From positions 124,001 to 188,000 of the forward strand of contig NZ_CADFDU010000008.1 of assembly GCF_902833045.1 (NCBI RefSeq): DNA of 64,000 nt. Direction: 5' to 3'. The stretch's first letter is position 1. Each line of letters starts with the position of its first letter. Under the pieces are notes generated by a model, which saw nothing but the letters and a program-made list of their open reading frames with translations, had not been told where the DNA came from and made no database searches. Origin of the DNA: Burkholderia sp. BCC0322 (GTDB lineage Bacteria > Pseudomonadota > Gammaproteobacteria > Burkholderiales > Burkholderiaceae). Position numbers and translations under genes: made by a program. Positions 1 to 64,000 of the stretch are shown one piece after another.

Positions 1-605
1 AGCGCGAGCTGCTCGCGCAGCGAGCGCTCCGACACATAGGCGAGCGCCACGTCGGCGATCACGCCGATGCGAACCGTGCGTTGCGCGTTCGCCGTCGCGA
101 AGTATTCGGCGAGTGCCGCGTCGGACAGGCTGCGCACGCGGCCGAACAGGTCGAGCTCGTACGCGCTGACGCCGACGCCCGCGCGATACAGCCCGCTGAT
201 CGCGCTTTCGCGCACGACCGGGTCGTACTGCCGTGCACGGTCGTAGCCCAGGTTCGCATCGACCGACGGCATCAGGTCCGCGCGCTGCACGCCGTACAGC
301 GCACGCGCTTCCTCGAGACGGCCGGCCGCGACCCGCAGGTCGCGGTTGTTCGCGAGCGCCGCATCGATCCACGCCTGCAACGCGGCGTCGGTAAAGTAGG
401 CGCGCCAGTCGTCGAGCAGCGCGGCGGCGTCGGGCGACACCTCGGCCGCCGGCGCGGCACTGCCGTCGACCGGCGCATAGGTCGACGGCACCGGCGCCGC
501 CGGCCGCTCGTAGCGCGGCGCGAGCGTGCAACCGGCCAGCGCGAGCGCGGCGGCCAGCGCAACCTGAACCCGCAGCGCGGCGCGTGCATTCAGCGCAAAC
601 ATCAT
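1..605 (-). CDS. oprA: RND efflux outer-membrane factor lipoprotein (OprM/OprA type), partial
   Basis: This is the outer-membrane channel of a tripartite efflux pump (NodT/OprM family). Only about the first 200 codons are present; the gene runs off the left edge with no stop codon inside the window. The protein starts with a short basic stretch and a hydrophobic segment ending in a lipobox (LAGC, Cys at about residue 26), so it should be a lipoprotein that crosses the periplasm. Family features follow: a W-x-x-Y-F-x-D segment and an A-x-x-x-N-R-D-L-R-V-A-x-x-R helix. The ATG at 603-605 overlaps the TGA of the pump gene (ATGA), which points to translational coupling and fixes the start. It is the last gene of a leftward adaptor-pump-channel operon. 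The symbol follows the AmrAB-OprA system of Burkholderia; a BpeAB-OprB relative is the main alternative. Confidence 0.88.
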   Translation of the reverse strand, partial: MMFALNARAALRVQVALAAALALAGCTLAPRYERPAAPVPSTYAPVDGSAAPAAEVSPDAAALLDDWRAYFTDAALQAWIDAALANNRDLRVAAGRLEEARALYGVQRADLMPSVDANLGYDRARQYDPVVRESAISGLYRAGVGVSAYELDLFGRVRSLSDAALAEYFATANAQRTVRIGVIADVALAYVSERSLREQLA

Positions 606-3600
606 TGAGAACCCTCCATCGTCGCCGGCTGCGCCCCGCCGCGCCGGCGCGGGCCGACGTCGAACAGGCGGCCGACGATCACGAAAAACAGCGGGACGAG
701 GAACACCGCGAGCACGGTCGCCGTGATCACGCCGCCGAGCACGCCGGTGCCGATCGCCATCTGCGCGCCGGACGCGGCGCCCGACGCGAACGCGAGCGGC
801 AGCACGCCGACGCCGAACGCGAGCGACGTCATCACGATCGGCCGCAGCCGCAGGCGCGCGGCCTCGAGCGCCGCGTCGACGAGCGACATGCGCTGCGCGA
901 CCAGGTCCTTCGCGACTTCGACGATCAGGATCGCGTTCTTCGCGGACAACCCGATCGTCGCGATCAGCCCGACCTTGAAGTAGATGTCGTTCGGCATCAT
1001 CCGCAGCGTGACGCCGAGCACCGCACCGATCACGCCAAGCGGCACGACCAGCATCACCGCGAACGGGATCGACCAGCTCTCGTACAGCGCCGCGAGCGCG
1101 AGGAACACGACGAGCACCGACAGCGCGAACAGCATCGGCGCTTGCGCACCCGACAGCCGCTCCTCGAACGACTGCCCCGACCACGAGAAGCCGGTGCCGG
1201 CCGGCAGTTTCCCGGCGAGCCGCTCGATCGCGGTCATCGCCTCGCCGCTGCTGTGGCCTGCCGCGGCCGAGCCGTTGATCGTGAACGACGGATAGCCGTT
1301 GTAGCGCGTGAGCTGCGGCGGCCCCATCGTCCAGTGCAGCGTCGTGAACGCCGCGAGCGGCACCATCTCGCCATGCGTGTTGCGCACGCGCAGCTTCTTC
1401 ACGTCCTCCGGATCGAGCCGGTGCAGCCCGTCGGCCTGCACGACCACGCGCCGCACCTGCGTGCCGTGCATGAAGTCGCCGATATAGTCGGAGCCGAACA
1501 TCACCGCGAGCGTCGTGTTGATCTCGTCCATCGACACGCCGAGCGCGGACGCCTTCGCGCGATCGATGTCGAGCTTCAACTGCGGCGCGTCCTGCGTGCC
1601 GGCGAACATCAGGTCGGTCAGCGCCGGATCCTTGCGGCCTGTCGCGAGCAGTTGCTCGCGCGCGGCGCTGAACGTCGCGTAGTCGAGCCCGCCGCGGTTC
1701 TGCAAACGGAAGTCGAAACCGCTCGACGAGCCGAGATCGGGCAGCGCCGGCGAGTTCATCGCGAACACCGTCGTGTTCGGCGTGCTCGCGAAGCGCTCGT
1801 TGATGCGCGCGACGATCGCCTGCACGTGAGTGTCTTCGCGCTTGCGCTCCTTCCAGTTTTTCAGCGTGACGAAGATCATCCCGCCGTTCGGCCCCTCGCC
1901 GTACAGGTTGAAGCCGCCAAGCGCATACGTGAACGCGGCCGGCTCGTCGCGGCGGATGGCCGACTCGACCTCCCGCACGCTCTGCATCGTTTCCGCGAGC
2001 GGCGTGCCTTGCGGCCGGATCACCATCACCATGAAATTGCCCTGGTCCTCGTCCGGCAGGAACGCGGTCGGCAGCTGCGTGAGCATCAGCGCCGCGGCCG
2101 CGGTCAGCGCACCGTACACGACGAGCCAGCGCACCGGCTTCTTCAGCATCGCGCCGACGCGCGTCGCATAGCGCTGCGTCGAGTGTGCGACGAAGCGGTT
2201 GAACCAGCCGAAGAAGCCGCGCTTCTCGTGATGGTCGCCGGACACGGGCTTGAGCAGCGTCGCGCACAGTGCGGGCGTCAGCGACAGCGCGAGGAAGGCC
2301 GAGAAGCCGATCGACACCGCGAGCGACAACGCAAATTGCCGGTAGATGTTGCCCACCGCGCCGCCGAAGAACGCCATCGGCACGAACACCGACGTCAGCA
2401 CCACGGTGATCCCGACGATTGCGCCGCTGATCTGCTTCATCGCCTTGACGGTCGCGTCGTAGGGTTGCAGCCCCTCCTCGACCATCAGCCGCTCGACGTT
2501 CTCCACCACGACGATCGCGTCGTCGACGAGGATGCCGATCGCGAGCACCATCCCGAACATCGTCAGCACGTTGATCGAGAAGCCCGCCGCGTACATCACG
2601 CCGAACGTGCCCGCGAGCGCGACCGGCACGACGAGCGTCGGGATCAGCGTCGCGCGCAGGTTCTGCATGAACAGGAACATCACGAGGAACACCAGCACGC
2701 CGGCCTCGATCAGCGTCGTGACGACCTTGTTCATCGACACGCGCACGAACGACGACGTCTCGTACGGGATCTGGTACTTCACGCCCGGCGGGAAATACGC
2801 GGACAGCTCGTCCATCGTCGCGCGCACGCGCTTCTCGGTGGATACCGCGTTCGAGCCCGGCGCGAGCTTGATGCCCATTCCGGTCGCGACCTTGCCGTTC
2901 ACGTACGACGGATAGTTGTAGTCGTTGCCGCCGAACTCGACGCGCGCGACGTCGCGCAAATACAGCGCGGAGCCGTCGGCCTGCGTGCGCAGCGCGATCG
3001 CGCCGAAATCGGCCGGCGTCTTCAGCGGCGCATCGGCGAACACGGTCGCCGCGATCGGCGCACTGGCCGGCACCGCGCTGCGGCCGATGTCGCCGATCGT
3101 CACGCGCGCGTTGTGCGCGCGCACGGCCGACGCGATATCCGACGCGGTGAGGCCGTGCCCGGCCATCTTCACCGGGTCGGGCCAGATCCGCATCGCGTAC
3201 TCGGCGCCCCAGAACTGCACCTTGCCGACACCCTCGACGCGACGCAGCGCCTGCACGACGTTCGCCGACGCATATTCGCCGAGCTGCACGGCGCTCATCC
3301 GTCCGTCGTCGGACGTCAGCGACACCACGAGCTGAATGTTGTCGGCGGCCTTCTCGACCTGGATGCCGTCGCGCCGCACCGGTTCGGGCAGCCGCGCCTC
3401 GACCGTTTTCAGCCGGTTCTGCACTTCGACGGCCGCGAGGTCGGCGTTCACGCCCTGCTTGAACGTCAGGTACAGCGACGCCATCCCGGCGCTGCTGGTG
3501 GCCGACGTGTACATCAGCCCCGGCGCGCCGTTCATTTCGCGCTCGATCAGCGCGGTCACCGATTCCTCGACGACCTGCGCGGACGCGCCCGGGTACGTCG

Positions 3601-3739
3601 CATAGATGCTGACGACGGGCGGCGCGATGTCCGGGTACTGCGCAACGGGCAGCGCGCGGATCGCGAATGCGCCGCCCAGCATGATGAAGATTGCGATCAC
3701 CCACGCGAAGACGGGGCGATCGATGAAGAAACGTGCCAT
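602..3739 (-). CDS. amrB: RND multidrug efflux inner-membrane transporter (AcrB/AmrB family)
   Basis: The product is a 1045-residue proton-driven drug exporter of the HAE1 RND family, normal in length for AcrB and MexB. It begins MARFFIDRPVFAWVIAI, the usual first transmembrane helix, then a large periplasmic loop. The proton-relay pair of aspartates is in ILVDDAIVVVENVERLM (about residues 405-420), and the partner lysine is in SAKNAILIVEVAKDL near 940. The second half repeats the layout, as expected from the family's internal duplication. The gene lies 20 bp after the adaptor and overlaps the channel gene by 4 bp. I assign it to the AmrAB-OprA group (aminoglycoside and macrolide efflux in Burkholderia; I recall the B. 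cenocepacia counterpart as RND-3) from gene order and remembered sequence. That subgroup is less certain than the family. Confidence 0.95.
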   Translation of the reverse strand: MARFFIDRPVFAWVIAIFIMLGGAFAIRALPVAQYPDIAPPVVSIYATYPGASAQVVEESVTALIEREMNGAPGLMYTSATSSAGMASLYLTFKQGVNADLAAVEVQNRLKTVEARLPEPVRRDGIQVEKAADNIQLVVSLTSDDGRMSAVQLGEYASANVVQALRRVEGVGKVQFWGAEYAMRIWPDPVKMAGHGLTASDIASAVRAHNARVTIGDIGRSAVPASAPIAATVFADAPLKTPADFGAIALRTQADGSALYLRDVARVEFGGNDYNYPSYVNGKVATGMGIKLAPGSNAVSTEKRVRATMDELSAYFPPGVKYQIPYETSSFVRVSMNKVVTTLIEAGVLVFLVMFLFMQNLRATLIPTLVVPVALAGTFGVMYAAGFSINVLTMFGMVLAIGILVDDAIVVVENVERLMVEEGLQPYDATVKAMKQISGAIVGITVVLTSVFVPMAFFGGAVGNIYRQFALSLAVSIGFSAFLALSLTPALCATLLKPVSGDHHEKRGFFGWFNRFVAHSTQRYATRVGAMLKKPVRWLVVYGALTAAAALMLTQLPTAFLPDEDQGNFMVMVIRPQGTPLAETMQSVREVESAIRRDEPAAFTYALGGFNLYGEGPNGGMIFVTLKNWKERKREDTHVQAIVARINERFASTPNTTVFAMNSPALPDLGSSSGFDFRLQNRGGLDYATFSAAREQLLATGRKDPALTDLMFAGTQDAPQLKLDIDRAKASALGVSMDEINTTLAVMFGSDYIGDFMHGTQVRRVVVQADGLHRLDPEDVKKLRVRNTHGEMVPLAAFTTLHWTMGPPQLTRYNGYPSFTINGSAAAGHSSGEAMTAIERLAGKLPAGTGFSWSGQSFEERLSGAQAPMLFALSVLVVFLALAALYESWSIPFAVMLVVPLGVIGAVLGVTLRMMPNDIYFKVGLIATIGLSAKNAILIVEVAKDLVAQRMSLVDAALEAARLRLRPIVMTSLAFGVGVLPLAFASGAASGAQMAIGTGVLGGVITATVLAVFLVPLFFVIVGRLFDVGPRRRGGAQPATMEGSQ

Positions 3740-3759
3740 GGTGGTGTGATGTTAACCAG

Positions 3760-4959
3760 TCAGGTTTGACGGGCAGCCGCCTGCGAAGCGGCCGCTGCCG
3801 GCGCTGCCTTCGACGGCGGCGCCTTCTCGACGGGCTTGACGGCCGTATCGGGCGCGAACTGCGCGGCGTTGTCGACGATCACGCGCTCGCCGCCCGCGAG
3901 GCCGCGCGTGATGCGCCAGTCATGGCCGCTCATCTGGTCGGCGGCGACCTCGACGTCCTTGACCTTGTCGTTCGTGCCGACGACCCGCACCGACGTGCGC
4001 TCGGCCGTGCGCAGCAGCGCATCGCGCGGCACGAGGATCGCCCGCTGGTCGACCGCCGTGTCGAGCGCGATACGCACATACGCGCCCGGCAACAGCTCGC
4101 GCTCCGGATTCGGGAACAACGCGCGCATCGCGACGGTGTCGGTGGTCGGATCGACCGCGAGATCGCTGAACAGCAGCTTGCCCTTCAGCGGATACGCGGT
4201 GCCGTCGGCGCGCAGCAGCGTCACCGCGATGTCGTGCTGCGCGATGCCCGTCGCACGCCCGCTCTTCACCGCGCGGCGCAGCGCGTCGACATCGGCGGCC
4301 GGCTGCGAGAAGTTCACGTAGATCGGATCGAGCTGCTCGACGGTCGTGAGCGGCGTCGCCTGGTCCTGGCCGACGAGCGCGCCTTCGGTCACGAGCGCGC
4401 GCCGTGCGCGGCCCGCGATCGGCGCGGTGACGGTCGCATAGTCGAGTTGCAACTGCGCGCGTGCGAGCTCCGCCTTCGCGGAAGTCACGCCGGCCTTCGC
4501 CTGCGTGTCGTCGGCAACCGCCTCGGTATGGTCGCGTTCGCTCACCGCGCGATCGCGCACGAGATCGTCGTAACGACGGCGCTTGTCGCTCGCCGCGAGC
4601 GCGGCGGCCTGCGCCTTCGCGAGCGCGCCCTGCGCGGCGTCGCGCGCGGCCTTCAGCGGCGCGGGATCGATGCGGAACAGCACCGCGCCCTGCTTCACTT
4701 CCTGGCCTTCCTCGTAGGTGCGCGCGGTCACGATGCCCGCGACCCGCGCGCGTACTTCCGCCTGCCGGTACGCTTCGAGCCGGCCCGGCAATTCGACGGT
4801 CATCGGCACGGCCGTCGGGCGCACCGTCACGACCGTTGCCTGTTTCGCGGCCTCCGGCGCGGCGTCCTGGTCGCCCTTTCCACATCCGGCCAGGGCCAGC
4901 ATGGCCGCCAGCGCGAACGGCGCCAGACGGTGGCGCAACAGGGAGCGATTGTTGTTCAT
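3760..4959 (-). CDS. amrA: RND efflux periplasmic adaptor lipoprotein (AcrA/AmrA family)
   Basis: This 399-residue membrane-fusion protein links the pump to the outer-membrane channel. It has a signal sequence ending in a lipobox (LALAGC, Cys at about residue 26). The family's barrel-sandwich/lipoyl segment follows (RLEAYRQAEVRARVAGIV), then an alpha-hairpin rich in Ala, Lys and Glu (about 100-170), and a beta-barrel. The C-terminal tail is low-complexity Ala/Pro/Lys. The ATG at 4957-4959 is preceded by GAGGT at good spacing, so I prefer it to an upstream ATG eight codons earlier. It is the first gene of the leftward efflux operon. Its promoter region, shared with the divergent tetR gene, holds a 20-bp palindrome. 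Confidence 0.94.
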   Translation of the reverse strand: MNNNRSLLRHRLAPFALAAMLALAGCGKGDQDAAPEAAKQATVVTVRPTAVPMTVELPGRLEAYRQAEVRARVAGIVTARTYEEGQEVKQGAVLFRIDPAPLKAARDAAQGALAKAQAAALAASDKRRRYDDLVRDRAVSERDHTEAVADDTQAKAGVTSAKAELARAQLQLDYATVTAPIAGRARRALVTEGALVGQDQATPLTTVEQLDPIYVNFSQPAADVDALRRAVKSGRATGIAQHDIAVTLLRADGTAYPLKGKLLFSDLAVDPTTDTVAMRALFPNPERELLPGAYVRIALDTAVDQRAILVPRDALLRTAERTSVRVVGTNDKVKDVEVAADQMSGHDWRITRGLAGGERVIVDNAAQFAPDTAVKPVEKAPPSKAAPAAAASQAAARQT

Positions 4960-5012
4960 GTGTGACCTCGGATCGTTCGCCACCGATAAAATGCGGCGGC
5001 TCAGGGTGGCCG

Positions 5013-5036
5013 ATTATAATCAGTCACGACTGATTA
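5013..5036. promoter_or_regulatory. Operator/promoter of the divergent efflux-tetR pair
   Basis: Positions 5017-5036 read TAATCAGTCACGACTGATTA, a near-perfect palindrome with 9-base arms around a 2-base centre, typical in size for a TetR dimer site. A TATAAT -10 hexamer for the leftward operon lies at 5013-5018 (minus strand) and touches the palindrome. A bound repressor would therefore cover the efflux promoter, and probably the divergent tetR promoter as well. Confidence 0.8.
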
Positions 5037-5109
5037 AATACACACCGCTTCAATCTGACCGTCACACTGTCTCAATAAAACGACAGCGAACTGTAAGAAA
5101 TTTTAGGAC

Positions 5110-5757
5110 ATGGCCCGCAAGACCCGCGAAGAATCGCTCGCCATCAAGCACCGAATCCTCGACGCCGCCGAGCTCGTGCTGCTCGAGAAAGGCGTGGCGC
5201 AAACCGCGATGGCAGACCTCGCCGAGGCCGCCGGGATGTCACGGGGCGCTGTCTACGGCCACTACCGCAACAAGATGGAAGTGTGTCTCGCGCTGTGCGA
5301 CCGCGCGTTCGCGCGCACGTCGGAAGGCTTCGACGCGGGCGACGGGCTGCCCCCGCTCGCCACGCTGCGGCGCGCCGCATCGCACTATCTACAGGAATGC
5401 GGCGAGCCGGGCCCAATGCAGCGCGTGCTCGTGATCCTCTATACCAAGTGCGAGCAGAGCGAGGAAAACGGCGCGCTGCAGCGGCGCCGCATGCTGCTCG
5501 AATTGCAGATGCTGCGGATCACGAAGGCGCTGCTGCGTCGCGCGATCGCGGCCGGCGAAGTCGCCGCCGATCTCGACGTGCACCTGGCCGCCGTCTATCT
5601 CGTGTCGCTGCTCGAAGGCGTGTTCGCATCGATGATCTGGACCAACCGGCTGCGCGGCAACCTGTGGACCGACGCCGAGGCGATGCTCGACGCCGGCTTC
5701 GACACCGTGCGCACGTCCGCCGCCTTGCGCATCCGCGCGCACAAATTGCCGGACTGA
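5110..5757 (+). CDS. amrR: TetR/AcrR-family repressor of the efflux operon
   Basis: This 215-residue TetR-family regulator has an N-terminal DNA-binding domain (about residues 12-58), with the recognition helix in MSRGAVYGHYRNKMEV. The larger C-terminal ligand-binding domain matches the AcrR C-terminal type (EVAADLDVHLAAVYLVSLLEGVF). It is divergent from the efflux adaptor gene with a 150-bp gap holding a 20-bp palindrome, the classic layout of a local efflux repressor. Loss of such repressors usually raises efflux. Binding to that palindrome is inferred from position and symmetry. The name follows the amr assignment and shares its uncertainty. Confidence 0.9.
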   Translation: MARKTREESLAIKHRILDAAELVLLEKGVAQTAMADLAEAAGMSRGAVYGHYRNKMEVCLALCDRAFARTSEGFDAGDGLPPLATLRRAASHYLQECGEPGPMQRVLVILYTKCEQSEENGALQRRRMLLELQMLRITKALLRRAIAAGEVAADLDVHLAAVYLVSLLEGVFASMIWTNRLRGNLWTDAEAMLDAGFDTVRTSAALRIRAHKLPD

Positions 5758-5973
5758 CGAAAATTGTCGTAATAAATGCTGATTTAACCCGATTTACCGC
5801 ACCGCGAAACGAATGAGCTGACCCCCTTTAAAATTTTTAACGTTTCGCGGAACATCGGTAGACTGACGCTGTCATCTTTCTTTAGCGTCTTCGTGATAAC
5901 CGGGTTCGACCCGGAATGCACGCCGCCGTTCGAAGCGGGCCCGCCCCGCGCGTTGGGTCGAACGGAAACGACA

Positions 5974-6000
5974 CAGGCCCCTGGCGGGGCCTGTTTTGTT
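5974..6000 (+). terminator. Intrinsic terminator between tetR and the M23 peptidase gene
   Basis: CAGGCCCC-TGGC-GGGGCCTG forms a perfect 8-bp stem with a 4-base loop, followed by TTTTGTT on the plus strand. It lies 217 bp after the tetR stop and about 90 bp before the M23 start. It ends tetR transcription, or acts in the leader of the next gene. Confidence 0.75.
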
Positions 6001-6086
6001 GCACGCCCGCCGCCCGCCCCGTCGCTGCCCGACGGATGTGCCGCCGGCGGTCCCTGCCCACACCCCTTTGAACCGCTTTCCTGGAT

Positions 6087-7340
6087 GTGGACACCTTGGT
6101 CAAGTCTGTCGCTACCCCTGATGCTTTCGCGCCCGGCCGCGCGCAGCGCATTGTGCGCGCGCTCGTGCCGGCCGCCGTGCTCGGCGCCCTCGCCGCACTC
6201 GGCCTCGCCGCGCTGCCAGCCGTGTCGCAACTGCCGGGCGCCGTCGACTCGGGCACGGCCGCGCTGCCGCAGCGCGTGCTGTCGGAAACACCGTTTCCCA
6301 CCGCGCAGCATTTCGTGACGAGCGAGCTCGCCCGCACGATCGGCGAACGCAACGACCGCAGCCAGCAGCCGGGCCTGTTCGCGCCGCTCAGCGCGCACCG
6401 CAACGACATGCTCGGCTATGCGACCCTGTTCCAGTTCGCGGCCCCCGAAAGCCAGCACGGGATGCGTGCGGGCAACATCGAACTCACGCTGTCCGATACG
6501 TTGAACCGTCTCGACGTGCCGCCCGAGGTGCGCATCCAGCTCGGCGATCTCGTCAGCGGCAAGGTCGCGATGCGGGCAAGCGCGCAGCGCGGCGATTACT
6601 ACCGCGTCGCGTTCGATACGAACGACGGCACACCGCGCCTTACCGCACTCGAACTGCGCGTCGCCGGCCGCACGTTCGGCGCGATCTGGTTCCGCGCACC
6701 GGGCGCCGAGCACGGCGCGTACTACGCGCTCGACGGCTCGCCGCTCGAAGCCGCCGCATTCACGATGCCGGTCAAGTGGACGCGCATCAGCTCGTTCTTC
6801 GGCGAGCGCATCCATCCGCTGTCGCAGGCGATGGCGTTCCACACGGGCGTCGATCTCGCGGCACCCACCGGCACGCCCGTCGACGCAGCGGCCGACGGCG
6901 TCGTATCGTTCGTCGGCACCGATCCGGGCGGCTACGGCCGCTACGTGATCGTCGATCACGCCGACGGTTACTCGACGTACTACGCGCACCTGTCCGCGTT
7001 CGCGCGCGGCCTCAAGACGGGCGAAACCGTGAAGCAGGGCCAGCGCATCGGTTCGGTCGGCATGACGGGCGCCGCGACGGGTCCGCACCTGCACTTCGAG
7101 GTGCGCGTCGCGAACAATCCGGTCGATCCGCTCGTCACGCTCGCGAGCGCGCAGACGGCGCTGTCCGACATGCAGCTCACCGCATTCCGCCAGGAAGCGG
7201 CGCAATGGCGCTTCCGCCTCGCATCGATCAATACGGCGCCGTTCGCGTTCGCGCAGAACGACGGGCCGCTGTGGGGCGATTTCGCGACCGATTCATCGAC
7301 GCTGCGTGCGGTCTTCAATACGCATTACTCGGCGTCGTGA
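6087..7340 (+). CDS. M23-family zinc metallopeptidase (murein endopeptidase-like)
   Basis: The 417-residue envelope protein has one N-terminal hydrophobic helix (about residues 24-46), so it is probably anchored in the inner membrane or secreted. A non-catalytic middle region precedes a C-terminal LytM/peptidase M23 domain. Zinc ligands are visible: H252 and D256 in HTGVDLAAPTGTPV, and H334 and H336 in GPHLHFEV. The family cleaves peptide crosslinks in peptidoglycan or regulates enzymes that do. All the expected metal ligands are present, so it should be active. It stands alone between tetR and a convergent amino-acid ABC operon. The start gives a basic N-terminus before the hydrophobic segment. 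Confidence 0.9.
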   Translation: MDTLVKSVATPDAFAPGRAQRIVRALVPAAVLGALAALGLAALPAVSQLPGAVDSGTAALPQRVLSETPFPTAQHFVTSELARTIGERNDRSQQPGLFAPLSAHRNDMLGYATLFQFAAPESQHGMRAGNIELTLSDTLNRLDVPPEVRIQLGDLVSGKVAMRASAQRGDYYRVAFDTNDGTPRLTALELRVAGRTFGAIWFRAPGAEHGAYYALDGSPLEAAAFTMPVKWTRISSFFGERIHPLSQAMAFHTGVDLAAPTGTPVDAAADGVVSFVGTDPGGYGRYVIVDHADGYSTYYAHLSAFARGLKTGETVKQGQRIGSVGMTGAATGPHLHFEVRVANNPVDPLVTLASAQTALSDMQLTAFRQEAAQWRFRLASINTAPFAFAQNDGPLWGDFATDSSTLRAVFNTHYSAS

Positions 7341-7488
7341 CGCACGTGCTGCGCGCAGTTGCCCGACGGGTAGCGGCGCGCGCGGCCGGCGTTCTACCTT
7401 CCTCGTCCCTGTCCCTGCCCGCCGGGCCTGACCTGCCTGGCACGCAGCCCGCTGCGCCCATTCACCGACACTGCCTCGTCGGCAATTC

Positions 7489-7510
7489 AAAAACGGCCGC
7501 AGCATGCCGT
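7489..7510 (-). terminator. Terminator of the amino-acid ABC operon
   Basis: A 5-bp stem (ACGGC at 7493-7497 with GCCGT at 7506-7510) is followed on the minus strand by five T. It abuts the stop codon of the last permease gene. The stem is short, so efficiency is uncertain. Confidence 0.5.
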
Positions 7511-8235
7511 CACCGCGCGGGTTCCGTATCCCCGGTGGCCGCGTGCGCTGCGCGTTCCGCACGCGGGCGCCGCGACAGCAGCCAGCGCGCCGCGCCGTCG
7601 AGCGACGTGCACAGCACCAGATAGATCAGCGCGACGAACAGGAAGATCGGCGCCGGATACACCATCAGCCGGTTGTTCACCTGCGTCGCGACGAACGACA
7701 GCTCCGGCACGCCGACGATATACGCGAGCGACGTGTCCTTCACGAGCGCAACCCACTGGTTGACGAACGACGGCGTCATGATCCGGATCGCCTGCGGCAG
7801 CAGCACGTAGCGCACCGTCTGCCAGCGCGTGAGCCCGAGCGACAGCCCGGCCTGCCATTGCCCGTCGCCAGCCGCGACGATGCCCGCATGCACCGCGTGC
7901 GCGAGATACGCGCCGCCGATCAGCGCGAGCGCGCATACGACCGTCGCGAGCCCCGGCACGTCCATGTGCAGCACCACGGGTATCAGGAAGTAGGTCCAGA
8001 AAATCAGCATCAGCACGGGAATCGCGCGGAAGAAACCGATGAACGCAAGCAGCAGCACGCGTGCGGGGCCGCGCGCGAGCGCCATCGCAACACCGAGCGC
8101 GATGCCGAGCACGGCCGACACGACGGCCGACGCGATTGCGAGCAGCAGCGACAGCGCGGCGCCGCCGAGCGGCCCTTCCGGGAAGGCGCCGACGAGCAGG
8201 TACGGCAGATTGGCGAGCAGCAGCGAAAAGTCCAT
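7510..8235 (-). CDS. Amino-acid ABC transporter permease (GltK/HisM type)
   Basis: The 241-residue inner-membrane permease of a polar amino-acid importer (HAAT family) has about five hydrophobic helices. It carries the ATPase-contacting EAA-like loop in QAGLSLGLTRWQTVRYVLLPQAIRIM. The gene starts 2 bp after the stop of the other permease gene, so the two should form a heterodimeric channel. Similarity is to glutamate/aspartate permeases; the exact substrate cannot be read from the sequence. No ATPase gene follows: the next gene is the convergent M23 peptidase. Confidence 0.88.
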   Translation of the reverse strand: MDFSLLLANLPYLLVGAFPEGPLGGAALSLLLAIASAVVSAVLGIALGVAMALARGPARVLLLAFIGFFRAIPVLMLIFWTYFLIPVVLHMDVPGLATVVCALALIGGAYLAHAVHAGIVAAGDGQWQAGLSLGLTRWQTVRYVLLPQAIRIMTPSFVNQWVALVKDTSLAYIVGVPELSFVATQVNNRLMVYPAPIFLFVALIYLVLCTSLDGAARWLLSRRPRAERAAHAATGDTEPAR

Positions 8236-8237
8236 CG

Positions 8238-8960
8238 TCAGCGCCCCGCTCCCAGCCGGTCGCGCCATTGCGTGGCGGCATACGCGCCCGCTTCGATCGC
8301 GGCCACCGCCGCAACGTACAGCACGGTTGCCACGCCGAATGCAGCGAACGTCTTGAACGTCTCGGTCTCGACCTGCCGCGATGCATACGACAGCTCGGCC
8401 ACGCCGATCGCCATCGCGAGCGACGAGTTCTTCACGAGATTCATGTATTGGCCGAACAGCGGCGGCAACGCGATGCGCACCGCCTGCGGCAGCACCACGT
8501 AACGCAGCGACTGCATCGGCGTGAGGCCGAGCGCGGCCGCCGCATCGTGCTGCGCGCGCCGCACGCCGCGCAAGCCCGCTTCGCACTCCTCGGCGACGAA
8601 CGCGGCCGTATAGGCGCTCAGCCCGACCCAGCCCGCGACGAATTCGAACGACGGCCATGCGAGCGTGAACGGGCCGATGCTCAACGCATGGCGCGCGTTG
8701 AGCCACGCGACCCACGGGTCGGGCAGCAACGATGCGACGCTGAAATACCAGAACAGCAACTGCACGAGCAGTGGCGTGTTGCGGAACGTGACGACGTACG
8801 CGGCCGCCACCGTGCGCAGCCCCGTGCCGCGCGCATGCCGCATGACCGCGAGCAACAGCCCGCCGGCGGTCGCGAAGACGGCCGACGCGGCCGCGAGGCC
8901 GAGCGTCAGCAGGAAGCCCTGCCAGAGCCAGGACAGATATTTGGGAGCCAACCCGAGCAT
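8238..8960 (-). CDS. Amino-acid ABC transporter permease (GltJ/HisQ type)
   Basis: The 240-residue inner-membrane permease is the partner of the downstream permease. The N-terminus (LGLAPKYLSWLWQGFLLTL) is typical of GltJ-like proteins. The EAA loop is in AAAALGLTPMQSLRYVVLPQAVRIALP. The start at 8958-8960 gives the normal length; an upstream in-frame extension is unlike a permease. It lies about 95 bp downstream of the binding-protein gene, in the same operon. Confidence 0.88.
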   Translation of the reverse strand: MLGLAPKYLSWLWQGFLLTLGLAAASAVFATAGGLLLAVMRHARGTGLRTVAAAYVVTFRNTPLLVQLLFWYFSVASLLPDPWVAWLNARHALSIGPFTLAWPSFEFVAGWVGLSAYTAAFVAEECEAGLRGVRRAQHDAAAALGLTPMQSLRYVVLPQAVRIALPPLFGQYMNLVKNSSLAMAIGVAELSYASRQVETETFKTFAAFGVATVLYVAAVAAIEAGAYAATQWRDRLGAGR

Positions 8961-9054
8961 GCTGTGTTGCGGGCGCGAAGCGCGCGATCGGAAGAAAACG
9001 GAAAGCGCCGCGAGGCCGGTGGTCCGGCCGGTCGCGGCGCGCGTGCGATGCGGA

Positions 9055-9870
9055 TCAGGTCTTGTCGCCGATCCGGAAGATGCGCGTGAGCGGCGTCTTC
9101 GTCGTCGGCCCGAACCATGCGTCGTAGATCTGCCCGGCACGGCCGTTTGCCTCGAGCCCCTTCAGCGTATCGTTGACGAAGCCGAGCAGGCGCGTCTCGC
9201 CCTTCGGCACGCCGACGCCCATGTAGTCGTTCGAGATCGTGAACGCCGGGATCTCGTAGTTCTGCTTGTCGGGCACGTTCGCGAGCAGCCCGATCAGTTT
9301 CGGGCCGTCCTGCGTGATCGCCTGCACGTTGCCGGCGCGCAGCGCGGCAAACGCGAACGGCGTGTCGTCATACGCGACGATCGTCGCCTTCGGGAATTTC
9401 TCGCGCAGCGTGATCTCGTTGGTCGTACCCTTGTCGGCGCCGACGCGCAGCGTGTTCAGCTGGTCGGCCGATTTCAGCACGCCCTTCTTCGCGAGAAACT
9501 GCTGGCCCGACGAGAAATACGGAATGCTGAAGTCGACCTGCTTCGCGCGTTCGTCGGTGATCGTGAAGTTCGCGAGCACGAGATCGACCTTGCCGGACGT
9601 CAGGAACGGAATGCGGTTCGCGGGGTTGGTCGGCTGGAGTTGCAGTTTCACGCCGAGCTTGTCGGCAAGCGCCTTCGCATAGTCGACGTCGAGGCCGACG
9701 ATGTGATTGCTTTTACCGTCGACGTAACCGAACGGCGGGTTGCTGTCGAACGTCGCGACGCGCAGCACACCGGCTTTCCTGATGTCGTCGAGACGGTCCG
9801 CATGCGCGACGGTGCCGGCAGCGATGAGCGCAGCCCCGACGAGCCACGTAGCGAGAGTGTGGATTTTCAT
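9055..9870 (-). CDS. Amino-acid ABC transporter periplasmic binding protein (GltI-like)
   Basis: This 271-residue solute-binding protein of family 3 has a cleavable signal peptide (about residues 1-24, ending AHA). The family signature GYVDGKSNHIVGLDVDYAKALAD follows. It should capture a polar amino acid, most likely glutamate, aspartate or a relative, and deliver it to the two permeases encoded downstream. The ATG at 9868-9870 is chosen because the signal peptide begins there; the longer frame upstream has no such signal. It is the first gene of a three-gene leftward operon that lacks the usual ATPase. Confidence 0.9.
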   Translation of the reverse strand: MKIHTLATWLVGAALIAAGTVAHADRLDDIRKAGVLRVATFDSNPPFGYVDGKSNHIVGLDVDYAKALADKLGVKLQLQPTNPANRIPFLTSGKVDLVLANFTITDERAKQVDFSIPYFSSGQQFLAKKGVLKSADQLNTLRVGADKGTTNEITLREKFPKATIVAYDDTPFAFAALRAGNVQAITQDGPKLIGLLANVPDKQNYEIPAFTISNDYMGVGVPKGETRLLGFVNDTLKGLEANGRAGQIYDAWFGPTTKTPLTRIFRIGDKT

Positions 9871-10045
9871 GAGCACGACCTGATTTGTTATGAAGGCCGC
9901 CGCGGATCGCGCGGCAGCCCGGTTCGAAGAACATCGCGACGGAGTGTGTCGTCGCGAAGCCGCTAACGTATCAGCGCGTGCGGCGAATCCGAACCAACAA
10001 ATGGTGCTTTGCTCAGCGGGTTTCGTGATGAGGCGAGCGAGGCGA

Positions 10046-11980
10046 TCAATCGCCGTCGCCGCCCGCTTCCCCTTCCGCGGACGCCGCACACAGGAACTCG
10101 CCTTCGCCAGTGTCCTGCAGGTAATCGAGCGAGCGGTCCATGCTGAGGAACGACAGCGTGCCCGCGGCGCCCAATGCGTAGAGCGTGCGATGGTCCGGCG
10201 CGAAGATCACCTGCGACACGCCGCCCGCCACCGGAAATTCGCCGACGGTGCGGCGGGTCGCCACCTTGATCACGCGCATCGGCGAGCCGTCGTACGTGCT
10301 CACGGCGATCAGCTTGCCGTCGCCGCTGCCGTCAAAACCGTGCGCCGAAGTCTGGCAGACCGGGTAGGTCTTCAGCGGCGCCAGGCTCGCTTGATCCACC
10401 CATTTGACCGACGACGCGCCGTAGAGCCACGTTCCCGCGCCCGGCGCGCCCGGTTCCGCCTGGATGAAGTCCGCATCGAGCGGATACGAGCGAACCGGCT
10501 CGTTCGTCGACGTATCGAACGCGACGATCGTGCCTTTCTGCATGGCGTTGACGTTCAGTTGCTTTCCGTCCGGCGACAGCCACATCGACAGCGGCCGCCC
10601 GAACTCGACGCCCGCCCCGTCGCCATCGCCCAGCTTCAGCGTCGCGACGACCTGCGGCCAGTGCGTGATGCTGACGACGGACACCGTGTCGTCGACGCCG
10701 TTCAACACGTAGAGCCTGTCGTGCGACGCCGATGCGACGATCGCGCGCGGAAACCGGCCGAGCGTCGCGCTGTCGACGATCTTGCCACTCGCCAGATCGA
10801 TGCGCACGACGCTGTTCTCGCGCATCGACGTCACGTACGCATAGCGCTCGTCCGGGCTGACCACGACCCCGCTTGCGCCGCGGCCGCGGCACATGTTGCT
10901 CGGACAACCGTCGAGCCCCGTCTTGAACGGCTCCCCGGGAATCGTGCGGATCACCGCGCGCTTGTCGACGTCGACGACGACGAGCGCGTTCGCGTCGTTG
11001 TCGGTGATGTACAGGCGCTTGCCCGACGCGCCCATCACCATCGCATAGGTGCCCTTGCCGACCGGAACGACGGTCCCCGCGGCCAGCTCGGCCGACACGG
11101 GTGCGGCGCGATGCTGCTCGTCGTCGCGAATCTGTGCGGCGATCGTATCCGCGTCGCGCTTCGCCTGCTGCCGCGCGTCGTCCTGCGCGCGCTCGCGGTC
11201 TACGGCCGTGCGCAGCGCCTGCAGCTCGGCGCTGCCCGCGCGCTGCGCCGCGAAAAACATCGCGCCGCTGCCCAGCACCGCCAGCGCAACCGGCAGGACC
11301 GCGCCGCGCAACGACGCGCCCGAAGGACGAAAACCGTACAGTATCCAGCCGACGACAAAACCCGTGACGACGCCACCCAGATGCGCAGCCTGGTCGATAC
11401 CGGAAATGAAGAACCCCGATACCAGGTTGATGGCGATCACCTGGGCCACCGCGCCGAGATTGATGACGACGCGCGCATCGCGGCCGCTGTCCGTGCGTCG
11501 GTGCAACGCGAACGCGGCGGCCGCGCCGGCCAGCCCCATCAGCGCGCCCGACGCGCCGACGCTGACGACCGGGCGGATGCCGCTCGTCGGCACCACGATG
11601 CCGAACGCGACCTGCATTGTGCTGACCTCGTGGTACCCGGACCAGAGCGCGCTCAGCAGCGAACCGCCGAGCGCCGACAGCAGGTACACGATGCCGAACC
11701 GCAGCGAGCCGCCCGCGCGCTCGAGCACGGTGCCGAGCACGATCAGCATGTAGAGGTTCAGCGCCAGATGCTGCCAGCCGCCGTGCAGGAACGCGCTGGT
11801 CAGCAGGCGCCACGGTTGCCCGGTCAGCGTATACGGCGCGAAGTTGGCGCCCCAGTCGAGCAGCAGGCTGTTCGGCAGCGCACCGTACGATGCCTGCCGC
11901 CACATCAGCAGGAAGACGGCGAGGTTGACGACGGCCAGCAGGATCGTCAGGCCCGGAATGGATGATCGTTGTTCTTTCAT
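10046..11980 (-). CDS. Rhomboid intramembrane serine protease fused to a beta-propeller (YVTN/YncE-like) domain
   Basis: The 644-residue protein joins two parts. Residues 1-220 form a six-helix rhomboid protease: the HxxxN motif HGGWQHLALN (66-75), the catalytic serine in GASG (S144) and the catalytic histidine in AAHLGG (H200) are all present. After one more membrane segment (about 228-245) and a charged linker (about 245-290) comes a domain of about 350 residues with repeated blades such as GKRLYITDNDANALVVVDVD and DERYAYVTSMRENSVVRIDL, resembling YVTN/NHL beta-propellers. The propeller probably lies outside the membrane and may bind substrates or partners. The start at 11978-11980 begins just before the first helix. 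It has its own intergenic gaps and looks monocistronic. The physiological substrate is unknown. Confidence 0.85.
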   Translation of the reverse strand: MKEQRSSIPGLTILLAVVNLAVFLLMWRQASYGALPNSLLLDWGANFAPYTLTGQPWRLLTSAFLHGGWQHLALNLYMLIVLGTVLERAGGSLRFGIVYLLSALGGSLLSALWSGYHEVSTMQVAFGIVVPTSGIRPVVSVGASGALMGLAGAAAAFALHRRTDSGRDARVVINLGAVAQVIAINLVSGFFISGIDQAAHLGGVVTGFVVGWILYGFRPSGASLRGAVLPVALAVLGSGAMFFAAQRAGSAELQALRTAVDRERAQDDARQQAKRDADTIAAQIRDDEQHRAAPVSAELAAGTVVPVGKGTYAMVMGASGKRLYITDNDANALVVVDVDKRAVIRTIPGEPFKTGLDGCPSNMCRGRGASGVVVSPDERYAYVTSMRENSVVRIDLASGKIVDSATLGRFPRAIVASASHDRLYVLNGVDDTVSVVSITHWPQVVATLKLGDGDGAGVEFGRPLSMWLSPDGKQLNVNAMQKGTIVAFDTSTNEPVRSYPLDADFIQAEPGAPGAGTWLYGASSVKWVDQASLAPLKTYPVCQTSAHGFDGSGDGKLIAVSTYDGSPMRVIKVATRRTVGEFPVAGGVSQVIFAPDHRTLYALGAAGTLSFLSMDRSLDYLQDTGEGEFLCAASAEGEAGGDGD

Positions 11981-12059
11981 GGATATTTTTTTCAATCGTC
12001 GATGGCGCCTGGAACCGGCGCTGCCGATTGTATATCCCGGACACGCAAACGACCGGGAC

Positions 12060-12089
12060 AAAAAAACGCCCGCTGCAGGCAGCGGGCGT
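12060..12089 (-). terminator. Intrinsic terminator downstream of the kgtP-like gene
   Basis: ACGCCCGCTGC (12066-12076) pairs perfectly with GCAGCGGGCGT (12079-12089). On the minus strand the stem is followed by seven T. It ends leftward transcription from the MFS transporter gene, about 145 bp after its stop. Confidence 0.85.
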
Positions 12090-12234
12090 GAATCCCAGTC
12101 AAGGAGGTGTCACACGAACTACGGAATCAGGTTAAGCGGCGCACCCGCCGCCGGCAACGAATCGATTTCGATATCGTTATCGCGCGCGGCGCGATGAGCT
12201 TGCACTCGAGCGTGTCATTGCCGCGCGCAATCGA

Positions 12235-13539
12235 TCACGGCTCGTGACGCAGATACCCTTCCTTGCTCGGATCGCGCATCCGCCACGACACGATCAGCGA
12301 GATCGCGCACAGCACGGTCACGTACCAGTAGAAGGTTTCCTCGCTGCCGACCGACTTGAACCACAACGCGACGTACTCGGCCGAACCGCCGAAGATCGCG
12401 TTCGCGACCGCGTACGACAGGCCGACGCCCATCGCGCGCACTTCCGGCGGGAACATCTCGGCCTTGATCAGGCCGCTGATCGACGTGTAGAAGCTGACGA
12501 TCGCGAGCGCGACGGTGATCAGCACGAATGCGGCCACCGGGCTCGTCACGTCCTTCAGCGCATGCATCAGCGGCACCGTGCCGATCACCGCGAACGAACC
12601 GAACAGGATCATCGACGTGCGGCGGCCGATCTTGTCGGACAGCGCACCGAACACCGGCTGCATCAGCATGTAGACGAGCAGCGCGACGGTCATCACGTTG
12701 CTGGCCGTCTTCGCATGCATGCCGGCCGTGTTGACGAGGTACTTCTGCATGTACGTCGTGAACGTGTAGAAGATCAGCGAGCCGCCGGCCGTGAAGCCGA
12801 CCACCGTGAAGAACGCGCCCTTGTGCTGCCACACGCCCCGGATCGTGCCCGCGTTTTTCTTGTCGCGCGACGCGCTCGTCGACGTTTCGTCGAGCGACTT
12901 GCGCAGGTACAGCGAGATCAGCGCGGCCGCCGCGCCGACCACGAACGGAATGCGCCAGCCCCACGCCTTCAGTTCGTCGGCCGACAGCGTCTGCTGCAGG
13001 ATCACGAGCACGAGCAGTGCGCACAGCTGGCCGCCGATCAGCGTCACGTACTGGAACGACGCGAAGAAGCCGCGGCGGCCCTTCAGCGCCACCTCGCTCA
13101 TGTAGGTCGCGCTCGTGCCGTATTCGCCGCCCACCGACAGCCCCTGGAACAGCCGCGCGACCAGCAGCAGCGCCGGCGCGAGCGCGCCGATCTGCGCATA
13201 GGTCGGCAGTACCGCGATCACGAGCGAGCCACCGCACATCATCAGCACGGAGATCATCATCGCGTTGCGGCGGCCGTGGCGGTCGGCGATGCGGCCGAAC
13301 AGCCAGCCGCCGATCGGACGCATCAGGAAGCCGGCCGCGAACACGCCGGCCGTATTCAGCAGCTGCGTCGTCGCGTTGCCGCTCGGGAAGAACGCCGGCG
13401 CGAAGTACAGCGCGCAGAACGAGTAGATGTAGAAGTCGAACCACTCGACGAGGTTGCCCGACGAGGCGCCGACGATGGCGAACACACGCCGCCGGGTGTC
13501 GTGCGCGGACAGCGCGGCTTGGTCGGTCTGGACGTCCAT
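12235..13539 (-). CDS. kgtP: MFS metabolite:H+ symporter, alpha-ketoglutarate permease (KgtP)-like
   Basis: This 434-residue inner-membrane transporter of the MHS branch of the major facilitator superfamily has twelve predicted helices. MHS signatures are visible: the N-terminal [14 protein letters not shown], the loop 2-3 motif [13 protein letters not shown], and [20 protein letters not shown]. These match KgtP/ProP/ShiA-type carriers, and the sequence reads closest to alpha-ketoglutarate permease. It should import a dicarboxylate with protons. It is monocistronic with a strong terminator downstream. The substrate within the MHS group is an inference. Confidence 0.85.
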
Positions 13540-13727
13540 GGATGGGTCAGTTCCTTATAGTGCTTTCTGGGCGAGGCGGCGCGGGCCGCCGCGGGCCGCC
13601 GCGTGCGGTCGCATGTGGCACCGGTTCCGGCGCACGACGCTACCGGATTTTAGCGAAATGTAAAGTAACAGGCTCTCCGGGTTCGTCCGGATGTAGAAAA
13701 TTTTTCTCCCGCCATGCGTTCGTCATA

Positions 13728-13754
13728 TGAAAACGCCAGCCCACAGGCTGGCGT
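13728..13754 (-). terminator. Terminator of the prkA-yeaH-spoVR operon
   Basis: ACGCCAGCC (13733-13741) and GGCTGGCGT (13746-13754) form a perfect 9-bp stem with a CACA loop, followed on the minus strand by TTTTCATAT. It lies 28 bp after the spoVR stop. Confidence 0.8.
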
Positions 13755-13781
13755 CCGATGCAAACTCTCTGCAGGCGAGGC

Positions 13782-15305
13782 TCAGATCCGCACCTCCGGC
13801 GGCACGTAGCGGCACTCGTAGCGCTTGCGCACGGTGCCGGCCTCGTCGACGCTTTCCAGGAACACGTCGAACTGCCACAGCCGCGCCATGTGCTTGAGCA
13901 CCTCGTCGCTGTCGTTCGACAGGTGGCGGTTGTCGGTCATGAAGTGGCGCAGCGTGAGGCTGCGGTCGCCGCGCGTGTTCACCGCCCACACCTGGATGTT
14001 CGGCTCGCGGTGATGGATGTCGTACTGCCTCGACAGCGCCTGCCGCACGTACTGGTAGCCTGAATCGTCGTGGATCGCCGACACCTCGAGCGAATCGCGC
14101 ATGTCGTCGTCAAGCACCGAGAAGAGCCGCATGTCGCGGATCAGGCTCGGCGACAGGTACTGCGCGATGAAGCTCTCGTCCTTGAAGTTGCGCATCGCGT
14201 AGTGCATCGCCGGCAGCCACGGGGTGCCTGCGATCTCCGGAAACCACTTGTAGTCTTCCTCCGTCGGCGCCTCGCAGATTCGCCGGATGTCGCTCATCAT
14301 CGAGAAACCGAGCGCATACGGGTTGATCCCGCTGTAGTACGGCTTCGTGACGGGCGGCTGGTAGACCACGTTGCTGTGCGAGTGCAGGAACTCCATCATG
14401 AAGCCGTCTTCCAGCTTCCCCTGGTTGTATAGCGTGTTCAGCAGCGTGTAGTGCCAGAACGTCGCCCAGCCTTCGTTCATCACCTGCGTCTGCCGCTGCG
14501 GGTAGAAATACTGGCCGATCTTGCGCACGATGCGGATCACTTCCCGTTCCCACGGTTCGAGCAACGGCGCGTTCTTCTCCGCGAAATACAGCAGGTTCTC
14601 CTGCGGCTCGGGCGGATAGCGGTCTTCCTGCTCCTCCATCAGCTCGGGCTTCTTGCCCGGCAGCGTGCGCCACAGTTCGTTCACCTGCGACTGCAGGTAC
14701 GCCTCGCGTTCGCGCCGCAGCGCGGCTTCCTTCGACAGCGAAGGCTTCTGCGGCCGCTTGTAGCGGTCGACGCCGTAGTTCATCAGCGCATGGCACGAAT
14801 CGAGCAGTTCCTCCACGCGATCGAGGCCGTAGCGCTCCTCGCATTCCGCGACGTAGTTCTTCGCGTACACGAGATAGTCGATGATCGCGTGCGCGTCGGT
14901 CCACAACCGGAACAGGTAGTTGCCCTTGAAGAACGAGTTGTGTCCGTACGCCGCGTGCGCGATGACGAGCGCCTGCATCGTCATCGTGTTCTCTTCCATC
15001 AGGTACGCGATGCACGGGTTCGAGTTGATGACGATTTCGTACGCGAGCCCCATCTGGCCGCGACGGTAGCTCTTCTCGGTCGACAGGAAGTGCTTGCCGA
15101 ACGACCAGTGACGGTAGTTGACGGGCATCCCGACCGACGCATACGCGTCCATCATCTGCTCGGCGCTGATCAGTTCGAGCTGGATCGGGTAGATGTCGAG
15201 CTCGTATTGTTCGGCGACCTGCGAAATGTGCGTGTCGTATTCCTCAAGCAGTTCGAACGTCCAGTCGGACGGGCACGGCAGCGGCTTGCGTTCGGCAACG
15301 TTCAT
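13782..15305 (-). CDS. SpoVR family protein (YcgB-like)
   Basis: This 507-residue cytoplasmic protein belongs to the SpoVR/YcgB family, whose molecular role is unknown; in Bacillus the namesake affects spore cortex. Conserved family blocks are clear, for example SFGKHFLSTEKSYRRGQMGLAY-like and MNEGWATFWHYTLLNTLY. The chosen ATG (15303-15305) has a strong AAGGAAG site at good spacing and gives the family length (E. coli YcgB is about 510 residues). An in-frame ATG at 15459-15461 overlaps the yeaH stop (ATGA) and would add 52 Pro/Gln/Gly-rich residues; both starts may be used. It is last in a prkA-yeaH-spoVR operon, a combination widespread in proteobacteria and tied to stationary phase and nitrogen stress. 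Confidence 0.9.
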   Translation of the reverse strand: MNVAERKPLPCPSDWTFELLEEYDTHISQVAEQYELDIYPIQLELISAEQMMDAYASVGMPVNYRHWSFGKHFLSTEKSYRRGQMGLAYEIVINSNPCIAYLMEENTMTMQALVIAHAAYGHNSFFKGNYLFRLWTDAHAIIDYLVYAKNYVAECEERYGLDRVEELLDSCHALMNYGVDRYKRPQKPSLSKEAALRREREAYLQSQVNELWRTLPGKKPELMEEQEDRYPPEPQENLLYFAEKNAPLLEPWEREVIRIVRKIGQYFYPQRQTQVMNEGWATFWHYTLLNTLYNQGKLEDGFMMEFLHSHSNVVYQPPVTKPYYSGINPYALGFSMMSDIRRICEAPTEEDYKWFPEIAGTPWLPAMHYAMRNFKDESFIAQYLSPSLIRDMRLFSVLDDDMRDSLEVSAIHDDSGYQYVRQALSRQYDIHHREPNIQVWAVNTRGDRSLTLRHFMTDNRHLSNDSDEVLKHMARLWQFDVFLESVDEAGTVRKRYECRYVPPEVRI

Positions 15306-15457
15306 ACGCGCTTCCTTTTGCCCTGGGCCGGGCAAGTCGGCGGCCGGCGGCGGCGGTTCGGCCTGCCCGCGTTGCTGCGATGCGGCAGGGCCGGCCGTGT
15401 CGTCGCCGGAAGGGCGCGGCGCATAGCCGCGCGACTCGTTGTGCAGATGGCGGGTCG

Positions 15458-16726
15458 TCATGACATTTCCACCTGCTTTTCGAACAATTCGCGAAACACC
15501 GGGTAAATGTCGGCAGCCGATTCCACTTTTTTCATCGCGAGATGCGGCTGCGACAGGGCCAGTTGCGCGTACTCCAGCCACAGGTTCTGCTCTTCCGGCG
15601 CGACCTGGATATACGCGAAGTAACGCGTCTTCGTGAGAATATCCTCTTCCAGGATTTTGCGACACTTGGGCGAATCGTCGGTCCAGTTGTCGCCGTCGGA
15701 TGCCTGCGCGCCGTAGATGTTCCACTCGGTCGGCGAGTAGCGCTCGTTCATCACCTTGCGCATCAGCTCGAGCGCGCTCGACACCACCGTGCCGCCGCTC
15801 TCGGTCGAATGGAAGAAGGTGTCCTCGTCGACCTCCTCGGCACGCGTGTGGTGACGGATGAACACGACCTCGATACGCTCGTAGTTCCGTTTGAGGAACA
15901 GGTAAAGCAGGATGAAGAAGCGCTTCGACAGATCCTTGCGCTGCTCGTCCATCGAACCCGACACGTCCATCAGGCAGAACATCACGGCCTGGCTCGACGG
16001 CTGCGGCTGCTTCACGCGGTTGATGTAGCGCAGGTCGAACGGATCGATGAACGGAATCCGCCAGATGCGCCCCTTCAGGTGATGGATCTCGGCCTCGAGC
16101 ACCGCGATCTCCGCGCGCCGGTCTTCCGGATCGCTCTTCATCGCCTCCAGCTGCGCTTCGAGTTCGCGCAGCTCGTTGACGAGCGGCGAGCCGAGCGCGA
16201 TGCGACGCCCGAGCGCACTGCGCAGCGACCGCACGACATCGATGTTGTTCGGCGTGCCTTCCGCCGACCAGCCCGCGCGCACGTTCTTCCAGCTCGGCAC
16301 CGTCAGCAGGTGCGTCTTGACGAGGCGCGGCAGTTCGAGATCGTCGAAGAAGTACTGCATGAACTCGTCGCGCGACAACTCGAACACGAAGTCGTCCTGC
16401 CCTTCGCCCTCGTTGCTCGCCTGACTGCCCCCGCCGCCCGAGCCACCCTGCGGACGCGGGATCTTGTCGCCGCGCACGTAGTCCTCGTTGCCGGGGTGCA
16501 CGTATTCACGACGCCCGCCAGGCGCGTGCCGAAAATTCGGCTCCGCGATGTCCTTGCGCGGGATCGTGATGCTCTGCGTGCTCTGGATATCCTTGATGCT
16601 ACGGTCGCGCACCGCGTCCGACACGGCGCGACGAATGTAGTTCTTGACGCGACGCAAAAAGCGTTCGCGGTTGGCGATACTCTTGTTCTTGCCGGCCAGC
16701 CTGCGGTCGATGATTTGATGAAGCAC
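15458..16726 (-). CDS. yeaH: YeaH/YhbH family protein (DUF444), VWA-like
   Basis: This 422-residue cytoplasmic protein of the DUF444 family is the usual partner of PrkA. It has a basic N-terminus, a Gly/Ser-rich linker (about 92-108), a Glu/Arg-rich coiled segment (about 183-220), and a von Willebrand A-like domain. The domain's metal-site motif DVSGSMDE is at 254-261. In E. coli, YeaH works with the kinase YeaG; its biochemical task is not settled. It is encoded 125 bp downstream of prkA, past a 13-bp hairpin, and its stop overlaps an alternative spoVR start by 4 bp. Confidence 0.93.
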   Translation of the reverse strand: MLHQIIDRRLAGKNKSIANRERFLRRVKNYIRRAVSDAVRDRSIKDIQSTQSITIPRKDIAEPNFRHAPGGRREYVHPGNEDYVRGDKIPRPQGGSGGGGSQASNEGEGQDDFVFELSRDEFMQYFFDDLELPRLVKTHLLTVPSWKNVRAGWSAEGTPNNIDVVRSLRSALGRRIALGSPLVNELRELEAQLEAMKSDPEDRRAEIAVLEAEIHHLKGRIWRIPFIDPFDLRYINRVKQPQPSSQAVMFCLMDVSGSMDEQRKDLSKRFFILLYLFLKRNYERIEVVFIRHHTRAEEVDEDTFFHSTESGGTVVSSALELMRKVMNERYSPTEWNIYGAQASDGDNWTDDSPKCRKILEEDILTKTRYFAYIQVAPEEQNLWLEYAQLALSQPHLAMKKVESAADIYPVFRELFEKQVEMS

Positions 16727-16809
16727 TCCCGGTCTCCCGCTCGAAAGTCGATATGCCGGGACGCTCGCCGCACATGCCGTCTCCCGTCATGCCGGCGGCG
16801 TCTCTGAAA

Positions 16810-16838
16810 GCGCCCGTACGGCGACGCCGTACGGGCGC
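16810..16838 (-). promoter_or_regulatory. Intercistronic hairpin between prkA and yeaH
   Basis: GCGCCCGTACGGC (16810-16822) pairs perfectly with GCCGTACGGGCGC (16826-16838) around a 3-base loop. Only TTTC follows on the minus strand, so it is a weak terminator at best. It more likely sets relative expression, or protects the 3' end of the prkA message from degradation. Confidence 0.65.
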
Positions 16839-16851
16839 GGTACCGCGCGCG

Positions 16852-18774
16852 TCATGACGACTTGCGCACGCGCAGGTACCAGTCGCAAAGCAGCCTCACC
16901 TGCTTCGGCGTATAGCCCTTCGCGACCATCCGGTTCACAAAGTCCTCATGCTTGCGCTGCTCCTCCGCCGAACCCTTGGCGTTGAACGAAATCACCGGCA
17001 ACAGTTCCTCGGTGTTCGAGAACATCTTCTTCTCGATCACGACGCGCAACTTCTCGTAGCTCGTCCACACGGGGTTCTTGCCGGCATTCGCCGCCCGTGC
17101 ACGCAACACGAAGTTCACGATCTCGTTGCGGTAATCCTTCGGATTACTGATGCCGGCCGGCTTCTCGATCTTCTCCAGCTCCGCGTTCAGCGCGGCGCGG
17201 TCGAAGCTCTCGCCCGTGTCGTGATCGCGGAATTCCTGGTCCTGGATCCAGAAGTCCGCATACGTGACGTAGCGGTCGAAGATGTTCTGGCCATACTCCG
17301 AATACGACTCGAGGTAGGCTGTCTGGATCTCCTTGCCGATGAATTCCGCGTAGCGCGACGCGAGCACGTCCTTCACGAAGGACAGGTACTTCTGCTCGGT
17401 TTCCGGCGGGAACTGCTCGCGTTCGATCTGCTGTTCGAGCACGTACATCAGGTGCACGGGGTTGGCCGCAACCTCGCTCGAATCGAAGTTGAACACGCGC
17501 GACAGGATCTTGAACGCGAAGCGCGTCGACACGCCCGTCATCCCTTCGTCCACGCCTGCGTAATCGCGGTATTCCTGGTACGACTTCGCCTTCGGATCGG
17601 TGTCCTTGAGGTTCTCGCCGTCATACACCTGCATCTTCGAGAACAGGCTCGAATTCTCCGGCTCGTGCAGGCGAGACAGCACCGAGAACTGCGACATCAT
17701 CTTCAGCGTGCCCGGCGCGCAGACGGCCTCGGCCAGCGACGAGTTGCGGATCAGCTTCTCGTAGATCTTGGTCTCTTCCGAGACGCGCAGGCAGTACGGC
17801 ACCTTCACGACGAAGATCCGGTCGAGCAGTGCCTCGTTGTTGCGGTTGTTGCGGAACGCCTTCCACTCCGACTCGTTCGAGTGCGCGAGGATGATCCCGT
17901 CGAACGGAATCGCGCCGAAGCCCTCGGTACCCTTGAAGTTGCCTTCCTGGGTGGCGGTGAGCAGCGGGTGCAACACCTTGATCGGCGCCTTGAACATTTC
18001 GACGAACTCGAGCAGGCCCTGGTTCGCCAGGCACAGGCCTCCCGAGTAGCTGTACGCGTCGGCGTCGTCCTGCGCGTACTGTTCGAGCTTGCGGATATCG
18101 ACCTTGCCGACCAGCGACGAGATGTCCTGGTTGTTCTCGTCACCCGGCTCCGTCTTCGCGATGCCGACCTGCCGCAGGATCGACGGATAGCGGCGCACCA
18201 CGCGGAACTGGCGGATGTCGCCGTTGTATTCGTGCAGCCGCTTGACGGCCCACGGACTCAGGATGTTCTTCAGGTAGCGGCGCGGAATGCCGTACTGTTC
18301 CTCGAGGATCGGGCCGTCTTCGTCGTAGTCGAACAGCCCGAGCGGCGATTCGTTGACGGGCGAACCCTTCAGCGAATAGAACGGCACGCGCTCCATCAGT
18401 TGCTTCAGACGCTCGGCGATCGACGACTTGCCGCCGCCCACCGGGCCAAGCAGATAGAGGATCTGCTTCTTCTCTTCGAGCCCTTGCGCAGCGTGGCGGA
18501 AATAGGCGACCACCTGCTCGATCACCTCCTCCATTCCGTAGAACTCACGGAACGCGGGATAGACCTTGATGACCTTGTTCGCAAAGATCCGCGACAGGCG
18601 CGGATCGTTGCGGGTATCGACATGTTCAGGTTCCCCGATTGCTGCCAGCATGCGTTCACCAGCCGTCGCGTACGCGGATGGATCGTTCTTGCAGAGCGCG
18701 AGATACTCCTCCAGCGAGAGCTCTTCCTCTCGCGTTTTTTCGAAGCGGTTCGCGAAGCTGCTGTAAATATCCAT
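16852..18774 (-). CDS. prkA: PrkA family serine protein kinase (YeaG-like)
   Basis: This 640-residue cytoplasmic AAA+ type protein of the PrkA/YeaG family is full length (E. coli YeaG is 644). An N-terminal AAA+ domain carries the P-loop GPVGGGKSS (110-118) and a Walker B-like FDGIILAHSNESEW. The C-terminal PrkA domain follows. The family is reported to have serine kinase and, in some members, protease-like activity in stationary phase and stress. The start has the strong site AGGGAGGT upstream. It is first in the prkA-yeaH-spoVR operon, after a long AT-rich leader. Confidence 0.94.
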   Translation of the reverse strand: MDIYSSFANRFEKTREEELSLEEYLALCKNDPSAYATAGERMLAAIGEPEHVDTRNDPRLSRIFANKVIKVYPAFREFYGMEEVIEQVVAYFRHAAQGLEEKKQILYLLGPVGGGKSSIAERLKQLMERVPFYSLKGSPVNESPLGLFDYDEDGPILEEQYGIPRRYLKNILSPWAVKRLHEYNGDIRQFRVVRRYPSILRQVGIAKTEPGDENNQDISSLVGKVDIRKLEQYAQDDADAYSYSGGLCLANQGLLEFVEMFKAPIKVLHPLLTATQEGNFKGTEGFGAIPFDGIILAHSNESEWKAFRNNRNNEALLDRIFVVKVPYCLRVSEETKIYEKLIRNSSLAEAVCAPGTLKMMSQFSVLSRLHEPENSSLFSKMQVYDGENLKDTDPKAKSYQEYRDYAGVDEGMTGVSTRFAFKILSRVFNFDSSEVAANPVHLMYVLEQQIEREQFPPETEQKYLSFVKDVLASRYAEFIGKEIQTAYLESYSEYGQNIFDRYVTYADFWIQDQEFRDHDTGESFDRAALNAELEKIEKPAGISNPKDYRNEIVNFVLRARAANAGKNPVWTSYEKLRVVIEKKMFSNTEELLPVISFNAKGSAEEQRKHEDFVNRMVAKGYTPKQVRLLCDWYLRVRKSS

Positions 18775-19260
18775 GCTACCTCCCTCGCCTGAGTCTGAAG
18801 ACGTGCCTGCCTTCGTACGACTGCGCAGAAGCAAGCGCGTTCGAATTCATCCTAAACCCTTTCTTATTTTTTTTCACGAACTCTTCGTACGAAGTTCGTC
18901 ATTCTCGACAACACCGCTTGGACAACACATTTCGTCGTTTTACAATCGATCTCCCGAGTCGCACAAACTGCATCCTGCGCATCTCGTCGAACGACGGAAC
19001 GTCTTGTGTGTTGGACACATCCGGCGTCGTCACTTCTCCCCTTCATCCCTATACGTTCGAGCGGCCGTTTTCGACGACACGTTGCGCGTACCGTTACAAA
19101 TTTTTTTCGCAGCGCCCTTACGGAGATACCCGTACGACGGACGTGGGAACTTCGCATGCACCGGTGCACGCATCCGTCGATGCAGGTCACGCGATGCACG
19201 CGACGATGCGCGATCGTCATTGACACACGTCGGCTGTCACATTTTTCAGCCGCGGAAACG
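18775..19260. other. Long non-coding region upstream of prkA
   Basis: About 490 bp without a credible gene. It is AT-richer than its surroundings, with a run of eight T at 18867-18874, a second T run near 19103-19110, and a perfect 12-bp palindrome CTTCGTACGAAG at 18883-18894. It must hold the leftward prkA promoter. I found no clear sigma-54 (GG-N10-GC) element, so which sigma factor acts here cannot be stated. Confidence 0.5.
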
Positions 19261-19287
19261 ACGACGCCCGCATGTCGCGGGCGTCGT
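19261..19287 (-). terminator. Hairpin terminator downstream of the chemoreceptor gene
   Basis: ACGACGCCCGC (19261-19271) pairs with GCGGGCGTCGT (19277-19287) around ATGTC. On the minus strand it is followed by CGTTTCC, so the T tract is poor. Its position 38 bp after the chemoreceptor stop supports a terminator role. Confidence 0.6.
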
Positions 19288-19325
19288 TCGTCACCAAATG
19301 GGGAGAGATGCGCGGCACGCGCGAA

Positions 19326-21092
19326 TCAGAAGGTTTCCCAGTCGTCCGAGCCGGCACTAACGGCAGTCTGCGCCGGCGCCGCAGAAGCAGCGGCGGGCTT
19401 GCGCACCGGCGCCGCTGCGGCCGCGCGCTTCGGCGGTGCATCGCGCTCGTCGCGCGCAGCAGCCTGGGCAGGCGCGGCAACCGCTGCGGCGGGCGCACGC
19501 GGTGCGTGACGCACCGCAACCGGAGCCGCGCTGCCGGAGCGTGACGTGTCGTCGTCGAGCTGGAACACCGCTGCCGTTTCACGCAGGCGTCCGGCCTGTT
19601 CGTCGAGCGATTGCGCGGCGGCCGCGGCTTCCTCGACGAGCGCCGCATTCTGCTGCGTGACCTCGTCCATCTGCGCGACCGCGCGCGCCACCTGGTCGAT
19701 CCCGCCACTCTGTTCCTCGGACGCCGCCGCGATCTCGCCCATGATGTCGGTCACGCGCTGCACCGCACCGATCACGTCGCTCATCGTGCGCCCTGCTTCG
19801 TCGACCAGCGTGGAACCCGACCGGATGCGCTCCACCGATGCGTCGATCAGCACCTTGATCTCCTTGGCCGCGGTCGACGAACGCTGGGCCAGACTGCGCA
19901 CCTCGCCCGCGACGACCGCGAAACCGCGGCCTTCCTCGCCGGCCCGCGCGGCTTCGACTGCTGCATTCAGCGCAAGAATGTTGGTCTGGAACGCGATTCC
20001 TTCGATGATGGCAATGATGTCCGCGATCTTTGCCGAGCTGTCGTTGATCTCGCCCATCGTGCCGACCACCTGGCGGACCACCGTATTGCCCTTGTTTGCA
20101 ATCTCCGACGCATTCGCGGCCAGCGAACTCGCCTGGCGCGCATTGTCCGCGTTCTGTTTCACGGTGCCGGTCAGCTGCTCCATGCTCGACGCGGTTTCCT
20201 GCAGCGCCGCGGCCTGTTCCTCGGTGCGCGACGACAGGTCGATGTTGCCGGCCGCAATCTGGCGCGCCGCGGTCGCGATCGACTCGCTGCCGCCGCGCAC
20301 GGTGCGCACCGTGTCGACGAGCCCGCGCTGCATCTTGCCGAGGCCCTCGAGAAGCTGGCCCATCTCGTCATGCCGGTCCACGACGATCGGGCGGCGCAGG
20401 TCGCCCGCAGCAATGGCGTCGAAATGCGCGAGCGCGTCGGCAATCGGGCGGCCGATCGCGCGGCTCAGCGTCAGCCACGACACGACCGCGGCGCCAAAGC
20501 CGGCCAACAGCGCGACGATCGCCAGCACGCGCAGCGTGTCGTACACCGATTCCGCGTGATCGAAGCCGGCTTGCGCATCGGTGAACTGGAAGTTGCGCAG
20601 CGCCTCGCTCGCCGTCGCGACGTCGTTGTAGCGCACCTGGAGCTGCTTCGCGCCTTCGCCGATACGGTCGGCCTGATTCGCCCCGATCACGCTCGCGAAC
20701 GCGTCACACTCGTGCTGCAGCGCCTGCCGCTTTGCGGCGACGTCCTGGGCGAGCCGGTCTTCCTCCGGGCCGCGCGGCAACGCGAGGTATTTCTGCCACC
20801 ACGTATCGGACTGCGCGCGCATCGCGCGGCTGCGTTCGACGGCGGCCGCCGCGTCCGGCGAGCCGGCCAGGAGCGCCGCACGGTCGAGCGCCAAACGTTC
20901 GCGTGCAGCGTAGATCTCGGCCACCGAAACGTCGACCGCGCTCGGCATCTGGTTCGTGAAAATCTCGCGCGTCGTATCGTTCGCGCGCGTCATCCCGTAT
21001 ACGCCGAGCCCGCCGATCACCCCCAGGAGCACCGCCAGAAACGCCATCGTGAAACCGATGCGCGCACGAATCGTCAGGTTTTTGAACACCAT
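19326..21092 (-). CDS. Methyl-accepting chemotaxis protein (Tar/Tsr class)
   Basis: This 588-residue chemoreceptor has a first membrane helix (about 12-32), a periplasmic four-helix ligand domain with a Tar-type start (VDVSVAEIYAARERLALDR), a second helix (about 190-212), HAMP, and a long cytoplasmic coiled coil. The signalling tip is the expected IAFQTNILALNAAVEAARAG. An Ala/Pro-rich linker leads to the C-terminal pentapeptide DWETF, the docking tag for CheR/CheB. It should therefore be a full-length receptor that recruits the methylation enzymes directly. Two adjacent ATG codons (21090-21095) follow an AGGAAGG site; I use the second. The ligand is not evident. Confidence 0.93.
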   Translation of the reverse strand: MVFKNLTIRARIGFTMAFLAVLLGVIGGLGVYGMTRANDTTREIFTNQMPSAVDVSVAEIYAARERLALDRAALLAGSPDAAAAVERSRAMRAQSDTWWQKYLALPRGPEEDRLAQDVAAKRQALQHECDAFASVIGANQADRIGEGAKQLQVRYNDVATASEALRNFQFTDAQAGFDHAESVYDTLRVLAIVALLAGFGAAVVSWLTLSRAIGRPIADALAHFDAIAAGDLRRPIVVDRHDEMGQLLEGLGKMQRGLVDTVRTVRGGSESIATAARQIAAGNIDLSSRTEEQAAALQETASSMEQLTGTVKQNADNARQASSLAANASEIANKGNTVVRQVVGTMGEINDSSAKIADIIAIIEGIAFQTNILALNAAVEAARAGEEGRGFAVVAGEVRSLAQRSSTAAKEIKVLIDASVERIRSGSTLVDEAGRTMSDVIGAVQRVTDIMGEIAAASEEQSGGIDQVARAVAQMDEVTQQNAALVEEAAAAAQSLDEQAGRLRETAAVFQLDDDTSRSGSAAPVAVRHAPRAPAAAVAAPAQAAARDERDAPPKRAAAAAPVRKPAAASAAPAQTAVSAGSDDWETF

Positions 21093-21367
21093 CATCCTTC
21101 CTGTGTTGCGTCGTGATGGACGGGACAGGCCCGTCGCTTCGAAGCATTGCTTCGCTCGGTGCATTTACGACCATGCGCCGCACAACTTGATGGTGTTTCC
21201 GCTATTTTTTCGAATTATTCGTCTGTCTATTACAAATAGCTGAATGAAAAATGCGCACTTCAGCATGTGCTGCAAGCCAGGCAATGGGAGCTTATCGGCT
21301 GCCGGCGAGCGGCGGATACGCGGCCGTCGTGCGCGACGAGCCGGCCGCGATGCATGATCCAGCCCTA

Positions 21368-22294
21368 TCAGGCCAGTTCGGCAAGCGTTGGAATCGACGG
21401 TTGCGCGCCCGCGCGCGTGACCGACAGTGCCGCTGCGCGTTGCGCGAAGCGGATGGCCGTGTCGACGTCCGCGCCCGCCGCGAGCCGCGCGGAAAAGCCG
21501 CCGATGAAGGTATCGCCGGCCGCCGTCGTGTCGACGGCCTGCACGGCCGGCGCCGGATAATGCCGTGCCGCGCCATCGGCCGTCAGCGCAAGCACGCCGC
21601 GCGCGCCCAGCGTCACCAGCACGTTGCGTGCTCCGCCGGCCTGCAGCACGCGCGCGGCGGCTTCCGCCTCCGCCGGGTCCCGCACCGGCAGCGCGGTCAG
21701 CGCGGCCGCCTCGACCTCGTTCGGGATCAGGTAATCCACGAGCGGCAGCCAGCCGTCCGGCAGCGGTGCGACGGCCGGGGCCGGATTGAGCACCACCGTG
21801 CGGCCGAGCCGACGCCCGGCCGACAGCGCCGCGAACACCGCGTCCGGCGGCGTCTCGAGCTGGCAGATCAGCACATCGGCCGACGCCAGGGCGGCCTCGT
21901 GCCGTGCGATCGTCTCGGTCGTGACCTCGCCGTTGCCGCCCGCGACGATCACGATCGCGTTCTGGCTCGCATCGTCGACGACGATCAGCGCAACGCCGGT
22001 CGACGCCGACGCGCTCGTCGCGAGCCCCGCACAGTCGATCCCCTCGGCTTCGAGGCCCGCGCGCAACGCCGCGCCGTGCGCATCCGCGCCGACACAGCCG
22101 ATCATCGCGACCCGCGCACCGAGCCGCGCGGCCGCGACGGCCTGATTGCCGCCCTTGCCGCCCGCCGCCTGCGCGAACGCATGACCGGCGAGCGTTTCGC
22201 CCGGCAGCGGCAAACGCGGCGCGCGCACGACGAGATCCATGTTGAGGCTGCCGACCACCGTCACGCGGCCGGCGCCTGCTGCGGGCGCGGTCAT
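21368..22294 (-). CDS. rbsK: Ribokinase
   Basis: This 308-residue PfkB-family cytoplasmic sugar kinase phosphorylates D-ribose at O5 with ATP. The N-terminal sugar-binding motif GGKGGNQAVAAARLGA and the C-terminal signature DTTAAGDTFIGGFSA, with the catalytic aspartate, are both intact. The start codon overlaps the stop of the upstream rbsR gene (ATGA), so the two are translationally coupled. It is the last gene of rbsBACRK. Confidence 0.94.
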   Translation of the reverse strand: MTAPAAGAGRVTVVGSLNMDLVVRAPRLPLPGETLAGHAFAQAAGGKGGNQAVAAARLGARVAMIGCVGADAHGAALRAGLEAEGIDCAGLATSASASTGVALIVVDDASQNAIVIVAGGNGEVTTETIARHEAALASADVLICQLETPPDAVFAALSAGRRLGRTVVLNPAPAVAPLPDGWLPLVDYLIPNEVEAAALTALPVRDPAEAEAAARVLQAGGARNVLVTLGARGVLALTADGAARHYPAPAVQAVDTTAAGDTFIGGFSARLAAGADVDTAIRFAQRAAALSVTRAGAQPSIPTLAELA

Positions 22295-23322
22295 GCGCGA
22301 CCGCCCGATGCCGGCGGTTCGCGGTAGATCGCCGTCGATTCACGCAGCACGAGGCGCGGCGACACGACGCGGCGGCGGCTCGGCACGGCGGCCGAACCGC
22401 CGCCGATCCGCTCGATCAGCGTTTGCGCGGCCATTTCGCCGAGGGCGCGCACCGACTGGCCGACCGTCGACAGTGCCGGATACGTGTAGCGGGAGAATTC
22501 GATGTCGTCGAACCCGATGATCGAGCAGTCGTCGGGCACGCGCATGCCGCGCTCGGCCGCCGCGCGCAGCGCGCCGACGCCCATCAGGTCGTTGCCCGCG
22601 AAGATCGCGCTCGGCCGCACCGATTCGAACAGCCGCGACGCCGCGTGATAACCGCCTAGGCACGAAAAGTCGCTTTCCGCGATCGCGCCCGGCACGATGT
22701 CGACACCGCGCTCGGCCATCGCGCGGATGAAGCCGTGCACGCGCATCGCGCTGACCGCCGTGTCGGTCGGCCCCGTGATGCAGCCGATCTTCGCGTGCCC
22801 GAGCTCGAGCAGATGGCGCGTCGCCAGGTACGCACCGCGCTCGTGGTCGATCTGCACGAGGTCGGCCGCCAGCCCCTCGATGTTGCGGTCGACGACGACG
22901 AGCGGCGCATGGATGTCCGCGAGCGTCTGCGCCAGCACCGCGTCCTCGCCCGCCGACGCAACGATCAGCCCGTCGATGCGCTTTTCCTGCAGCACGCGCA
23001 GGTAGTTGCGCTGCTTCACGGGATCGTCATCCGAGTTGCAGAAGAACACGCAATAGCCGTTGGCAGCGCACTGATCCTCGATGCCGCGCGCAAGCTCCGC
23101 GAAGTACGGATTCGTGCTGTTCGGCACGACGAGGCCGATGGTCGCCGTCGCACGCGCCTTCAGCGAGCGTGCCACCGCCGACGGCACGTAATTCAGCTCG
23201 CGGATTGCGCCCTCGACCTTCGCGCGCACGTCCGCGGACACTGGCCTCGAATTGTTCACCACGTGCGAGACGGTCGTAAACGACACGCCCGCCATGGCCG
23301 CCACATCCTTGATCGTCGCCAT
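22291..23322 (-). CDS. rbsR: LacI-family ribose operon repressor
   Basis: This 343-residue LacI-family regulator has an N-terminal helix-turn-helix (ATIKDVAAMAGVSFTTVSHVVNNSRPV) with the hinge helix SAVARSLKARAT, then a periplasmic-binding-protein-like effector domain. It is inside the ribose operon, between rbsC and rbsK, so it likely controls its own operon with ribose as inducer. A matching perfect operator lies upstream of rbsB at 27146-27157. Confidence 0.92.
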   Translation of the reverse strand: MATIKDVAAMAGVSFTTVSHVVNNSRPVSADVRAKVEGAIRELNYVPSAVARSLKARATATIGLVVPNSTNPYFAELARGIEDQCAANGYCVFFCNSDDDPVKQRNYLRVLQEKRIDGLIVASAGEDAVLAQTLADIHAPLVVVDRNIEGLAADLVQIDHERGAYLATRHLLELGHAKIGCITGPTDTAVSAMRVHGFIRAMAERGVDIVPGAIAESDFSCLGGYHAASRLFESVRPSAIFAGNDLMGVGALRAAAERGMRVPDDCSIIGFDDIEFSRYTYPALSTVGQSVRALGEMAAQTLIERIGGGSAAVPSRRRVVSPRLVLRESTAIYREPPASGGRA

Positions 23323-23357
23323 TTCCCGTTTCTCTCTGGTCTGTTCTGTCTGTCGTT

Positions 23358-24373
23358 CTACCGCACGCGCGTGCGCCGGCTGCGATACGTATCGAGCACG
23401 ACCGCCACCACGATCACCGCGCCGGTGATGATCCGTTTCGTCGGCTCGTTCGCGCCGATCTGCGCCAGCCCCGCGGCCAGCACGGAGATGATCAACACGC
23501 CGAAGAACGTGCTGATCACCGAGCCGCGCCCGCCCATCAGGCTCGTGCCGCCAATCACGACGGCGGCGATCACCTGCAGTTCGAGGCCGACGCCCGCATT
23601 CGGATCAGCCGCTTCGAGCCGCGAAATCTGGAACAGCGACGCAAGCCCTGCGAGCGCGCCCATCAACGCGAATACGAGGATTTTATACGGCCTCGGGTTA
23701 ACCCCTGCAAGTCGGACGGCTTCTTCGTTGGTGCCGATTCCGACGAGATAGCGTCCGAACACGGTGCGCGTCAGTACGAACTGGGCCGCGATCATTACCG
23801 CGACCGCGATCAGGAACGCCGGCGAGATACCGAGCGCGATCGGGTTCGACAGGAAATCGAACGCGTCGCCGATGTAGGCCGTGCGCGAATTCGTCAGCTG
23901 GTACGCGAGGCCGCGCGCGGCCTCCAGCACCCCAAGCGACACGATGAACGACGGGATTCGCCAGCCGACCGTGACCGCGCCCGTCAGCGCGCCCGTGACG
24001 GTCGCGACCGCGATGCCGATCAGCGCGGCCGGCAGCGGCCCCCACTGCCATTTCAGCGCGGCGACGCTGACCATCGACGCGGCGAGCGCGAGCACCGAGC
24101 CGACCGACAGGTCGATTCCGGCGATGATCAGCACGAAGGTCATCCCGACCGACATGACGACGAGATCGGGAATCTGGTTCGCGATCGTGCTGAACGTGTC
24201 GTAGGTCAGGAAATGCGAGCTCAGCGTCGAAAACAGCACGATCATCGCGGCGAGCGCGCCGGCGAGCCCGAGGTAGTTCGACAGGCCGAGCCGCGTGCCG
24301 GACAGCGTGCGCGCGCGGCGCCCCGTCACGTCCTGCTGCGCGCCTGTGTCGGTCGGGGTTACGGGAGGCTGGG

Positions 24374-24377
<4 letters not shown>
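23358..24377 (-). CDS. rbsC: Ribose ABC transporter permease
   Basis: This 339-residue inner-membrane permease of the carbohydrate (CUT2) ABC family has eight to ten hydrophobic helices. Family blocks include AGIDLSVGSVLALAASMVS and the C-terminal AAVVIGGTSLMGGRGSV. It forms the homodimeric channel served by RbsA. Its ATG overlaps the rbsA stop by 4 bp, and the next gene (rbsR) begins 35 bp downstream. Confidence 0.94.
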
Positions 24378-25987
<1,610 letters not shown>

Positions 25988-26084
25988 CGCGATCCTGGTT
26001 GCGGCCGCGCGCACGCGGCGCGCGGGTGTGACGCTCACAAGTGCATGTGCATGCAGTGGCCGTGATCGCGCTCACCCCGGATAA

Positions 26085-26119
26085 CGGCCGCCACGCAGAA
26101 TTCTTGAGGGCGGCGGCCG
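26085..26119 (-). promoter_or_regulatory. Intercistronic hairpin between rbsB and rbsA
   Basis: CGGCCGCC (26085-26092) pairs with GGCGGCCG (26112-26119) over a 19-base loop, inside the 145-bp gap after the rbsB stop. No T tract follows. Hairpins in this position commonly protect the binding-protein message and keep it more abundant than that of the membrane parts. Confidence 0.5.
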
Positions 26120-26132
26120 CATCGGGGCCGCG

Positions 26133-27083
26133 TCACTTCGTCACGAGATCCACCGGCGTCTCGACCACGCCCGACAAGTCGGCCTGCTTGCGATGCTCCG
26201 CGATCGCCTTGAGCGCCGTGTCGATACCGAACACGGCCTGCTTCGCTGCGTACTGATCGGCGGTCGCGAGCACGCGGCCGTCCTTCAGCATCGGCTTGAT
26301 CGCGTTGATGTTGTCGTAGCCGACCACGAGCACCTTGCCCTGCTTGCCGGCCGCGCGCACGGCCGACACGGCGCCGATCGCCATGTTGTCGTTACCGCAC
26401 AGCAGCGCCTTCAGGTTCGGGTATTCGTTGAGCATCGCGGCAGCGACCGCATTGCCCTTGTCGATCTCCCATTCGCCGGATTGCACCGACACGACCTTCA
26501 TCCCGCCCGCCTTCATCGCGTCCTGGAAACCGGCCGTGCGCTGCTGCGCGTTCGTCGTCGTCGACACGCCTTCGACGATGCCGACCTGGTCGCCCGCCTT
26601 CAGCCGCTTCGCGAGGTAGTCGCCGATCTTGCGGGCGCCCTTGCGGTTGTCCGGACCGACGAACGGCACGTTCAGGTTCTTCGACTTCAGCACATCGGGA
26701 TCGAGCCGGTTGTCGATATTGACGACGATGATGCCCGCATCGACCGCCTTCTTCACGACCGGCACGAGCGCCTTCGAATCAGCCGGCGCGAGCACGATCG
26801 CGTCGACCTTCGACACGATCATCTGCTCGACGATGCGGATCTGGTTCGCCGTGTCGGTCTCGTCCTTGATGCCGTTGGTGATCAGGTCGAACTGGCTTGC
26901 GTTGTGTTTCTGGTATTCCTTCGCGCCCGTTTCCATCGTCAGGAAGAACTCGTTGGCGAGCGACTTCATCACGAGCGCGACCTTCGGCTTGCCCGTAGAC
27001 TGCGCGTGGACGGCCGGTGCGGCAGCGACCGCGACGACGGCGAGCGCGGCGGTCAGGAAGCGACGGCGAAAGCGGACATTCAT
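26133..27083 (-). CDS. rbsB: Ribose ABC transporter periplasmic binding protein
   Basis: This 316-residue periplasmic protein of the LacI/ribose-binding fold has a Sec signal peptide (about 1-26, ending VHAQ). The core shows RbsB-like blocks: VMKSLANEFFLTMETGAKEY and LLCGNDNMAIGAVSAVRAAG. It captures ribose, or a closely related sugar, for RbsAC. The ATG at 27081-27083 is preceded by AGGAG at six bases; the ATG six bases further upstream is too close to that site. It is the first gene of the operon. Confidence 0.93.
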   Translation of the reverse strand: MNVRFRRRFLTAALAVVAVAAAPAVHAQSTGKPKVALVMKSLANEFFLTMETGAKEYQKHNASQFDLITNGIKDETDTANQIRIVEQMIVSKVDAIVLAPADSKALVPVVKKAVDAGIIVVNIDNRLDPDVLKSKNLNVPFVGPDNRKGARKIGDYLAKRLKAGDQVGIVEGVSTTTNAQQRTAGFQDAMKAGGMKVVSVQSGEWEIDKGNAVAAAMLNEYPNLKALLCGNDNMAIGAVSAVRAAGKQGKVLVVGYDNINAIKPMLKDGRVLATADQYAAKQAVFGIDTALKAIAEHRKQADLSGVVETPVDLVTK

Positions 27084-27145
27084 ACTCATCTCCTGGCGAC
27101 TGGCCCTGAGGGCCGGACTATTGTTTGACTGTTGTTTTAATGTAA

Positions 27146-27157
27146 GCAAACGTTTGC
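27146..27157. promoter_or_regulatory. LacI-family (RbsR) operator upstream of rbsB
   Basis: GCAAACGTTTGC is a perfect 12-bp palindrome with the central CG typical of LacI/PurR/RbsR operators. It lies about 60 bp upstream of the rbsB start in an AT-rich promoter region. RbsR, encoded in the same operon, is the obvious candidate to bind it. Confidence 0.8.
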
Positions 27158-27359
27158 GCCATACTACCCGGGCAATGGCCATCGATGCTGCTGTCGGTAC
27201 CACGAAATGGAAGCGAGGCAGACGGCCGACTGCCTGACGCGTGCTGTCGTTTACACGCCACCGCCGGCGGACGCCGGCGGAGTGAAGGCTATGCTGTACC
27301 GATTCGTGTCGGCGCGCAACCTGTCTGATCAATATTTAAGGGTTTATTCGGAGCCCGTG

Positions 27360-27746
27360 TCACGCCGGGTCCTGCGGCGCCGGCTCGTCTTCGCCGGCTG
27401 ACGGCGGCTCGCCGAAGCGGTTCGCATGCGGCGTGCCGGCGATGAAGCCATTCATCACGAACAACGCAAGCGCGCCGACGATCGGCACGAACAGCAGCAG
27501 CATCCACCATCCCGACTTGTCGATGTCGTGCAGCCGCTTCACGCCGACCGCAATCGACGACCACACCGCGATGACCGCAATGGCGACGAGCACCGGCATC
27601 GCCAGCACCGGCAGATCCTCTTCCGGCGCGCCGCGGGAACCCGCGTCGAAGATCGCGCTGAGCACCGTGGAAGCCAGCGCGTAGATCCACCACGGCAGGC
27701 GTCCGATCCGGCCTTGGAAGGAAAAGAGCAACCATTTCAGGTTCAT
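27360..27746 (-). CDS. DUF805 family small membrane protein
   Basis: This 128-residue inner-membrane protein has three or four helices. It carries the DUF805 (YhaH-type) hallmarks: the N-terminal FSFQGRIGRLPWW motif and the VKRLHDIDKSGWW motif before the last helices. The C-terminal tail is Pro/Glu-rich. Function in this family is unknown. It is monocistronic and lies left of a gene-poor 510-bp stretch. Confidence 0.85.
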   Translation of the reverse strand: MNLKWLLFSFQGRIGRLPWWIYALASTVLSAIFDAGSRGAPEEDLPVLAMPVLVAIAVIAVWSSIAVGVKRLHDIDKSGWWMLLLFVPIVGALALFVMNGFIAGTPHANRFGEPPSAGEDEPAPQDPA

Positions 27747-28158
27747 TGTTCACCTCTTCGTCAAGCGTGTTGCGAGCAACTCGACATGTCTCCAAGCTTG
27801 TCGGGACCGGCAATCCGCATGCATTGTTTTGTGAAGATGGACGGCCCGCCGGATGCGCCTTTCGCACTGCTTCCCGGCGTTGCTCGTTGCGCCACCAGCG
27901 CGGACCGGCGCGTCAGGAACGTGACGCGGGGCGACGCGAACCTGCGTCAGCCGGCATTCACACGCATTGAATCATATCTGCAGCGATACCGATCGTCCGG
28001 TATGGATGATCGTCGCCGCCGAAACGAGGCGTTCAAGCGCGCCTGCTTGTTCTTGTCGTTGTGCTGGCCAAGCGAATACATGTCGTTCGCCGGGTGCGGC
28101 GAAGAATTGGACGGGAAACCGCGATGGCGGTCGATGATTCCGTGAGTCGAACAACCAA
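27747..28158. other. Gene-poor interval
   Basis: About 410 bp between the DUF805 gene and the terminator downstream of cysB. Frames here are short or have a composition unlike Burkholderia genes, and I see no strong structure. It holds the leftward promoter for the DUF805 gene; nothing else can be supported. Confidence 0.4.
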
Positions 28159-28185
28159 GGCGGCGGCAGATCGCCTGCCGCCGCC
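28159..28185 (-). terminator. Hairpin terminator of the sulfate operon/cysB
   Basis: GGCGGCGGCAG (28159-28169) and CTGCCGCCGCC (28175-28185) form a perfect 11-bp stem with a 5-base loop, followed by TTGGTTGTT on the minus strand. It lies 75 bp after the cysB stop. Confidence 0.7.
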
Positions 28186-28259
28186 CAATACATGACAACC
28201 CGCGCAGGTACGTCGCGCCATCCGCGGTGATAGCGTGGATGGCGCACGACGCGCTGCTG

Positions 28260-29186
28260 TCAAACGGCTTCGCGCAACATCCCCGCGATTTCCGCTTCGT
28301 TCAGGTGCGGCGCGAACATCTCGATCAGACGGTATGCATACGCGCGCAGGAACGCGCCCTTGCGCAGCCCGACCCGCGTCGTGCTCGCCTCGAACAGGTG
28401 CTGCGTATCGAGCGCGACGAGCCCCGTGTCACGCTGCGGATCGTAGGCCATCGCCGCGACGACGCCGATCCCCATCCCGAGCTCGACGTAAGTCTTGATC
28501 ACGTCCGCGTCGATCGCGGTCAGCACGACGTCGGGCACGGCGCCCGCCGCCGTGAACGCCTGGTCGATATGCGAGCGGCCCGTGAAGTCCTGGTCGTACG
28601 TGATGATCGGATACTCGGCGATTTCCTCGAGCGTCAGGTTCTCGCGACCGACGAGCGGATGGCCCTTCGGCACGACGACCGTGTGGTGCCACGAGTAGCA
28701 CGGGAACGTGACGATGTCCGGATAGCGGTCGAGCGCCTCGGTCGAGATGCCGAGATCGGCCTCGCCGTTCAGGATCATCTGCGCGATCTGCTGCGGGCTG
28801 CCCTGGCGCAGCGCGAGATGCACCTTCGGGAACACGTCGGTGAACTGCCGGATCACCTTCGGCAGCGCGTAACGCGCCTGCGTGTGTGTCGTCGCGACGA
28901 CGAGGTGGCCGCTGTCCTGGTCGGCGAACTGGCGCGCGACACGACGCAGGTTCTCGGCGTCGAGCAGCATCCGCTCGATCAGCTGGTGCACCGCCTTGCC
29001 AGGCTCCGTGAGCCCCGTCAGCCGCTTGCCGCGCCGGATGAAGATGTCGACGCCCAGTTCATCCTCGAGATCCTTGATCTGCTTCGACACGCCCGACTGC
29101 GACGTGTACAGCACGTTCGCGACTTCCGTCAGGTTCATGTTCTGGCGCACCGCTTCGCGCACGAACCGCAATTGCTGAAAATTCAT
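28260..29186 (-). CDS. cysB: LysR-type regulator of sulfur assimilation (CysB)
   Basis: This 308-residue LysR regulator of the CysB/Cbl group starts MNFQQLRFVREAVRQN. The helix-turn-helix is followed by a linker with SGVSKQIKDLEDELG, as in CysB. The effector domain shows the CysB-type THTQARYALP and TYDQDFTGRSHID segments that bind O-acetylserine and related signals. It activates sulfate uptake and cysteine synthesis genes under sulfur limitation. It lies 76 bp downstream of cysA, likely in the same transcription unit as sbp-cysTWA, so uptake genes and regulator are co-transcribed. The paralogue SsuR is the main alternative; location favours CysB. Confidence 0.88.
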   Translation of the reverse strand: MNFQQLRFVREAVRQNMNLTEVANVLYTSQSGVSKQIKDLEDELGVDIFIRRGKRLTGLTEPGKAVHQLIERMLLDAENLRRVARQFADQDSGHLVVATTHTQARYALPKVIRQFTDVFPKVHLALRQGSPQQIAQMILNGEADLGISTEALDRYPDIVTFPCYSWHHTVVVPKGHPLVGRENLTLEEIAEYPIITYDQDFTGRSHIDQAFTAAGAVPDVVLTAIDADVIKTYVELGMGIGVVAAMAYDPQRDTGLVALDTQHLFEASTTRVGLRKGAFLRAYAYRLIEMFAPHLNEAEIAGMLREAV

Positions 29187-29261
29187 GGGTATGCCTCTTA
29201 GGCTGTCGTTGTTTGATTGTCGAATCGGAGCAATTTCCGCCCCCTGCCCTGCATTTTTGCG

Positions 29262-30320
29262 TTAACGCGCGGGAAACACCCTCACGGCGCGCGGCACGGC
29301 GGTCGCACCATCGCCGACCTGCAGCGACAGCGCACGCCACGCATCGCGATCGAGTTCCGCCTCGAGCGCGCCGCCCGCACGCGCCTCGAGTTCCACGCGC
29401 ACCGACCCGCCCAGCGGAATCACGCGGCGCACGTCCACCGCGATGCCGTCGCGGTGCCCTTCGCCAATCGGCCACAGCTGCAGGTCGTGCGGGCGCACAT
29501 AGGCGTTCGCGGGGCCGGCGAAATCGGCATCGATCTCGATCGGCGCGGCCGCGCCCTCGGCGACGAAGCCACGCCCGGCGACCGTGCCCGGCAGCCGGTT
29601 GGCCGCGCCGAGGAACTCGTAGACGAACGCGCTCTGCGGGTGATCGTAGACGTCCTGCGGGCTGCCGACCTGCTCGACATGGCCGCGGTTCAGCACGACG
29701 ATGCGGTCCGCGACTTCCAGCGCCTCCTCCTGGTCGTGCGTGACGAAGATCGTCGAGATGTGCAGGTCGTCGTGCAGACGACGCAGCCAGCCGCGCAGCT
29801 CCTTGCGGACCTTCGCGTCGAGCGCGCCGAACGGCTCGTCGAGCAGCAGCACCTTCGGCTCGACCGCGAGTGCGCGAGCGAGCGCGATGCGCTGGCGCTG
29901 GCCGCCCGACAGCTCGGACGGATAGCGCTGCGCGAGCCAGTCGAGCTGCACGAGCTTCAGCAACTCGTGCACCTTGTCGCGGATCGCGCTTTCCGACGGC
30001 CGCTCGCGACGCGGCTTCACGCGCAGCCCGAACGCGACGTTCTCGAAGACCGTCATGTGGCGGAACAATGCGTAATGCTGGAACACGAAACCGACCTGGC
30101 GATCACGTGCGCCGACCGACGCCACGTCGAGCCCCTGCAACACGACCTGGCCGGCATCCGCGTGCTCGAGACCCGCGATCACGCGCAGCAGCGTGGTCTT
30201 GCCGCAGCCGGACGGCCCCAGCAGCGCGACCAGCTCGCCGGGCGGGAAGTCGAGCGATACGTTGTCGAGCGCCGTGAAATCGCCGAAGCGCTTCTGAAGG
30301 TTACGGACGGTGATACCCAT
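29262..30320 (-). CDS. cysA: Sulfate/thiosulfate ABC transporter ATP-binding protein
   Basis: This 352-residue ATPase of the sulfate importer has Walker [10 protein letters not shown] (35-43), signature [15 protein letters not shown], and Walker [25 protein letters not shown], which is characteristic of CysA. A C-terminal TOBE-like regulatory segment follows (about 240-350). The start at 30318-30320 lies 13 bp downstream of cysW. It energises the CysT-CysW channel. Confidence 0.95.
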
Positions 30321-30333
30321 TCTGGTTGCCTCT

Positions 30334-31284
30334 TTACGATTTCGACGAAACGGCGGCGACGGGGCCGGCATGTGCGGGAACGGTGTCGCGCGCGCCGGCC
30401 AGTTCGGCGGCGAGATGGCGCTCGGCCAGCAGCTTCAGCGCGAGCGTGACGAGCGCGAGCAGCGCCAGCACCGACGCCACCGCGAACGCCGCCGCGAAGT
30501 TGTATTCGTTGTACAGGATCTCGACGTGCAGCGGCATCGTGTCGGTCACGCCGCGGATGTGGCCCGACACGACCGATACCGCGCCGAACTCGCCCATCGC
30601 GCGCGCATTGCACAGGATCACGCCGTACAGCAGGCCCCACCTCACGTTCGGCAACGTCACGCGGCGGAAGATCTGCCAGCCGGATGCACCGAGCACGCGC
30701 GCGGCTTCTTCCTCGTCCGTGCCTTGTGCCTGCATCAGCGGAATCAGCTCGCGCGCAACGAACGGGAACGTGACGAAGATCGTCGCGAGCACGATGCCCG
30801 GCACCGCGAAGATGATCTGCACGTCGTGATCCTGCAGCCATGGCCCGAGCCAGCCCTGCGCGCCGAACAGCAGCACGTACACGAGGCCCGAGATCACCGG
30901 CGACACCGAGAACGGCAGGTCGATCAGCGTCGTCAGCAGCGCCTTGCCGCGGAATTCGAATTTCGCGATCGCCCACGATGCGCACACGCCGAACACGAGG
31001 TTCAGCGGCACGGCGATCGCGGCGACGGTCAGGGTCAGCTTGATCGCCGACCACGCGTCGGGGTCGGCCAGCGATTCGAGATAGAAGCCGACGCCCTTTC
31101 TCAGCGCCTCGACGAACACCGCGGCGAGCGGCACGACGAGGAAGAACGCGAGGAACGCCAGCGCGATGCCCGTGAGCAGCCAGCGCACGACGCGCGACTC
31201 GCTGACGGGGTCGAGCCGCTTCGCGGCGCGCCCTTGCGCTTCCGACGACGGGGTTTTCAGCACGACGGTGGCCTCCTGGCTCAT
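30334..31284 (-). CDS. cysW: Sulfate/thiosulfate ABC transporter permease CysW
   Basis: This 316-residue permease has six helices and the EAA loop [23 protein letters not shown]. The CysW-type blocks [23 protein letters not shown] and [20 protein letters not shown] are clear. It pairs with CysT. Its start overlaps the cysT stop as ATGA, so translation is coupled. Confidence 0.95.
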
Positions 31285-32174
31285 TGCTGGCCTCCTGCTG
31301 CAACGGCGGTGACGGTGGCGGGCGCGGGCCCGCTTGCGCCCTTGCTCGTCCTGCGCTGCAGATACCACTGCAGCGTGTTGATCAGCAGCAGCATCAGGAA
31401 CGACACGACGAGCATCACGACCGCGAGCGCGGTCGCGCCCGCGTAGTCGTACTGTTCGAGCTTCGTGATGATCAGCAGCGACGTGATCTCGGATTTCATC
31501 GGCACGTTGCCGGCGATGAAGATCACCGAGCCGTATTCCCCGAGCGCGCGCGCGAACGCGAGTGCGAACCCGGTGAGGAGCGCCGGCAGCACGGCCGGCA
31601 GCACGACGCGGCGGAACGTCAGCCAGCGCGACGCGCCGAGGCACGCGGCGGCCTCTTCCTGCTCGCGTTCGAAATCCTCGAGCACCGGCTGCACCGTGCG
31701 CACGACGAACGGCAGCCCGATGAAGGTCAGCGCGACCAGCACGCCGGCCGGCGTGAACGCGATCTTGATGCCGAGCGGCGCGAGATACTGGCCGACCCAG
31801 CCGTTGGTCGCGTAAACGGCCGCGAGCGAAATGCCGGCGACCGACGTCGGCAGCGCGAACGGCAGGTCGACGATCGCATCGACGAGGCGCTTGAACGGGA
31901 ACGTGTAGCGCACGAGCACCCACGCGACGAGAAAGCCGAATACGGCGTTGATCAGCGCGCCGCCGAGTGCGGCGGAGAACGTCAGCCGGTACGACGCCAG
32001 CACGCGCGGCGACGTGACGGCGGTGACGAACTGGTCCCACGACAGCGTCGCGGTCTTCAGGAACGTGGCGGCGAGCGGTATCAGCACCACGAGGCTCAAA
32101 TAGGCCACCGTGATGCCTAGCGTCACGCCGAAACCGGGCAGCGCGCTCGGCTTGCGAAAGGTGTACGTCGTCAT
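31281..32174 (-). CDS. cysT: Sulfate/thiosulfate ABC transporter permease CysT
   Basis: This 297-residue permease (also called CysU) has six helices and the EAA loop [21 protein letters not shown]. The CysT-type block [19 protein letters not shown] is present. It forms a heterodimer with CysW. It is the second gene of the sbp-cysT-cysW-cysA unit, 121 bp after sbp. Confidence 0.95.
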
Positions 32175-32295
32175 CGGATGCTCTTGCTGGGTCGATGCTG
32201 CTCATGGGTCCGACGCAAACGCCGGCGCAGTGAATCGCGCCGGCGGGCCGTCGGGGATGCGGCGCGCTGCGTGGCGCGCCGCTGTCGTTATGGCG

Positions 32296-33333
32296 TTACT
32301 GCGGCTTGTAGATCGAATCGAACACGCCGCCGTCCGCGAAATGCGTCTTCTGCGCATTCGTCCAGCCGCCGAAGGTATCGTCGACCGTGTACAGCTTCAG
32401 CTTCGGGAACTGCTTCGTCAGCTCCGCCGGCACGTTCTTCGAACGCGGCCGGTAGTAGTTGCGCGCCGCGATCTCCTGGCCCTGCGGGCTGTACAGGAAG
32501 TTCAGGTATGCATCGGCCAGCTTGCGCGTGCCCTTCTTGTCGACCACCTTGTCGACCACCGCGACCGGCGGCTCGGCCAGGATGCTCACCGACGGCACGA
32601 CGATCTCGAACTTGTCGGTGCCGAACTCCTTGACCGACAGGAATGCCTCGTTTTCCCATGCGATCAGCACGTCGCCGATCCCGCGCTGCACGAAGCTCGT
32701 GGTTGCGCCGCGCGCGCCCGAATCGAGCACGCCCGCGTTCTTGTACAGCTTCGTGACGAACTCCTTCGCCGTCTGCTCGTTGCCGCCCGGCTTGTGCACC
32801 GCGTATGCCCATGCGGCCAGGTAGTTCCAGCGCGCGCCGCCCGACGTCTTCGGATTCGGCGTGACGATCGAGATGCCCGGCTTGGTCAGGTCGTCCCAGT
32901 CCTTGATCCCCTTCGGATTGCCCTTGCGCACCAGGAACACGATCGTCGACGTGTACGGCGACGCGTTGTCGGGCAGCCGCTTCTGCCAGTCCTTGCTGAC
33001 GAGCCCCTTGTTCGCGAGCGCGTCGATGTCGTACGCCAGCGCCAGCGTCACGACGTCGGCCTGGAGGCCATCGAGCACCGAGCGCGCCTGCGCGCCCGAA
33101 CCGCCGTGCGACTGCTTGAAGTTGACGGTCTCGCCCGTCTTCGCCTTCCACTCCTTGCCGAACGCCTGGTTGAAGTCCTGATACAGCTCGCGCGTCGGGT
33201 CGTACGACACGTTCAGGAAGGTCGTATCGGCCTGCGCGTGCGTCGCGACGCCCAGCGCCGCCGCCGCGCCGAGCGCGAGTGTTGCGATCAGGCGGCCCAC
33301 TCCGCCCGCCAGCCCCGTGTTGCGCTTGCCCAT
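32296..33333 (-). CDS. sbp: Periplasmic sulfate-binding protein
   Basis: This 345-residue secreted binding protein has a signal peptide of about 35 residues (ending HAQA). The mature protein shows sulfate-binding signatures: [12 protein letters not shown] near its start, [14 protein letters not shown], and [19 protein letters not shown]. It delivers sulfate, and possibly thiosulfate, to CysTWA. It is the first gene of the operon; its promoter lies in the 260-bp gap shared with divergent lexA. Confidence 0.94.
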
Positions 33334-33554
33334 CCTTGGTTCTCCAGTGTTGTCGGTATTGCGATGTCGGGCCAGTCTAACGAACGGGTTACATGATTAA
33401 AAATAATCGTTCCTCATTTTTTAATACTCAAAAGTGCTAACGCAGGCTGGATGGACGGTTGAGGCAGATGAACCGGCGTCCGGACGTCGCGAGATCGCGC
33501 CGGAACCGGCGCGATCGCGTCGAACCTCAAGTAACACTTGAAATTCGCGGACTA

Positions 33555-33590
33555 CTGTATAAAAATACAGCTCACTGTCTATCCATACAG
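33555..33590 (+). promoter_or_regulatory. Two tandem LexA (SOS) boxes upstream of lexA
   Basis: CTGTATAAAAATACAG (33555-33570) and CTGTCTATCCATACAG (33575-33590) both fit CTGT-N8-ACAG. Their centres are 20 bp apart, two helical turns, placing both sites on the same face of the DNA. The first overlaps the AT-rich -10 region that follows TTGAAA (33538-33543). The layout matches the double box of self-regulated lexA genes. Confidence 0.95.
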
Positions 33591-33597
33591 TTGAGCC

Positions 33598-34245
33598 ATG
33601 ACCAAACTCACCGCCCGTCAGCAGCAAGTGTTCGACTTGATCCGTCGCGCGATCGAGCGCTCCGGATTCCCGCCCACTCGTGCCGAGATCGCAGCCGAGC
33701 TGGGCTTCAGCTCGCCGAATGCTGCCGAGGAGCACCTGCGCGCGCTGGCGCGCAAGGGTGTGATCGAGCTGGCCGCCGGCGCATCGCGCGGCATCCGCCT
33801 GCTCGGCATCGACGATGCCCCGCACCAGTTCACGCTGCCGCACCCCGGCCTGATGCAGCTGTCGCTGCCGCTCGTCGGCCGCGTCGCGGCCGGTAGCCCG
33901 ATCCTTGCGCAGGAGCACATCTCGCAGCATTACGCGTGCGATCCCGCGCTGTTCTCCAGCAAGCCCGATTACCTGCTGAAAGTGCGCGGCCTGTCGATGC
34001 GCGACGCCGGCATCCTCGACGGCGACCTCCTCGCCGTGCAGAAGCGCACGGAAGCGAAGGACGGCCAGATCATCGTTGCGCGTCTCGGCGACGACGTCAC
34101 GGTCAAACGCCTGATGCGCCGGCCTGGCGGTCTCGAGCTGATCGCGGAGAACCCGGATTACGAAAACATCTTCGTCAAGGCCGGCAGCGCGGAATTCGCG
34201 CTGGAAGGCATCGCCGTCGGGCTGATTCGCTCGGGCGAACTCTGA
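33598..34245 (+). CDS. lexA: LexA SOS-response repressor
   Basis: This 215-residue repressor has an N-terminal winged helix domain ([27 protein letters not shown]) and a C-terminal S24 self-cleavage domain. The cleavage site Ala98-Gly99 (GRVAAGSP) and the catalytic dyad Ser133 (GLSMRDAG) and Lys170 (TVKRLM) are all intact. RecA filaments on single-stranded DNA trigger cleavage and open the SOS regulon. The two operators upstream show autoregulation. A small gene starts 26 bp downstream and is probably co-transcribed. Confidence 0.97.
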
Positions 34246-34271
34246 CATTCCGTCTCGCTCAGGAGAACATC

Positions 34272-34607
34272 ATGGAACGCCTTTCCCGTCTGCTGCCTTT
34301 CCGTCAATTCGGTCGCCTGCGTCACCTGCGCGGCCGCACGCCCTGCGCACCGCTGTCCGCTGCGGCGCCTGTGCAAGAAGAAGTCGCAGTCGAACGGCAG
34401 GCGTCCCTGCTGCCGTCGGCGCTTCCCGCTTTCGCGCGGGTATCGCTGAACGCCGGCCTGAATCACGCCGAACCCGCGCGCCGCGCGCCGGTGCGCGTCT
34501 ATCACGGCCGTTCGCGCCTGATCATGGTCGGCACGATCGATGCCGTGTGCCGGATGATCGATCGCTGCATCGCGGAGGAACGATCGGCCACGCCAGGCGG
34601 TCTCTGA
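34272..34607 (+). CDS. Small basic protein of unknown function downstream of lexA
   Basis: The product is 111 residues with an Arg-rich N-terminus (ERLSRLLPFRQFGRLRHLR), a variable Ala/Pro middle, and a better-ordered C-terminus (VRVYHGRSRLIMVGTIDAVCRMIDRCI). I recognise no domain. The start has a good AGGAG site six bases upstream. It lies 26 bp after lexA on the same strand with no terminator between, so it should follow the lexA promoter and be induced by DNA damage. In several bacteria this slot holds a cell-division inhibitor (sulA), but I see no convincing SulA similarity and do not assign that role. Confidence 0.75.
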   Translation: MERLSRLLPFRQFGRLRHLRGRTPCAPLSAAAPVQEEVAVERQASLLPSALPAFARVSLNAGLNHAEPARRAPVRVYHGRSRLIMVGTIDAVCRMIDRCIAEERSATPGGL

Positions 34608-34636
34608 TTGCGGAATATCCCCGCACCGGAGGCAAT

Positions 34637-35356
34637 GTGACCGGATCTTCGGGCCGCGCATGGCGGCTCAAGCCCCTGCTGATCGTCGTGCTGGCCGTCG
34701 CCATCATTGCGGCGATCGGCTATGCCTACGCGTCGCCGTACGTCGCGCTCGGTCGCCTGAAATCGGCGATCGATGCGCGCGATGCGCAGGCCATCAGTGA
34801 TTATGTCGATTTCCCGTCGCTGCGCATCAGCCTGAAGCAGCAGGTCACGGAAGAGTTGATGCGCCGGATCGACGCGGTGAAGAAGGACAATCCGTTCGCG
34901 GTGATCGGTGCGTTGATCGGGTCGGCACTGATCGGCCCCCTGGTCGATGCGTACGCCACCCCGGAGGGCGTGGCCGCGCTGATGAGCGGATTGCCGCCGC
35001 GTGGCAATCCGGGTGAGCGTCCGCCCGAATGGTCGAATTTGCCGCCAGGCAGCCATGCGCCGGGCAACACGCCGGCCGCCCCCGCAGCCAATCCGGCTCC
35101 GGCGAGCGCGACCGCTCCGGGCAGCAACGCGGCCACCACGGCCGCGTCATCGCAATCACCCGCCGCTGCCGCACCGGCAAGCGCGGTCGACGCAACACAT
35201 GCGCCGCACCAGCAGCAAACCAGCGCCGGCTACCGGAATATCGATGAATTCGTCGTGACCTACCAGCGCAGTGCCGACGGCACGCGCTATGCGGCAATAT
35301 TCCACCGCTTCGGCCTGTTCTCGTGGAAGTTGTCCGCGATCGACCTGCACGCTTGA
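34637..35356 (+). CDS. DUF2939 domain membrane-anchored protein
   Basis: This 239-residue protein has one N-terminal membrane helix (about residues 13-32), followed by the DUF2939 pattern SPYVALGRLKSAIDARDAQ and DYVDFPSLRISLKQQ. A long Ala/Pro/Ser linker (about 140-195) leads to a short C-terminal domain. The best start is GTG at 34637-34639, preceded by GGAGG; an ATG overlapping it is out of frame. The domain's function is unknown. It follows the lexA-linked small gene by 29 bp and may be part of the same transcript. Confidence 0.8.
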   Translation: MTGSSGRAWRLKPLLIVVLAVAIIAAIGYAYASPYVALGRLKSAIDARDAQAISDYVDFPSLRISLKQQVTEELMRRIDAVKKDNPFAVIGALIGSALIGPLVDAYATPEGVAALMSGLPPRGNPGERPPEWSNLPPGSHAPGNTPAAPAANPAPASATAPGSNAATTAASSQSPAAAAPASAVDATHAPHQQQTSAGYRNIDEFVVTYQRSADGTRYAAIFHRFGLFSWKLSAIDLHA

Positions 35357-35406
35357 CAGGTCTTGGGTGGCCGCGGTCGGTACCCGCGCCACGCGTACGG
35401 CATGAC

Positions 35407-35435
35407 GCCTGACCGACGCGATTCGCCGGTCAGGC
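35407..35435. terminator. Hairpin between convergent DUF2939 and usp genes
   Basis: GCCTGACCG (35407-35415) and CGGTCAGGC (35427-35435) form a perfect 9-bp stem with an 11-base loop, between two convergent genes. Neither strand has a T tract, so it is only a probable terminator. Confidence 0.45.
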
Positions 35436-35453
35436 AGTCATCGAATCATTGGA

Positions 35454-35951
35454 TCATTTGCCGTTCGCCGTGGCCGCTTCACGCTCACGCGCGATTTCGG
35501 CCTTTTGCTCCTGCGCCGACGAACACGCAACCAGAATGCTGCAGTTCACGCGGTCGAGCAGTTGCGTGTTGCCCGACCCCATCCACCATCTCGATAAGCC
35601 GCTACGGCACCGATGGCCGACAACGACGAGGTCGACCTTCAGCTCCGTCGCGAGATTCGCGATTTCGTCGATCGGATAGCCGAACGCGAAATGGCCTTCG
35701 GCCTGCACGCCGCGCTCGCGCAGCCAGTTCACCCCTTCCTGCAGGATTTCGCGCGCGGTTTCCTCGAACCGGCCGCACGCGACGTCGGTCAGCAAGCCTG
35801 CGCTCTGCGCAATGCTCGAGCGCATATCGACGACCGACAGCAAATGCGTCTCGGCCTTCAGGTCCATCGCGAGGTTGGCGCCGCAGCGCAGGGCCTTGCG
35901 CCCTTCGAGCGAGCCGTCGTAACACAACAGAATCTTGTTGTAGCTAGCCAT
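35454..35951 (-). CDS. Universal stress protein (UspA family)
   Basis: This 165-residue cytoplasmic Usp-fold protein begins NKILLCYDGSLEGRKAL. The ATP-type motif GHRCRSGLSRWWMGSGNTQLLDRVNCSILVA appears near 120-150, only partly matching the usual G-x2-G-x9-G(S/T). It may bind nucleotide and act in stress survival; the family has no single reaction. It is monocistronic and convergent with the DUF2939 gene. Confidence 0.88.
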   Translation of the reverse strand: MASYNKILLCYDGSLEGRKALRCGANLAMDLKAETHLLSVVDMRSSIAQSAGLLTDVACGRFEETAREILQEGVNWLRERGVQAEGHFAFGYPIDEIANLATELKVDLVVVGHRCRSGLSRWWMGSGNTQLLDRVNCSILVACSSAQEQKAEIAREREAATANGK

Positions 35952-36288
35952 GAAGCCTCCCTATCGCAACAACGAGCCTACGCATTCATCATGGTGCGCC
36001 GCAATTCAGGACGCAAGGGATGGAAAACGCTGATTCGCCCCGCTCGGCGCGTACGCGATGATGCGGTGCACGATCGGTGCGTACATGCATCGCACCGTGC
36101 AGGTATGCTCTGAAGAGACGCAACCAATGCACTAGAATGGCCCGTTCGCACTCCAGCAGGCCGGCAGGCGCCGGCGTCGTGTGCTTCGGCCATGCCCGTG
36201 CGGCACGCAATCGTCCGATCGGTTCGCCAACCGGCCTCGCATCCGGGAGCGGACCGCGTCCGAGCCCGCTTCCAACGACAACCACCCC
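35952..36288. other. Intergenic region between usp and the ABC exporter genes
   Basis: About 340 bp between divergent genes, so it should hold promoters in both directions. Frames crossing it lack start sites and gene-like composition. No strong hairpin or repeated operator was recognised. Confidence 0.4.
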
Positions 36289-37203
36289 ATGTCCGTTGCA
36301 CCGATCGATTTCCGGAACGTCGAAAAGCGCTATGGCGACAAGCTCGTCGTCAACGGCCTGTCCTTCACCGTACAGGCCGGCGAATGCTACGGCCTGCTCG
36401 GGCCGAACGGCGCCGGCAAGACCACCACGCTGAAAATGCTGCTCGGCCTCACGCACCCCGACGCAGGCGCCATTTCGCTCTGCGGCGAACCGGTTCCATC
36501 GCGTGCACGGCATGCGCGCCGGCGTGTCGGGGTCGTCCCGCAGTTCGACAATCTCGACCCCGACTTCACCGTGCGCGAGAACCTGCTCGTGTTCAGCCGC
36601 TATTTCGGCATGTCGGCGCAGGATGCGCACGCGCTCGTGCAGCCGCTGCTCGAATTCGCGAAGCTCGAGAACAAGGCCAATGCCAAGGTCGGCGAATTGT
36701 CGGGCGGCATGAAGCGCCGCCTGACACTCGCCCGCGCGCTCGTCAACGATCCCGATGTGCTGGTGCTCGACGAGCCGACGACGGGCCTCGACCCGCAGGC
36801 ACGCCACCTGATGTGGGAACGGCTGCGCTCGCTGCTCGCACGCGGCAAGACGATCCTGATCACCACGCACTTCATGGAAGAAGCGGAGCGCCTGTGCGAC
36901 CGCCTGTGCGTGATCGAGGAAGGCCGCAAGATCGCCGAAGGCGCGCCGCACGCACTGATCGAATCGGAGATCGGCTGCGACGTGATCGAAATCTACGGGC
37001 CCGATCCAGCCACGCTGCGCGACGAACTGTCGGCGTTCGCGAAGCGCACCGAGATCAGCGGCGAGACGCTGTTCTGCTACGTGAGCGACCCGGAACCGCT
37101 CAGTGCGCGACTCAAGGGTCGCACGGGGTTGCGCTATCTGCATCGCCCGGCCAATCTCGAAGATGTGTTCCTGCGGCTCACGGGCCGCGAAATGCAGGAC
37201 TGA
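36289..37203 (+). CDS. NodI-like ABC exporter ATP-binding protein (DRA family)
   Basis: This 304-residue ATPase has Walker [10 protein letters not shown] (38-46), signature [16 protein letters not shown], and Walker [16 protein letters not shown]. The C-terminal extension is typical of drug-resistance/NodI ATPases. Length and sequence resemble NodI, the ATPase that exports lipochitin oligosaccharides in rhizobia. Free-living betaproteobacteria carry close paralogues from which rhizobial nodIJ are thought to descend, so a nodulation role is not implied. The upstream in-frame extension has no recognisable domain, and this ATG gives the family length. It is followed 6 bp later by its permease. 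Confidence 0.88.
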
Positions 37204-37209
37204 TCGATC

Positions 37210-38040
37210 ATGGACGTCCGCAACTATTCCGCCGCACCGTCGGCCCCCCCGCGCGTGTCACGTTTCGCGATCGCGATGCCCGCGAACGCGACCAACTGGA
37301 TCGCCGTCTGGCGGCGCAACTATCTCGTCTGGCGCAAGCTCGCGCTCGCGTCGATGTTCGGCAATCTCGCCGATCCGATGATCTATCTGTTCGGGTTGGG
37401 GTTCGGACTCGGCCTGATGCTCGGCCACGTCGACGGCGTGTCGTATATCGCGTTCCTCGCGGCCGGCACGGTCGGGTCGAGCGTGATGATGTCCGCGAGC
37501 TTCGAGTCGATGTATTCGGGATTCTCGCGGATGCACGTGCAGCGCACGTGGGAAGCAATCATGCATACGCCGCTCGCGCTCGGCGACATCGTGCTCGGCG
37601 AGATCGTCTGGGGGGCCAGCAAGGCGATGCTGTCGGGGGCTGCGATCATGCTCGTCGCGGGGGCGCTCGGCTATGCGCAGTTTCCGTCGATGCTCGTGGC
37701 GCTGCCCGTGATCGCGCTTGCGGGCCTCGCGTTTGCAAGCATCGCGATGATCGTCACGGCGCTCGCGCCGTCCTACGATTTCTTCATGTTTTATCAGACG
37801 CTCGTGCTGACGCCGATGCTGCTGCTGTCGGGCGTGTTCTTCCCGACCACGCAGTTGCCGCCGATCGCGCGGCATGCGGCGCAGGCGCTGCCGCTCGCGA
37901 ATGCCGTCGAGTTGATTCGGCCCGCGATGCTCGGCCGGCCGGCGACCGACGTCGCGCTGCATGTCGCGGTGCTCGCAGGTTACGCGGTCGGCGGATTCCT
38001 GCTGTCCGCATGGCTATTCCGGCGGCGGATGATGCGCTGA
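37210..38040 (+). CDS. NodJ-like ABC-2 type exporter permease
   Basis: This 276-residue ABC-2 permease has six hydrophobic helices. It shows the NodJ/DRA blocks [21 protein letters not shown] and [33 protein letters not shown]. With the preceding ATPase it should form a half-size exporter dimer. The exported compound is unknown; oligosaccharide-lipid or drug-like molecules are typical for the family. Confidence 0.87.
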
Positions 38041-38077
38041 CGGCCGGCGCACTGGGCGCCGGCTTCATGCGACGACG

Positions 38078-38500
38078 TTACTCGTCGTCGTCGCTCCACG
38101 GGATCTCGACGTCGGTCAGGAACGCGACGGTCGCGAGCGGGCCACCTTCCTGGCGGCCCAGCTTGCCGTCCGCGCGATGCCATTCGACGCGGAACTGCGT
38201 GCCCGGATCGTCGGCAAGCAGATAAACCGAGCGCAGCTCTTCCTTGTCAGCCTCGTCCACCGGGCCGTCGAACGACACCAGCATCTTCTGCGGCCACAGG
38301 CCGTTGACCGGATCGTAAATGCGGTCGCCCTGCGGAATGTCGATGCTGGCTTCGACGCCGATCGTTGCGGAAGCCTCGATGATCATCATGCCGAGTGCGT
38401 TCAGCACGGCAGTCGCCCGCGCGGAATTGGCCTGGCGGATCGCGAGATCACCGCGCGTCAGCGCCTTTTCGAGTCGAGGATGGATCTTCGGTTGGGTCAT
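38078..38500 (-). CDS. Conserved hypothetical protein
   Basis: This 140-residue soluble acidic protein starts MTQPKIHPRLEKALTRGDLA. I do not recognise a named domain. The sequence is evenly gene-like, with an N-terminal helical part (about 5-50), a beta-rich middle (IGVEASIDIPQGDRIYDP, KMLVSFDGP) and an acidic end (SDDDE). The long upstream frame extension is of poor composition, so the ATG at 38498-38500 is preferred. It is convergent with the exporter genes and about 100 bp downstream of the permease gene on the same strand. Confidence 0.75.
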   Translation of the reverse strand: MTQPKIHPRLEKALTRGDLAIRQANSARATAVLNALGMMIIEASATIGVEASIDIPQGDRIYDPVNGLWPQKMLVSFDGPVDEADKEELRSVYLLADDPGTQFRVEWHRADGKLGRQEGGPLATVAFLTDVEIPWSDDDE

Positions 38501-38601
38501 GCGTTTTCCTGTTTGCTTCTTGTAAATGGCGCCGCACGCGTGAAACGGCGGCGCCGGATGAATACGACGATTGCGCCCGATTGGCGCGCCGCTCGCGCGC
38601 G

Positions 38602-39660
38602 TCAGAACCCGAGCGCGACCGCGAGCAGGCCGCTCGCGATCCCGAACACGACGACGAGGATCGCGACGATGGCCAGCATGTAAGGCTTGAACGAACGCGC
38701 GAGCATCGCGAGCGACGGCACGCTGATCGGCGGCAGCGTCATCAGCAGCGCGGCGGCCGGGCCGACGCCCATGCCGAGCGACAGCATTGCCTGGATGATC
38801 GGCACCTCGCCGGCCGTCGGGATCACGAACAGCATGCCCGCGACCGCGAACGCGACGATCCAGCCGAGATGATTGCCGATGTCCGGGCCGATATGCGGGA
38901 ACAGCCACGCGCGCGCGGCGCCGAGCAGCAGCACGAGCACGATGTATTCGGGCACGAGCCGCACGGCCATGCGCGCCAGCAGCTTCATCCAGCGGACGAA
39001 CGGATTGCCGGCCGCGGCCTGCTCGGCCGCCAGCTCGGCAAGCTGTGCATCGCCGATGCTGCGGTCTTCAGGGCGTGCGATGCGGTTCAGCAGATAGCCG
39101 ATCCCGAACACCATCGCGATGCCGAGCACCAGGCGCAGCGCACTCCAGTGCCAGCCGAGCACGAAGCCCATGAACACCAGCGCCGCCGGGTTCAGCACCG
39201 TGTTGCCGAGCCAGAACGCAACCGCGCCGCCCGGCGATGCATGGCGCGCACGCAGCCCCGCGACGACCGGCGCCGCGCAGCACGTGCACATCATGCCGGG
39301 CAGCGACAGCAGGCCGCCCGCGGCGACGCTGCCGAAGCCGGTGCGGCCGAGCACGCGCGCAACCCAGTGCGCGGGCAGCAGCGCCTGCACGGCCGAACCG
39401 AGCAGCAGGCCCAGCACCATCGCCTGCCAGATCGCCTTGCCGTACGCCCACGCGTAATCGAGCGCGGCCTTCAGCGACGGCTCCGGGGCGGCCGCCGATG
39501 TGCCCATCAGGATCGACTGGCCGATCGAATGATGCTCGGCGGCAACGAACGCCTTGTTGTAGTACGGGAACCATTTCACATAGAACAGGCCCGCGACCGC
39601 GATCAGCAGGAAGGTCATCCAGCCGAGGGCCGGACTGGGTTGGGTGCGTGTTGTCGTCAT
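38602..39660 (-). CDS. COG0701/DUF318-type permease (ArsP-related)
   Basis: This 352-residue inner-membrane protein has about eight to ten helices. The family's conserved GMMCTCCAAPVVAGLR segment holds the paired cysteines (about 122-126), and TAGEVPIIQAMLSLGMG follows in the second half. Members include the methylarsenite exporter ArsP and uncharacterised metal or metalloid permeases; no arsenic gene is adjacent here, so the substrate is open. Its start overlaps the stop of the selU gene by 4 bp, so the pair is co-expressed. Confidence 0.83.
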   Translation of the reverse strand: MTTTRTQPSPALGWMTFLLIAVAGLFYVKWFPYYNKAFVAAEHHSIGQSILMGTSAAAPEPSLKAALDYAWAYGKAIWQAMVLGLLLGSAVQALLPAHWVARVLGRTGFGSVAAGGLLSLPGMMCTCCAAPVVAGLRARHASPGGAVAFWLGNTVLNPAALVFMGFVLGWHWSALRLVLGIAMVFGIGYLLNRIARPEDRSIGDAQLAELAAEQAAAGNPFVRWMKLLARMAVRLVPEYIVLVLLLGAARAWLFPHIGPDIGNHLGWIVAFAVAGMLFVIPTAGEVPIIQAMLSLGMGVGPAAALLMTLPPISVPSLAMLARSFKPYMLAIVAILVVVFGIASGLLAVALGF

Positions 39661-40784
39661 CGTGTGGTCGTCGATTGGTCTTGGTCGGGTTCGGATGTCG
39701 CGCCCGCGGCAAGCGCGGCCGATGCGGGCAGCCCGGCTTGCGCGAGTGCGGCCAGCAGCGCACGCGCCTGATCGTGTCCGTCGGCGGCGTTGGGCCGGAA
39801 CGTGAACGTCAGCGCCCGGTTCGGTTTGTTGTAGGTCGCGCGATAGGTGCGCGCATAGGCGGGATCGTAATGCTTGTCGATCAGCTCGGTGAACAGCTCC
39901 GCCCGCGCGTCCGCATCGATCAGCGCCTTCCAGCGTGTTACCTGTTCGCGGCTATGCAGGCCGATCAGCCGATCGAGCTGCGCCTTGAAGGTGTCCGGTT
40001 CGTCGAACAGGTGCGCATAATCGTCGAGGAGGAATGCGATGCGCTCGTCGTGCGCCGCGTCGACATGCACCCACGGCCCTGCGTGAAACGCTTCGATCAA
40101 CGCGATCGGCAACTGCACGAGCCCGATCCTGCGGCTTTCCGATTCGACGAACACCGGCCATTCGGGGTCGAAACGCCCGAGTGTTTCGACGAGCCCGGAG
40201 TCGAACCCCTTCTGCGCCGGCTGCGGCTTGCCCGGAAGCGCGCCGAGCAGCGAACCGCGATGGCACGCAAGCGCCTCGAGGTCGAGCGTCTGCGCGCCGA
40301 CGTCGCGCAATGCGTTCAGCAGGCGCGTCTTGCCGCAGCCCGTATGCCCGACGAGCGCGATGTAGCGAAAGCGCGTCGGCAGCGAGTCGAGCGTCGCGCA
40401 CACCGACTGGCGGTACGACTTGTAGCCGCCGTCGAGCTGGCGCGCTTTCCAGCCGATCAGGTTGAACCAGGTCGTCATCGAGCCCGAGCGCTTGCCGCCG
40501 CGCCAGCAGTAGATCAGCGGCCGCCAGTTGCGCGGACGATCGGCGAACGTCGTATCCAGATGCCGTGCGATGTTGCGCGCGACGATCGCCGCGCCGACCC
40601 GGGTCGCCTCGTACGGCGACACCTGCCGGTACATCGTGCCGATGAGCACGCGCTCCTCGTTGCTGAGTACGGGCGCGTTCAGCGCGCCAGGGATATGATC
40701 CTCGGCGAACTCGAGCGGCGTGCGCACGTCGATGATCTCGTCGAACTCACCGGCGTGATCGAGGGTGACAAGCAGGTTCTTCAA
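39657..40784 (-). CDS. selU: tRNA 2-selenouridine synthase (SelU/MnmH)
   Basis: This 375-residue enzyme replaces sulfur with selenium at the wobble 2-thiouridine of tRNAs for Lys, Glu and Gln, through a geranylated intermediate, using selenophosphate. An N-terminal rhodanese domain carries the catalytic Cys93 in YCWRGGKRSGS. A P-loop domain follows (GHTGCGKT, 146-153). Length is normal for MnmH/YbbB. It is translationally coupled to the downstream permease gene (ATGA). Function requires selenophosphate synthetase (selD), which is not in this window. Confidence 0.93.
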   Translation of the reverse strand: MKNLLVTLDHAGEFDEIIDVRTPLEFAEDHIPGALNAPVLSNEERVLIGTMYRQVSPYEATRVGAAIVARNIARHLDTTFADRPRNWRPLIYCWRGGKRSGSMTTWFNLIGWKARQLDGGYKSYRQSVCATLDSLPTRFRYIALVGHTGCGKTRLLNALRDVGAQTLDLEALACHRGSLLGALPGKPQPAQKGFDSGLVETLGRFDPEWPVFVESESRRIGLVQLPIALIEAFHAGPWVHVDAAHDERIAFLLDDYAHLFDEPDTFKAQLDRLIGLHSREQVTRWKALIDADARAELFTELIDKHYDPAYARTYRATYNKPNRALTFTFRPNAADGHDQARALLAALAQAGLPASAALAAGATSEPDQDQSTTTR

Positions 40785-40848
40785 TTTGGCGTCGAACAGG
40801 GGCGATGCGGCTCGATGAGCCGCATGGGCGCGGAAGGCGGATTGACGA

Positions 40849-41802
40849 TTATCTCACGGGCCGGCGTCTCGGGACGCGCGCGGCGGTCGGCGGCGCCGAG
40901 GCGGCCTGCATCGCGTCGATCAGATGGTCGCGGAACGCACGAACCGACGCGGGTAGATCGCGCCCCGCCATCGTCTGCACCTGGATGCTGCGCTCGCGTA
41001 GCTGCGGGTTCGTCACGGGCACGACGACGAAGCCGTCCGCGGCGCAGCGATCGCGCACCGACAGCAGCCCCGTAAACATCACCGCGCCCGTGCGCCGTGC
41101 GTAGCCGTACATCGCCGCCGTGTTGTTGCTCGTCAGTTCGGGCTCGAGCAGCAGCCCGTCGAGCGCGCACGCGATGTCGATCAGTTGGCGCACCGTCGTG
41201 CCGGCCTCGGGCAGCACGTGCGGATGACGCGCGACATCGGCGAGCGACACCGCTTCTCGCGTCGCGAGCGGATGGTCGTGCCGCACCAGCGCGAAGATCG
41301 GCGCGCGCTCGGTGTGCTCGACACGCACGCCCTTCTCCGGCGCGAGGCTGAAGCTCAACGCGATGTCCACATCGCCGTCGCGCACCCGCCGCGTCGCGTC
41401 CGCCGGCGACACCACCCACACGGAGAAATCGACGCCCGGATGGCGCGCCTTGAAACTGGCGAGCGTGCCGGGCAGGAAATCGATCGCGAACCCTTCCGAG
41501 CATGCGATCTTCAGCAGGCTGCCGTGCAGCGCATCGAGCCCGCCGATGTCCTTCATCACGTGCTCGGCCTCGAGCAGGCTGCGCTGCGCGAACGCCAGGA
41601 GCCGCTCGCCGGCCTCCGACAGCGCCATCCCGCGCGGCCGGCGCTCGAACAGCGGTGCGCCAAGCTCGCCCTCCAGTTTCGCGATCTGGCGGCTGATCGC
41701 CGATACGGCCACGTGCAGCCGCGCGGACGCGTCACTGATCGAGCCGGTGCGCGCCACTTCGACGAAATACCGCAATGCCAGGCCATGCAGGAAAGCCGCC
41801 AT
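40849..41802 (-). CDS. LysR-family transcriptional regulator
   Basis: This 317-residue LysR regulator has an N-terminal winged helix (LRYFVEVARTGSISDASARLHVAVSAISRQIAKLE) and a two-lobe effector domain. A basic Arg/Pro tail ends the protein. It is divergent from the M20 peptidase-MFS gene pair with a 165-bp gap, so it most likely controls them. A perfect palindrome CTTTGCC-N5-GGCAAAG (41836-41854) lies in the gap. Confidence 0.88.
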   Translation of the reverse strand: MAAFLHGLALRYFVEVARTGSISDASARLHVAVSAISRQIAKLEGELGAPLFERRPRGMALSEAGERLLAFAQRSLLEAEHVMKDIGGLDALHGSLLKIACSEGFAIDFLPGTLASFKARHPGVDFSVWVVSPADATRRVRDGDVDIALSFSLAPEKGVRVEHTERAPIFALVRHDHPLATREAVSLADVARHPHVLPEAGTTVRQLIDIACALDGLLLEPELTSNNTAAMYGYARRTGAVMFTGLLSVRDRCAADGFVVVPVTNPQLRERSIQVQTMAGRDLPASVRAFRDHLIDAMQAASAPPTAARVPRRRPVR

Positions 41803-41835
41803 CGTTCTGTCTCCGCCCGGCTGCCGGCCGCGCTG

Positions 41836-41903
41836 CTTTGCCTTTTCGGCAAAGAAAGGTTCGAAATTCGATCATTGTGACAAAAAAAACGGCTTTCTAG
41901 AAT
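41836..41903 (+). promoter_or_regulatory. Divergent promoter region, lysR / M20 peptidase
   Basis: For the rightward gene, TTGTGA (41875-41880), 17 bp, then TAGAAT (41898-41903) form a good sigma-70 promoter. A palindrome CTTTGCC-TTTTC-GGCAAAG (41836-41854) lies between this promoter and the lysR start, a plausible regulator site. Confidence 0.6.
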
Positions 41904-41967
41904 CGATCGCACCTCACGCTGCAGGCACGATCCGGCGCGTGCAGCGAACCCGACCGAGGAGCACGAC

Positions 41968-43389
41968 TTGAGCCGTACCGCCGCCATCCAGCACGCGCTG
42001 AACCAGTTCGAATCCGGTGCGTTCTTCACGACCCTGAGCCGCCGCGTCGGTCTGCGCACCGAAAGTCAGGAAAGCGGCAACGATGCCGCGCTGCGCGCGT
42101 ACCTGACCGACGAGATCGCCCCCGAAGCCGCGCGCCTCGGCTTCACGTCGCGGATCGTCGACAACCCCATCGACGGCGGCGGCCCGTTCCTGCTCGCATC
42201 GCGCCACGAAGACGACGCACTGCCGACCGTGCTGATCTATGGCCACGGCGACGTCGTGCGCGGCTACGACGCGCAATGGCGCGCACCGCTGTCGCCGTGG
42301 ACGCTGACCGCCGACGGCGACCGCTGGTACGGCCGCGGCAGCGCCGACAACAAGGGCCAGCACACCATCAACCTGGCCGCGCTGGCGAGCGTGCTCGACG
42401 CGCGCGGCGGCCAGCTCGGCTTCAACGCGAAGCTGCTGATCGAGATGGGCGAGGAAACGGGTTCGCCGGGCCTCGACGCACTGTGCCGCCAGGAGCGCGA
42501 CGCGCTCGCGGCCGACGTGCTGATCGCGTCCGACGGCCCGCGCATCGCCGCCGCGCGCCCAACGGTTTTCCTCGGTTCGCGCGGCTCGGTCAATTTCAAG
42601 CTGAGCCTGCGCGCCCGCGACGGCGCGCATCACTCCGGCAACTGGGGCGGGCTGCTGCGCAATCCGGCGATCGTGCTCGCCCATGCGCTTGCGAGCCTCG
42701 TCGACGCGCGCGGCGCGATTCGCGTCGCGGGGCTGCGTCCGCCGCCGATCCCGGCAGCCGTGCGCGATGCGCTCGCCGATCTCTCCGTTGGCGGCGGTCC
42801 CGGCGATCCCGCGCTCGACGCCGACTGGGGCGAGCCCGGCCTCACCGCGGCCGAGCGCGTATTCGGCTGGAACACGTTCGAGATCCTCGCGTTCAAGGCC
42901 GGCAACCCCGAGCACCCCGTCAATGCGATCCCGCCCGCCGCATATGCGCACTGCCAGTTGCGCTTCGTCGTCGGCACCGACTGGGAAGCGCTGCATGCGC
43001 ATCTGCGCACGCACCTCGATGCGCACGGCTTCGCCGACATCGAGATCGACGTCGAACGCGGCGCCCCGGCGACGCGCGTGCCGCCGGACGATCCGTGGGT
43101 CCGCTGGGCCGTCGCATCGCTGGCGCGGACCACCGGCAAGAAGCCCGCGATCCTGCCGAATCTCGGCGGCACGCTGCCGAACGAAGTGTTCGCCGACACG
43201 CTCGGGCTGCCGACGCTGTGGGTGCCGCACTCGTACCCGGCATGCTCGCAGCACGCGCCGGACGAGCACCTGCTCGCGAGCGTCGTCAGCGAGGGGCTGC
43301 AGATGATGGCCGGCCTTTTCTGGGATCTCGGCGACGACGCGCCGACCGTTCGCCGCGCGGTGCCCGCCGCGACCGGCGCCGCCCTGTAA
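41968..43389 (+). CDS. M20 family metallopeptidase (dipeptidase/deacylase-like)
   Basis: This 473-residue cytoplasmic zinc hydrolase of the M20 family has metal-site motifs IYGHGDVV, RGSADNKGQH and IEMGEETGSPG, with the catalytic glutamate pair in EE. The dimerisation insert and the C-terminal PHSYPACSQHAPDEH metal ligand segment are present. Substrates of the family include dipeptides, N-acyl amino acids and carbamoyl amino acids; which applies here is not evident. The start is TTG at 41968, with GAGGAG seven bases upstream. It is followed 48 bp later by an MFS transporter that may import its substrate. Confidence 0.88.
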   Translation: MSRTAAIQHALNQFESGAFFTTLSRRVGLRTESQESGNDAALRAYLTDEIAPEAARLGFTSRIVDNPIDGGGPFLLASRHEDDALPTVLIYGHGDVVRGYDAQWRAPLSPWTLTADGDRWYGRGSADNKGQHTINLAALASVLDARGGQLGFNAKLLIEMGEETGSPGLDALCRQERDALAADVLIASDGPRIAAARPTVFLGSRGSVNFKLSLRARDGAHHSGNWGGLLRNPAIVLAHALASLVDARGAIRVAGLRPPPIPAAVRDALADLSVGGGPGDPALDADWGEPGLTAAERVFGWNTFEILAFKAGNPEHPVNAIPPAAYAHCQLRFVVGTDWEALHAHLRTHLDAHGFADIEIDVERGAPATRVPPDDPWVRWAVASLARTTGKKPAILPNLGGTLPNEVFADTLGLPTLWVPHSYPACSQHAPDEHLLASVVSEGLQMMAGLFWDLGDDAPTVRRAVPAATGAAL

Positions 43390-43437
43390 CGCCACCCTGT
43401 AACGCGCTTCGCCCCTTTCTCGGGACCTGCACACACG

Positions 43438-44724
43438 ATGAATACGACCACCCTGACCTCGCAGGAAGCCGCCCGCCCCAGCGCCGCGAAGATCCGGCGC
43501 ATCATCTTCGCGGCATCGATCGGCAACGCACTCGAATGGTTCGACCTGATCGTCTACGGCTTCTTCGCGGTGACGATCGCCAAGCTGTTCTTCCCCGCGA
43601 CCAGCGAAGCGACGTCGCTGATGCTCACGCTCGGCACGTTCGGGCTGTCCTACCTGATCCGGCCGATCGGCGGCTTCGTGCTCGGCGCGTACGCGGATCG
43701 CGCGGGCCGCAAGGGGTCGCTGCTGCTGTCGATCGCGATGATGATGGCCGGCACACTGCTGATCGCGCTGATGCCGACCTACGCAGCGATCGGCATACTC
43801 GCGCCGCTCGGGATCATGCTGTCACGGCTGATGCAGGGCTTTTCCGCGGGCGGCGAATTCGCGAGCTCGACCGCGTTCCTCGTCGAGCACGCACCGCAGC
43901 GGCGCGGTTTCATGTCGAGCTGGCAGTTCGCGAGCCAGGGCCTCGCGACGCTGCTCGCATCGGGCTTCGGCGCGGTGCTGACATCCACGCTGACGACCGC
44001 GCAGCTCGAAAGCTGGGGCTGGCGCGTGCCGTTCCTGTTCGGGCTCGCGATCGGCCCGGTCGGGCTGTACATCCGCCGCTACGTTGACGAAGGCGTCGAG
44101 TTCAAGACACAGGCACGCTCGGAAGCGCCCGTGCGCGAGTTGTTCGCCGATCAGAAGTTGCGGCTGCTGCTGTCGGTCGGCGCGCTCGTGATCTCGACCG
44201 CGATCAACTACATGGTGCTGTATATGCCGACCTATGCGATCAAGCAGCTCGGGCTGCCCGCGTCGACAGGCTTCGCGGCGACGCTCGCGACCGGCTTCGT
44301 GCTCACGCTCGTCACGCCGGTCGTCGGCCACCTGTCCGATCGTACCGGGCGGATCCGCATGATGGCGGTTGCGGCAATCCTGATGCTCGTCACCGTGTAC
44401 CCGACATTCGCGTGGCTCACGCGTCACGCATCGTTCGCGACGATGCTCGCCGCCCTGGTCTGGATCGGTGCGCTGAAGGCGATGTACTGCGGCGCACTGC
44501 CGGCACTGATGGCCGAGCTGTTCCCGTCGCAGACGCGCGCGACGGGGCTCGCGGTCAGCTACAACACGGGCGTCACGCTGTTCGGCGGCTTCGCGCCGTT
44601 CGTCATCACCTGGCTGATCAGCGCGACCGGCAACCGGCTGTCGCCGGCGCTCTATCTGATGGGCTGCGCGCTGCTGAGCCTCGCCGCGCTGTTCGTCGCG
44701 CGCACACGGCTCAAGATGCGATAA
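43438..44724 (+). CDS. MFS metabolite:H+ symporter
   Basis: This 428-residue twelve-helix transporter of the MHS branch shows IGNALEWFDLIVYGFFAV, the loop motif GAYADRAGRKGSLLLSI, and SRLMQGFSAGGEFASSTAFLVEHAP. It is co-oriented with and close behind the M20 peptidase gene, which suggests uptake of a peptide-like or acylated metabolite that the peptidase cleaves. The substrate cannot be stated. Confidence 0.87.
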   Translation: MNTTTLTSQEAARPSAAKIRRIIFAASIGNALEWFDLIVYGFFAVTIAKLFFPATSEATSLMLTLGTFGLSYLIRPIGGFVLGAYADRAGRKGSLLLSIAMMMAGTLLIALMPTYAAIGILAPLGIMLSRLMQGFSAGGEFASSTAFLVEHAPQRRGFMSSWQFASQGLATLLASGFGAVLTSTLTTAQLESWGWRVPFLFGLAIGPVGLYIRRYVDEGVEFKTQARSEAPVRELFADQKLRLLLSVGALVISTAINYMVLYMPTYAIKQLGLPASTGFAATLATGFVLTLVTPVVGHLSDRTGRIRMMAVAAILMLVTVYPTFAWLTRHASFATMLAALVWIGALKAMYCGALPALMAELFPSQTRATGLAVSYNTGVTLFGGFAPFVITWLISATGNRLSPALYLMGCALLSLAALFVARTRLKMR

Positions 44725-44811
44725 CGGAAGGAACGACGGCGCAGCGATGCGCCGCCGGTGCGGCCCGTCGCGGCATGGTTGCCGCGCGGGCCGCGCACCG
44801 CTTGGTTCAGG

Positions 44812-45864
44812 TCATGGCGCGGGGTTCGGCTGCCGTTCATGCAGCGCGTCGATCTCGGCGAGGATCTCGTCGGACAGCTTCACGTCAATGCTGCCGATGT
44901 TCTCCTTCAACTGTTCGAGCGACGTCGCCCCGACCAGGTTGCTGCGCGTGAACGGCCGGCTGTTGACGAACGCCAGCGCGAGCTGCGCGGGCGACAGCCC
45001 GTGACGCCGTGCGAGCGCGACATAGCGTGACGTCGCCTCGACGGCCTGCGGCTTGCTGTAACGCTGGAAGCGTTCGAACAGCGTGATGCGTGCGCCGGCC
45101 GGACGCGCGCCGTTCTCGTACTTGCCGGACAGCCAGCCGAACGCGAGCGGCGAATAGGCGAGCAGGCCGACGCCATCGCGATGCGTGAATTCCGACAGGC
45201 CGTTTTCGAACGTGCGGTTCAGCAGGCTGTACGGATTCTGGATGCTCGCGATGCGCGGCAGCCCGAGCTTCTCGGCCGCGCGCAGGAACTGCGCGACGCC
45301 CCACGGCGTTTCGTTCGACACGCCAATCGCGCGCACCTTGCCGGCCTTCACGAATTCCGCGAGCACGCCGAGGGTGTCCTCGATCGGCACCGTATAGGCG
45401 TCGTCGACCCACGGATAGGCAGGACGGCCGAACGTCGTCGTGCTGCGGTCGGGCCAGTGCAACTGGTAGAGATCGACGTAGTCGGTCTGCAGGCGCTTGA
45501 GGCTGCCGTCGAGCGCTTCGGTCAGGTTCTTGCGGTCGAACTGGTTGCCTTCGCCGCGAATATGGCGCGGATTGTGCGGCTGCCGTGCCGGCCCAGCGAT
45601 TTTCGTCGCGAGCACGATGCGCTCGCGCTGCGCGCGATGCTGCGCGAGCCAGGTGCCGATGTACGCCTCGGTGCGCCCCTGCGTTTCGGGTTTCGGCGGC
45701 ACCGGATACATTTCCGCGGCATCGATCAGCGTCACGCCCTGCCCGATCGCGTAGTCGATCTGCTCGTGCGCATCGCGCTCCGAATTCTGCTCGCCCCACG
45801 TCATCGTGCCCAGGCCGATCAGGCTGACCTCGACGCCCGAATCGCCAAGTGTGCGGTATTCCAT
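44812..45864 (-). CDS. Aldo/keto reductase (Tas family)
   Basis: This 350-residue NADP(H)-dependent oxidoreductase resembles E. coli Tas. It shows GLGTMTWGEQNSERDAHEQ near the start, the catalytic Asp/Tyr region LIDAAEMYPVPP, the lysine in VLATKIAGP, and LYQLHWPDRSTTTFG. Length and motifs are complete. It is convergent with the MFS gene and monocistronic. Confidence 0.92.
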   Translation of the reverse strand: MEYRTLGDSGVEVSLIGLGTMTWGEQNSERDAHEQIDYAIGQGVTLIDAAEMYPVPPKPETQGRTEAYIGTWLAQHRAQRERIVLATKIAGPARQPHNPRHIRGEGNQFDRKNLTEALDGSLKRLQTDYVDLYQLHWPDRSTTTFGRPAYPWVDDAYTVPIEDTLGVLAEFVKAGKVRAIGVSNETPWGVAQFLRAAEKLGLPRIASIQNPYSLLNRTFENGLSEFTHRDGVGLLAYSPLAFGWLSGKYENGARPAGARITLFERFQRYSKPQAVEATSRYVALARRHGLSPAQLALAFVNSRPFTRSNLVGATSLEQLKENIGSIDVKLSDEILAEIDALHERQPNPAP

Positions 45865-46011
45865 GCTGCTCCTGTCGCGTCGGTGGAAAGCAGGAACGCT
45901 ATCACATTGAAGCGACCGCTTCAGACCGGCGCCACCTACGCTTACAGACGGCCTTCGGCACCGGCGTGGAGGTTCACGCGCCGGCCCGAACGACGGTGTT
46001 GCCGCCCGCCG

Positions 46012-46449
46012 TTACTGCGGCCGCTGGATGAAGCAGGTCGCCGACGCATGCGCGACGATCTTGTCGTCCGCGGTCTTCAACGTGCCCTCCGCGACGCCCA
46101 GCGAACGCGACAGGTGAATCACGCGCCCTTCGGCAACCAGGTCGGCGTCGCGCGGCACGGGCCGCAGCATCTTCACGTGCAGATCGACCGTGCCGTAGCC
46201 GACACCCGCGTCCAGCATCGAATGCACCGCGCACCCCGTGACCGAATCGAGCACCGTCGCGGCGAACCCGCCGTGGACGCCGCCAAGCGGATTCAGGTGC
46301 CGGCCGTCCGCCCGCGCCGAGAACTTCACGTAACCGAGCTCGACGTCGAGCGGACGCATCGGGATCGTCTCGGAAATCGACGCGAGCGGCGCATCGCCCG
46401 ATACCGCTGCGCGCAGCAGATCGAGACCAGACAGGGAAAGCGGGTTCAT
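46012..46449 (-). CDS. PaaI-family hotdog-fold thioesterase
   Basis: This 145-residue hotdog-fold protein of the PaaI/YbgC-like group carries the active-site pattern NPLGGVHGGFAATVLDSVTGCAV (about 55-77). It should hydrolyse an acyl- or aryl-CoA thioester. The ATG at 46447-46449, with GGAGA upstream, gives the family length; a longer frame would add 20 residues. It is divergent from an HxlR regulator gene. Its promoter, TTGACA-N18-AATAAT on the minus strand, is overlapped by a palindrome shared in form with the hxlR promoter. Confidence 0.88.
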   Translation of the reverse strand: MNPLSLSGLDLLRAAVSGDAPLASISETIPMRPLDVELGYVKFSARADGRHLNPLGGVHGGFAATVLDSVTGCAVHSMLDAGVGYGTVDLHVKMLRPVPRDADLVAEGRVIHLSRSLGVAEGTLKTADDKIVAHASATCFIQRPQ

Positions 46450-46489
46450 CGGGTTGTCTCCGGGTTGAAAGCGCGTCGCCGCGCGAGTA

Positions 46490-46506
46490 AGTTCTAAATT
46501 GGAACT
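46490..46506. promoter_or_regulatory. Palindromic operator over the thioesterase promoter
   Basis: AGTTC-TAAATTG-GAACT (46490-46506) lies at the start region of the leftward promoter, whose -35 TTGACA is at 46532-46537 and -10 AATAAT at 46508-46513 (both minus strand). The same GTTC-N7-GAAC pattern recurs at 46564-46586, so it is a likely HxlR site. Confidence 0.7.
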
Positions 46507-46563
46507 CATTATTGACAGCGACGGCGGCCGTTGTCAACGTGGCCGGGCCCGTTACAACCGAAG

Positions 46564-46586
46564 GCGGGTTCTATAATCGAACCCGC
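46564..46586. promoter_or_regulatory. Palindromic operator over the hxlR promoter
   Basis: GCGGGTTC-TATAATC-GAACCCGC is a perfect palindrome with 8-base arms. Its spacer contains TATAAT (46572-46577), a perfect -10 for the rightward hxlR gene 33 bp downstream. It shares GTTCTA(A/T)A(A/T)T(T/C)GAAC-like geometry with the site at 46490-46506. Confidence 0.75.
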
Positions 46587-46618
46587 TATTTTGCTGAACC
46601 GACGCAAGAGACTCGACG

Positions 46619-47107
46619 ATGAAATGGGATGACATCGGCACGCTGAACTGTTCGGTCGCGCGTACGCTCGCCGTGCTCGGCGACCGCTGGACCATGCTGA
46701 TCCTCCGCAACGCGTTCCTCGGCTGCCGACGCTTCGACGCGTTCCAGACCCAGCTTGGCCTCACGCGCCATGTGCTGGCCGAGCGGCTCGCGCGGCTCGT
46801 TGACGAAGGCGTGCTGGTCAAGCGTGCGTATCAGGATCGGCCGCCGCGTTTCGAATATCGGCTGACGGACAAGGGCCTCGACCTCTACCCGACCCTGCTC
46901 GCGCTGACGGCGTGGGGCGACCGCTGGAAAGGCGACGGCCAGGGGCCGCCGGTGCAGTTGCGCCACCGCACCTGCGGCCATCTGATGCATGCGGTCACCG
47001 TATGCTCGGCGTGCGGCGAACCGCTCGACGCACGCGACGTGCAGCCGGAGCGTGGCCCAGGGTGGATCGCAGACGAGGCAGCCGGAGCGCCCGTGGCCGA
47101 CGATTGA
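46619..47107 (+). CDS. HxlR-family transcriptional regulator
   Basis: This 162-residue protein has an HxlR winged helix (NCSVARTLAVLGDRWTMLILRNAFLGCRRF, then LTRHVLAERLARLVDEGVL). A C-terminal extension has cysteines and histidines (HRTCGHLMHAVTVCSACGEPL) that may bind zinc, a feature seen in one HxlR subgroup. It is divergent from a thioesterase gene. Two matching palindromes lie over the two promoters, which suggests it represses both itself and the thioesterase. Confidence 0.9.
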   Translation: MKWDDIGTLNCSVARTLAVLGDRWTMLILRNAFLGCRRFDAFQTQLGLTRHVLAERLARLVDEGVLVKRAYQDRPPRFEYRLTDKGLDLYPTLLALTAWGDRWKGDGQGPPVQLRHRTCGHLMHAVTVCSACGEPLDARDVQPERGPGWIADEAAGAPVADD

Positions 47108-47448
47108 CGCAGCGTCGTGCACGCATGAATGAACGCGCGACGGGCACCGATCGTTAGTCGCGCTCGCGGTGCTGTCGCGGGCCGCATCGAGCCCGTCCGG
47201 CTGCAATCGTGCATGGCTTGCATGCCGCAATTCCGCCACCGCCGCACGCGCATTCGCATGCAGCTTTCGATCACATCCACCGATTAAACCGATCAAGCAC
47301 CCGGATATCGCACAACGCAACTTTGCGTCACCGCCTCCGCCATCGCCGGTCATCGCGATGAGTTACCCCGTCTCATCCGCACGTGACCGCGCCGCCACGT
47401 CTGCGTTACACTCACGGCCCGCTGTCTCGAAATTGTTCGCTGTCCAAG

Positions 47449-48072
47449 ATGTTGTCGCGCAATCGCCTCGCCGCTGCCTGTCTCGCCGCCTCCCTGCTCG
47501 CCACTCCGTTCGCCGCCTTCGGCAAGACGCAAAGTGAATCGCTGCTTCAGCAGGCGATCGACTTCGTTGCACGTTGGCTGCCGGCCCCCACTCACGAAGC
47601 GCCTGCGACACAGGTCGTCGAATCGGCCTTTTCACCCGACGGCGGTGCCGAAGCGCTCGTGCTGAAAGCGATCGGCGCCGCGCGCAGTTCGATCCGTGTC
47701 GCCGCCTATTCGTTCACGTCGCCGCCTGTCACGCGCGCACTGCTCGCCGCTAGGCGACGCGGCGTGAATGTCGCGGTGGTCGTCGACGACAAGGGCAATC
47801 GCGCAAAGAGCAGCAAGCAGGCGTTGAACCTGCTCGTCAACGCAGGTATCCCGACGCGCACGATCGACGCCTACGCGATCCATCACGACAAGTACCTCGT
47901 GATCGACGCCGAGCACGTCGAAACGGGTTCGTTCAACTACAGCGCGTCGGCGGCCAGCCGCAATTCCGAAAACGTCGTCGTGGTGTGGAACAACCCGCAA
48001 CTCGCGTCGCGTTATCTCACGCACTGGCAAAGCCGCTTCGACCAGGGCACGCCGTACCGCTCCAGCTACTGA
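47449..48072 (+). CDS. Secreted phospholipase D-family nuclease (Nuc-like)
   Basis: This 207-residue protein has a signal peptide (about 1-26, MLSRNRLAAACLAASLLATP) and a single PLD domain with one HKD motif, IHHDKYLVIDAEHVETGSFN. Single-HKD proteins of this size (Nuc/endonuclease group) dimerise to form one active site and cut nucleic acid. Export implies action in the periplasm or outside the cell. The ATG at 47449 begins the signal peptide, and the upstream frame is not gene-like. Confidence 0.88.
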   Translation: MLSRNRLAAACLAASLLATPFAAFGKTQSESLLQQAIDFVARWLPAPTHEAPATQVVESAFSPDGGAEALVLKAIGAARSSIRVAAYSFTSPPVTRALLAARRRGVNVAVVVDDKGNRAKSSKQALNLLVNAGIPTRTIDAYAIHHDKYLVIDAEHVETGSFNYSASAASRNSENVVVVWNNPQLASRYLTHWQSRFDQGTPYRSSY

Positions 48073-48178
48073 GGCAGGCCGCGCGGCGCGCACCACCGTG
48101 TTCGATCCGCCGTGTTGCCGATGATCGGCGAGCATGGCGCGACGTTCAATTCAGCCGAATGGCCAGCGCGCCCCGCAG

Positions 48179-48406
48179 TCAATGGATTTCGGGCGCCCGC
48201 CCGGTCGCCGCACCGGCCTGCGTCGTCGGTGCACAACGATTCGCCTGACCGCTCGCGCCGCTTGCCGAAGACGTCGACAAACCGCTGGCGCCACCTGGCA
48301 GCGCGCTGCTCACGCAAACGACGCCGAATGCCAGCGTGTTCTGAACCATCGGATAAAGAAGATACAGCGCAAACGCGAGATAGCCCGCGTACAGAAATCG
48401 AACCAT
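48179..48406 (-). CDS. Possible small membrane protein
   Basis: This 75-residue frame has a strongly hydrophobic N-terminal helix (FLYAGYLAFALYLLYPMVQNTLAFGVV) followed by a Ser/Gly/Ala-rich tail. The helix is unlike the Arg-rich products of most antisense frames here, which supports a real gene. No good ribosome-binding site is visible and I recognise no family. Treat as tentative. Confidence 0.45.
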   Translation of the reverse strand: MVRFLYAGYLAFALYLLYPMVQNTLAFGVVCVSSALPGGASGLSTSSASGASGQANRCAPTTQAGAATGRAPEIH

Positions 48407-48670
48407 GGTGCGATGGGAAGCGTTGAACGAGTGGACTCGCCCTGTTTACGGCACTGCGCCGGGCACCTTGAGGCATCGCGCCTCCGATTGCGCATCGGGG
48501 TGAAACACCATCCCATGACGCCCGCTTCTCCCCCCTTCTGCATCGATCCGCGCCAGGCCCAAACCACCCGCCGGCGGATTTGCACCGTGGCGATGCGCCG
48601 AACAATGCGCGATACTGTCCGCCATACGATCCCATGACCGGCCTCGCAGCCGGGACAAAAGACAACGCCC

Positions 48671-49642
48671 ATGCAAATCGCACCCAAACCGGCCGACGAG
48701 GCGGCCCGGCTCGATACGCTTCATTCGCTCTCGATCCTCGACACGCCGCCCGAAGAGCGCTTCGATCGCCTGACGCGTCTCGCACGCAGGCTGTTCGACG
48801 TACCGATCGCACTCGTCAGCCTCGTCGACGACGATCGGCAGTGGTTCAAGAGCCACGCCGGGCTCGACGTCACGCAAACGTCGCGCGACGTGTCTTTCTG
48901 CGCCCATGCGTTGCTCGAGGGCAATACGATGGTGATCCAGGATGCGCTGAGCGACAACCGCTTCCACGACAATCCGCTCGTCACCGGCGCGCCCGGCATC
49001 CGCTTCTACGCCGGTCGGCCGCTGACGGCGCCGAACGGTGCGCCCATCGGCACGCTGTGCCTGATCGACACGCGGCCGCGCTCGCTCGAGCCCGACGAAC
49101 TCGCGCTGCTCGGCGATCTCGCCCACATGACCGAACGTGAAATCGCCGCACTGCATTTCGCGACCACCGACGAACTCACGCAACTGACCAACCGGCGCGG
49201 TTTCGAGATCCTGGCCCGTCACGTGTTGAGGCTGTGCGATCGCCTTGACCGTCACGCGGTGCTGCTGTTCTTCGACCTGAACGGTTTCAAGTCGATCAAC
49301 GACCACTTCGGCCACGCCGAAGGCGACCACGCGCTCAAGACATTCGCCGAAACGCTGACGGGCGCGCTGCGCGACAGCGACGTGATCGCACGGCTTGGCG
49401 GCGACGAGTTCGTCGTGCTGCTGAGCGCCACCGATCCGGCCGACGTTGCCGAGCCGGTCGAACGCGTGACGCAGGCGCTCGCATTGCGCAACGCGGCCGA
49501 CGCACGCGGCTATGACATCCGGTTCAGCGTCGGGCACGTCGACTACGATCCCGCGCACCATCGCGACGTGGCCGACCTGCTCGCATCGGCCGATCAACGG
49601 ATGTACGAGGACAAGCAGCGCGGCAAGACGGCCGGCGCGTAA
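48671..49642 (+). CDS. GAF-GGDEF diguanylate cyclase
   Basis: This 323-residue cytoplasmic protein has an N-terminal GAF sensor domain (about 20-155) and a C-terminal GGDEF domain. The active-site motif is intact (RLGGDEFVV, GGDEF at 243-247). The inhibitory I-site RxxD lies five residues before it (RDSD, 234-237), so it should make cyclic di-GMP and be product-inhibited. The GAF ligand is unknown. It is monocistronic, with no partner phosphodiesterase nearby. Confidence 0.93.
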   Translation: MQIAPKPADEAARLDTLHSLSILDTPPEERFDRLTRLARRLFDVPIALVSLVDDDRQWFKSHAGLDVTQTSRDVSFCAHALLEGNTMVIQDALSDNRFHDNPLVTGAPGIRFYAGRPLTAPNGAPIGTLCLIDTRPRSLEPDELALLGDLAHMTEREIAALHFATTDELTQLTNRRGFEILARHVLRLCDRLDRHAVLLFFDLNGFKSINDHFGHAEGDHALKTFAETLTGALRDSDVIARLGGDEFVVLLSATDPADVAEPVERVTQALALRNAADARGYDIRFSVGHVDYDPAHHRDVADLLASADQRMYEDKQRGKTAGA

Positions 49643-49708
49643 GTACGGGCCGACCGGGCGCGTGGTGCCGCCCTGCCGCTCAACTGCGGTGGCGTGGTTG
49701 CGTCAGCG

Positions 49709-50182
49709 TCAGCTTCCGCACGGCGGCGCGCTGGCCATGGCCTCCGCGATCTGCTCGGGCGTCAGGTCGCGCTGGTGCGTCGCGAGCGACCAGCGATGGC
49801 CGAACGGATCCTCGACCTGTCCGTAGCGATCGCCCCAGAACATGTCGGCCGCCGGAATCGTGACCGTCGCGCCAGCGTCGACCGCCTTCGCGATCGCCGC
49901 GTCGGTGTCCGGCACGTACAGGTGCAGGCAGACCGGCGTGCCTTTCAGCGCCTTCGGCCCGAGCGCGCCGTGATCGGGCATCTCATCCACCAGCATCAGT
50001 GTCGAATCGCCAATCACGAGGCACGCGTGCGCGAGCCGACCGTCGGGCATCGCCAGGCGAAACTGTTCGCTCGCATTGAACGCGCGCTTGTAGAAGTCGA
50101 TGGCTGCCGTTGCGCCGGCGCAGATCAGGTGCGGCGTCAGCGTGCGCATCCCTTCCGGGATCGGTTTGACGGACGTGGACAT
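49709..50182 (-). CDS. VOC-fold protein (PhnB/glyoxalase-like)
   Basis: This 157-residue PhnB-like VOC-superfamily protein shows TPHLICAGATAAIDFYKRAFNA near the start and WGDRYGQVEDPFGHRWSLATH near the end. Metal ligands typical of active glyoxalases are not all evident, so a specific reaction cannot be assigned. Its C-terminus (PPCGS) is short and unremarkable. Confidence 0.85.
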   Translation of the reverse strand: MSTSVKPIPEGMRTLTPHLICAGATAAIDFYKRAFNASEQFRLAMPDGRLAHACLVIGDSTLMLVDEMPDHGALGPKALKGTPVCLHLYVPDTDAAIAKAVDAGATVTIPAADMFWGDRYGQVEDPFGHRWSLATHQRDLTPEQIAEAMASAPPCGS

Positions 50183-50344
50183 GGGTATCGCTCCTTCGGT
50201 CGGTTGTCGTATCGGAATCGGGACGGACGCGCGATGCGCACGCCTCCGATGCTACGACGGACGAACCCGGCGGAAATCGACACGGTGCCCGACAATTTTT
50301 TGTTTTCTCGGGTATCGGCGCGCGTGGGTTCCCCGCACCGTGCG

Positions 50345-50887
50345 TCATCGGCCCGCTCGGCCGGCCTCGTTGTCCGGCGCACCGAACTGCCGACGGCATG
50401 CCTCCAGCAATCCGACCACCGCATCGAGCGGCAGATCGGCAAACCGGGCGATCGGCAGCATCACGCCACCCGGCACCCTGGTGCGCGACGAATGCGCCGA
50501 GAACTGATAGCCGATGTAACGATTGCCGGCGACGCTGATGATCCGGAATTCGGTGACGTCGCGCCATGGCGTGACGGGTTGTTCGCGCAAAGCCCCGATC
50601 AGCCTGAAGCCCGTCTCGTCGACATGCAGCGCCATCCTGCGCCGCGACGACACGAGGAAGAGGGCCGCCGCCAGCGCCAGCAACACGGCCAATGCCGCCA
50701 CCGGCCAGAGCGCCGGGGCGGCCGCATAACCGCACAGGCTCGCCGCGGCCAGCACCGCGCACGCGCTCGCCCTTCTTTTCAGGCTCCGGCCGTCGACTGC
50801 CAGCGTCACTGGCAACTGGCCGACGACGGTTCCCGCGACGGGGTCGACGTGCCAGCCGGAATCGGGGGTTTCGCTTTCGTCGTTCAT
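50345..50887 (-). CDS. Small membrane protein with a PH-like C-terminal part
   Basis: This 180-residue protein has two adjacent membrane helices (about 45-85), a charged N-terminus, and a C-terminal cytoplasmic part reading DETGFRLIGALREQPVTPWRDVTEF, reminiscent of bacterial PH domains. I do not recognise a named family. The ATG at 50885-50887 is chosen because the frame upstream turns Arg-rich. It lies 160 bp from the VOC gene on the same strand. Confidence 0.65.
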   Translation of the reverse strand: MNDESETPDSGWHVDPVAGTVVGQLPVTLAVDGRSLKRRASACAVLAAASLCGYAAAPALWPVAALAVLLALAAALFLVSSRRRMALHVDETGFRLIGALREQPVTPWRDVTEFRIISVAGNRYIGYQFSAHSSRTRVPGGVMLPIARFADLPLDAVVGLLEACRRQFGAPDNEAGRAGR

Positions 50888-51065
50888 CGCGCGATCGCTC
50901 ACATCGACGACAATCGGTTCATCAAGATCGGACACCCTATCGCCCCGCCGAGACGGACAGCTTGTCGACAGGAAATGGTCGTGATCGACGAAGGTAAGCA
51001 TCGACGCACGACAACGCGTTTTTGTCCGCGCGAAACGGGCAGCACGCCGTCGGCATCGGGCATTT

Positions 51066-51308
51066 TCAGTTGCACACCTTGACGGTGCCGTTGGTCGTGC
51101 ATTGACCGATGGCCCAGTGACTTTGCCCTGCCAGATGAGGGGCCAGGCCGACACCACGGATCGGCTCGGAAGGCGACGATGCCGGAATGGCCTTGGCTGC
51201 CGACGCGGTGTCGGGCGACGGCAGCGGAGGCGGCTCGGAGGCGGTCTGGCAAGCCGACAGCGCCAGACAAAGAGCGGATGCCAACGGGGCGATGAGCGTT
51301 CTGGACAT
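51066..51308 (-). CDS. Small lipoprotein
   Basis: This 80-residue lipoprotein has a clear lipobox (ALSAC, Cys at 20) after a short hydrophobic signal. The mature part is Pro/Ser-rich, then has an ordered end with two cysteines (GQCTTNGTVKVCN) that could form a disulfide. No family is recognised. It stands alone. Confidence 0.65.
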   Translation of the reverse strand: MSRTLIAPLASALCLALSACQTASEPPPLPSPDTASAAKAIPASSPSEPIRGVGLAPHLAGQSHWAIGQCTTNGTVKVCN

Positions 51309-51517
51309 GGTTTCGTACGCGTTTGCGATATTCGCCTCCGGTCAAACGGGCCCGCGCTGTAGATCACGTGCCCCGTCAGACCGTCCGGCGCAACCGCCAA
51401 TGCCGCATGACGGTCATCCAATACTACGCCTCGCCATCGACGTCGTGCGACCGGCCGTTCGCCAGGCACCGCCATCCACGCAGCGGCACCCGCTTGTGCT
51501 GAGGCACACCGCGCCGG

Positions 51518-51826
51518 TCAGATTTGCGGCAGATCGCGCAACGTACGCGACTCGTTCGTTGCATCGATGTCGAGTTCGATGCCTTCCGATGCATCGCGAT
51601 ACAGCACGCGTTTGAGCCTGGGCCCGATCGCGGTGGCATCCGATGCCGAGAAAATTGCGCGGACATCGTTGCCGGACGCAAGCGCGCGCGCCACGTCCGC
51701 CACCGGCGCCTCGCTTGGCGTCGCCGCCCACGACCGGTCAGCCGGATTCACGGCCGCCCAGCGCACGTGCGTCACGCGCGCGCTGAGCGGATCGATTCGC
51801 ACGCCATTCACCGCAAACATCGACAT
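51518..51826 (-). CDS. Hypothetical protein
   Basis: This 102-residue soluble protein begins MSMFAVNGVRIDPLSARVTHVRW; no domain is recognised. Three in-frame ATG codons lie close together (51832, 51826, 51820). The middle one sits six bases after GAAGGAG and is chosen. It lies 47 bp downstream of the VOC gene on the same strand and may share its transcript. Confidence 0.7.
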   Translation of the reverse strand: MSMFAVNGVRIDPLSARVTHVRWAAVNPADRSWAATPSEAPVADVARALASGNDVRAIFSASDATAIGPRLKRVLYRDASEGIELDIDATNESRTLRDLPQI

Positions 51827-51873
51827 CGACATCTCCTTCGAATTTGATTGCTGCCCGCCGTACCGATGCGCGG

Positions 51874-52257
51874 TCACGGACGGCCCCAGATCTCGCAGAC
51901 GTTTCCCGCCGGATCCGCCACGGATATCGCGATCGTGCCGTCGCCGTAGTCCCACTCGTTCAGGATGCCGACGCGGCACGATTCAAGTCGCGCAATGGCT
52001 TCCGAGACATGCGCCACTTCGATGGCCAGCGCAATGCCATGGCCGGTCGGCCGAAACTCCGGATACGGAAACTCGCCACCGCGGCCGGTATGAATGGTCA
52101 GCGTCGCCCCGTCCACGACAAAGCGATACCATGGATTCCCCGCAGCCGACACACCTTCGGAATGCACCGGTAGCGCAAGCGCCAACCGATAGAAATCCAC
52201 CACGGCCCGGAAGCGATCGTCCTCGACCGGCACGAGGATGCCCAGACGCTCGATCAT
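51874..52257 (-). CDS. VOC-fold glyoxalase/bleomycin-resistance-like protein
   Basis: This 127-residue single VOC module starts MIERLGILVPVEDDRFRAVVDFY and ends AISVADPAGNVCEIWGRP, the usual beta-alpha-beta-beta-beta pattern with a terminal glutamate. The ATG at 52255-52257 has GGAGAA upstream and gives family length. The substrate is unknown. Confidence 0.83.
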   Translation of the reverse strand: MIERLGILVPVEDDRFRAVVDFYRLALALPVHSEGVSAAGNPWYRFVVDGATLTIHTGRGGEFPYPEFRPTGHGIALAIEVAHVSEAIARLESCRVGILNEWDYGDGTIAISVADPAGNVCEIWGRP

Positions 52258-52343
52258 GTGCGCTTCTCCGGCCAACGCGATTTTCGATGATACATTGCGA
52301 CGCTTTACAACCGTCAACAGACAATCGTGCACGGGAGAAACAC

Positions 52344-53087
52344 ATGACCGACGCCTGGGGAACCTTCCCTGCCAGAATGGGCGACCATCAGGCTTTCATC
52401 AGCTTCAACCACGGCTTTGCGGACATCGCCGAAGGCGATCCGCGCACGTCGCTGCTCAGCGTGCGCGTCCCCTTTGCGCACCCGACGCCGGAAGGCCTGC
52501 CGACCGGCGACGAATTCACCGGCCTCGCGCAGATCGAGGATCTGCTGGACGGCACCATTACCGCGAAAGGTGGCGTGCAGGTTGGCCGCATCACCGTCGA
52601 CGGCCATCGCGATTTCCTGTTCTACGTACCGTTCGACGAAGAGGCAGCGGCGGAGATCGTCGACGCGCTGGCCGATCAGACAACCTACGCACTGCAGTAC
52701 GCGCACCAGGACGATCCGGACAAGGAAGCGTACTGGCAGACGCTCTACCCGACCGACGACGACTGGCAGATCATGCGCGACATGCGCGTGCTGGATGAAT
52801 TGCGGAAGAAAGGCGACGCCGGCGACGTCAGCCGGCGCGTGATGCACTGGGCATACTTTCCCGACCCTGGCGACGCACATCAGTTCGCGGACTGGGCCGA
52901 AGCGAAAGGCTATCCGGTCGAGTCGGTTGCGCCCACCGAAGACGGCAAGTCGGCCGTACGGTTTTCGCACGAAGGCACGATGGCGCTGGCTGACATCACG
53001 CGCCATACGGTCGCGATCAGCCGCGAAGTACGTTCGCTCGGCGGGGCATACGACGGATGGGAAACCAGCGTCGAACAGGCTGGCTGA
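52344..53087 (+). CDS. DUF695/RraB-domain protein (RNase E inhibitor B-like)
   Basis: This 247-residue protein has two parts. The N-terminal half resembles DUF695 (WGTFPARMGDHQAFISFNHGF, DFLFYVPFDEE). The C-terminal half resembles RraB (DELRKKGDAGDVSRRVMHWAYFP, FADWAEAKGYPVES), the fold of the E. coli RNase E inhibitor. Such fusions may regulate RNA turnover, but inhibition of RNase E by this one is not shown. The ATG follows GGGAGAAAC. It is divergent from the VOC gene. Confidence 0.82.
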   Translation: MTDAWGTFPARMGDHQAFISFNHGFADIAEGDPRTSLLSVRVPFAHPTPEGLPTGDEFTGLAQIEDLLDGTITAKGGVQVGRITVDGHRDFLFYVPFDEEAAAEIVDALADQTTYALQYAHQDDPDKEAYWQTLYPTDDDWQIMRDMRVLDELRKKGDAGDVSRRVMHWAYFPDPGDAHQFADWAEAKGYPVESVAPTEDGKSAVRFSHEGTMALADITRHTVAISREVRSLGGAYDGWETSVEQAG

Positions 53088-53138
53088 GCGAGTTGACCTG
53101 CCCGCTGCGCGACACGTGATGCGAAGCGTCCGGTGCAA

Positions 53139-53235
53139 AAAATATCCCGGCGGCATGCTTGCGCGCCGCCGGGACCAAGGCATCACCGGCCGAAGCCGGC
53201 GATGGGCCTGAGGGTTCGCTCAGGCACGAGGAAAG
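53139..53235 (-). ncRNA. Candidate small RNA A with three hairpins
   Basis: The minus strand carries, in order, the 9-mer CCTCGTGCC (53223-53231), hairpin CCTGAG-N6-CTCAGG (53207-53224, overlapping the motif), a second hairpin at 53181-53204, then an intrinsic terminator: TCCCGGCGGC pairs with GCCGCCGGGA (53145-53174), followed by TATTTTTT. The second stem has a G-U pair on the minus strand where the plus strand would have an A-C mismatch, favouring leftward transcription. No intact gene precedes the terminator. No clear promoter is visible, so it may be processed from a longer transcript. Confidence 0.55.
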
Positions 53236-53345
53236 CGATTCGTGCGGACCAGGCGAACGGACGCCGGGGCGCGCAACCGATGCGGTTACGCCGCCCGCCG
53301 GACGCCTGTCCGGTTCCGCCAACGCAACCTTCCGGCGTCGGACGG

Positions 53346-53418
53346 GCAAAAAGCCCCCGCTCCTGCGCGAGCGAGCGGGGAAACGGTTGACCGGGCCGGG
53401 GAAGAACGGTCAACCGGC
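53346..53418 (-). ncRNA. Candidate double-hairpin small RNA D
   Basis: On the minus strand CGGTTGACCG and CGGTCAACCG (53384-53416) form a perfect 10-bp stem with a loop containing TTCTTCCCC. A second stem follows: GAGCGGGG pairs with CCCCGCTC (53355-53380), with a GCTTTTT tail. The C-rich loop could pair with ribosome-binding sites. It may equally be the 3' end and terminator of the decayed lipoprotein gene just upstream. Confidence 0.45.
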
Positions 53419-53953
53419 CAAATTGTGTGCGCGGGCCGCGCGACGATCTGTGCGGCAACTCACCGTTTGGTGACGATGCCGCAGCATTCGGTTCGCTCGC
53501 GCGCCGCTCGGATCGCGCCACGGTTCGAGCACAACGCCCGCGACCGGCACGAGCCTCACCTCGATGATCGGCGACAGCACCACGGCCCCGGTCATCATCA
53601 CGCAGTCGGCCGCAAGCGTGACAGGCGTCGCCGGCACAGGCACGGCCTCCTGCCGTCGTGATGCGGTCGGTATCGCGGCGCAGCTGCAGCGAGAACTCGC
53701 CCAAGACCTTGCTGCCCTGCGCGACGCGCCCATATAACGATGCATTGATCGATTTCCGGTAAGGCGATGCCAGCACAACGCCGACATGCTCCGGCATATC
53801 GACGATGGAGTGATATTGCTTGCCGTCCTCGCTGACGAGAAATTAGTCGACTGTCGCTTCGTCTCTGTCGTCTTCGAACAGCATTGCAGTGCAGGCTGTC
53901 AGGCCGGCGGCGACAACGATCGCGCCCGCCGTCAGCAGCGCTCTTCTTTTCAT
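53410..53953 (-). pseudogene. Decayed lipoprotein gene (in-frame stop and frameshift)
   Basis: An ATG at 53951-53953 opens a clear lipoprotein start: MKRRALLTAGAIVVAAGL then the lipobox LTAC. After 36 codons it meets TAA (53843-53845). The same frame then continues in gene-like sequence for about 60 codons (VSEDGKQYHSIVDMPEHVGV ... EFSLQLRRDTDRITT). Near 53650 gene-like sequence passes to another frame (VPVPATPVTLAADCVMMTGA, then VVLSPIIEVRLVPVAGVVLE). So the gene has both a nonsense codon and a frameshift. The original product was a small lipoprotein of unknown function. Confidence 0.7.
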
Positions 53954-54163
53954 GTCTGGAATTTTGTTTTGCTTTAATTCAATCGGATATTTTCAGGCCC
54001 GGGACCAGTTTCCGGTATGCCACGGATGTTGTCAAAGCAGGATTATTCTATTTTTCCGATCGGCATGATTCGGGCTTCTATTTTATGTACCGTCTTTTTC
54101 GAACCCGCGCTTCGTGAACACAGGAACTCGCGTCATGACAACCGGGTTTCGACATCGTGACGG

Positions 54164-54559
54164 TCAGCTGAAAAGCCATTCCGCGACCACCTCGATCCAG
54201 TCGAGATCGCCGGCGATATCCATGACGGTTTCGCCGACGATTTCGGCAGTCGACGTGGTTGAGGCGCCCGTCGCCACCACTCCGGCAGCCGCCGCGTTCG
54301 CCTTCGCCATTTCGACCGACGCGCCCAATCTCGGATCGGCCAGCCGTTCCAGCCAGTCGACGATGTTGGCACGCGCATCCTCTTCATCGACGAAATCATG
54401 CCGTGCGAGAAAGCGGTCGAATACGATCCACGCAAGCGTCTTGCTTCGCGAATCGGATTCGAGATGCCAATCGACAACGCTGGTCCGGCCGGACTCCCGG
54501 ATTTCGAGCGTCGCCGTGAAACGGTAATCGAGGTACTCGATCTCAAGTTTCGACGACAT
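54164..54559 (-). CDS. Hypothetical acidic protein
   Basis: This 131-residue soluble acidic protein starts MSSKLEIEYLDYRFTATLEIRE and ends GDLDWIEVVAEWLFS. No named domain is recognised. Composition is gene-like, and competing frames on the other strand are not. It stands alone in the eroded 53-56 kb region. Confidence 0.65.
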   Translation of the reverse strand: MSSKLEIEYLDYRFTATLEIRESGRTSVVDWHLESDSRSKTLAWIVFDRFLARHDFVDEEDARANIVDWLERLADPRLGASVEMAKANAAAAGVVATGASTTSTAEIVGETVMDIAGDLDWIEVVAEWLFS

Positions 54560-54885
54560 GGTTTTCTCCGGCCAATTTGCCCTCTCAGTTCTTATGACGC
54601 CCCTTGTACGCCGGGTTTCACGACACCGTGTGCATTTTCGATGAAATTCGCGCGGTGCGCCATTGCCCCTGACGGCATCGCGATACGCTCGCGACCTGCC
54701 GATATTGATCGCCGACGCATGACCGCATTCAATTTACCCACCATTCCTCCCTGCGCTTTTGCTCGCGGTTCAGGTTCTGCCGCGAATCGCGCCGCTTCCC
54801 TGTGCCGGGTATGGCCCTGCTTCGCCAATGCGATCGCACTGCTAAACTCCAGTCAAGAAGACCGCTTGCAGCACCAGAGGAAACC
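54560..54885. other. Intergenic interval with nothing recognised
   Basis: About 325 bp between divergent genes. No gene-like frame and no strong hairpin were seen. A TAAACT hexamer near 54844 could serve as -10 for the rightward gene at 54886, without a convincing -35. Confidence 0.4.
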
Positions 54886-55350
54886 ATGGCACTCGCCCGC
54901 GCACAACAGAATGGCGTAGAAGTCTGGATTATCCAGCTTCCCGGGCACGCCCCCTATGCCTATGCGCATCTCAAGCGGGTATTCTCGTCCGACGATACGC
55001 GACACCGCGTCGTGACGATCGACGTGAAAAAACTGCTGGAATGCGCCGACCGAGACACGACGGACTACGTGTTGCCGTCGGTGCTGTACTGGGCCCCTGG
55101 AAAGGCCGCGGGCATTCGCGAATTCCTCGATCCTGAGCAGGACAGGATTCCGGACATGCCGTACATCACGTTTCGCGAGACGAGAACGCGAACGCTGCTC
55201 GGCATCCCCGGCCTGTCGAAAGTCGGCGTGGCGTCGTTCCGCAACGGCCAGCATCGCGCGCGTTATCTCGCCTATGCAGGCGCAACGACCCTGCCCGTCG
55301 AGGTGCACGAGACGGAAGCCGATCTGCTCATGCGGTACTGCGGCGGGTAA
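54886..55350 (+). CDS. Plasmid fertility inhibition factor (FiwA)-like protein
   Basis: This 154-residue soluble protein begins VWIIQLPGHAPYAYAHLKRV and has a C-terminal core FRNGQHRARYLAYAGATTLP, then VEVHE, which resembles FiwA-type fertility-inhibition proteins of IncP plasmids from memory. In those plasmids FiwA blocks transfer of co-resident plasmids. Chromosomal relatives are of unknown function. The ATG follows AGAGG. No plasmid genes are adjacent. The family call is moderate; that it is a real gene is firmer. Confidence 0.6.
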   Translation: MALARAQQNGVEVWIIQLPGHAPYAYAHLKRVFSSDDTRHRVVTIDVKKLLECADRDTTDYVLPSVLYWAPGKAAGIREFLDPEQDRIPDMPYITFRETRTRTLLGIPGLSKVGVASFRNGQHRARYLAYAGATTLPVEVHETEADLLMRYCGG

Positions 55351-55425
55351 CGACGGAGTACGTTCGACCGTTGCCCGGCGATGGCCGCTTCTCGTGTGGC
55401 CATTCGTGCGAATGCCGCGAGGCCG

Positions 55426-55578
55426 CTACGCCTGTATCGCGTAGATCCGGTCGGTGACCTCCGTCTGGCCGATGCGGCTCGTTTCGATACCCGCCAGTTG
55501 CCAGCCGTTGTGCTCATAGAAGCCGATCGCGTCAGCGCCTACCTGCCGGGCGTCGCTGCAACTCGTTGCCAGTGCAAC
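55426..55578 (-). pseudogene. C-terminal remnant of a GNAT acetyltransferase
   Basis: Reading leftward, about 40 codons end at TAG (55426-55428) and read SDARQVGADAIGFYEHNGW then QLAGIETSRIGQTEVTDRIY. This matches the C-terminal acetyl-CoA-binding region (A-x-x-F-Y-x-x-x-G-W) of GNAT N-acetyltransferases. No matching N-terminal part exists upstream, where a terminator lies instead. It is a truncated relic. Confidence 0.6.
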
Positions 55579-55587
55579 GGGATGCAG

Positions 55588-55670
55588 GCAAAAAAAATCC
55601 CGACACCTTCATTGGTCGCCGGGATCGAACGGCCCTGCAAAGCATGAGGGCACGAGGAAGTCGACACATT
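55588..55670 (-). ncRNA. Candidate small RNA B
   Basis: The minus strand carries CCTCGTGCC (55649-55657), a small stem (CCC..GGG with an inner TGC-AAA-GCA, 55633-55650), then a terminator (ATCCCG at 55597-55602 with CGGGAT at 55620-55625) followed by eight T. Motif and terminator stem are 23 bases apart, as in element C. No gene upstream needs this terminator. Confidence 0.55.
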
Positions 55671-55759
55671 ACACCCATGTAAGACTGTTGCGCATTGTCG
55701 GCTCGCGCCAAATCCCTGCCCCATTCCGCCATTCATGCGGCAAAGCGCGGCCATGAACG

Positions 55760-55853
55760 AAAAAAGCCTGCTCACGCGGAACGCGAGCAGGCAAGAAAAC
55801 GGATCAGCATTCGAGGCACGAGGGCTGTCCATGAAAGATAACGGCACGGGGCG
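55760..55853 (-). ncRNA. Candidate small RNA C
   Basis: A leftward promoter TTGCGA-N16-TAATGT lies at 55881-55886 and 55859-55864. It is followed by CCTCGTGCC (55815-55823) and a terminator: GCCTGCTC and GAGCAGGC form an 8-bp stem (55766-55792), followed by six T. The predicted RNA is about 90 nt and contains no convincing peptide. Confidence 0.58.
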
Positions 55854-56124
55854 CAAGAACATTAGGCGGAAAACGAAACTTCGCAACGTCACGTCGACGG
55901 GATACGGCCATACACGCTCGCGTTGAAGGTCCATGGATGAAAACCTGCGACACAGTGACGATACCCGTCGCTCCCAACCCCGGCCGCCCGCCCATCGTGC
56001 GCAATTCCACCCGGCTTGCTCGCAGCGATGCGCCCGTTCGCTTAGCCAGTCCGTTTAATCGGCCATGTATGGCAAACTTCGGCTCCGAATCGATGCAGCG
56101 CGCACTCTTTACCGCAGGGAAAAC

Positions 56125-56643
56125 ATGTACGTCCTGATCTATATCGCAGCAGTCGCTGTCGCGAACCTGATGGTCGCTCATTTCGGGCCGGCTGCTACAC
56201 CGATCATCGCGTTCTTTCTGATCGGACTCGATCTCGCGATCCGAGACCGGCTCCACCTGGACTGGCGCGGCCGCGCGCTTTGGTCACGGATGTTCGCGTT
56301 GATCGCGGCCGCTGGCGTCGTCAGTTACGCGCTCAATCCGGCTGCCAAGGAAATCGCCCTCGCGTCTCTCGTAGCGTTCGGTTCGGCAGCCTTGGCGAGC
56401 GCAATCGTGTTTCAACTCGCACGTCGCTTTCCGATACTGGCACGCGCAAACGGCGCGAACGTCGCGGGCGCGGCCGTCGACTCCATCATCTTTCCACTGA
56501 TTGCATTCGGGACAGTGTTCCCGACGATCGCCGCATTGCAGTTCGTCGCGAAGGTCGCGGGCGGCGCTTTGTGGTCGTGGGTGGTTTTTCGAAATACTCG
56601 AACGGTTCAGGCGGGGATTGCGAGCAATGCGGTCGATCGTTAA
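56125..56643 (+). CDS. VUT family membrane protein (YhhQ-like)
   Basis: This 172-residue inner-membrane protein has five or six helices and resembles a short VUT/DUF165-type protein (ANLMVAHFGPAATPIIAFFLIGLDLAIRDRLH). The E. coli relative YhhQ imports queuosine precursors; shorter members are often uncharacterised, so that function is only possible here. The ATG follows AGGGA. It lies beside tRNA-His, one of the four queuosine-bearing tRNA types, and dusA. Confidence 0.7.
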   Translation: MYVLIYIAAVAVANLMVAHFGPAATPIIAFFLIGLDLAIRDRLHLDWRGRALWSRMFALIAAAGVVSYALNPAAKEIALASLVAFGSAALASAIVFQLARRFPILARANGANVAGAAVDSIIFPLIAFGTVFPTIAALQFVAKVAGGALWSWVVFRNTRTVQAGIASNAVDR

Positions 56644-56842
56644 GAGCGGGTTGCGCGTATAGCGGCGTTGTTCGTTGTCGAGGTCGTCGTCGTTTCGTTT
56701 CAGTTCAGTTCGCGCTGGCGTTTCTCGCGTAGACCAAAGACCGGAGTGTCGTGTTGTTGGTCGCTTGCGCGGTCGGCACGAGGATCGAATGACGCTCGTA
56801 AAGCGATGAGGTATGGAATTCCCAAATTGGGCATTCCAAAAC

Positions 56843-56876
56843 AAAAACGGCACTGTCTTTTGGGACAGTGCCGTTT
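56843..56876 (-). terminator. Terminator of tRNA-His
   Basis: AAACGGCACTGTC (56845-56857) and GACAGTGCCGTTT (56864-56876) form a perfect 13-bp stem. On the minus strand the stem end and flank give a T-rich tail (TTTTTGTTTTGG). It lies 30 bp after the tRNA 3' end. Confidence 0.85.
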
Positions 56877-56905
56877 CTAACGACTTGATACTGCTTGGAA
56901 TTCTT

Positions 56906-56982
56906 TGGGGTGGCTGATGGGACTCGAACCCACGACGACAGGAATCACAATCCTGGACTCTACCAACTGAGCTACAGCCACC
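56906..56982 (-). tRNA. tRNA-His (GTG anticodon)
   Basis: The minus strand folds as a cloverleaf: acceptor GTGGCTG pairs with CAGCCAC, D-arm AGCTCAGTTGGTAGAGT, anticodon arm CAGGA-TTGTGAT-TCCTG with anticodon GTG, T-arm GTGGGTTCGAGTCCCAT. A G precedes position 1 and a C is the discriminator, both hallmarks of tRNA-His. CCA is encoded (56908-56906). It lies between the VUT gene and dusA. Confidence 0.97.
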
Positions 56983-57038
56983 ACTGTTACTGCTTTTTGT
57001 TCTTCGCTGCTTTTGTGTTTCAGCAGCGAAGAACAAGA

Positions 57039-58073
57039 TTATACGAACACTTTTGAATCTTGCAAAGCTTTTTTTTCAAAAACTTCTTCGGCCTCGTTCA
57101 GATGCGCGCGCGCCTCGTCGAACACGGCCAGATCAGCGCGCGCAAGCTTCTTGTTGTCGGACAGCACACGACGCCAACCGCGTGCGCCGGGCATGCCGCG
57201 ATACAGCCCGAGCGCGTGCCGCACGATCGCGCCGAGGTAGGTCCCGCGCTTCAGTTCGGCCGCACAGTATTCGATCAGCTTCGCCTCGGCCTCTTCGCGC
57301 GTCGGCACCGCTGCGGTCGATCCGTAGAAGCGCGTATCAACCTCCGCGAGCACGTACGGGTTGTGATACGCCTCGCGGCCGAGCATCACGCCGTCGACAT
57401 GCTCGAGATGCTGCGCAACCTCGTCGAGCGTCGTGATGCCGCCGTTGATCACGATCTCGAGCGACGGGAAATCGCGCTTCAACTGATACGCATAGTCGTA
57501 CTTGAGCGGCGGGATCTCGCGATTCTCCTTCGGCGACAGCCCCTTCAGGATCGCATTGCGCGCATGCACGACGAACGTTTCGCAGCCAGCCTCGGCCACC
57601 GTGCCGACGAAGTCGCGCACGAATGCGTAGTCTTCGACCGCGTCGACACCGATCCGGTGCTTGACCGTGACCGGCACCGACACCGCATCGCGCATCGCCT
57701 TCACGCAGTCGGCGACGAGCTGCGGCTCGTTCATCAGGCACGCGCCGAACGCGCCGCGCTGCACGCGCTCGGACGGGCATCCGCAATTCAGGTTGATTTC
57801 GTCGTAGCCCCACTGCTCGCCGAGCTTCGCCGCGCGCGCGAGATCGTCGCGCTCGCTGCCGCCCAGTTGCAGCGCAACCGGCGATTCGTTCGGCGTGAAC
57901 GCGAGATGCCGCTGGGCATCACCGAACAGCAGCGCGCCGGTCGTGATCATCTCCGTATACAGCCACGTGTCGCGCGTCAGCGTACGGTGGAACGACCGGC
58001 AATGGCGGTCGGTCCAGTCGAGCATGGGCGCGACGGATACGCGGCGGGGAGGAAGCGAGGACGGTACGGACAT
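57039..58073 (-). CDS. dusA: tRNA-dihydrouridine synthase A
   Basis: This 344-residue FMN enzyme reduces uridine at positions 20/20a of tRNA D-loops. It shows VSVAPMLDWTDRHCRSFHR, typical of DusA, and the catalytic cysteine in NLNCGCPSERVQ (Cys99). The C-terminal tRNA-binding helical domain is complete (ALGLYRGMPGARGWRRVLSD). The ATG at 58071-58073 gives family length; the site upstream is weak. It lies 57 bp upstream of tRNA-His on the same strand. Confidence 0.95.
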   Translation of the reverse strand: MSVPSSLPPRRVSVAPMLDWTDRHCRSFHRTLTRDTWLYTEMITTGALLFGDAQRHLAFTPNESPVALQLGGSERDDLARAAKLGEQWGYDEINLNCGCPSERVQRGAFGACLMNEPQLVADCVKAMRDAVSVPVTVKHRIGVDAVEDYAFVRDFVGTVAEAGCETFVVHARNAILKGLSPKENREIPPLKYDYAYQLKRDFPSLEIVINGGITTLDEVAQHLEHVDGVMLGREAYHNPYVLAEVDTRFYGSTAAVPTREEAEAKLIEYCAAELKRGTYLGAIVRHALGLYRGMPGARGWRRVLSDNKKLARADLAVFDEARAHLNEAEEVFEKKALQDSKVFV

Positions 58074-58155
58074 GGATTTCGGGCAACAGGCCGGGCAGCG
58101 CGGAAACAACCCGGCATTTTACCGCAAGACGGGCCGTACCTGCCCGGCACGCAGG

Positions 58156-58401
58156 CTACCCCTCGCCCAGCTCCGCATCGACGGCCCGCCGCGCCTCGGC
58201 GAGCACGCGCTCGATCACGCGCCGTTCGGTCAGCAGCATCCCGTCGACCTTGACGAGCCGCCAGTCGATCCGCACGGCCTCACCCTGCAGCACGCGGTAA
58301 TGCGCATGCTCGCCGTCCCAGACCTGCTCGGTCTTCACCTCGATCTCGAAGCCGCGATACGGCTCGCTGAAATCGCCGAGGTCGCTGCCTCTCGGTTCCA
58401 T
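58156..58401 (-). CDS. Conserved hypothetical protein
   Basis: This 81-residue soluble protein begins MEPRGSDLGDFSEPYRGFEI, has a beta-rich core (VRIDWRLVKVDGMLLTERRV) and a C-terminal helix. No named family is recognised. The ATG at 58399-58401 has GGAG six bases upstream; the longer frame would add 30 Arg/Ala-rich residues. It follows another small gene on the same strand by 55 bp. Confidence 0.68.
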   Translation of the reverse strand: MEPRGSDLGDFSEPYRGFEIEVKTEQVWDGEHAHYRVLQGEAVRIDWRLVKVDGMLLTERRVIERVLAEARRAVDAELGEG

Positions 58402-58456
58402 CTCACGCTCCGTGGCGACGCAGCGCCCGGCCGCCCGCGCGGCCGGCGCCGTGCGC

Positions 58457-58654
58457 TCAATCGTATTCGTCGGATAAAAAGGATTTGCCATCGGCCGTCA
58501 GGTCGACCCGGTCGGCTGTCGCCTGGTAGATCAGCCCCTCGTTCAGCAACGCGTAGACGACGTCGTCGAACGCAGCGGGAACCGGCCGGCTTTCGCCGAA
58601 CTGGTCGATCCACTTCAGCGCCTCGATGGCTTCGGGGGAAAGGATGGGGGTCAT
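58457..58654 (-). CDS. Conserved hypothetical protein
   Basis: This 65-residue protein (MTPILSPEAIEALKWIDQFG, then a C-terminal LTADGKSFLSDEYD) resembles a small winged-helix fragment, but no family is assigned. The ATG at 58652-58654 has a GGAGG site seven bases upstream. It is probably co-transcribed with the following small gene. Confidence 0.68.
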   Translation of the reverse strand: MTPILSPEAIEALKWIDQFGESRPVPAAFDDVVYALLNEGLIYQATADRVDLTADGKSFLSDEYD

Positions 58655-58796
58655 GCGTTCGCCTCCGGCATCGGTGTCGCTCCATCCTAGCACTTCGTCC
58701 GGACGTCGAATACCAACGCAAACGCGCTGCGCCAATGCCGAGCGGCGCCAACGGGCAGGTTGCCCGCGGCGCCGCGTCGGTGCAGGACACGCGGGC

Positions 58797-59012
58797 TCAG
58801 AGGCGCGCGATCGATACTTCCGTCGATTTCACGAGCGCGACGACTTCCGCGCCCACCTTCAGTTCGAGTTCGTCAACCGAACGGGTCGTGATCACCGACG
58901 TGACGATGCCGAACGGCGTCTCGACGTCGACCTCGGAGACCACCGATCCGCGGATGATCTCCTTGACCTTGCCCTTGAACTGGTTACGTACGTTGATTGC
59001 AGTGATGCTCAT
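58797..59012 (-). CDS. TOBE/molybdopterin-binding (Mop-like) small protein
   Basis: This 71-residue single TOBE domain has SITAINVRNQFKGKVKEIIR and SVITTRSVDELELKVGAEV, with a C-terminal ALVKSTEVSIARL, the molbindin pattern that binds molybdate or related oxyanions as an oligomer. It is 57 bp downstream of ssuB on the same strand, so it belongs to the sulfonate operon. A link between oxyanion binding and sulfonate use is inferred from this position. Confidence 0.88.
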   Translation of the reverse strand: MSITAINVRNQFKGKVKEIIRGSVVSEVDVETPFGIVTSVITTRSVDELELKVGAEVVALVKSTEVSIARL

Positions 59013-59069
59013 CAGGTTGATCGCTCCGAAGAAAAAGATCTCAGAACGGGCGGCCGCTGCCGCCCGGAT

Positions 59070-60029
59070 TTAAACGGCCCAGCGGATCTGCCCGACCGGT
59101 CGAACGTTGTCTGTCTCATGCACCGCGCCCTGATCGGCCGCACCGGGCCCGCCGGCGAGCACGCGTTTCAGCACGCGATCCTCCAGCGCCGCAAACGCCG
59201 CCGACGCGCGGGCGCGCGGCCGGTCGAGCGGCACCGGCTGATCCAGCGCCACCCGCCCCTGCTCGATGAGCAGGATGCGATCGCCGAGCGCGACGGCCTC
59301 CTGCACGTCGTGTGTGACGAGGAGCGCGGTGAATCGATGCTCACGCCACAGCCGCTCGATCAGCGCATGCATCTCGATGCGGGTCAGCGCGTCGAGCGCG
59401 CCGAGCGGCTCGTCGAGCAACAGCAGTTGAGGCCGGTGCACGAGCGCGCGGGCCAGTGCGACACGCTGCCGCTGTCCGCCCGACAGTTGCGCGGGCCAGT
59501 CGTTCGCGCGTTCCAGCAGGCCGACTTCATCGAGCACCGCGCGTGCCTGGTCGCGCGCGCCGCGCCCGAGGCCCAGCATCACGTTCTGCAGCACGGTTTT
59601 CCACGGCAGCAGGCGCGCATCCTGGTACATGATCCGCGTATCGAGTTCGCCGCCGCCCTCGCCGCGCGTCTCGAGCGCGCCGCTGCTCGGCTGCTCGAGC
59701 CCGGCAACGAGACGCAGCAGCGTCGATTTCCCGCAGCCGCTGCGTCCGACGATCGCGACGAAACTGCCGCGCGCGATGCCGAGCTCGACGTTGTCGAGTA
59801 CCGTGCGTGCCCCGAAGCGCTTGCTGACGCCCGACAGTGTCACGGCATCGTCGGGCGCCGGGCTTCCTGGCCGTCGCCGCGCGAGCGGAACGACGGATGC
59901 GCTGCCGTCACGCTCGAGAACCGCCGCGTCCCGCGCGTCGCTGTCCGCGACACGCGCCTGCGCAAGTTCGGCCTCGAGGTCCGCGCCGGCGAGCGGGCCG
60001 TAGGCGGCCGCCGAAGTCGTCGCATTCAT
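59070..60029 (-). CDS. ssuB: Aliphatic sulfonate ABC transporter ATP-binding protein
   Basis: This 319-residue ATPase of the nitrate/sulfonate/taurine group has Walker [10 protein letters not shown] (95-103), signature [15 protein letters not shown] and [16 protein letters not shown]. An N-terminal extension of about 60 residues, rich in Ala and Asp, precedes the ATPase domain, as in other Burkholderia SsuB from memory. Its start overlaps the ssuC stop by 4 bp. Confidence 0.9.
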
Positions 60030-60838
60030 GCCTTTGCTCCTGATTGATACGCGGGGTGCCAGCGCAGCGTCACACGCTCGAGCCATTTCGCCAGCACGTC
60101 GGCCAGCTTGCCGAGCACCGCGTACAGCAGGATGCCGACCACCACCACGTCGGTTTGCAGGAATTCACGTGCGTTCATCGTCATGTAGCCGATGCCCGAC
60201 TGCGCGGAGATCGTTTCCGCGACGATCAGCATCACCCACATCAGCCCGAGCGCAAAGCGCGCGCCGACGAGAATCGACGGCAGCGCTCCGGGCAGGATCA
60301 CGTCGCGGTACAGCGCGAAATCACGCACGCCATAGCTCTTCGCCATTTCGATCAGGTTTGCATCGACCGAACGAATCCCGTGGTACGTGTTGATGTAGAC
60401 CGGGAAGAACACGCCGAGCGCAACGAGGAACAGCTTCGCCTTCTCGTCGATGCCGAACCACAGGATCACGAGCGGAATCATCGCGAGCGCCGGGATGTTG
60501 CGGATCATCTGGATCGTCGAATCGAGTGCAACCTCGGCCGCCTTCGACAAGCCGGTCGCGAGCCCCAGCGCGAGGCCGACGCCGCCGCCGATCGCGAAAC
60601 CGAACAGCGCGCGCCAGGTGCTGACCTTCACGTTCGCCCACATTTCACCCGACGTCACGAGCGACCAGGCCGCTCGCACGACCGCCACCGGTTCCGGCAG
60701 TACGCGGGTCGACAGCCAGCCGATGCGCGCACCGACTTCCCATGCCGCCAGCAGCGCAAGCGGCACGAGCCACGGTGCGACGCCGCGCCATGCGCGGGCG
60801 GCGACGGCCGCGCCCGTCGTCGACGTTTTCGTTGTCAT
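60026..60838 (-). CDS. ssuC: Aliphatic sulfonate ABC transporter permease
   Basis: This 270-residue permease has six helices and the EAA loop [27 protein letters not shown]. SsuC-type blocks such as [23 protein letters not shown] and [15 protein letters not shown] are clear. It forms a homodimer channel with SsuB. It lies 17 bp after ssuD. Confidence 0.92.
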
Positions 60839-60855
60839 CGCAGGCCTCCTGTCGC

Positions 60856-62013
60856 TCAGCTCTGGGCCGCTTTCGGCAGATAGCTGTTGCCAACGATCTC
60901 GCCGAACGGGCCCGACAGCGGGCCGGTCGCCTTCGCCGCACCGTTGCCCTTGATCAGCGGGAATACGAGTTCCGCGAAACGGTACGACTCCTCCAGGTGC
61001 GGATAGCCGGACAGGATGAAGGTCTCGATGCCGAGATCCGCGTATTCGCGCATGCGCTCCGCGATCTGCTCCGGATTGCCGACGAGCGCAGTGCCCGCGC
61101 CGCCGCGCACCAGACCGACGCCGGCCCACAGGTTCGGATACACCTCGAGCGCCTCGCGGCCGCCGCGCTTGCCGCCGTGCAGCGCGGCCATCCGGCGCTG
61201 GCCTTCCGAATCCATGTTCGCGAACGCTTTCTGCGCACGCGCGATGGTTTCGTCGTCGAGGCGGCTGATCAGGCGTTCGGCGTCACGCCATGCCTCGTCC
61301 TCGGTCTCGCGCACGATCACGTGCAGACGAATACCGAACCGGATCTTGCGGCCGCGTGCCTCCGCGCGGGCGCGAATATCGGCGATCTTCTTCGCGACGG
61401 CCTCGGGAGGCTCGCCCCAGGTCAGGTAGGTGTCGATGTGATCGGCCGCGATCTCATGCGCGGCCGGCGACGAGCCGCCGAACCACAGCGGCGGATGAGG
61501 ACGCTGCACGGGCGGATAAAGTGCCTTGCCGCCCTTCGACTGCAGATGCTTGCCGATGTAGTCGAACCCGCCGTTGTCGTGCGACGCGGACAGCAGCCCG
61601 CGCCAGATGTTCAGGAAGTCGTCGGTGATTTCGTAGCGCGTGTCGTGATCCGCGAACAGGCCGTCGCCTTCGAGTTCGGCGGCATCGCCGCCGGTCACGA
61701 CGTTGATCAGCAGGCGGCCGCCCGACAGGCGGTCGAACGTTGCAGCCATCCGCGCCGACAGCCCCGGCGATGCAATGCCGGGACGGATCGCGACCAGGAA
61801 CTTCAGGCGCTGCGTTGCCGGGATGAGGCTCGATGCGACGACCCACGCATCCTCGCAGGAACGGCCGGTCGGCAGCAGCACGCCCTCGTAACCGAGCGTA
61901 TCGGCCGCCACCGCGACCTGCTTGAAGTAATCGTAATCCGCGGCGCGCGCACCTTCGGCCGTGCCGAGATAGCGGCTGTCGCCATGCGTGGGGATAAACC
62001 AGAACACATTCAT
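60856..62013 (-). CDS. ssuD: FMNH2-dependent alkanesulfonate monooxygenase
   Basis: This 385-residue luciferase-fold enzyme oxidises alkanesulfonates to aldehyde and sulfite with FMNH2 and O2, releasing sulfur for growth. It starts [17 protein letters not shown] and contains [40 protein letters not shown] and [17 protein letters not shown], all typical of SsuD, at normal length (E. coli 381). It needs an FMN reductase (SsuE), which is not encoded nearby. It is first in ssuD-ssuC-ssuB-mop; no binding-protein gene precedes it. Confidence 0.94.
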
Positions 62014-62353
62014 CTGCTGCTCCTGCTTGACTGTCCTTGCCGGAATTTGAAAAAACACCGCCCTGCTCGCGTCGCGGATGAGCGGCGCATGCATGGTGTG
62101 CGTTCGAATCGGGATGGCTCGCCGGTCAGGCCGTGCAGCGGGCGAGGACGCGATTGCACGGCTGTTTCTGGGAAATCAGTCTAGGGATCGGTGCAGGGCT
62201 TTGGAACGATTTTTTTGAGCTTAGGTTTTCCGCTTTCGTGATTAGCACGACGCTGGAGCGAATATCGCGGCGGGCGGGCCCTATAATGACGCACCTATCC
62301 GAATAACTCCGCGCGGACGGCCCCGGCTGTGCGCGCCCGCGGTGCACTCATCG
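62014..62353. promoter_or_regulatory. Divergent promoter region, ssuD / small membrane protein
   Basis: About 340 bp. A perfect TATAAT at 62282-62287 (plus strand) lies 66 bp before the rightward gene, without a good -35. The ssuD promoter must lie on the other strand; TTCCAA-N17-TAGACT in the AT-rich 62180-62210 stretch is a weak candidate. A CysB/SsuR site is expected here but has no consensus I can read with confidence. Confidence 0.45.
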
Positions 62354-62782
62354 ATGCAGAAAGTCATCCTGCCATTCCTGTCCGGCTTCCTGGCCGCCCT
62401 GTTTTTCCGCGAAGCCACGCTCGCACTCCTTCATACGGCCGACCTGATCGCCGCAACCGGCTTCTCCACGCAGCCGTTCGCGCCGCTCGGCATTCCTGAA
62501 TTTGTCGCGAATGCGCTGATCAGCGCGTGCTGTGCGATCCCGATGGCATGGCTGCTGCGCGTCTCGCCGGAGCGCGAGGCATCGTGGATCGGCGCACTGG
62601 TGTTCGGCGGCATCGTGCTGACGGCCGCCCGCGTGTTCGCGATCGATCCGCTGCGCGGCATCTGGCCGTCGGGCAACATGATGCCCGTGCTCGCAGCCGG
62701 CTTCGCGGCGAACGCGGTATGGGGCTTCGGTGCCCTCGTGTTCATGCGCGCGTTCATGTCGGACGACGCTGGCGACGAATAA
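62354..62782 (+). CDS. Small membrane protein of unknown function
   Basis: This 142-residue inner-membrane protein has four predicted helices (LPFLSGFLAALFFREATLALL; FVANALISACCAIPMAWLL; IGALVFGGIVLTAARVFAI; MPVLAAGFAANAVWGFGALVF). No domain is recognised, and no good ribosome-binding site is visible. It is divergent from ssuD and convergent with the hydrolase gene. Confidence 0.75.
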   Translation: MQKVILPFLSGFLAALFFREATLALLHTADLIAATGFSTQPFAPLGIPEFVANALISACCAIPMAWLLRVSPEREASWIGALVFGGIVLTAARVFAIDPLRGIWPSGNMMPVLAAGFAANAVWGFGALVFMRAFMSDDAGDE

Positions 62783-62831
62783 CGCGGACGCAAGCGCTAC
62801 GCCCTTCGACCGCCAACCGGTCTACACAATG

Positions 62832-62868
62832 AAAAAAGCCCGAACGGCTCATACCGGTCGGGCTTTTT
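62832..62868. terminator. Bidirectional intrinsic terminator
   Basis: AAAAAGCCCGA.CGG and CCG.TCGGGCTTTTT form a long stem with A and T tracts on both sides, between convergent genes ending at 62782 and 62903. It can stop transcription from both directions. Confidence 0.9.
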
Positions 62869-62902
62869 GTTTCCAGCTCGCGCTCGGTCGGTCCAGCTAA
62901 CT

Positions 62903-64000
62903 TCAGTCCTGCAGTTTCCGCAGCGGATGCGTATCAGGCGTCCACGGGCTGTCGAACATCGCCAGCAGGTCCACGCGGTCGATATCGGCGGACGACTTGA
63001 AACGCCAGGCCGGCTGGTGATCCTTGTCAACGATCAGCGCGCGCACGCCTTCGATCACGTCGCCGCGCGCGAACGTCGAGCGCGTGAGATCGAGATCGCG
63101 GCGCAAGCAGTCTGCCATTGTCGCGCCGCGTGCGCGTTCGACGACTTCCAGCGACACGGCCATCGACAGTGGCGACAACTGTTCGCGCATCGCATGGGTC
63201 GCCTTCTCGACCCATCCGTCGACGGCCGCGCAATCCTGCTCGGCGTCGAGCGACGCGAGGATCGCGCCGATGTCCGGCTGCGCGAAATGCCGATCGATCC
63301 CGGCACGCGCGTCGGCCAGCGCCGACGTGTCGGGCGTCGGCACGACCTTGTGCGCGGCGGCCGCGGCGGCCACGCACGCGACCGCCTGCTCGCCGCTGTC
63401 GATGCGCGCGCCGTGCAGCGTATCGAGCAGCGCCGGCATTGCGGGATCGGGCAGATAGACGTCAGCGAGCTGCGCGTACAGCGCGCCGGCCGCGTCGAGC
63501 GTCGCGCCGGTCACGGCGAGATAGCGGCCGATCGCGCCGGGCGTGCGCGCGAGGAACCAGCTCATCCCGACGTCCGGGAACAGGCCGATGCGCGTTTCCG
63601 GCATCGCCATCTTCGTCGAATCGGTCACGACACGCAGGCCGCCCGTATGCCGCGCCGCCTGCGAAATACCCATGCCGCCGCCCATCACGACACCGTGCAT
63701 CAGCGCGATATAGGGCTTCGGATACGTGAAGATCGTGTGGTTGAGCGTGTATTCCTCGATGAAGAACGTGTCGACCGCATCGCGGTCGCCGCGCTGCCAC
63801 GCATCGTGGAAGAAACGCACGTCGCCGCCCGCGCAGAACGCGCGCGGATGCGGGCTGTGCACGACGACCGCGACGACTTCGGGATCGTCGCGCCACGCGT
63901 CGAGCGCCTGCTGCATCAGCCGGATCATGCCGACCGACAGCGCGTTCAGCGCCTTCGGCCGGTTCAGTTCGAGAAAGCCGATGCGATTCACGACATACGC
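62903..64000 (-). CDS. 3-hydroxyisobutyryl-CoA hydrolase / enoyl-CoA hydratase family protein, partial
   Basis: A crotonase-fold enzyme with its N-terminus cut by the right edge; the frame is open to position 64000, so the true start is outside. Motifs include LNRPKALNALSVGMI, RAFCAGGDVRFFHDAW (oxyanion hole), PYIALMHGVVMGGGMGIS, and MPETRIGLFPDVGMSWFLA with the catalytic glutamate. The C-terminal extension (about 230-360) is typical of 3-hydroxyisobutyryl-CoA hydrolases, which act in valine breakdown. No valine-pathway neighbour is visible in the window. Confidence 0.88.
   Translation of the reverse strand, partial: AYVVNRIGFLELNRPKALNALSVGMIRLMQQALDAWRDDPEVVAVVVHSPHPRAFCAGGDVRFFHDAWQRGDRDAVDTFFIEEYTLNHTIFTYPKPYIALMHGVVMGGGMGISQAARHTGGLRVVTDSTKMAMPETRIGLFPDVGMSWFLARTPGAIGRYLAVTGATLDAAGALYAQLADVYLPDPAMPALLDTLHGARIDSGEQAVACVAAAAAAHKVVPTPDTSALADARAGIDRHFAQPDIGAILASLDAEQDCAAVDGWVEKATHAMREQLSPLSMAVSLEVVERARGATMADCLRRDLDLTRSTFARGDVIEGVRALIVDKDHQPAWRFKSSADIDRVDLLAMFDSPWTPDTHPLRKLQD

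Follow-up and report, generated by a model that had tools for sequence, protein, structure and literature searches.

Very few sRNAs of the B. cepacia complex have been functionally characterised, according to the available part of PMC10987360. In B. cenocepacia, ncS03, ncS05, ncS27 and ncS62 belong to RF02278, the double-hairpin 'toxic' sRNAs, which are 57-92 nt long and have several homologues per genome; the predicted site of action of ncS27 and its kin is the ribosome-binding site (PMC5688073, in the text available). NcS25, a Burkholderia sRNA of 84 nt, is predicted to match the Shine-Dalgarno sequence of the porin gene BCAL3473 over 7 bases, and repression of this porin target has been reported; it lies beside the porin gene, with a hypothetical gene and cspA on its downstream side (available text of PMC10117139). 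Besides, the sRNA S17 of Bordetella pertussis depends on Hfq, has a 5' stretch that is widely conserved and is said to resemble RF02278, in the extract available of PMC11722255.

The window analysed here, a stretch of 64,000 nucleotides from Burkholderia sp. BCC0322, holds on its minus strand three intergenic elements, A, B and C, which are probably separately transcribed sRNAs that act in trans and block translation through an anti-Shine-Dalgarno seed common to all three. As in the RF02278 sRNAs described in the available text of PMC5688073, a hairpin is combined in A-C with a terminator and with CU-rich stretches complementary to ribosome-binding sites. However, the RF02278 model (gathering threshold 50 bits) matched neither A nor B nor C at gathering or up to E 10, its 12 matches over the cut-off in G001, G004 and G014 being all at other loci, and the RF02278 members in three relatives carry the seed GUCUCCUCC, whereas A, B and C carry CCUCGUGCC. 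A and B are also like anti-hemB RF02837 (ncS04) in their order of hairpin, hairpin and terminator, but they score 24.3 and 24.6 bits, respectively, under the gathering threshold of 49.5 bits, and the anti-hemB members read over the cut-off carry CUUCUCCUCCCU, unlike A and B. Judged by score and seed, A-C appear to be outside RF02278 and RF02837, while resembling the former in build. Neighbours of the NcS25 type were not seen beside A-C or, judged by eye, beside one locus each of the groups E and D described below, which sets these RNAs apart from NcS25 by neighbours. A-C have several traits of trans-acting Hfq-type sRNAs: they are intergenic and short, they finish in a Rho-independent end with a U tail, and both structure and C-rich seed are conserved (hairpin 1 of B being hardly tested). 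The elements A-E would be a new set of sRNAs of known type. The only Rfam match at gathering threshold within the window is a tRNA; the other Rfam sRNA matches there appeared at looser thresholds only, all of them under the cut-off.

Along the minus strand the order is dusA (PF01207), the tRNA, C, B, a further element F, and A. A Vut_1 ORF is found on the plus strand before C, and between B and F there are a PFIN-domain ORF (plus strand), a 131-aa ORF (minus strand) with no Pfam match and a lipoprotein-like ORF of 36 residues (minus strand) which looks interrupted by eye. The earlier note had placed the motif CCTCGTGCC on the minus strand in A (53223-53231), B (55649-55657) and C (55815-55823), in non-coding DNA and upstream of intrinsic terminators. 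Motif scan and alignments verified all three positions, and the motifs were judged to be outside real genes, the ORFs there being mechanical and overlapping. GC-rich hairpins with T-runs follow in all three (A 6 T, B 8 T, C 6 T), and the gap from motif to terminator stem, counted on the alignments, is the claimed 23 bases in B (22 with a closing G-U pair) and 22 in C. A chance origin, dismissed earlier for about 2 kb, is rejected for the whole window, which has 7 copies of the motif against 0.96 expected, the maximum of 100 shuffles being 4. The four copies beyond A-C, missing from the earlier note, are located inside ORFs (52229-52237 and 4028-4036), opposite an ORF (21895-21903) and in intergenic DNA where no terminator was seen after the motif (56775-56783). 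Conservation and the genus-wide association with terminators are stronger evidence than this count.

The window comes from the B. cepacia complex. The proposed covariance-model search has been run with one model per element in 61 relatives, the nearest in the comparison set being G001 (37% of sampled words). Unique orthologs served as building rows for the models (32 for A, 31 for B and 24 for C, the last including four copies elsewhere), with identical or overlapping matches removed (A from 43 to 31, B from 44 to 30, C from 36 to 23) and the weak DNA matches L054 and L055 left unaligned. Most building rows come from the same genomes that were searched, so that their own matches are expected by design; what is informative is the score gap that separates them from the next matches. 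Orthologs in relatives and two-sided pair changes were found for A, B and C; in A and C these changes exceed those in the controls, slid or shuffled, and in B this holds for the changed cells only, the shuffles leaving the relatedness of the rows in place.

Element A (53137-53239, minus strand) is sRNA-like and consists of a 5' tail AUCGCUUUCCUCGU, two hairpins, with the pairings GCCUGAG/CUCAGGC and AUCGCCGG/CCGGUGAU, and a terminator at 53137-53175 (minus strand), detected by the terminator scan, with 6 T after the stem 53175-53144. The DNA query found it in 27 of the 61 relatives, all within the genus (G010 and G011 weakly), and covariance model R3 in 26 of them at 79.9-127.4 bits, the next match having 30.1 bits. 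In the alignment 99.2% of the cells are paired and two-sided changes affect 7 of 26 pairs, a value reached by none of 500 shuffles, while slid structures give 0-4. The full motif is present in 28 of 32 rows, the fold z is -5.0 (53139-53260), and in the predicted fold UUUCCUCGU is mostly open and the final GCC is paired. The flanks of A are likewise conserved, partly because F lies there.

Element B (55590-55666, minus strand), also sRNA-like, has a 5' tail with UUCCU, a hairpin CG.GCCCU/AGGGCCG and an 8-T terminator whose T-run is located at 55590-55597; this terminator was missed by the terminator scan that listed those of A and C. The stretch with B and C was found by DNA query in 23/61 relatives, all within the genus, and covariance model R2 detected B in 23/61 (69.8-104.7 bits; next match 28.9 bits). 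Paired cells amount to 96.1%, and two-sided changes occur in 3 of 18 pairs, in the terminator only; 66 of 500 shuffles reached the three changed pairs and none reached the 12 changed cells. Hairpin 1 shows no pair change and 3 unpaired cells, and the lack of compensatory change leaves its structure hardly tested. The motif is present in all 31 rows, the fold z is -2.5 (55585-55685), and UUCCU is predicted to be open, with CG and the final GCC paired. Upstream of B, at 55667-55730 (minus strand), identity bins revealed a conserved block that may be a promoter region; its identity is 71-90% (10-base bins, 23 loci), whereas the 50 bases that follow B downstream have 14-66%. Both B and C are more conserved than their own flanks.

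Element C (55760-55832, minus strand) is sRNA-like as well, with a hairpin GGACAGC/GCUG.A.UCC that carries the motif in its loop, a U-rich linker and a terminator, the stem of which was found by the terminator scan at 55766-55792 (minus strand). Covariance model R1 detected C at the locus in 17/61 relatives, with 81.6 bits for the lowest match and 41.2 bits for the next one, which is a weaker C-type copy near A in G010; strong C-type copies at other loci occur in G002, G018, G019 and G027. The alignment has 98.8% of its cells paired, two-sided changes in 3/18 pairs, all in the terminator, and the full motif in 22 of 24 rows. The fold z is -5.6 (55760-55855), and the loop that holds the motif is predicted to have UCG (three bases) in an inner pairing. 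A promoter-like block at 55835-55865 (minus strand) consists of CTAATGTT (CTAAGGTT in most orthologs) followed 16 bases on by TTATCTT; it is kept in C orthologs and partly in the copies elsewhere (L024-L027). The promoter-like sequence that had been ascribed to C has a conserved block at that place in its favour, but no sigma-70 scan match. The claim that the motif is single-stranded also stood in part: it is partly open in A and B, but GCC is paired in A, CG and GCC in B, and three bases are in the inner pairing in C.

Beyond the window, CCTCGTGCC followed by T6 after 35-64 bases has been found in 38 of 41 Burkholderia genomes, giving 173 matches, a count that includes overlapping and some chance matches; the reversed control gave 11. 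The motif marks further sRNA-like loci genus-wide, a point in favour of the earlier interpretation. Among the matches listed, some (in G007, G008, G015, G017, G021, G027 and G062) are unlike B-E, and, in addition to B, C and the C copies, the pattern picks up two further RNA-like groups, D and E. In few-contig assemblies such as G002, G012, G017 and G018, D is on another contig than B/C and E is on the same one; one E locus lies between MFS-like and LysR-like ORFs (names given by eye). The identification of E as ncS16 (3' of ompA) or as NcS25 was ruled out by the neighbours of that locus. A TATACT box is common to D and E, as is a hairpin with compensatory differences in the stem (GCAUCC/GGAUGC versus GCACC/GGUG), and the motif is in the hairpin loop in 21/21 D/E rows, which were picked by the motif-holding pattern; its predicted fold in D and E is like that in C. 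In the family-wide sample the motif-T6 pattern is present in 11 of 11 genus members (the single match of G007 being unlike B-E), and outside the genus 20 of 109 match, with unlike sequences, the reversed control giving 18 of 109. As far as sampled, the motif-terminator association is genus-specific.

The elements had been described as paralogous, and this holds for only some of them. Comparison of the sequences indicates a clear kinship of D with E and of C with its own copies elsewhere, but the link is weak for A with B and the scaffold of C differs from that of A/B. Below the A orthologs, model A scores highest on B of G017 and G025, followed by a D element and, after that, B of G014. With model B, A of G014 reaches 24.6 bits and is outscored by other weak matches, among which are a D element, a B-like copy in G002 and hairpins that look unrelated; within the window models A and B each match the other element (26.6 and 24.6 bits). 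These reciprocal matches weakly suggest A-B kinship; the score of B is equalled by a D element, so the link is partly that of motif plus terminator. The sRNA reading of A-C is well supported and their paralogy is partial. Related to this, these could be real sRNAs of several families in which unrelated scaffolds (A/B, C and D/E) are functional analogues that came to the same seed by convergence, an explanation that approaches an even chance and falls somewhat short of it. It agrees with C being unlike A/B and D/E by eye outside the motif, and with links being found only for A-B (weak), D-E and C with its copies; nevertheless, the order of hairpin, motif in or beside a hairpin and terminator is common to all groups, and the clustering of A, B and C suggests an old tandem duplication. 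The locus thereby bears on a question of sRNA evolution, namely unrelated scaffolds converging on one anti-Shine-Dalgarno seed versus tandem copies drifting until the seed alone is left.

The sequence CCUC is complementary to the Shine-Dalgarno core. In the mechanism proposed for the sRNAs, A, B and C would be their own transcripts, roughly 70-105 nt long, each with a Rho-independent end and a U tail suited to Hfq. The seed (U)CCUCGU(GCC), just 5' of or at the hairpin base in A and B and in the hairpin loop in C, D and E, would act in trans on a limited number of mRNAs: it would pair with (GGC)ACGAGG(A) at their ribosome-binding sites and so block translation. Transcription, Hfq binding, target pairing and repression are what we infer for A-C. 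Since several loci with different promoters carry one seed, different signals could reach overlapping targets.

Pairing near ribosome-binding sites, as claimed earlier, is plausible, but it shows no enrichment over GAGG-keeping controls, and the suggested scan of the complement near start codons gave no genome-wide enrichment. In an 800-kb sample of G017, where the bases around GAGG were compared at 589 predicted gene starts (gene calls beginning at about 90 aa), CAC before GAGG was not enriched (6/139, ratio 0.99, rank 33). In 12 genomes, GGCACGAGG with ATG has 212 matches, which include reverse complements of A, C and E, versus 165 for the scrambled GACGCGAGG. A broad regulon is consequently unsupported, and a few conserved targets are still possible.

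All candidate targets were found by searching for the motif complement. The first is the flp pilin (PF04964, one copy tested), whose leader CAGGCACGAGGAA, with 13 bases complementary to A, is present in 26/26 flp-like loci; 29 of the 30 loci fetched, by a pattern holding GCACGAGGAA, were readable. The others are a secreted protein, with GGCACGAGG at the start in 9 loci and 2 more and no Pfam match in its first 100 residues, and a short-chain dehydrogenase (3 loci). In duplex energy with A, flp and the secreted protein are ahead of 589/589 sampled genes, and few or none of the shuffled seeds equalled the real one on flp; as both targets were chosen by the complement, these energies are no independent test. 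With B, C, D and E, respectively, 27, 34, 47 and 6 sampled genes are at least as good as flp. The GCACGAGGAA-ATGAA site also occurs where the search for A was negative, for instance in the genomes G026 and G008. The 3/41 genomes with no motif-terminator match (G031, G034, G035) are all among the 5 that lack a GCACGAGGAA-ATGAA site, a co-absence with a hypergeometric value of 0.0009 that is post hoc and confounded by kinship. It could tentatively be proposed that at least five Burkholderia-specific sRNA groups (A-E), with 2-3 scaffolds, different promoters and the seed CCUCGUGCC, form one overlapping regulon including the flp pilin and the secreted protein, which is a rather doubtful extension at this stage. 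A seed common genus-wide to several differently promoted RNAs makes for a testable regulon.

A role as sponges, or protein binding through CCUCGUGCC, with no pairing at ribosome-binding sites is unlikely for these RNAs. The complement not being enriched at start sites genome-wide would fit such a role, but CCUC complements the Shine-Dalgarno core and there are conserved starts with 9-13 complementary bases, the latter point being tempered by the control motif: when 30 loci per set were inspected, it likewise gave real-looking conserved starts (a RodZ-like gene and an ABC permease, by eye).

There is also little probability that A-C belong to neighbouring or decayed genes, as their terminators or as remnants of their 3'-UTRs, and that the 9-mer is coincidental. 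A is indeed downstream of the interrupted-looking lipoprotein-like ORF and of the conserved terminator of F. Element F, at 53341-53424 (minus strand), is a conserved double hairpin between B and A and on their strand, which reads GGUUGACCG UUCUUCCCCGGCC CGGUCAACC and then a terminator (53375-53356); it has no motif and is present in 30/32 loci searched (not found in L053 and L057). The stem of F is invariant in alignment A4, made without L030 (identical to L032), so the evidence for it is conservation. Against a remnant origin, however, the whole hairpin unit with its motif is conserved, beyond the terminator alone, C has a conserved upstream block that is partly kept in copies elsewhere, and the motif-terminator association is genus-wide. 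Dispersed intergenic repeats (REP-like) instead of RNA genes are very improbable: several palindromic motif-bearing copies do occur per genome, but A and B have one strong match in each genome having them, C has one at the locus with extra copies in four genomes, and the orthologs read have the same strand and the same order.

Among the literature matches listed, no paper with CCUCGUGCC as an sRNA seed was found, and in the available main-text tables of published Burkholderia sRNA surveys no sRNA could be placed at the A-C locus. The dusA gene is BCAL1625 in J2315, which would be expected within 1.18-2.54 Mb of replicon 1 because BCAL1515 is near 1.68 Mb; that interval holds 0/15 of the Table 1 sRNAs of Sass 2017, in the part of PMC5688073 available. 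As far as can be judged from this part, A-C may possibly have been detected earlier among the 148 intergenic sRNA start sites in the supplements of the same work (Sass 2017, PMC5688073). RIT23a (1,783,299, plus strand), marked as not conserved in the B. cepacia complex, may be near this locus.

The cluster of sRNA-like elements on the minus strand has a candidate fourth conserved double-hairpin RNA, element F (window 53341-53424, minus strand), whose loop is UUCUUCCCCGGCC. Element F is kept in 30 of the 32 loci searched, and CCTCGTGCC is absent from it. Upstream of both F and element A there is a lipoprotein-like ORF of 36 residues (53843-53953, minus strand), which by eye looks interrupted. 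Between F and element B, the plus strand holds a chromosomal ORF (54802-55347) whose product has the plasmid fertility inhibition domain PFIN, with an E-value of 7.8e-21.

The relative G002 carries a B-like element with UUCCUCGUCCC (L201 204-282), separated from that genome's B by about 2.3 kb, and local duplication is a possible origin for it. The covariance model built from B orthologs also weakly matches a recurrent hairpin followed by a T-run, GCGCGAUGCCC..GGGCGUCGCGC, in six loci (L196-L200 and L202), which is perhaps an unrelated sRNA or a terminator. A further conserved sRNA-like element (L095 1500-1564 in G014; also in L094 and L096) has UAUCCUCGUA in a hairpin loop, and the anti-hemB RNA model RF02837 matches it weakly (33.7 bits).
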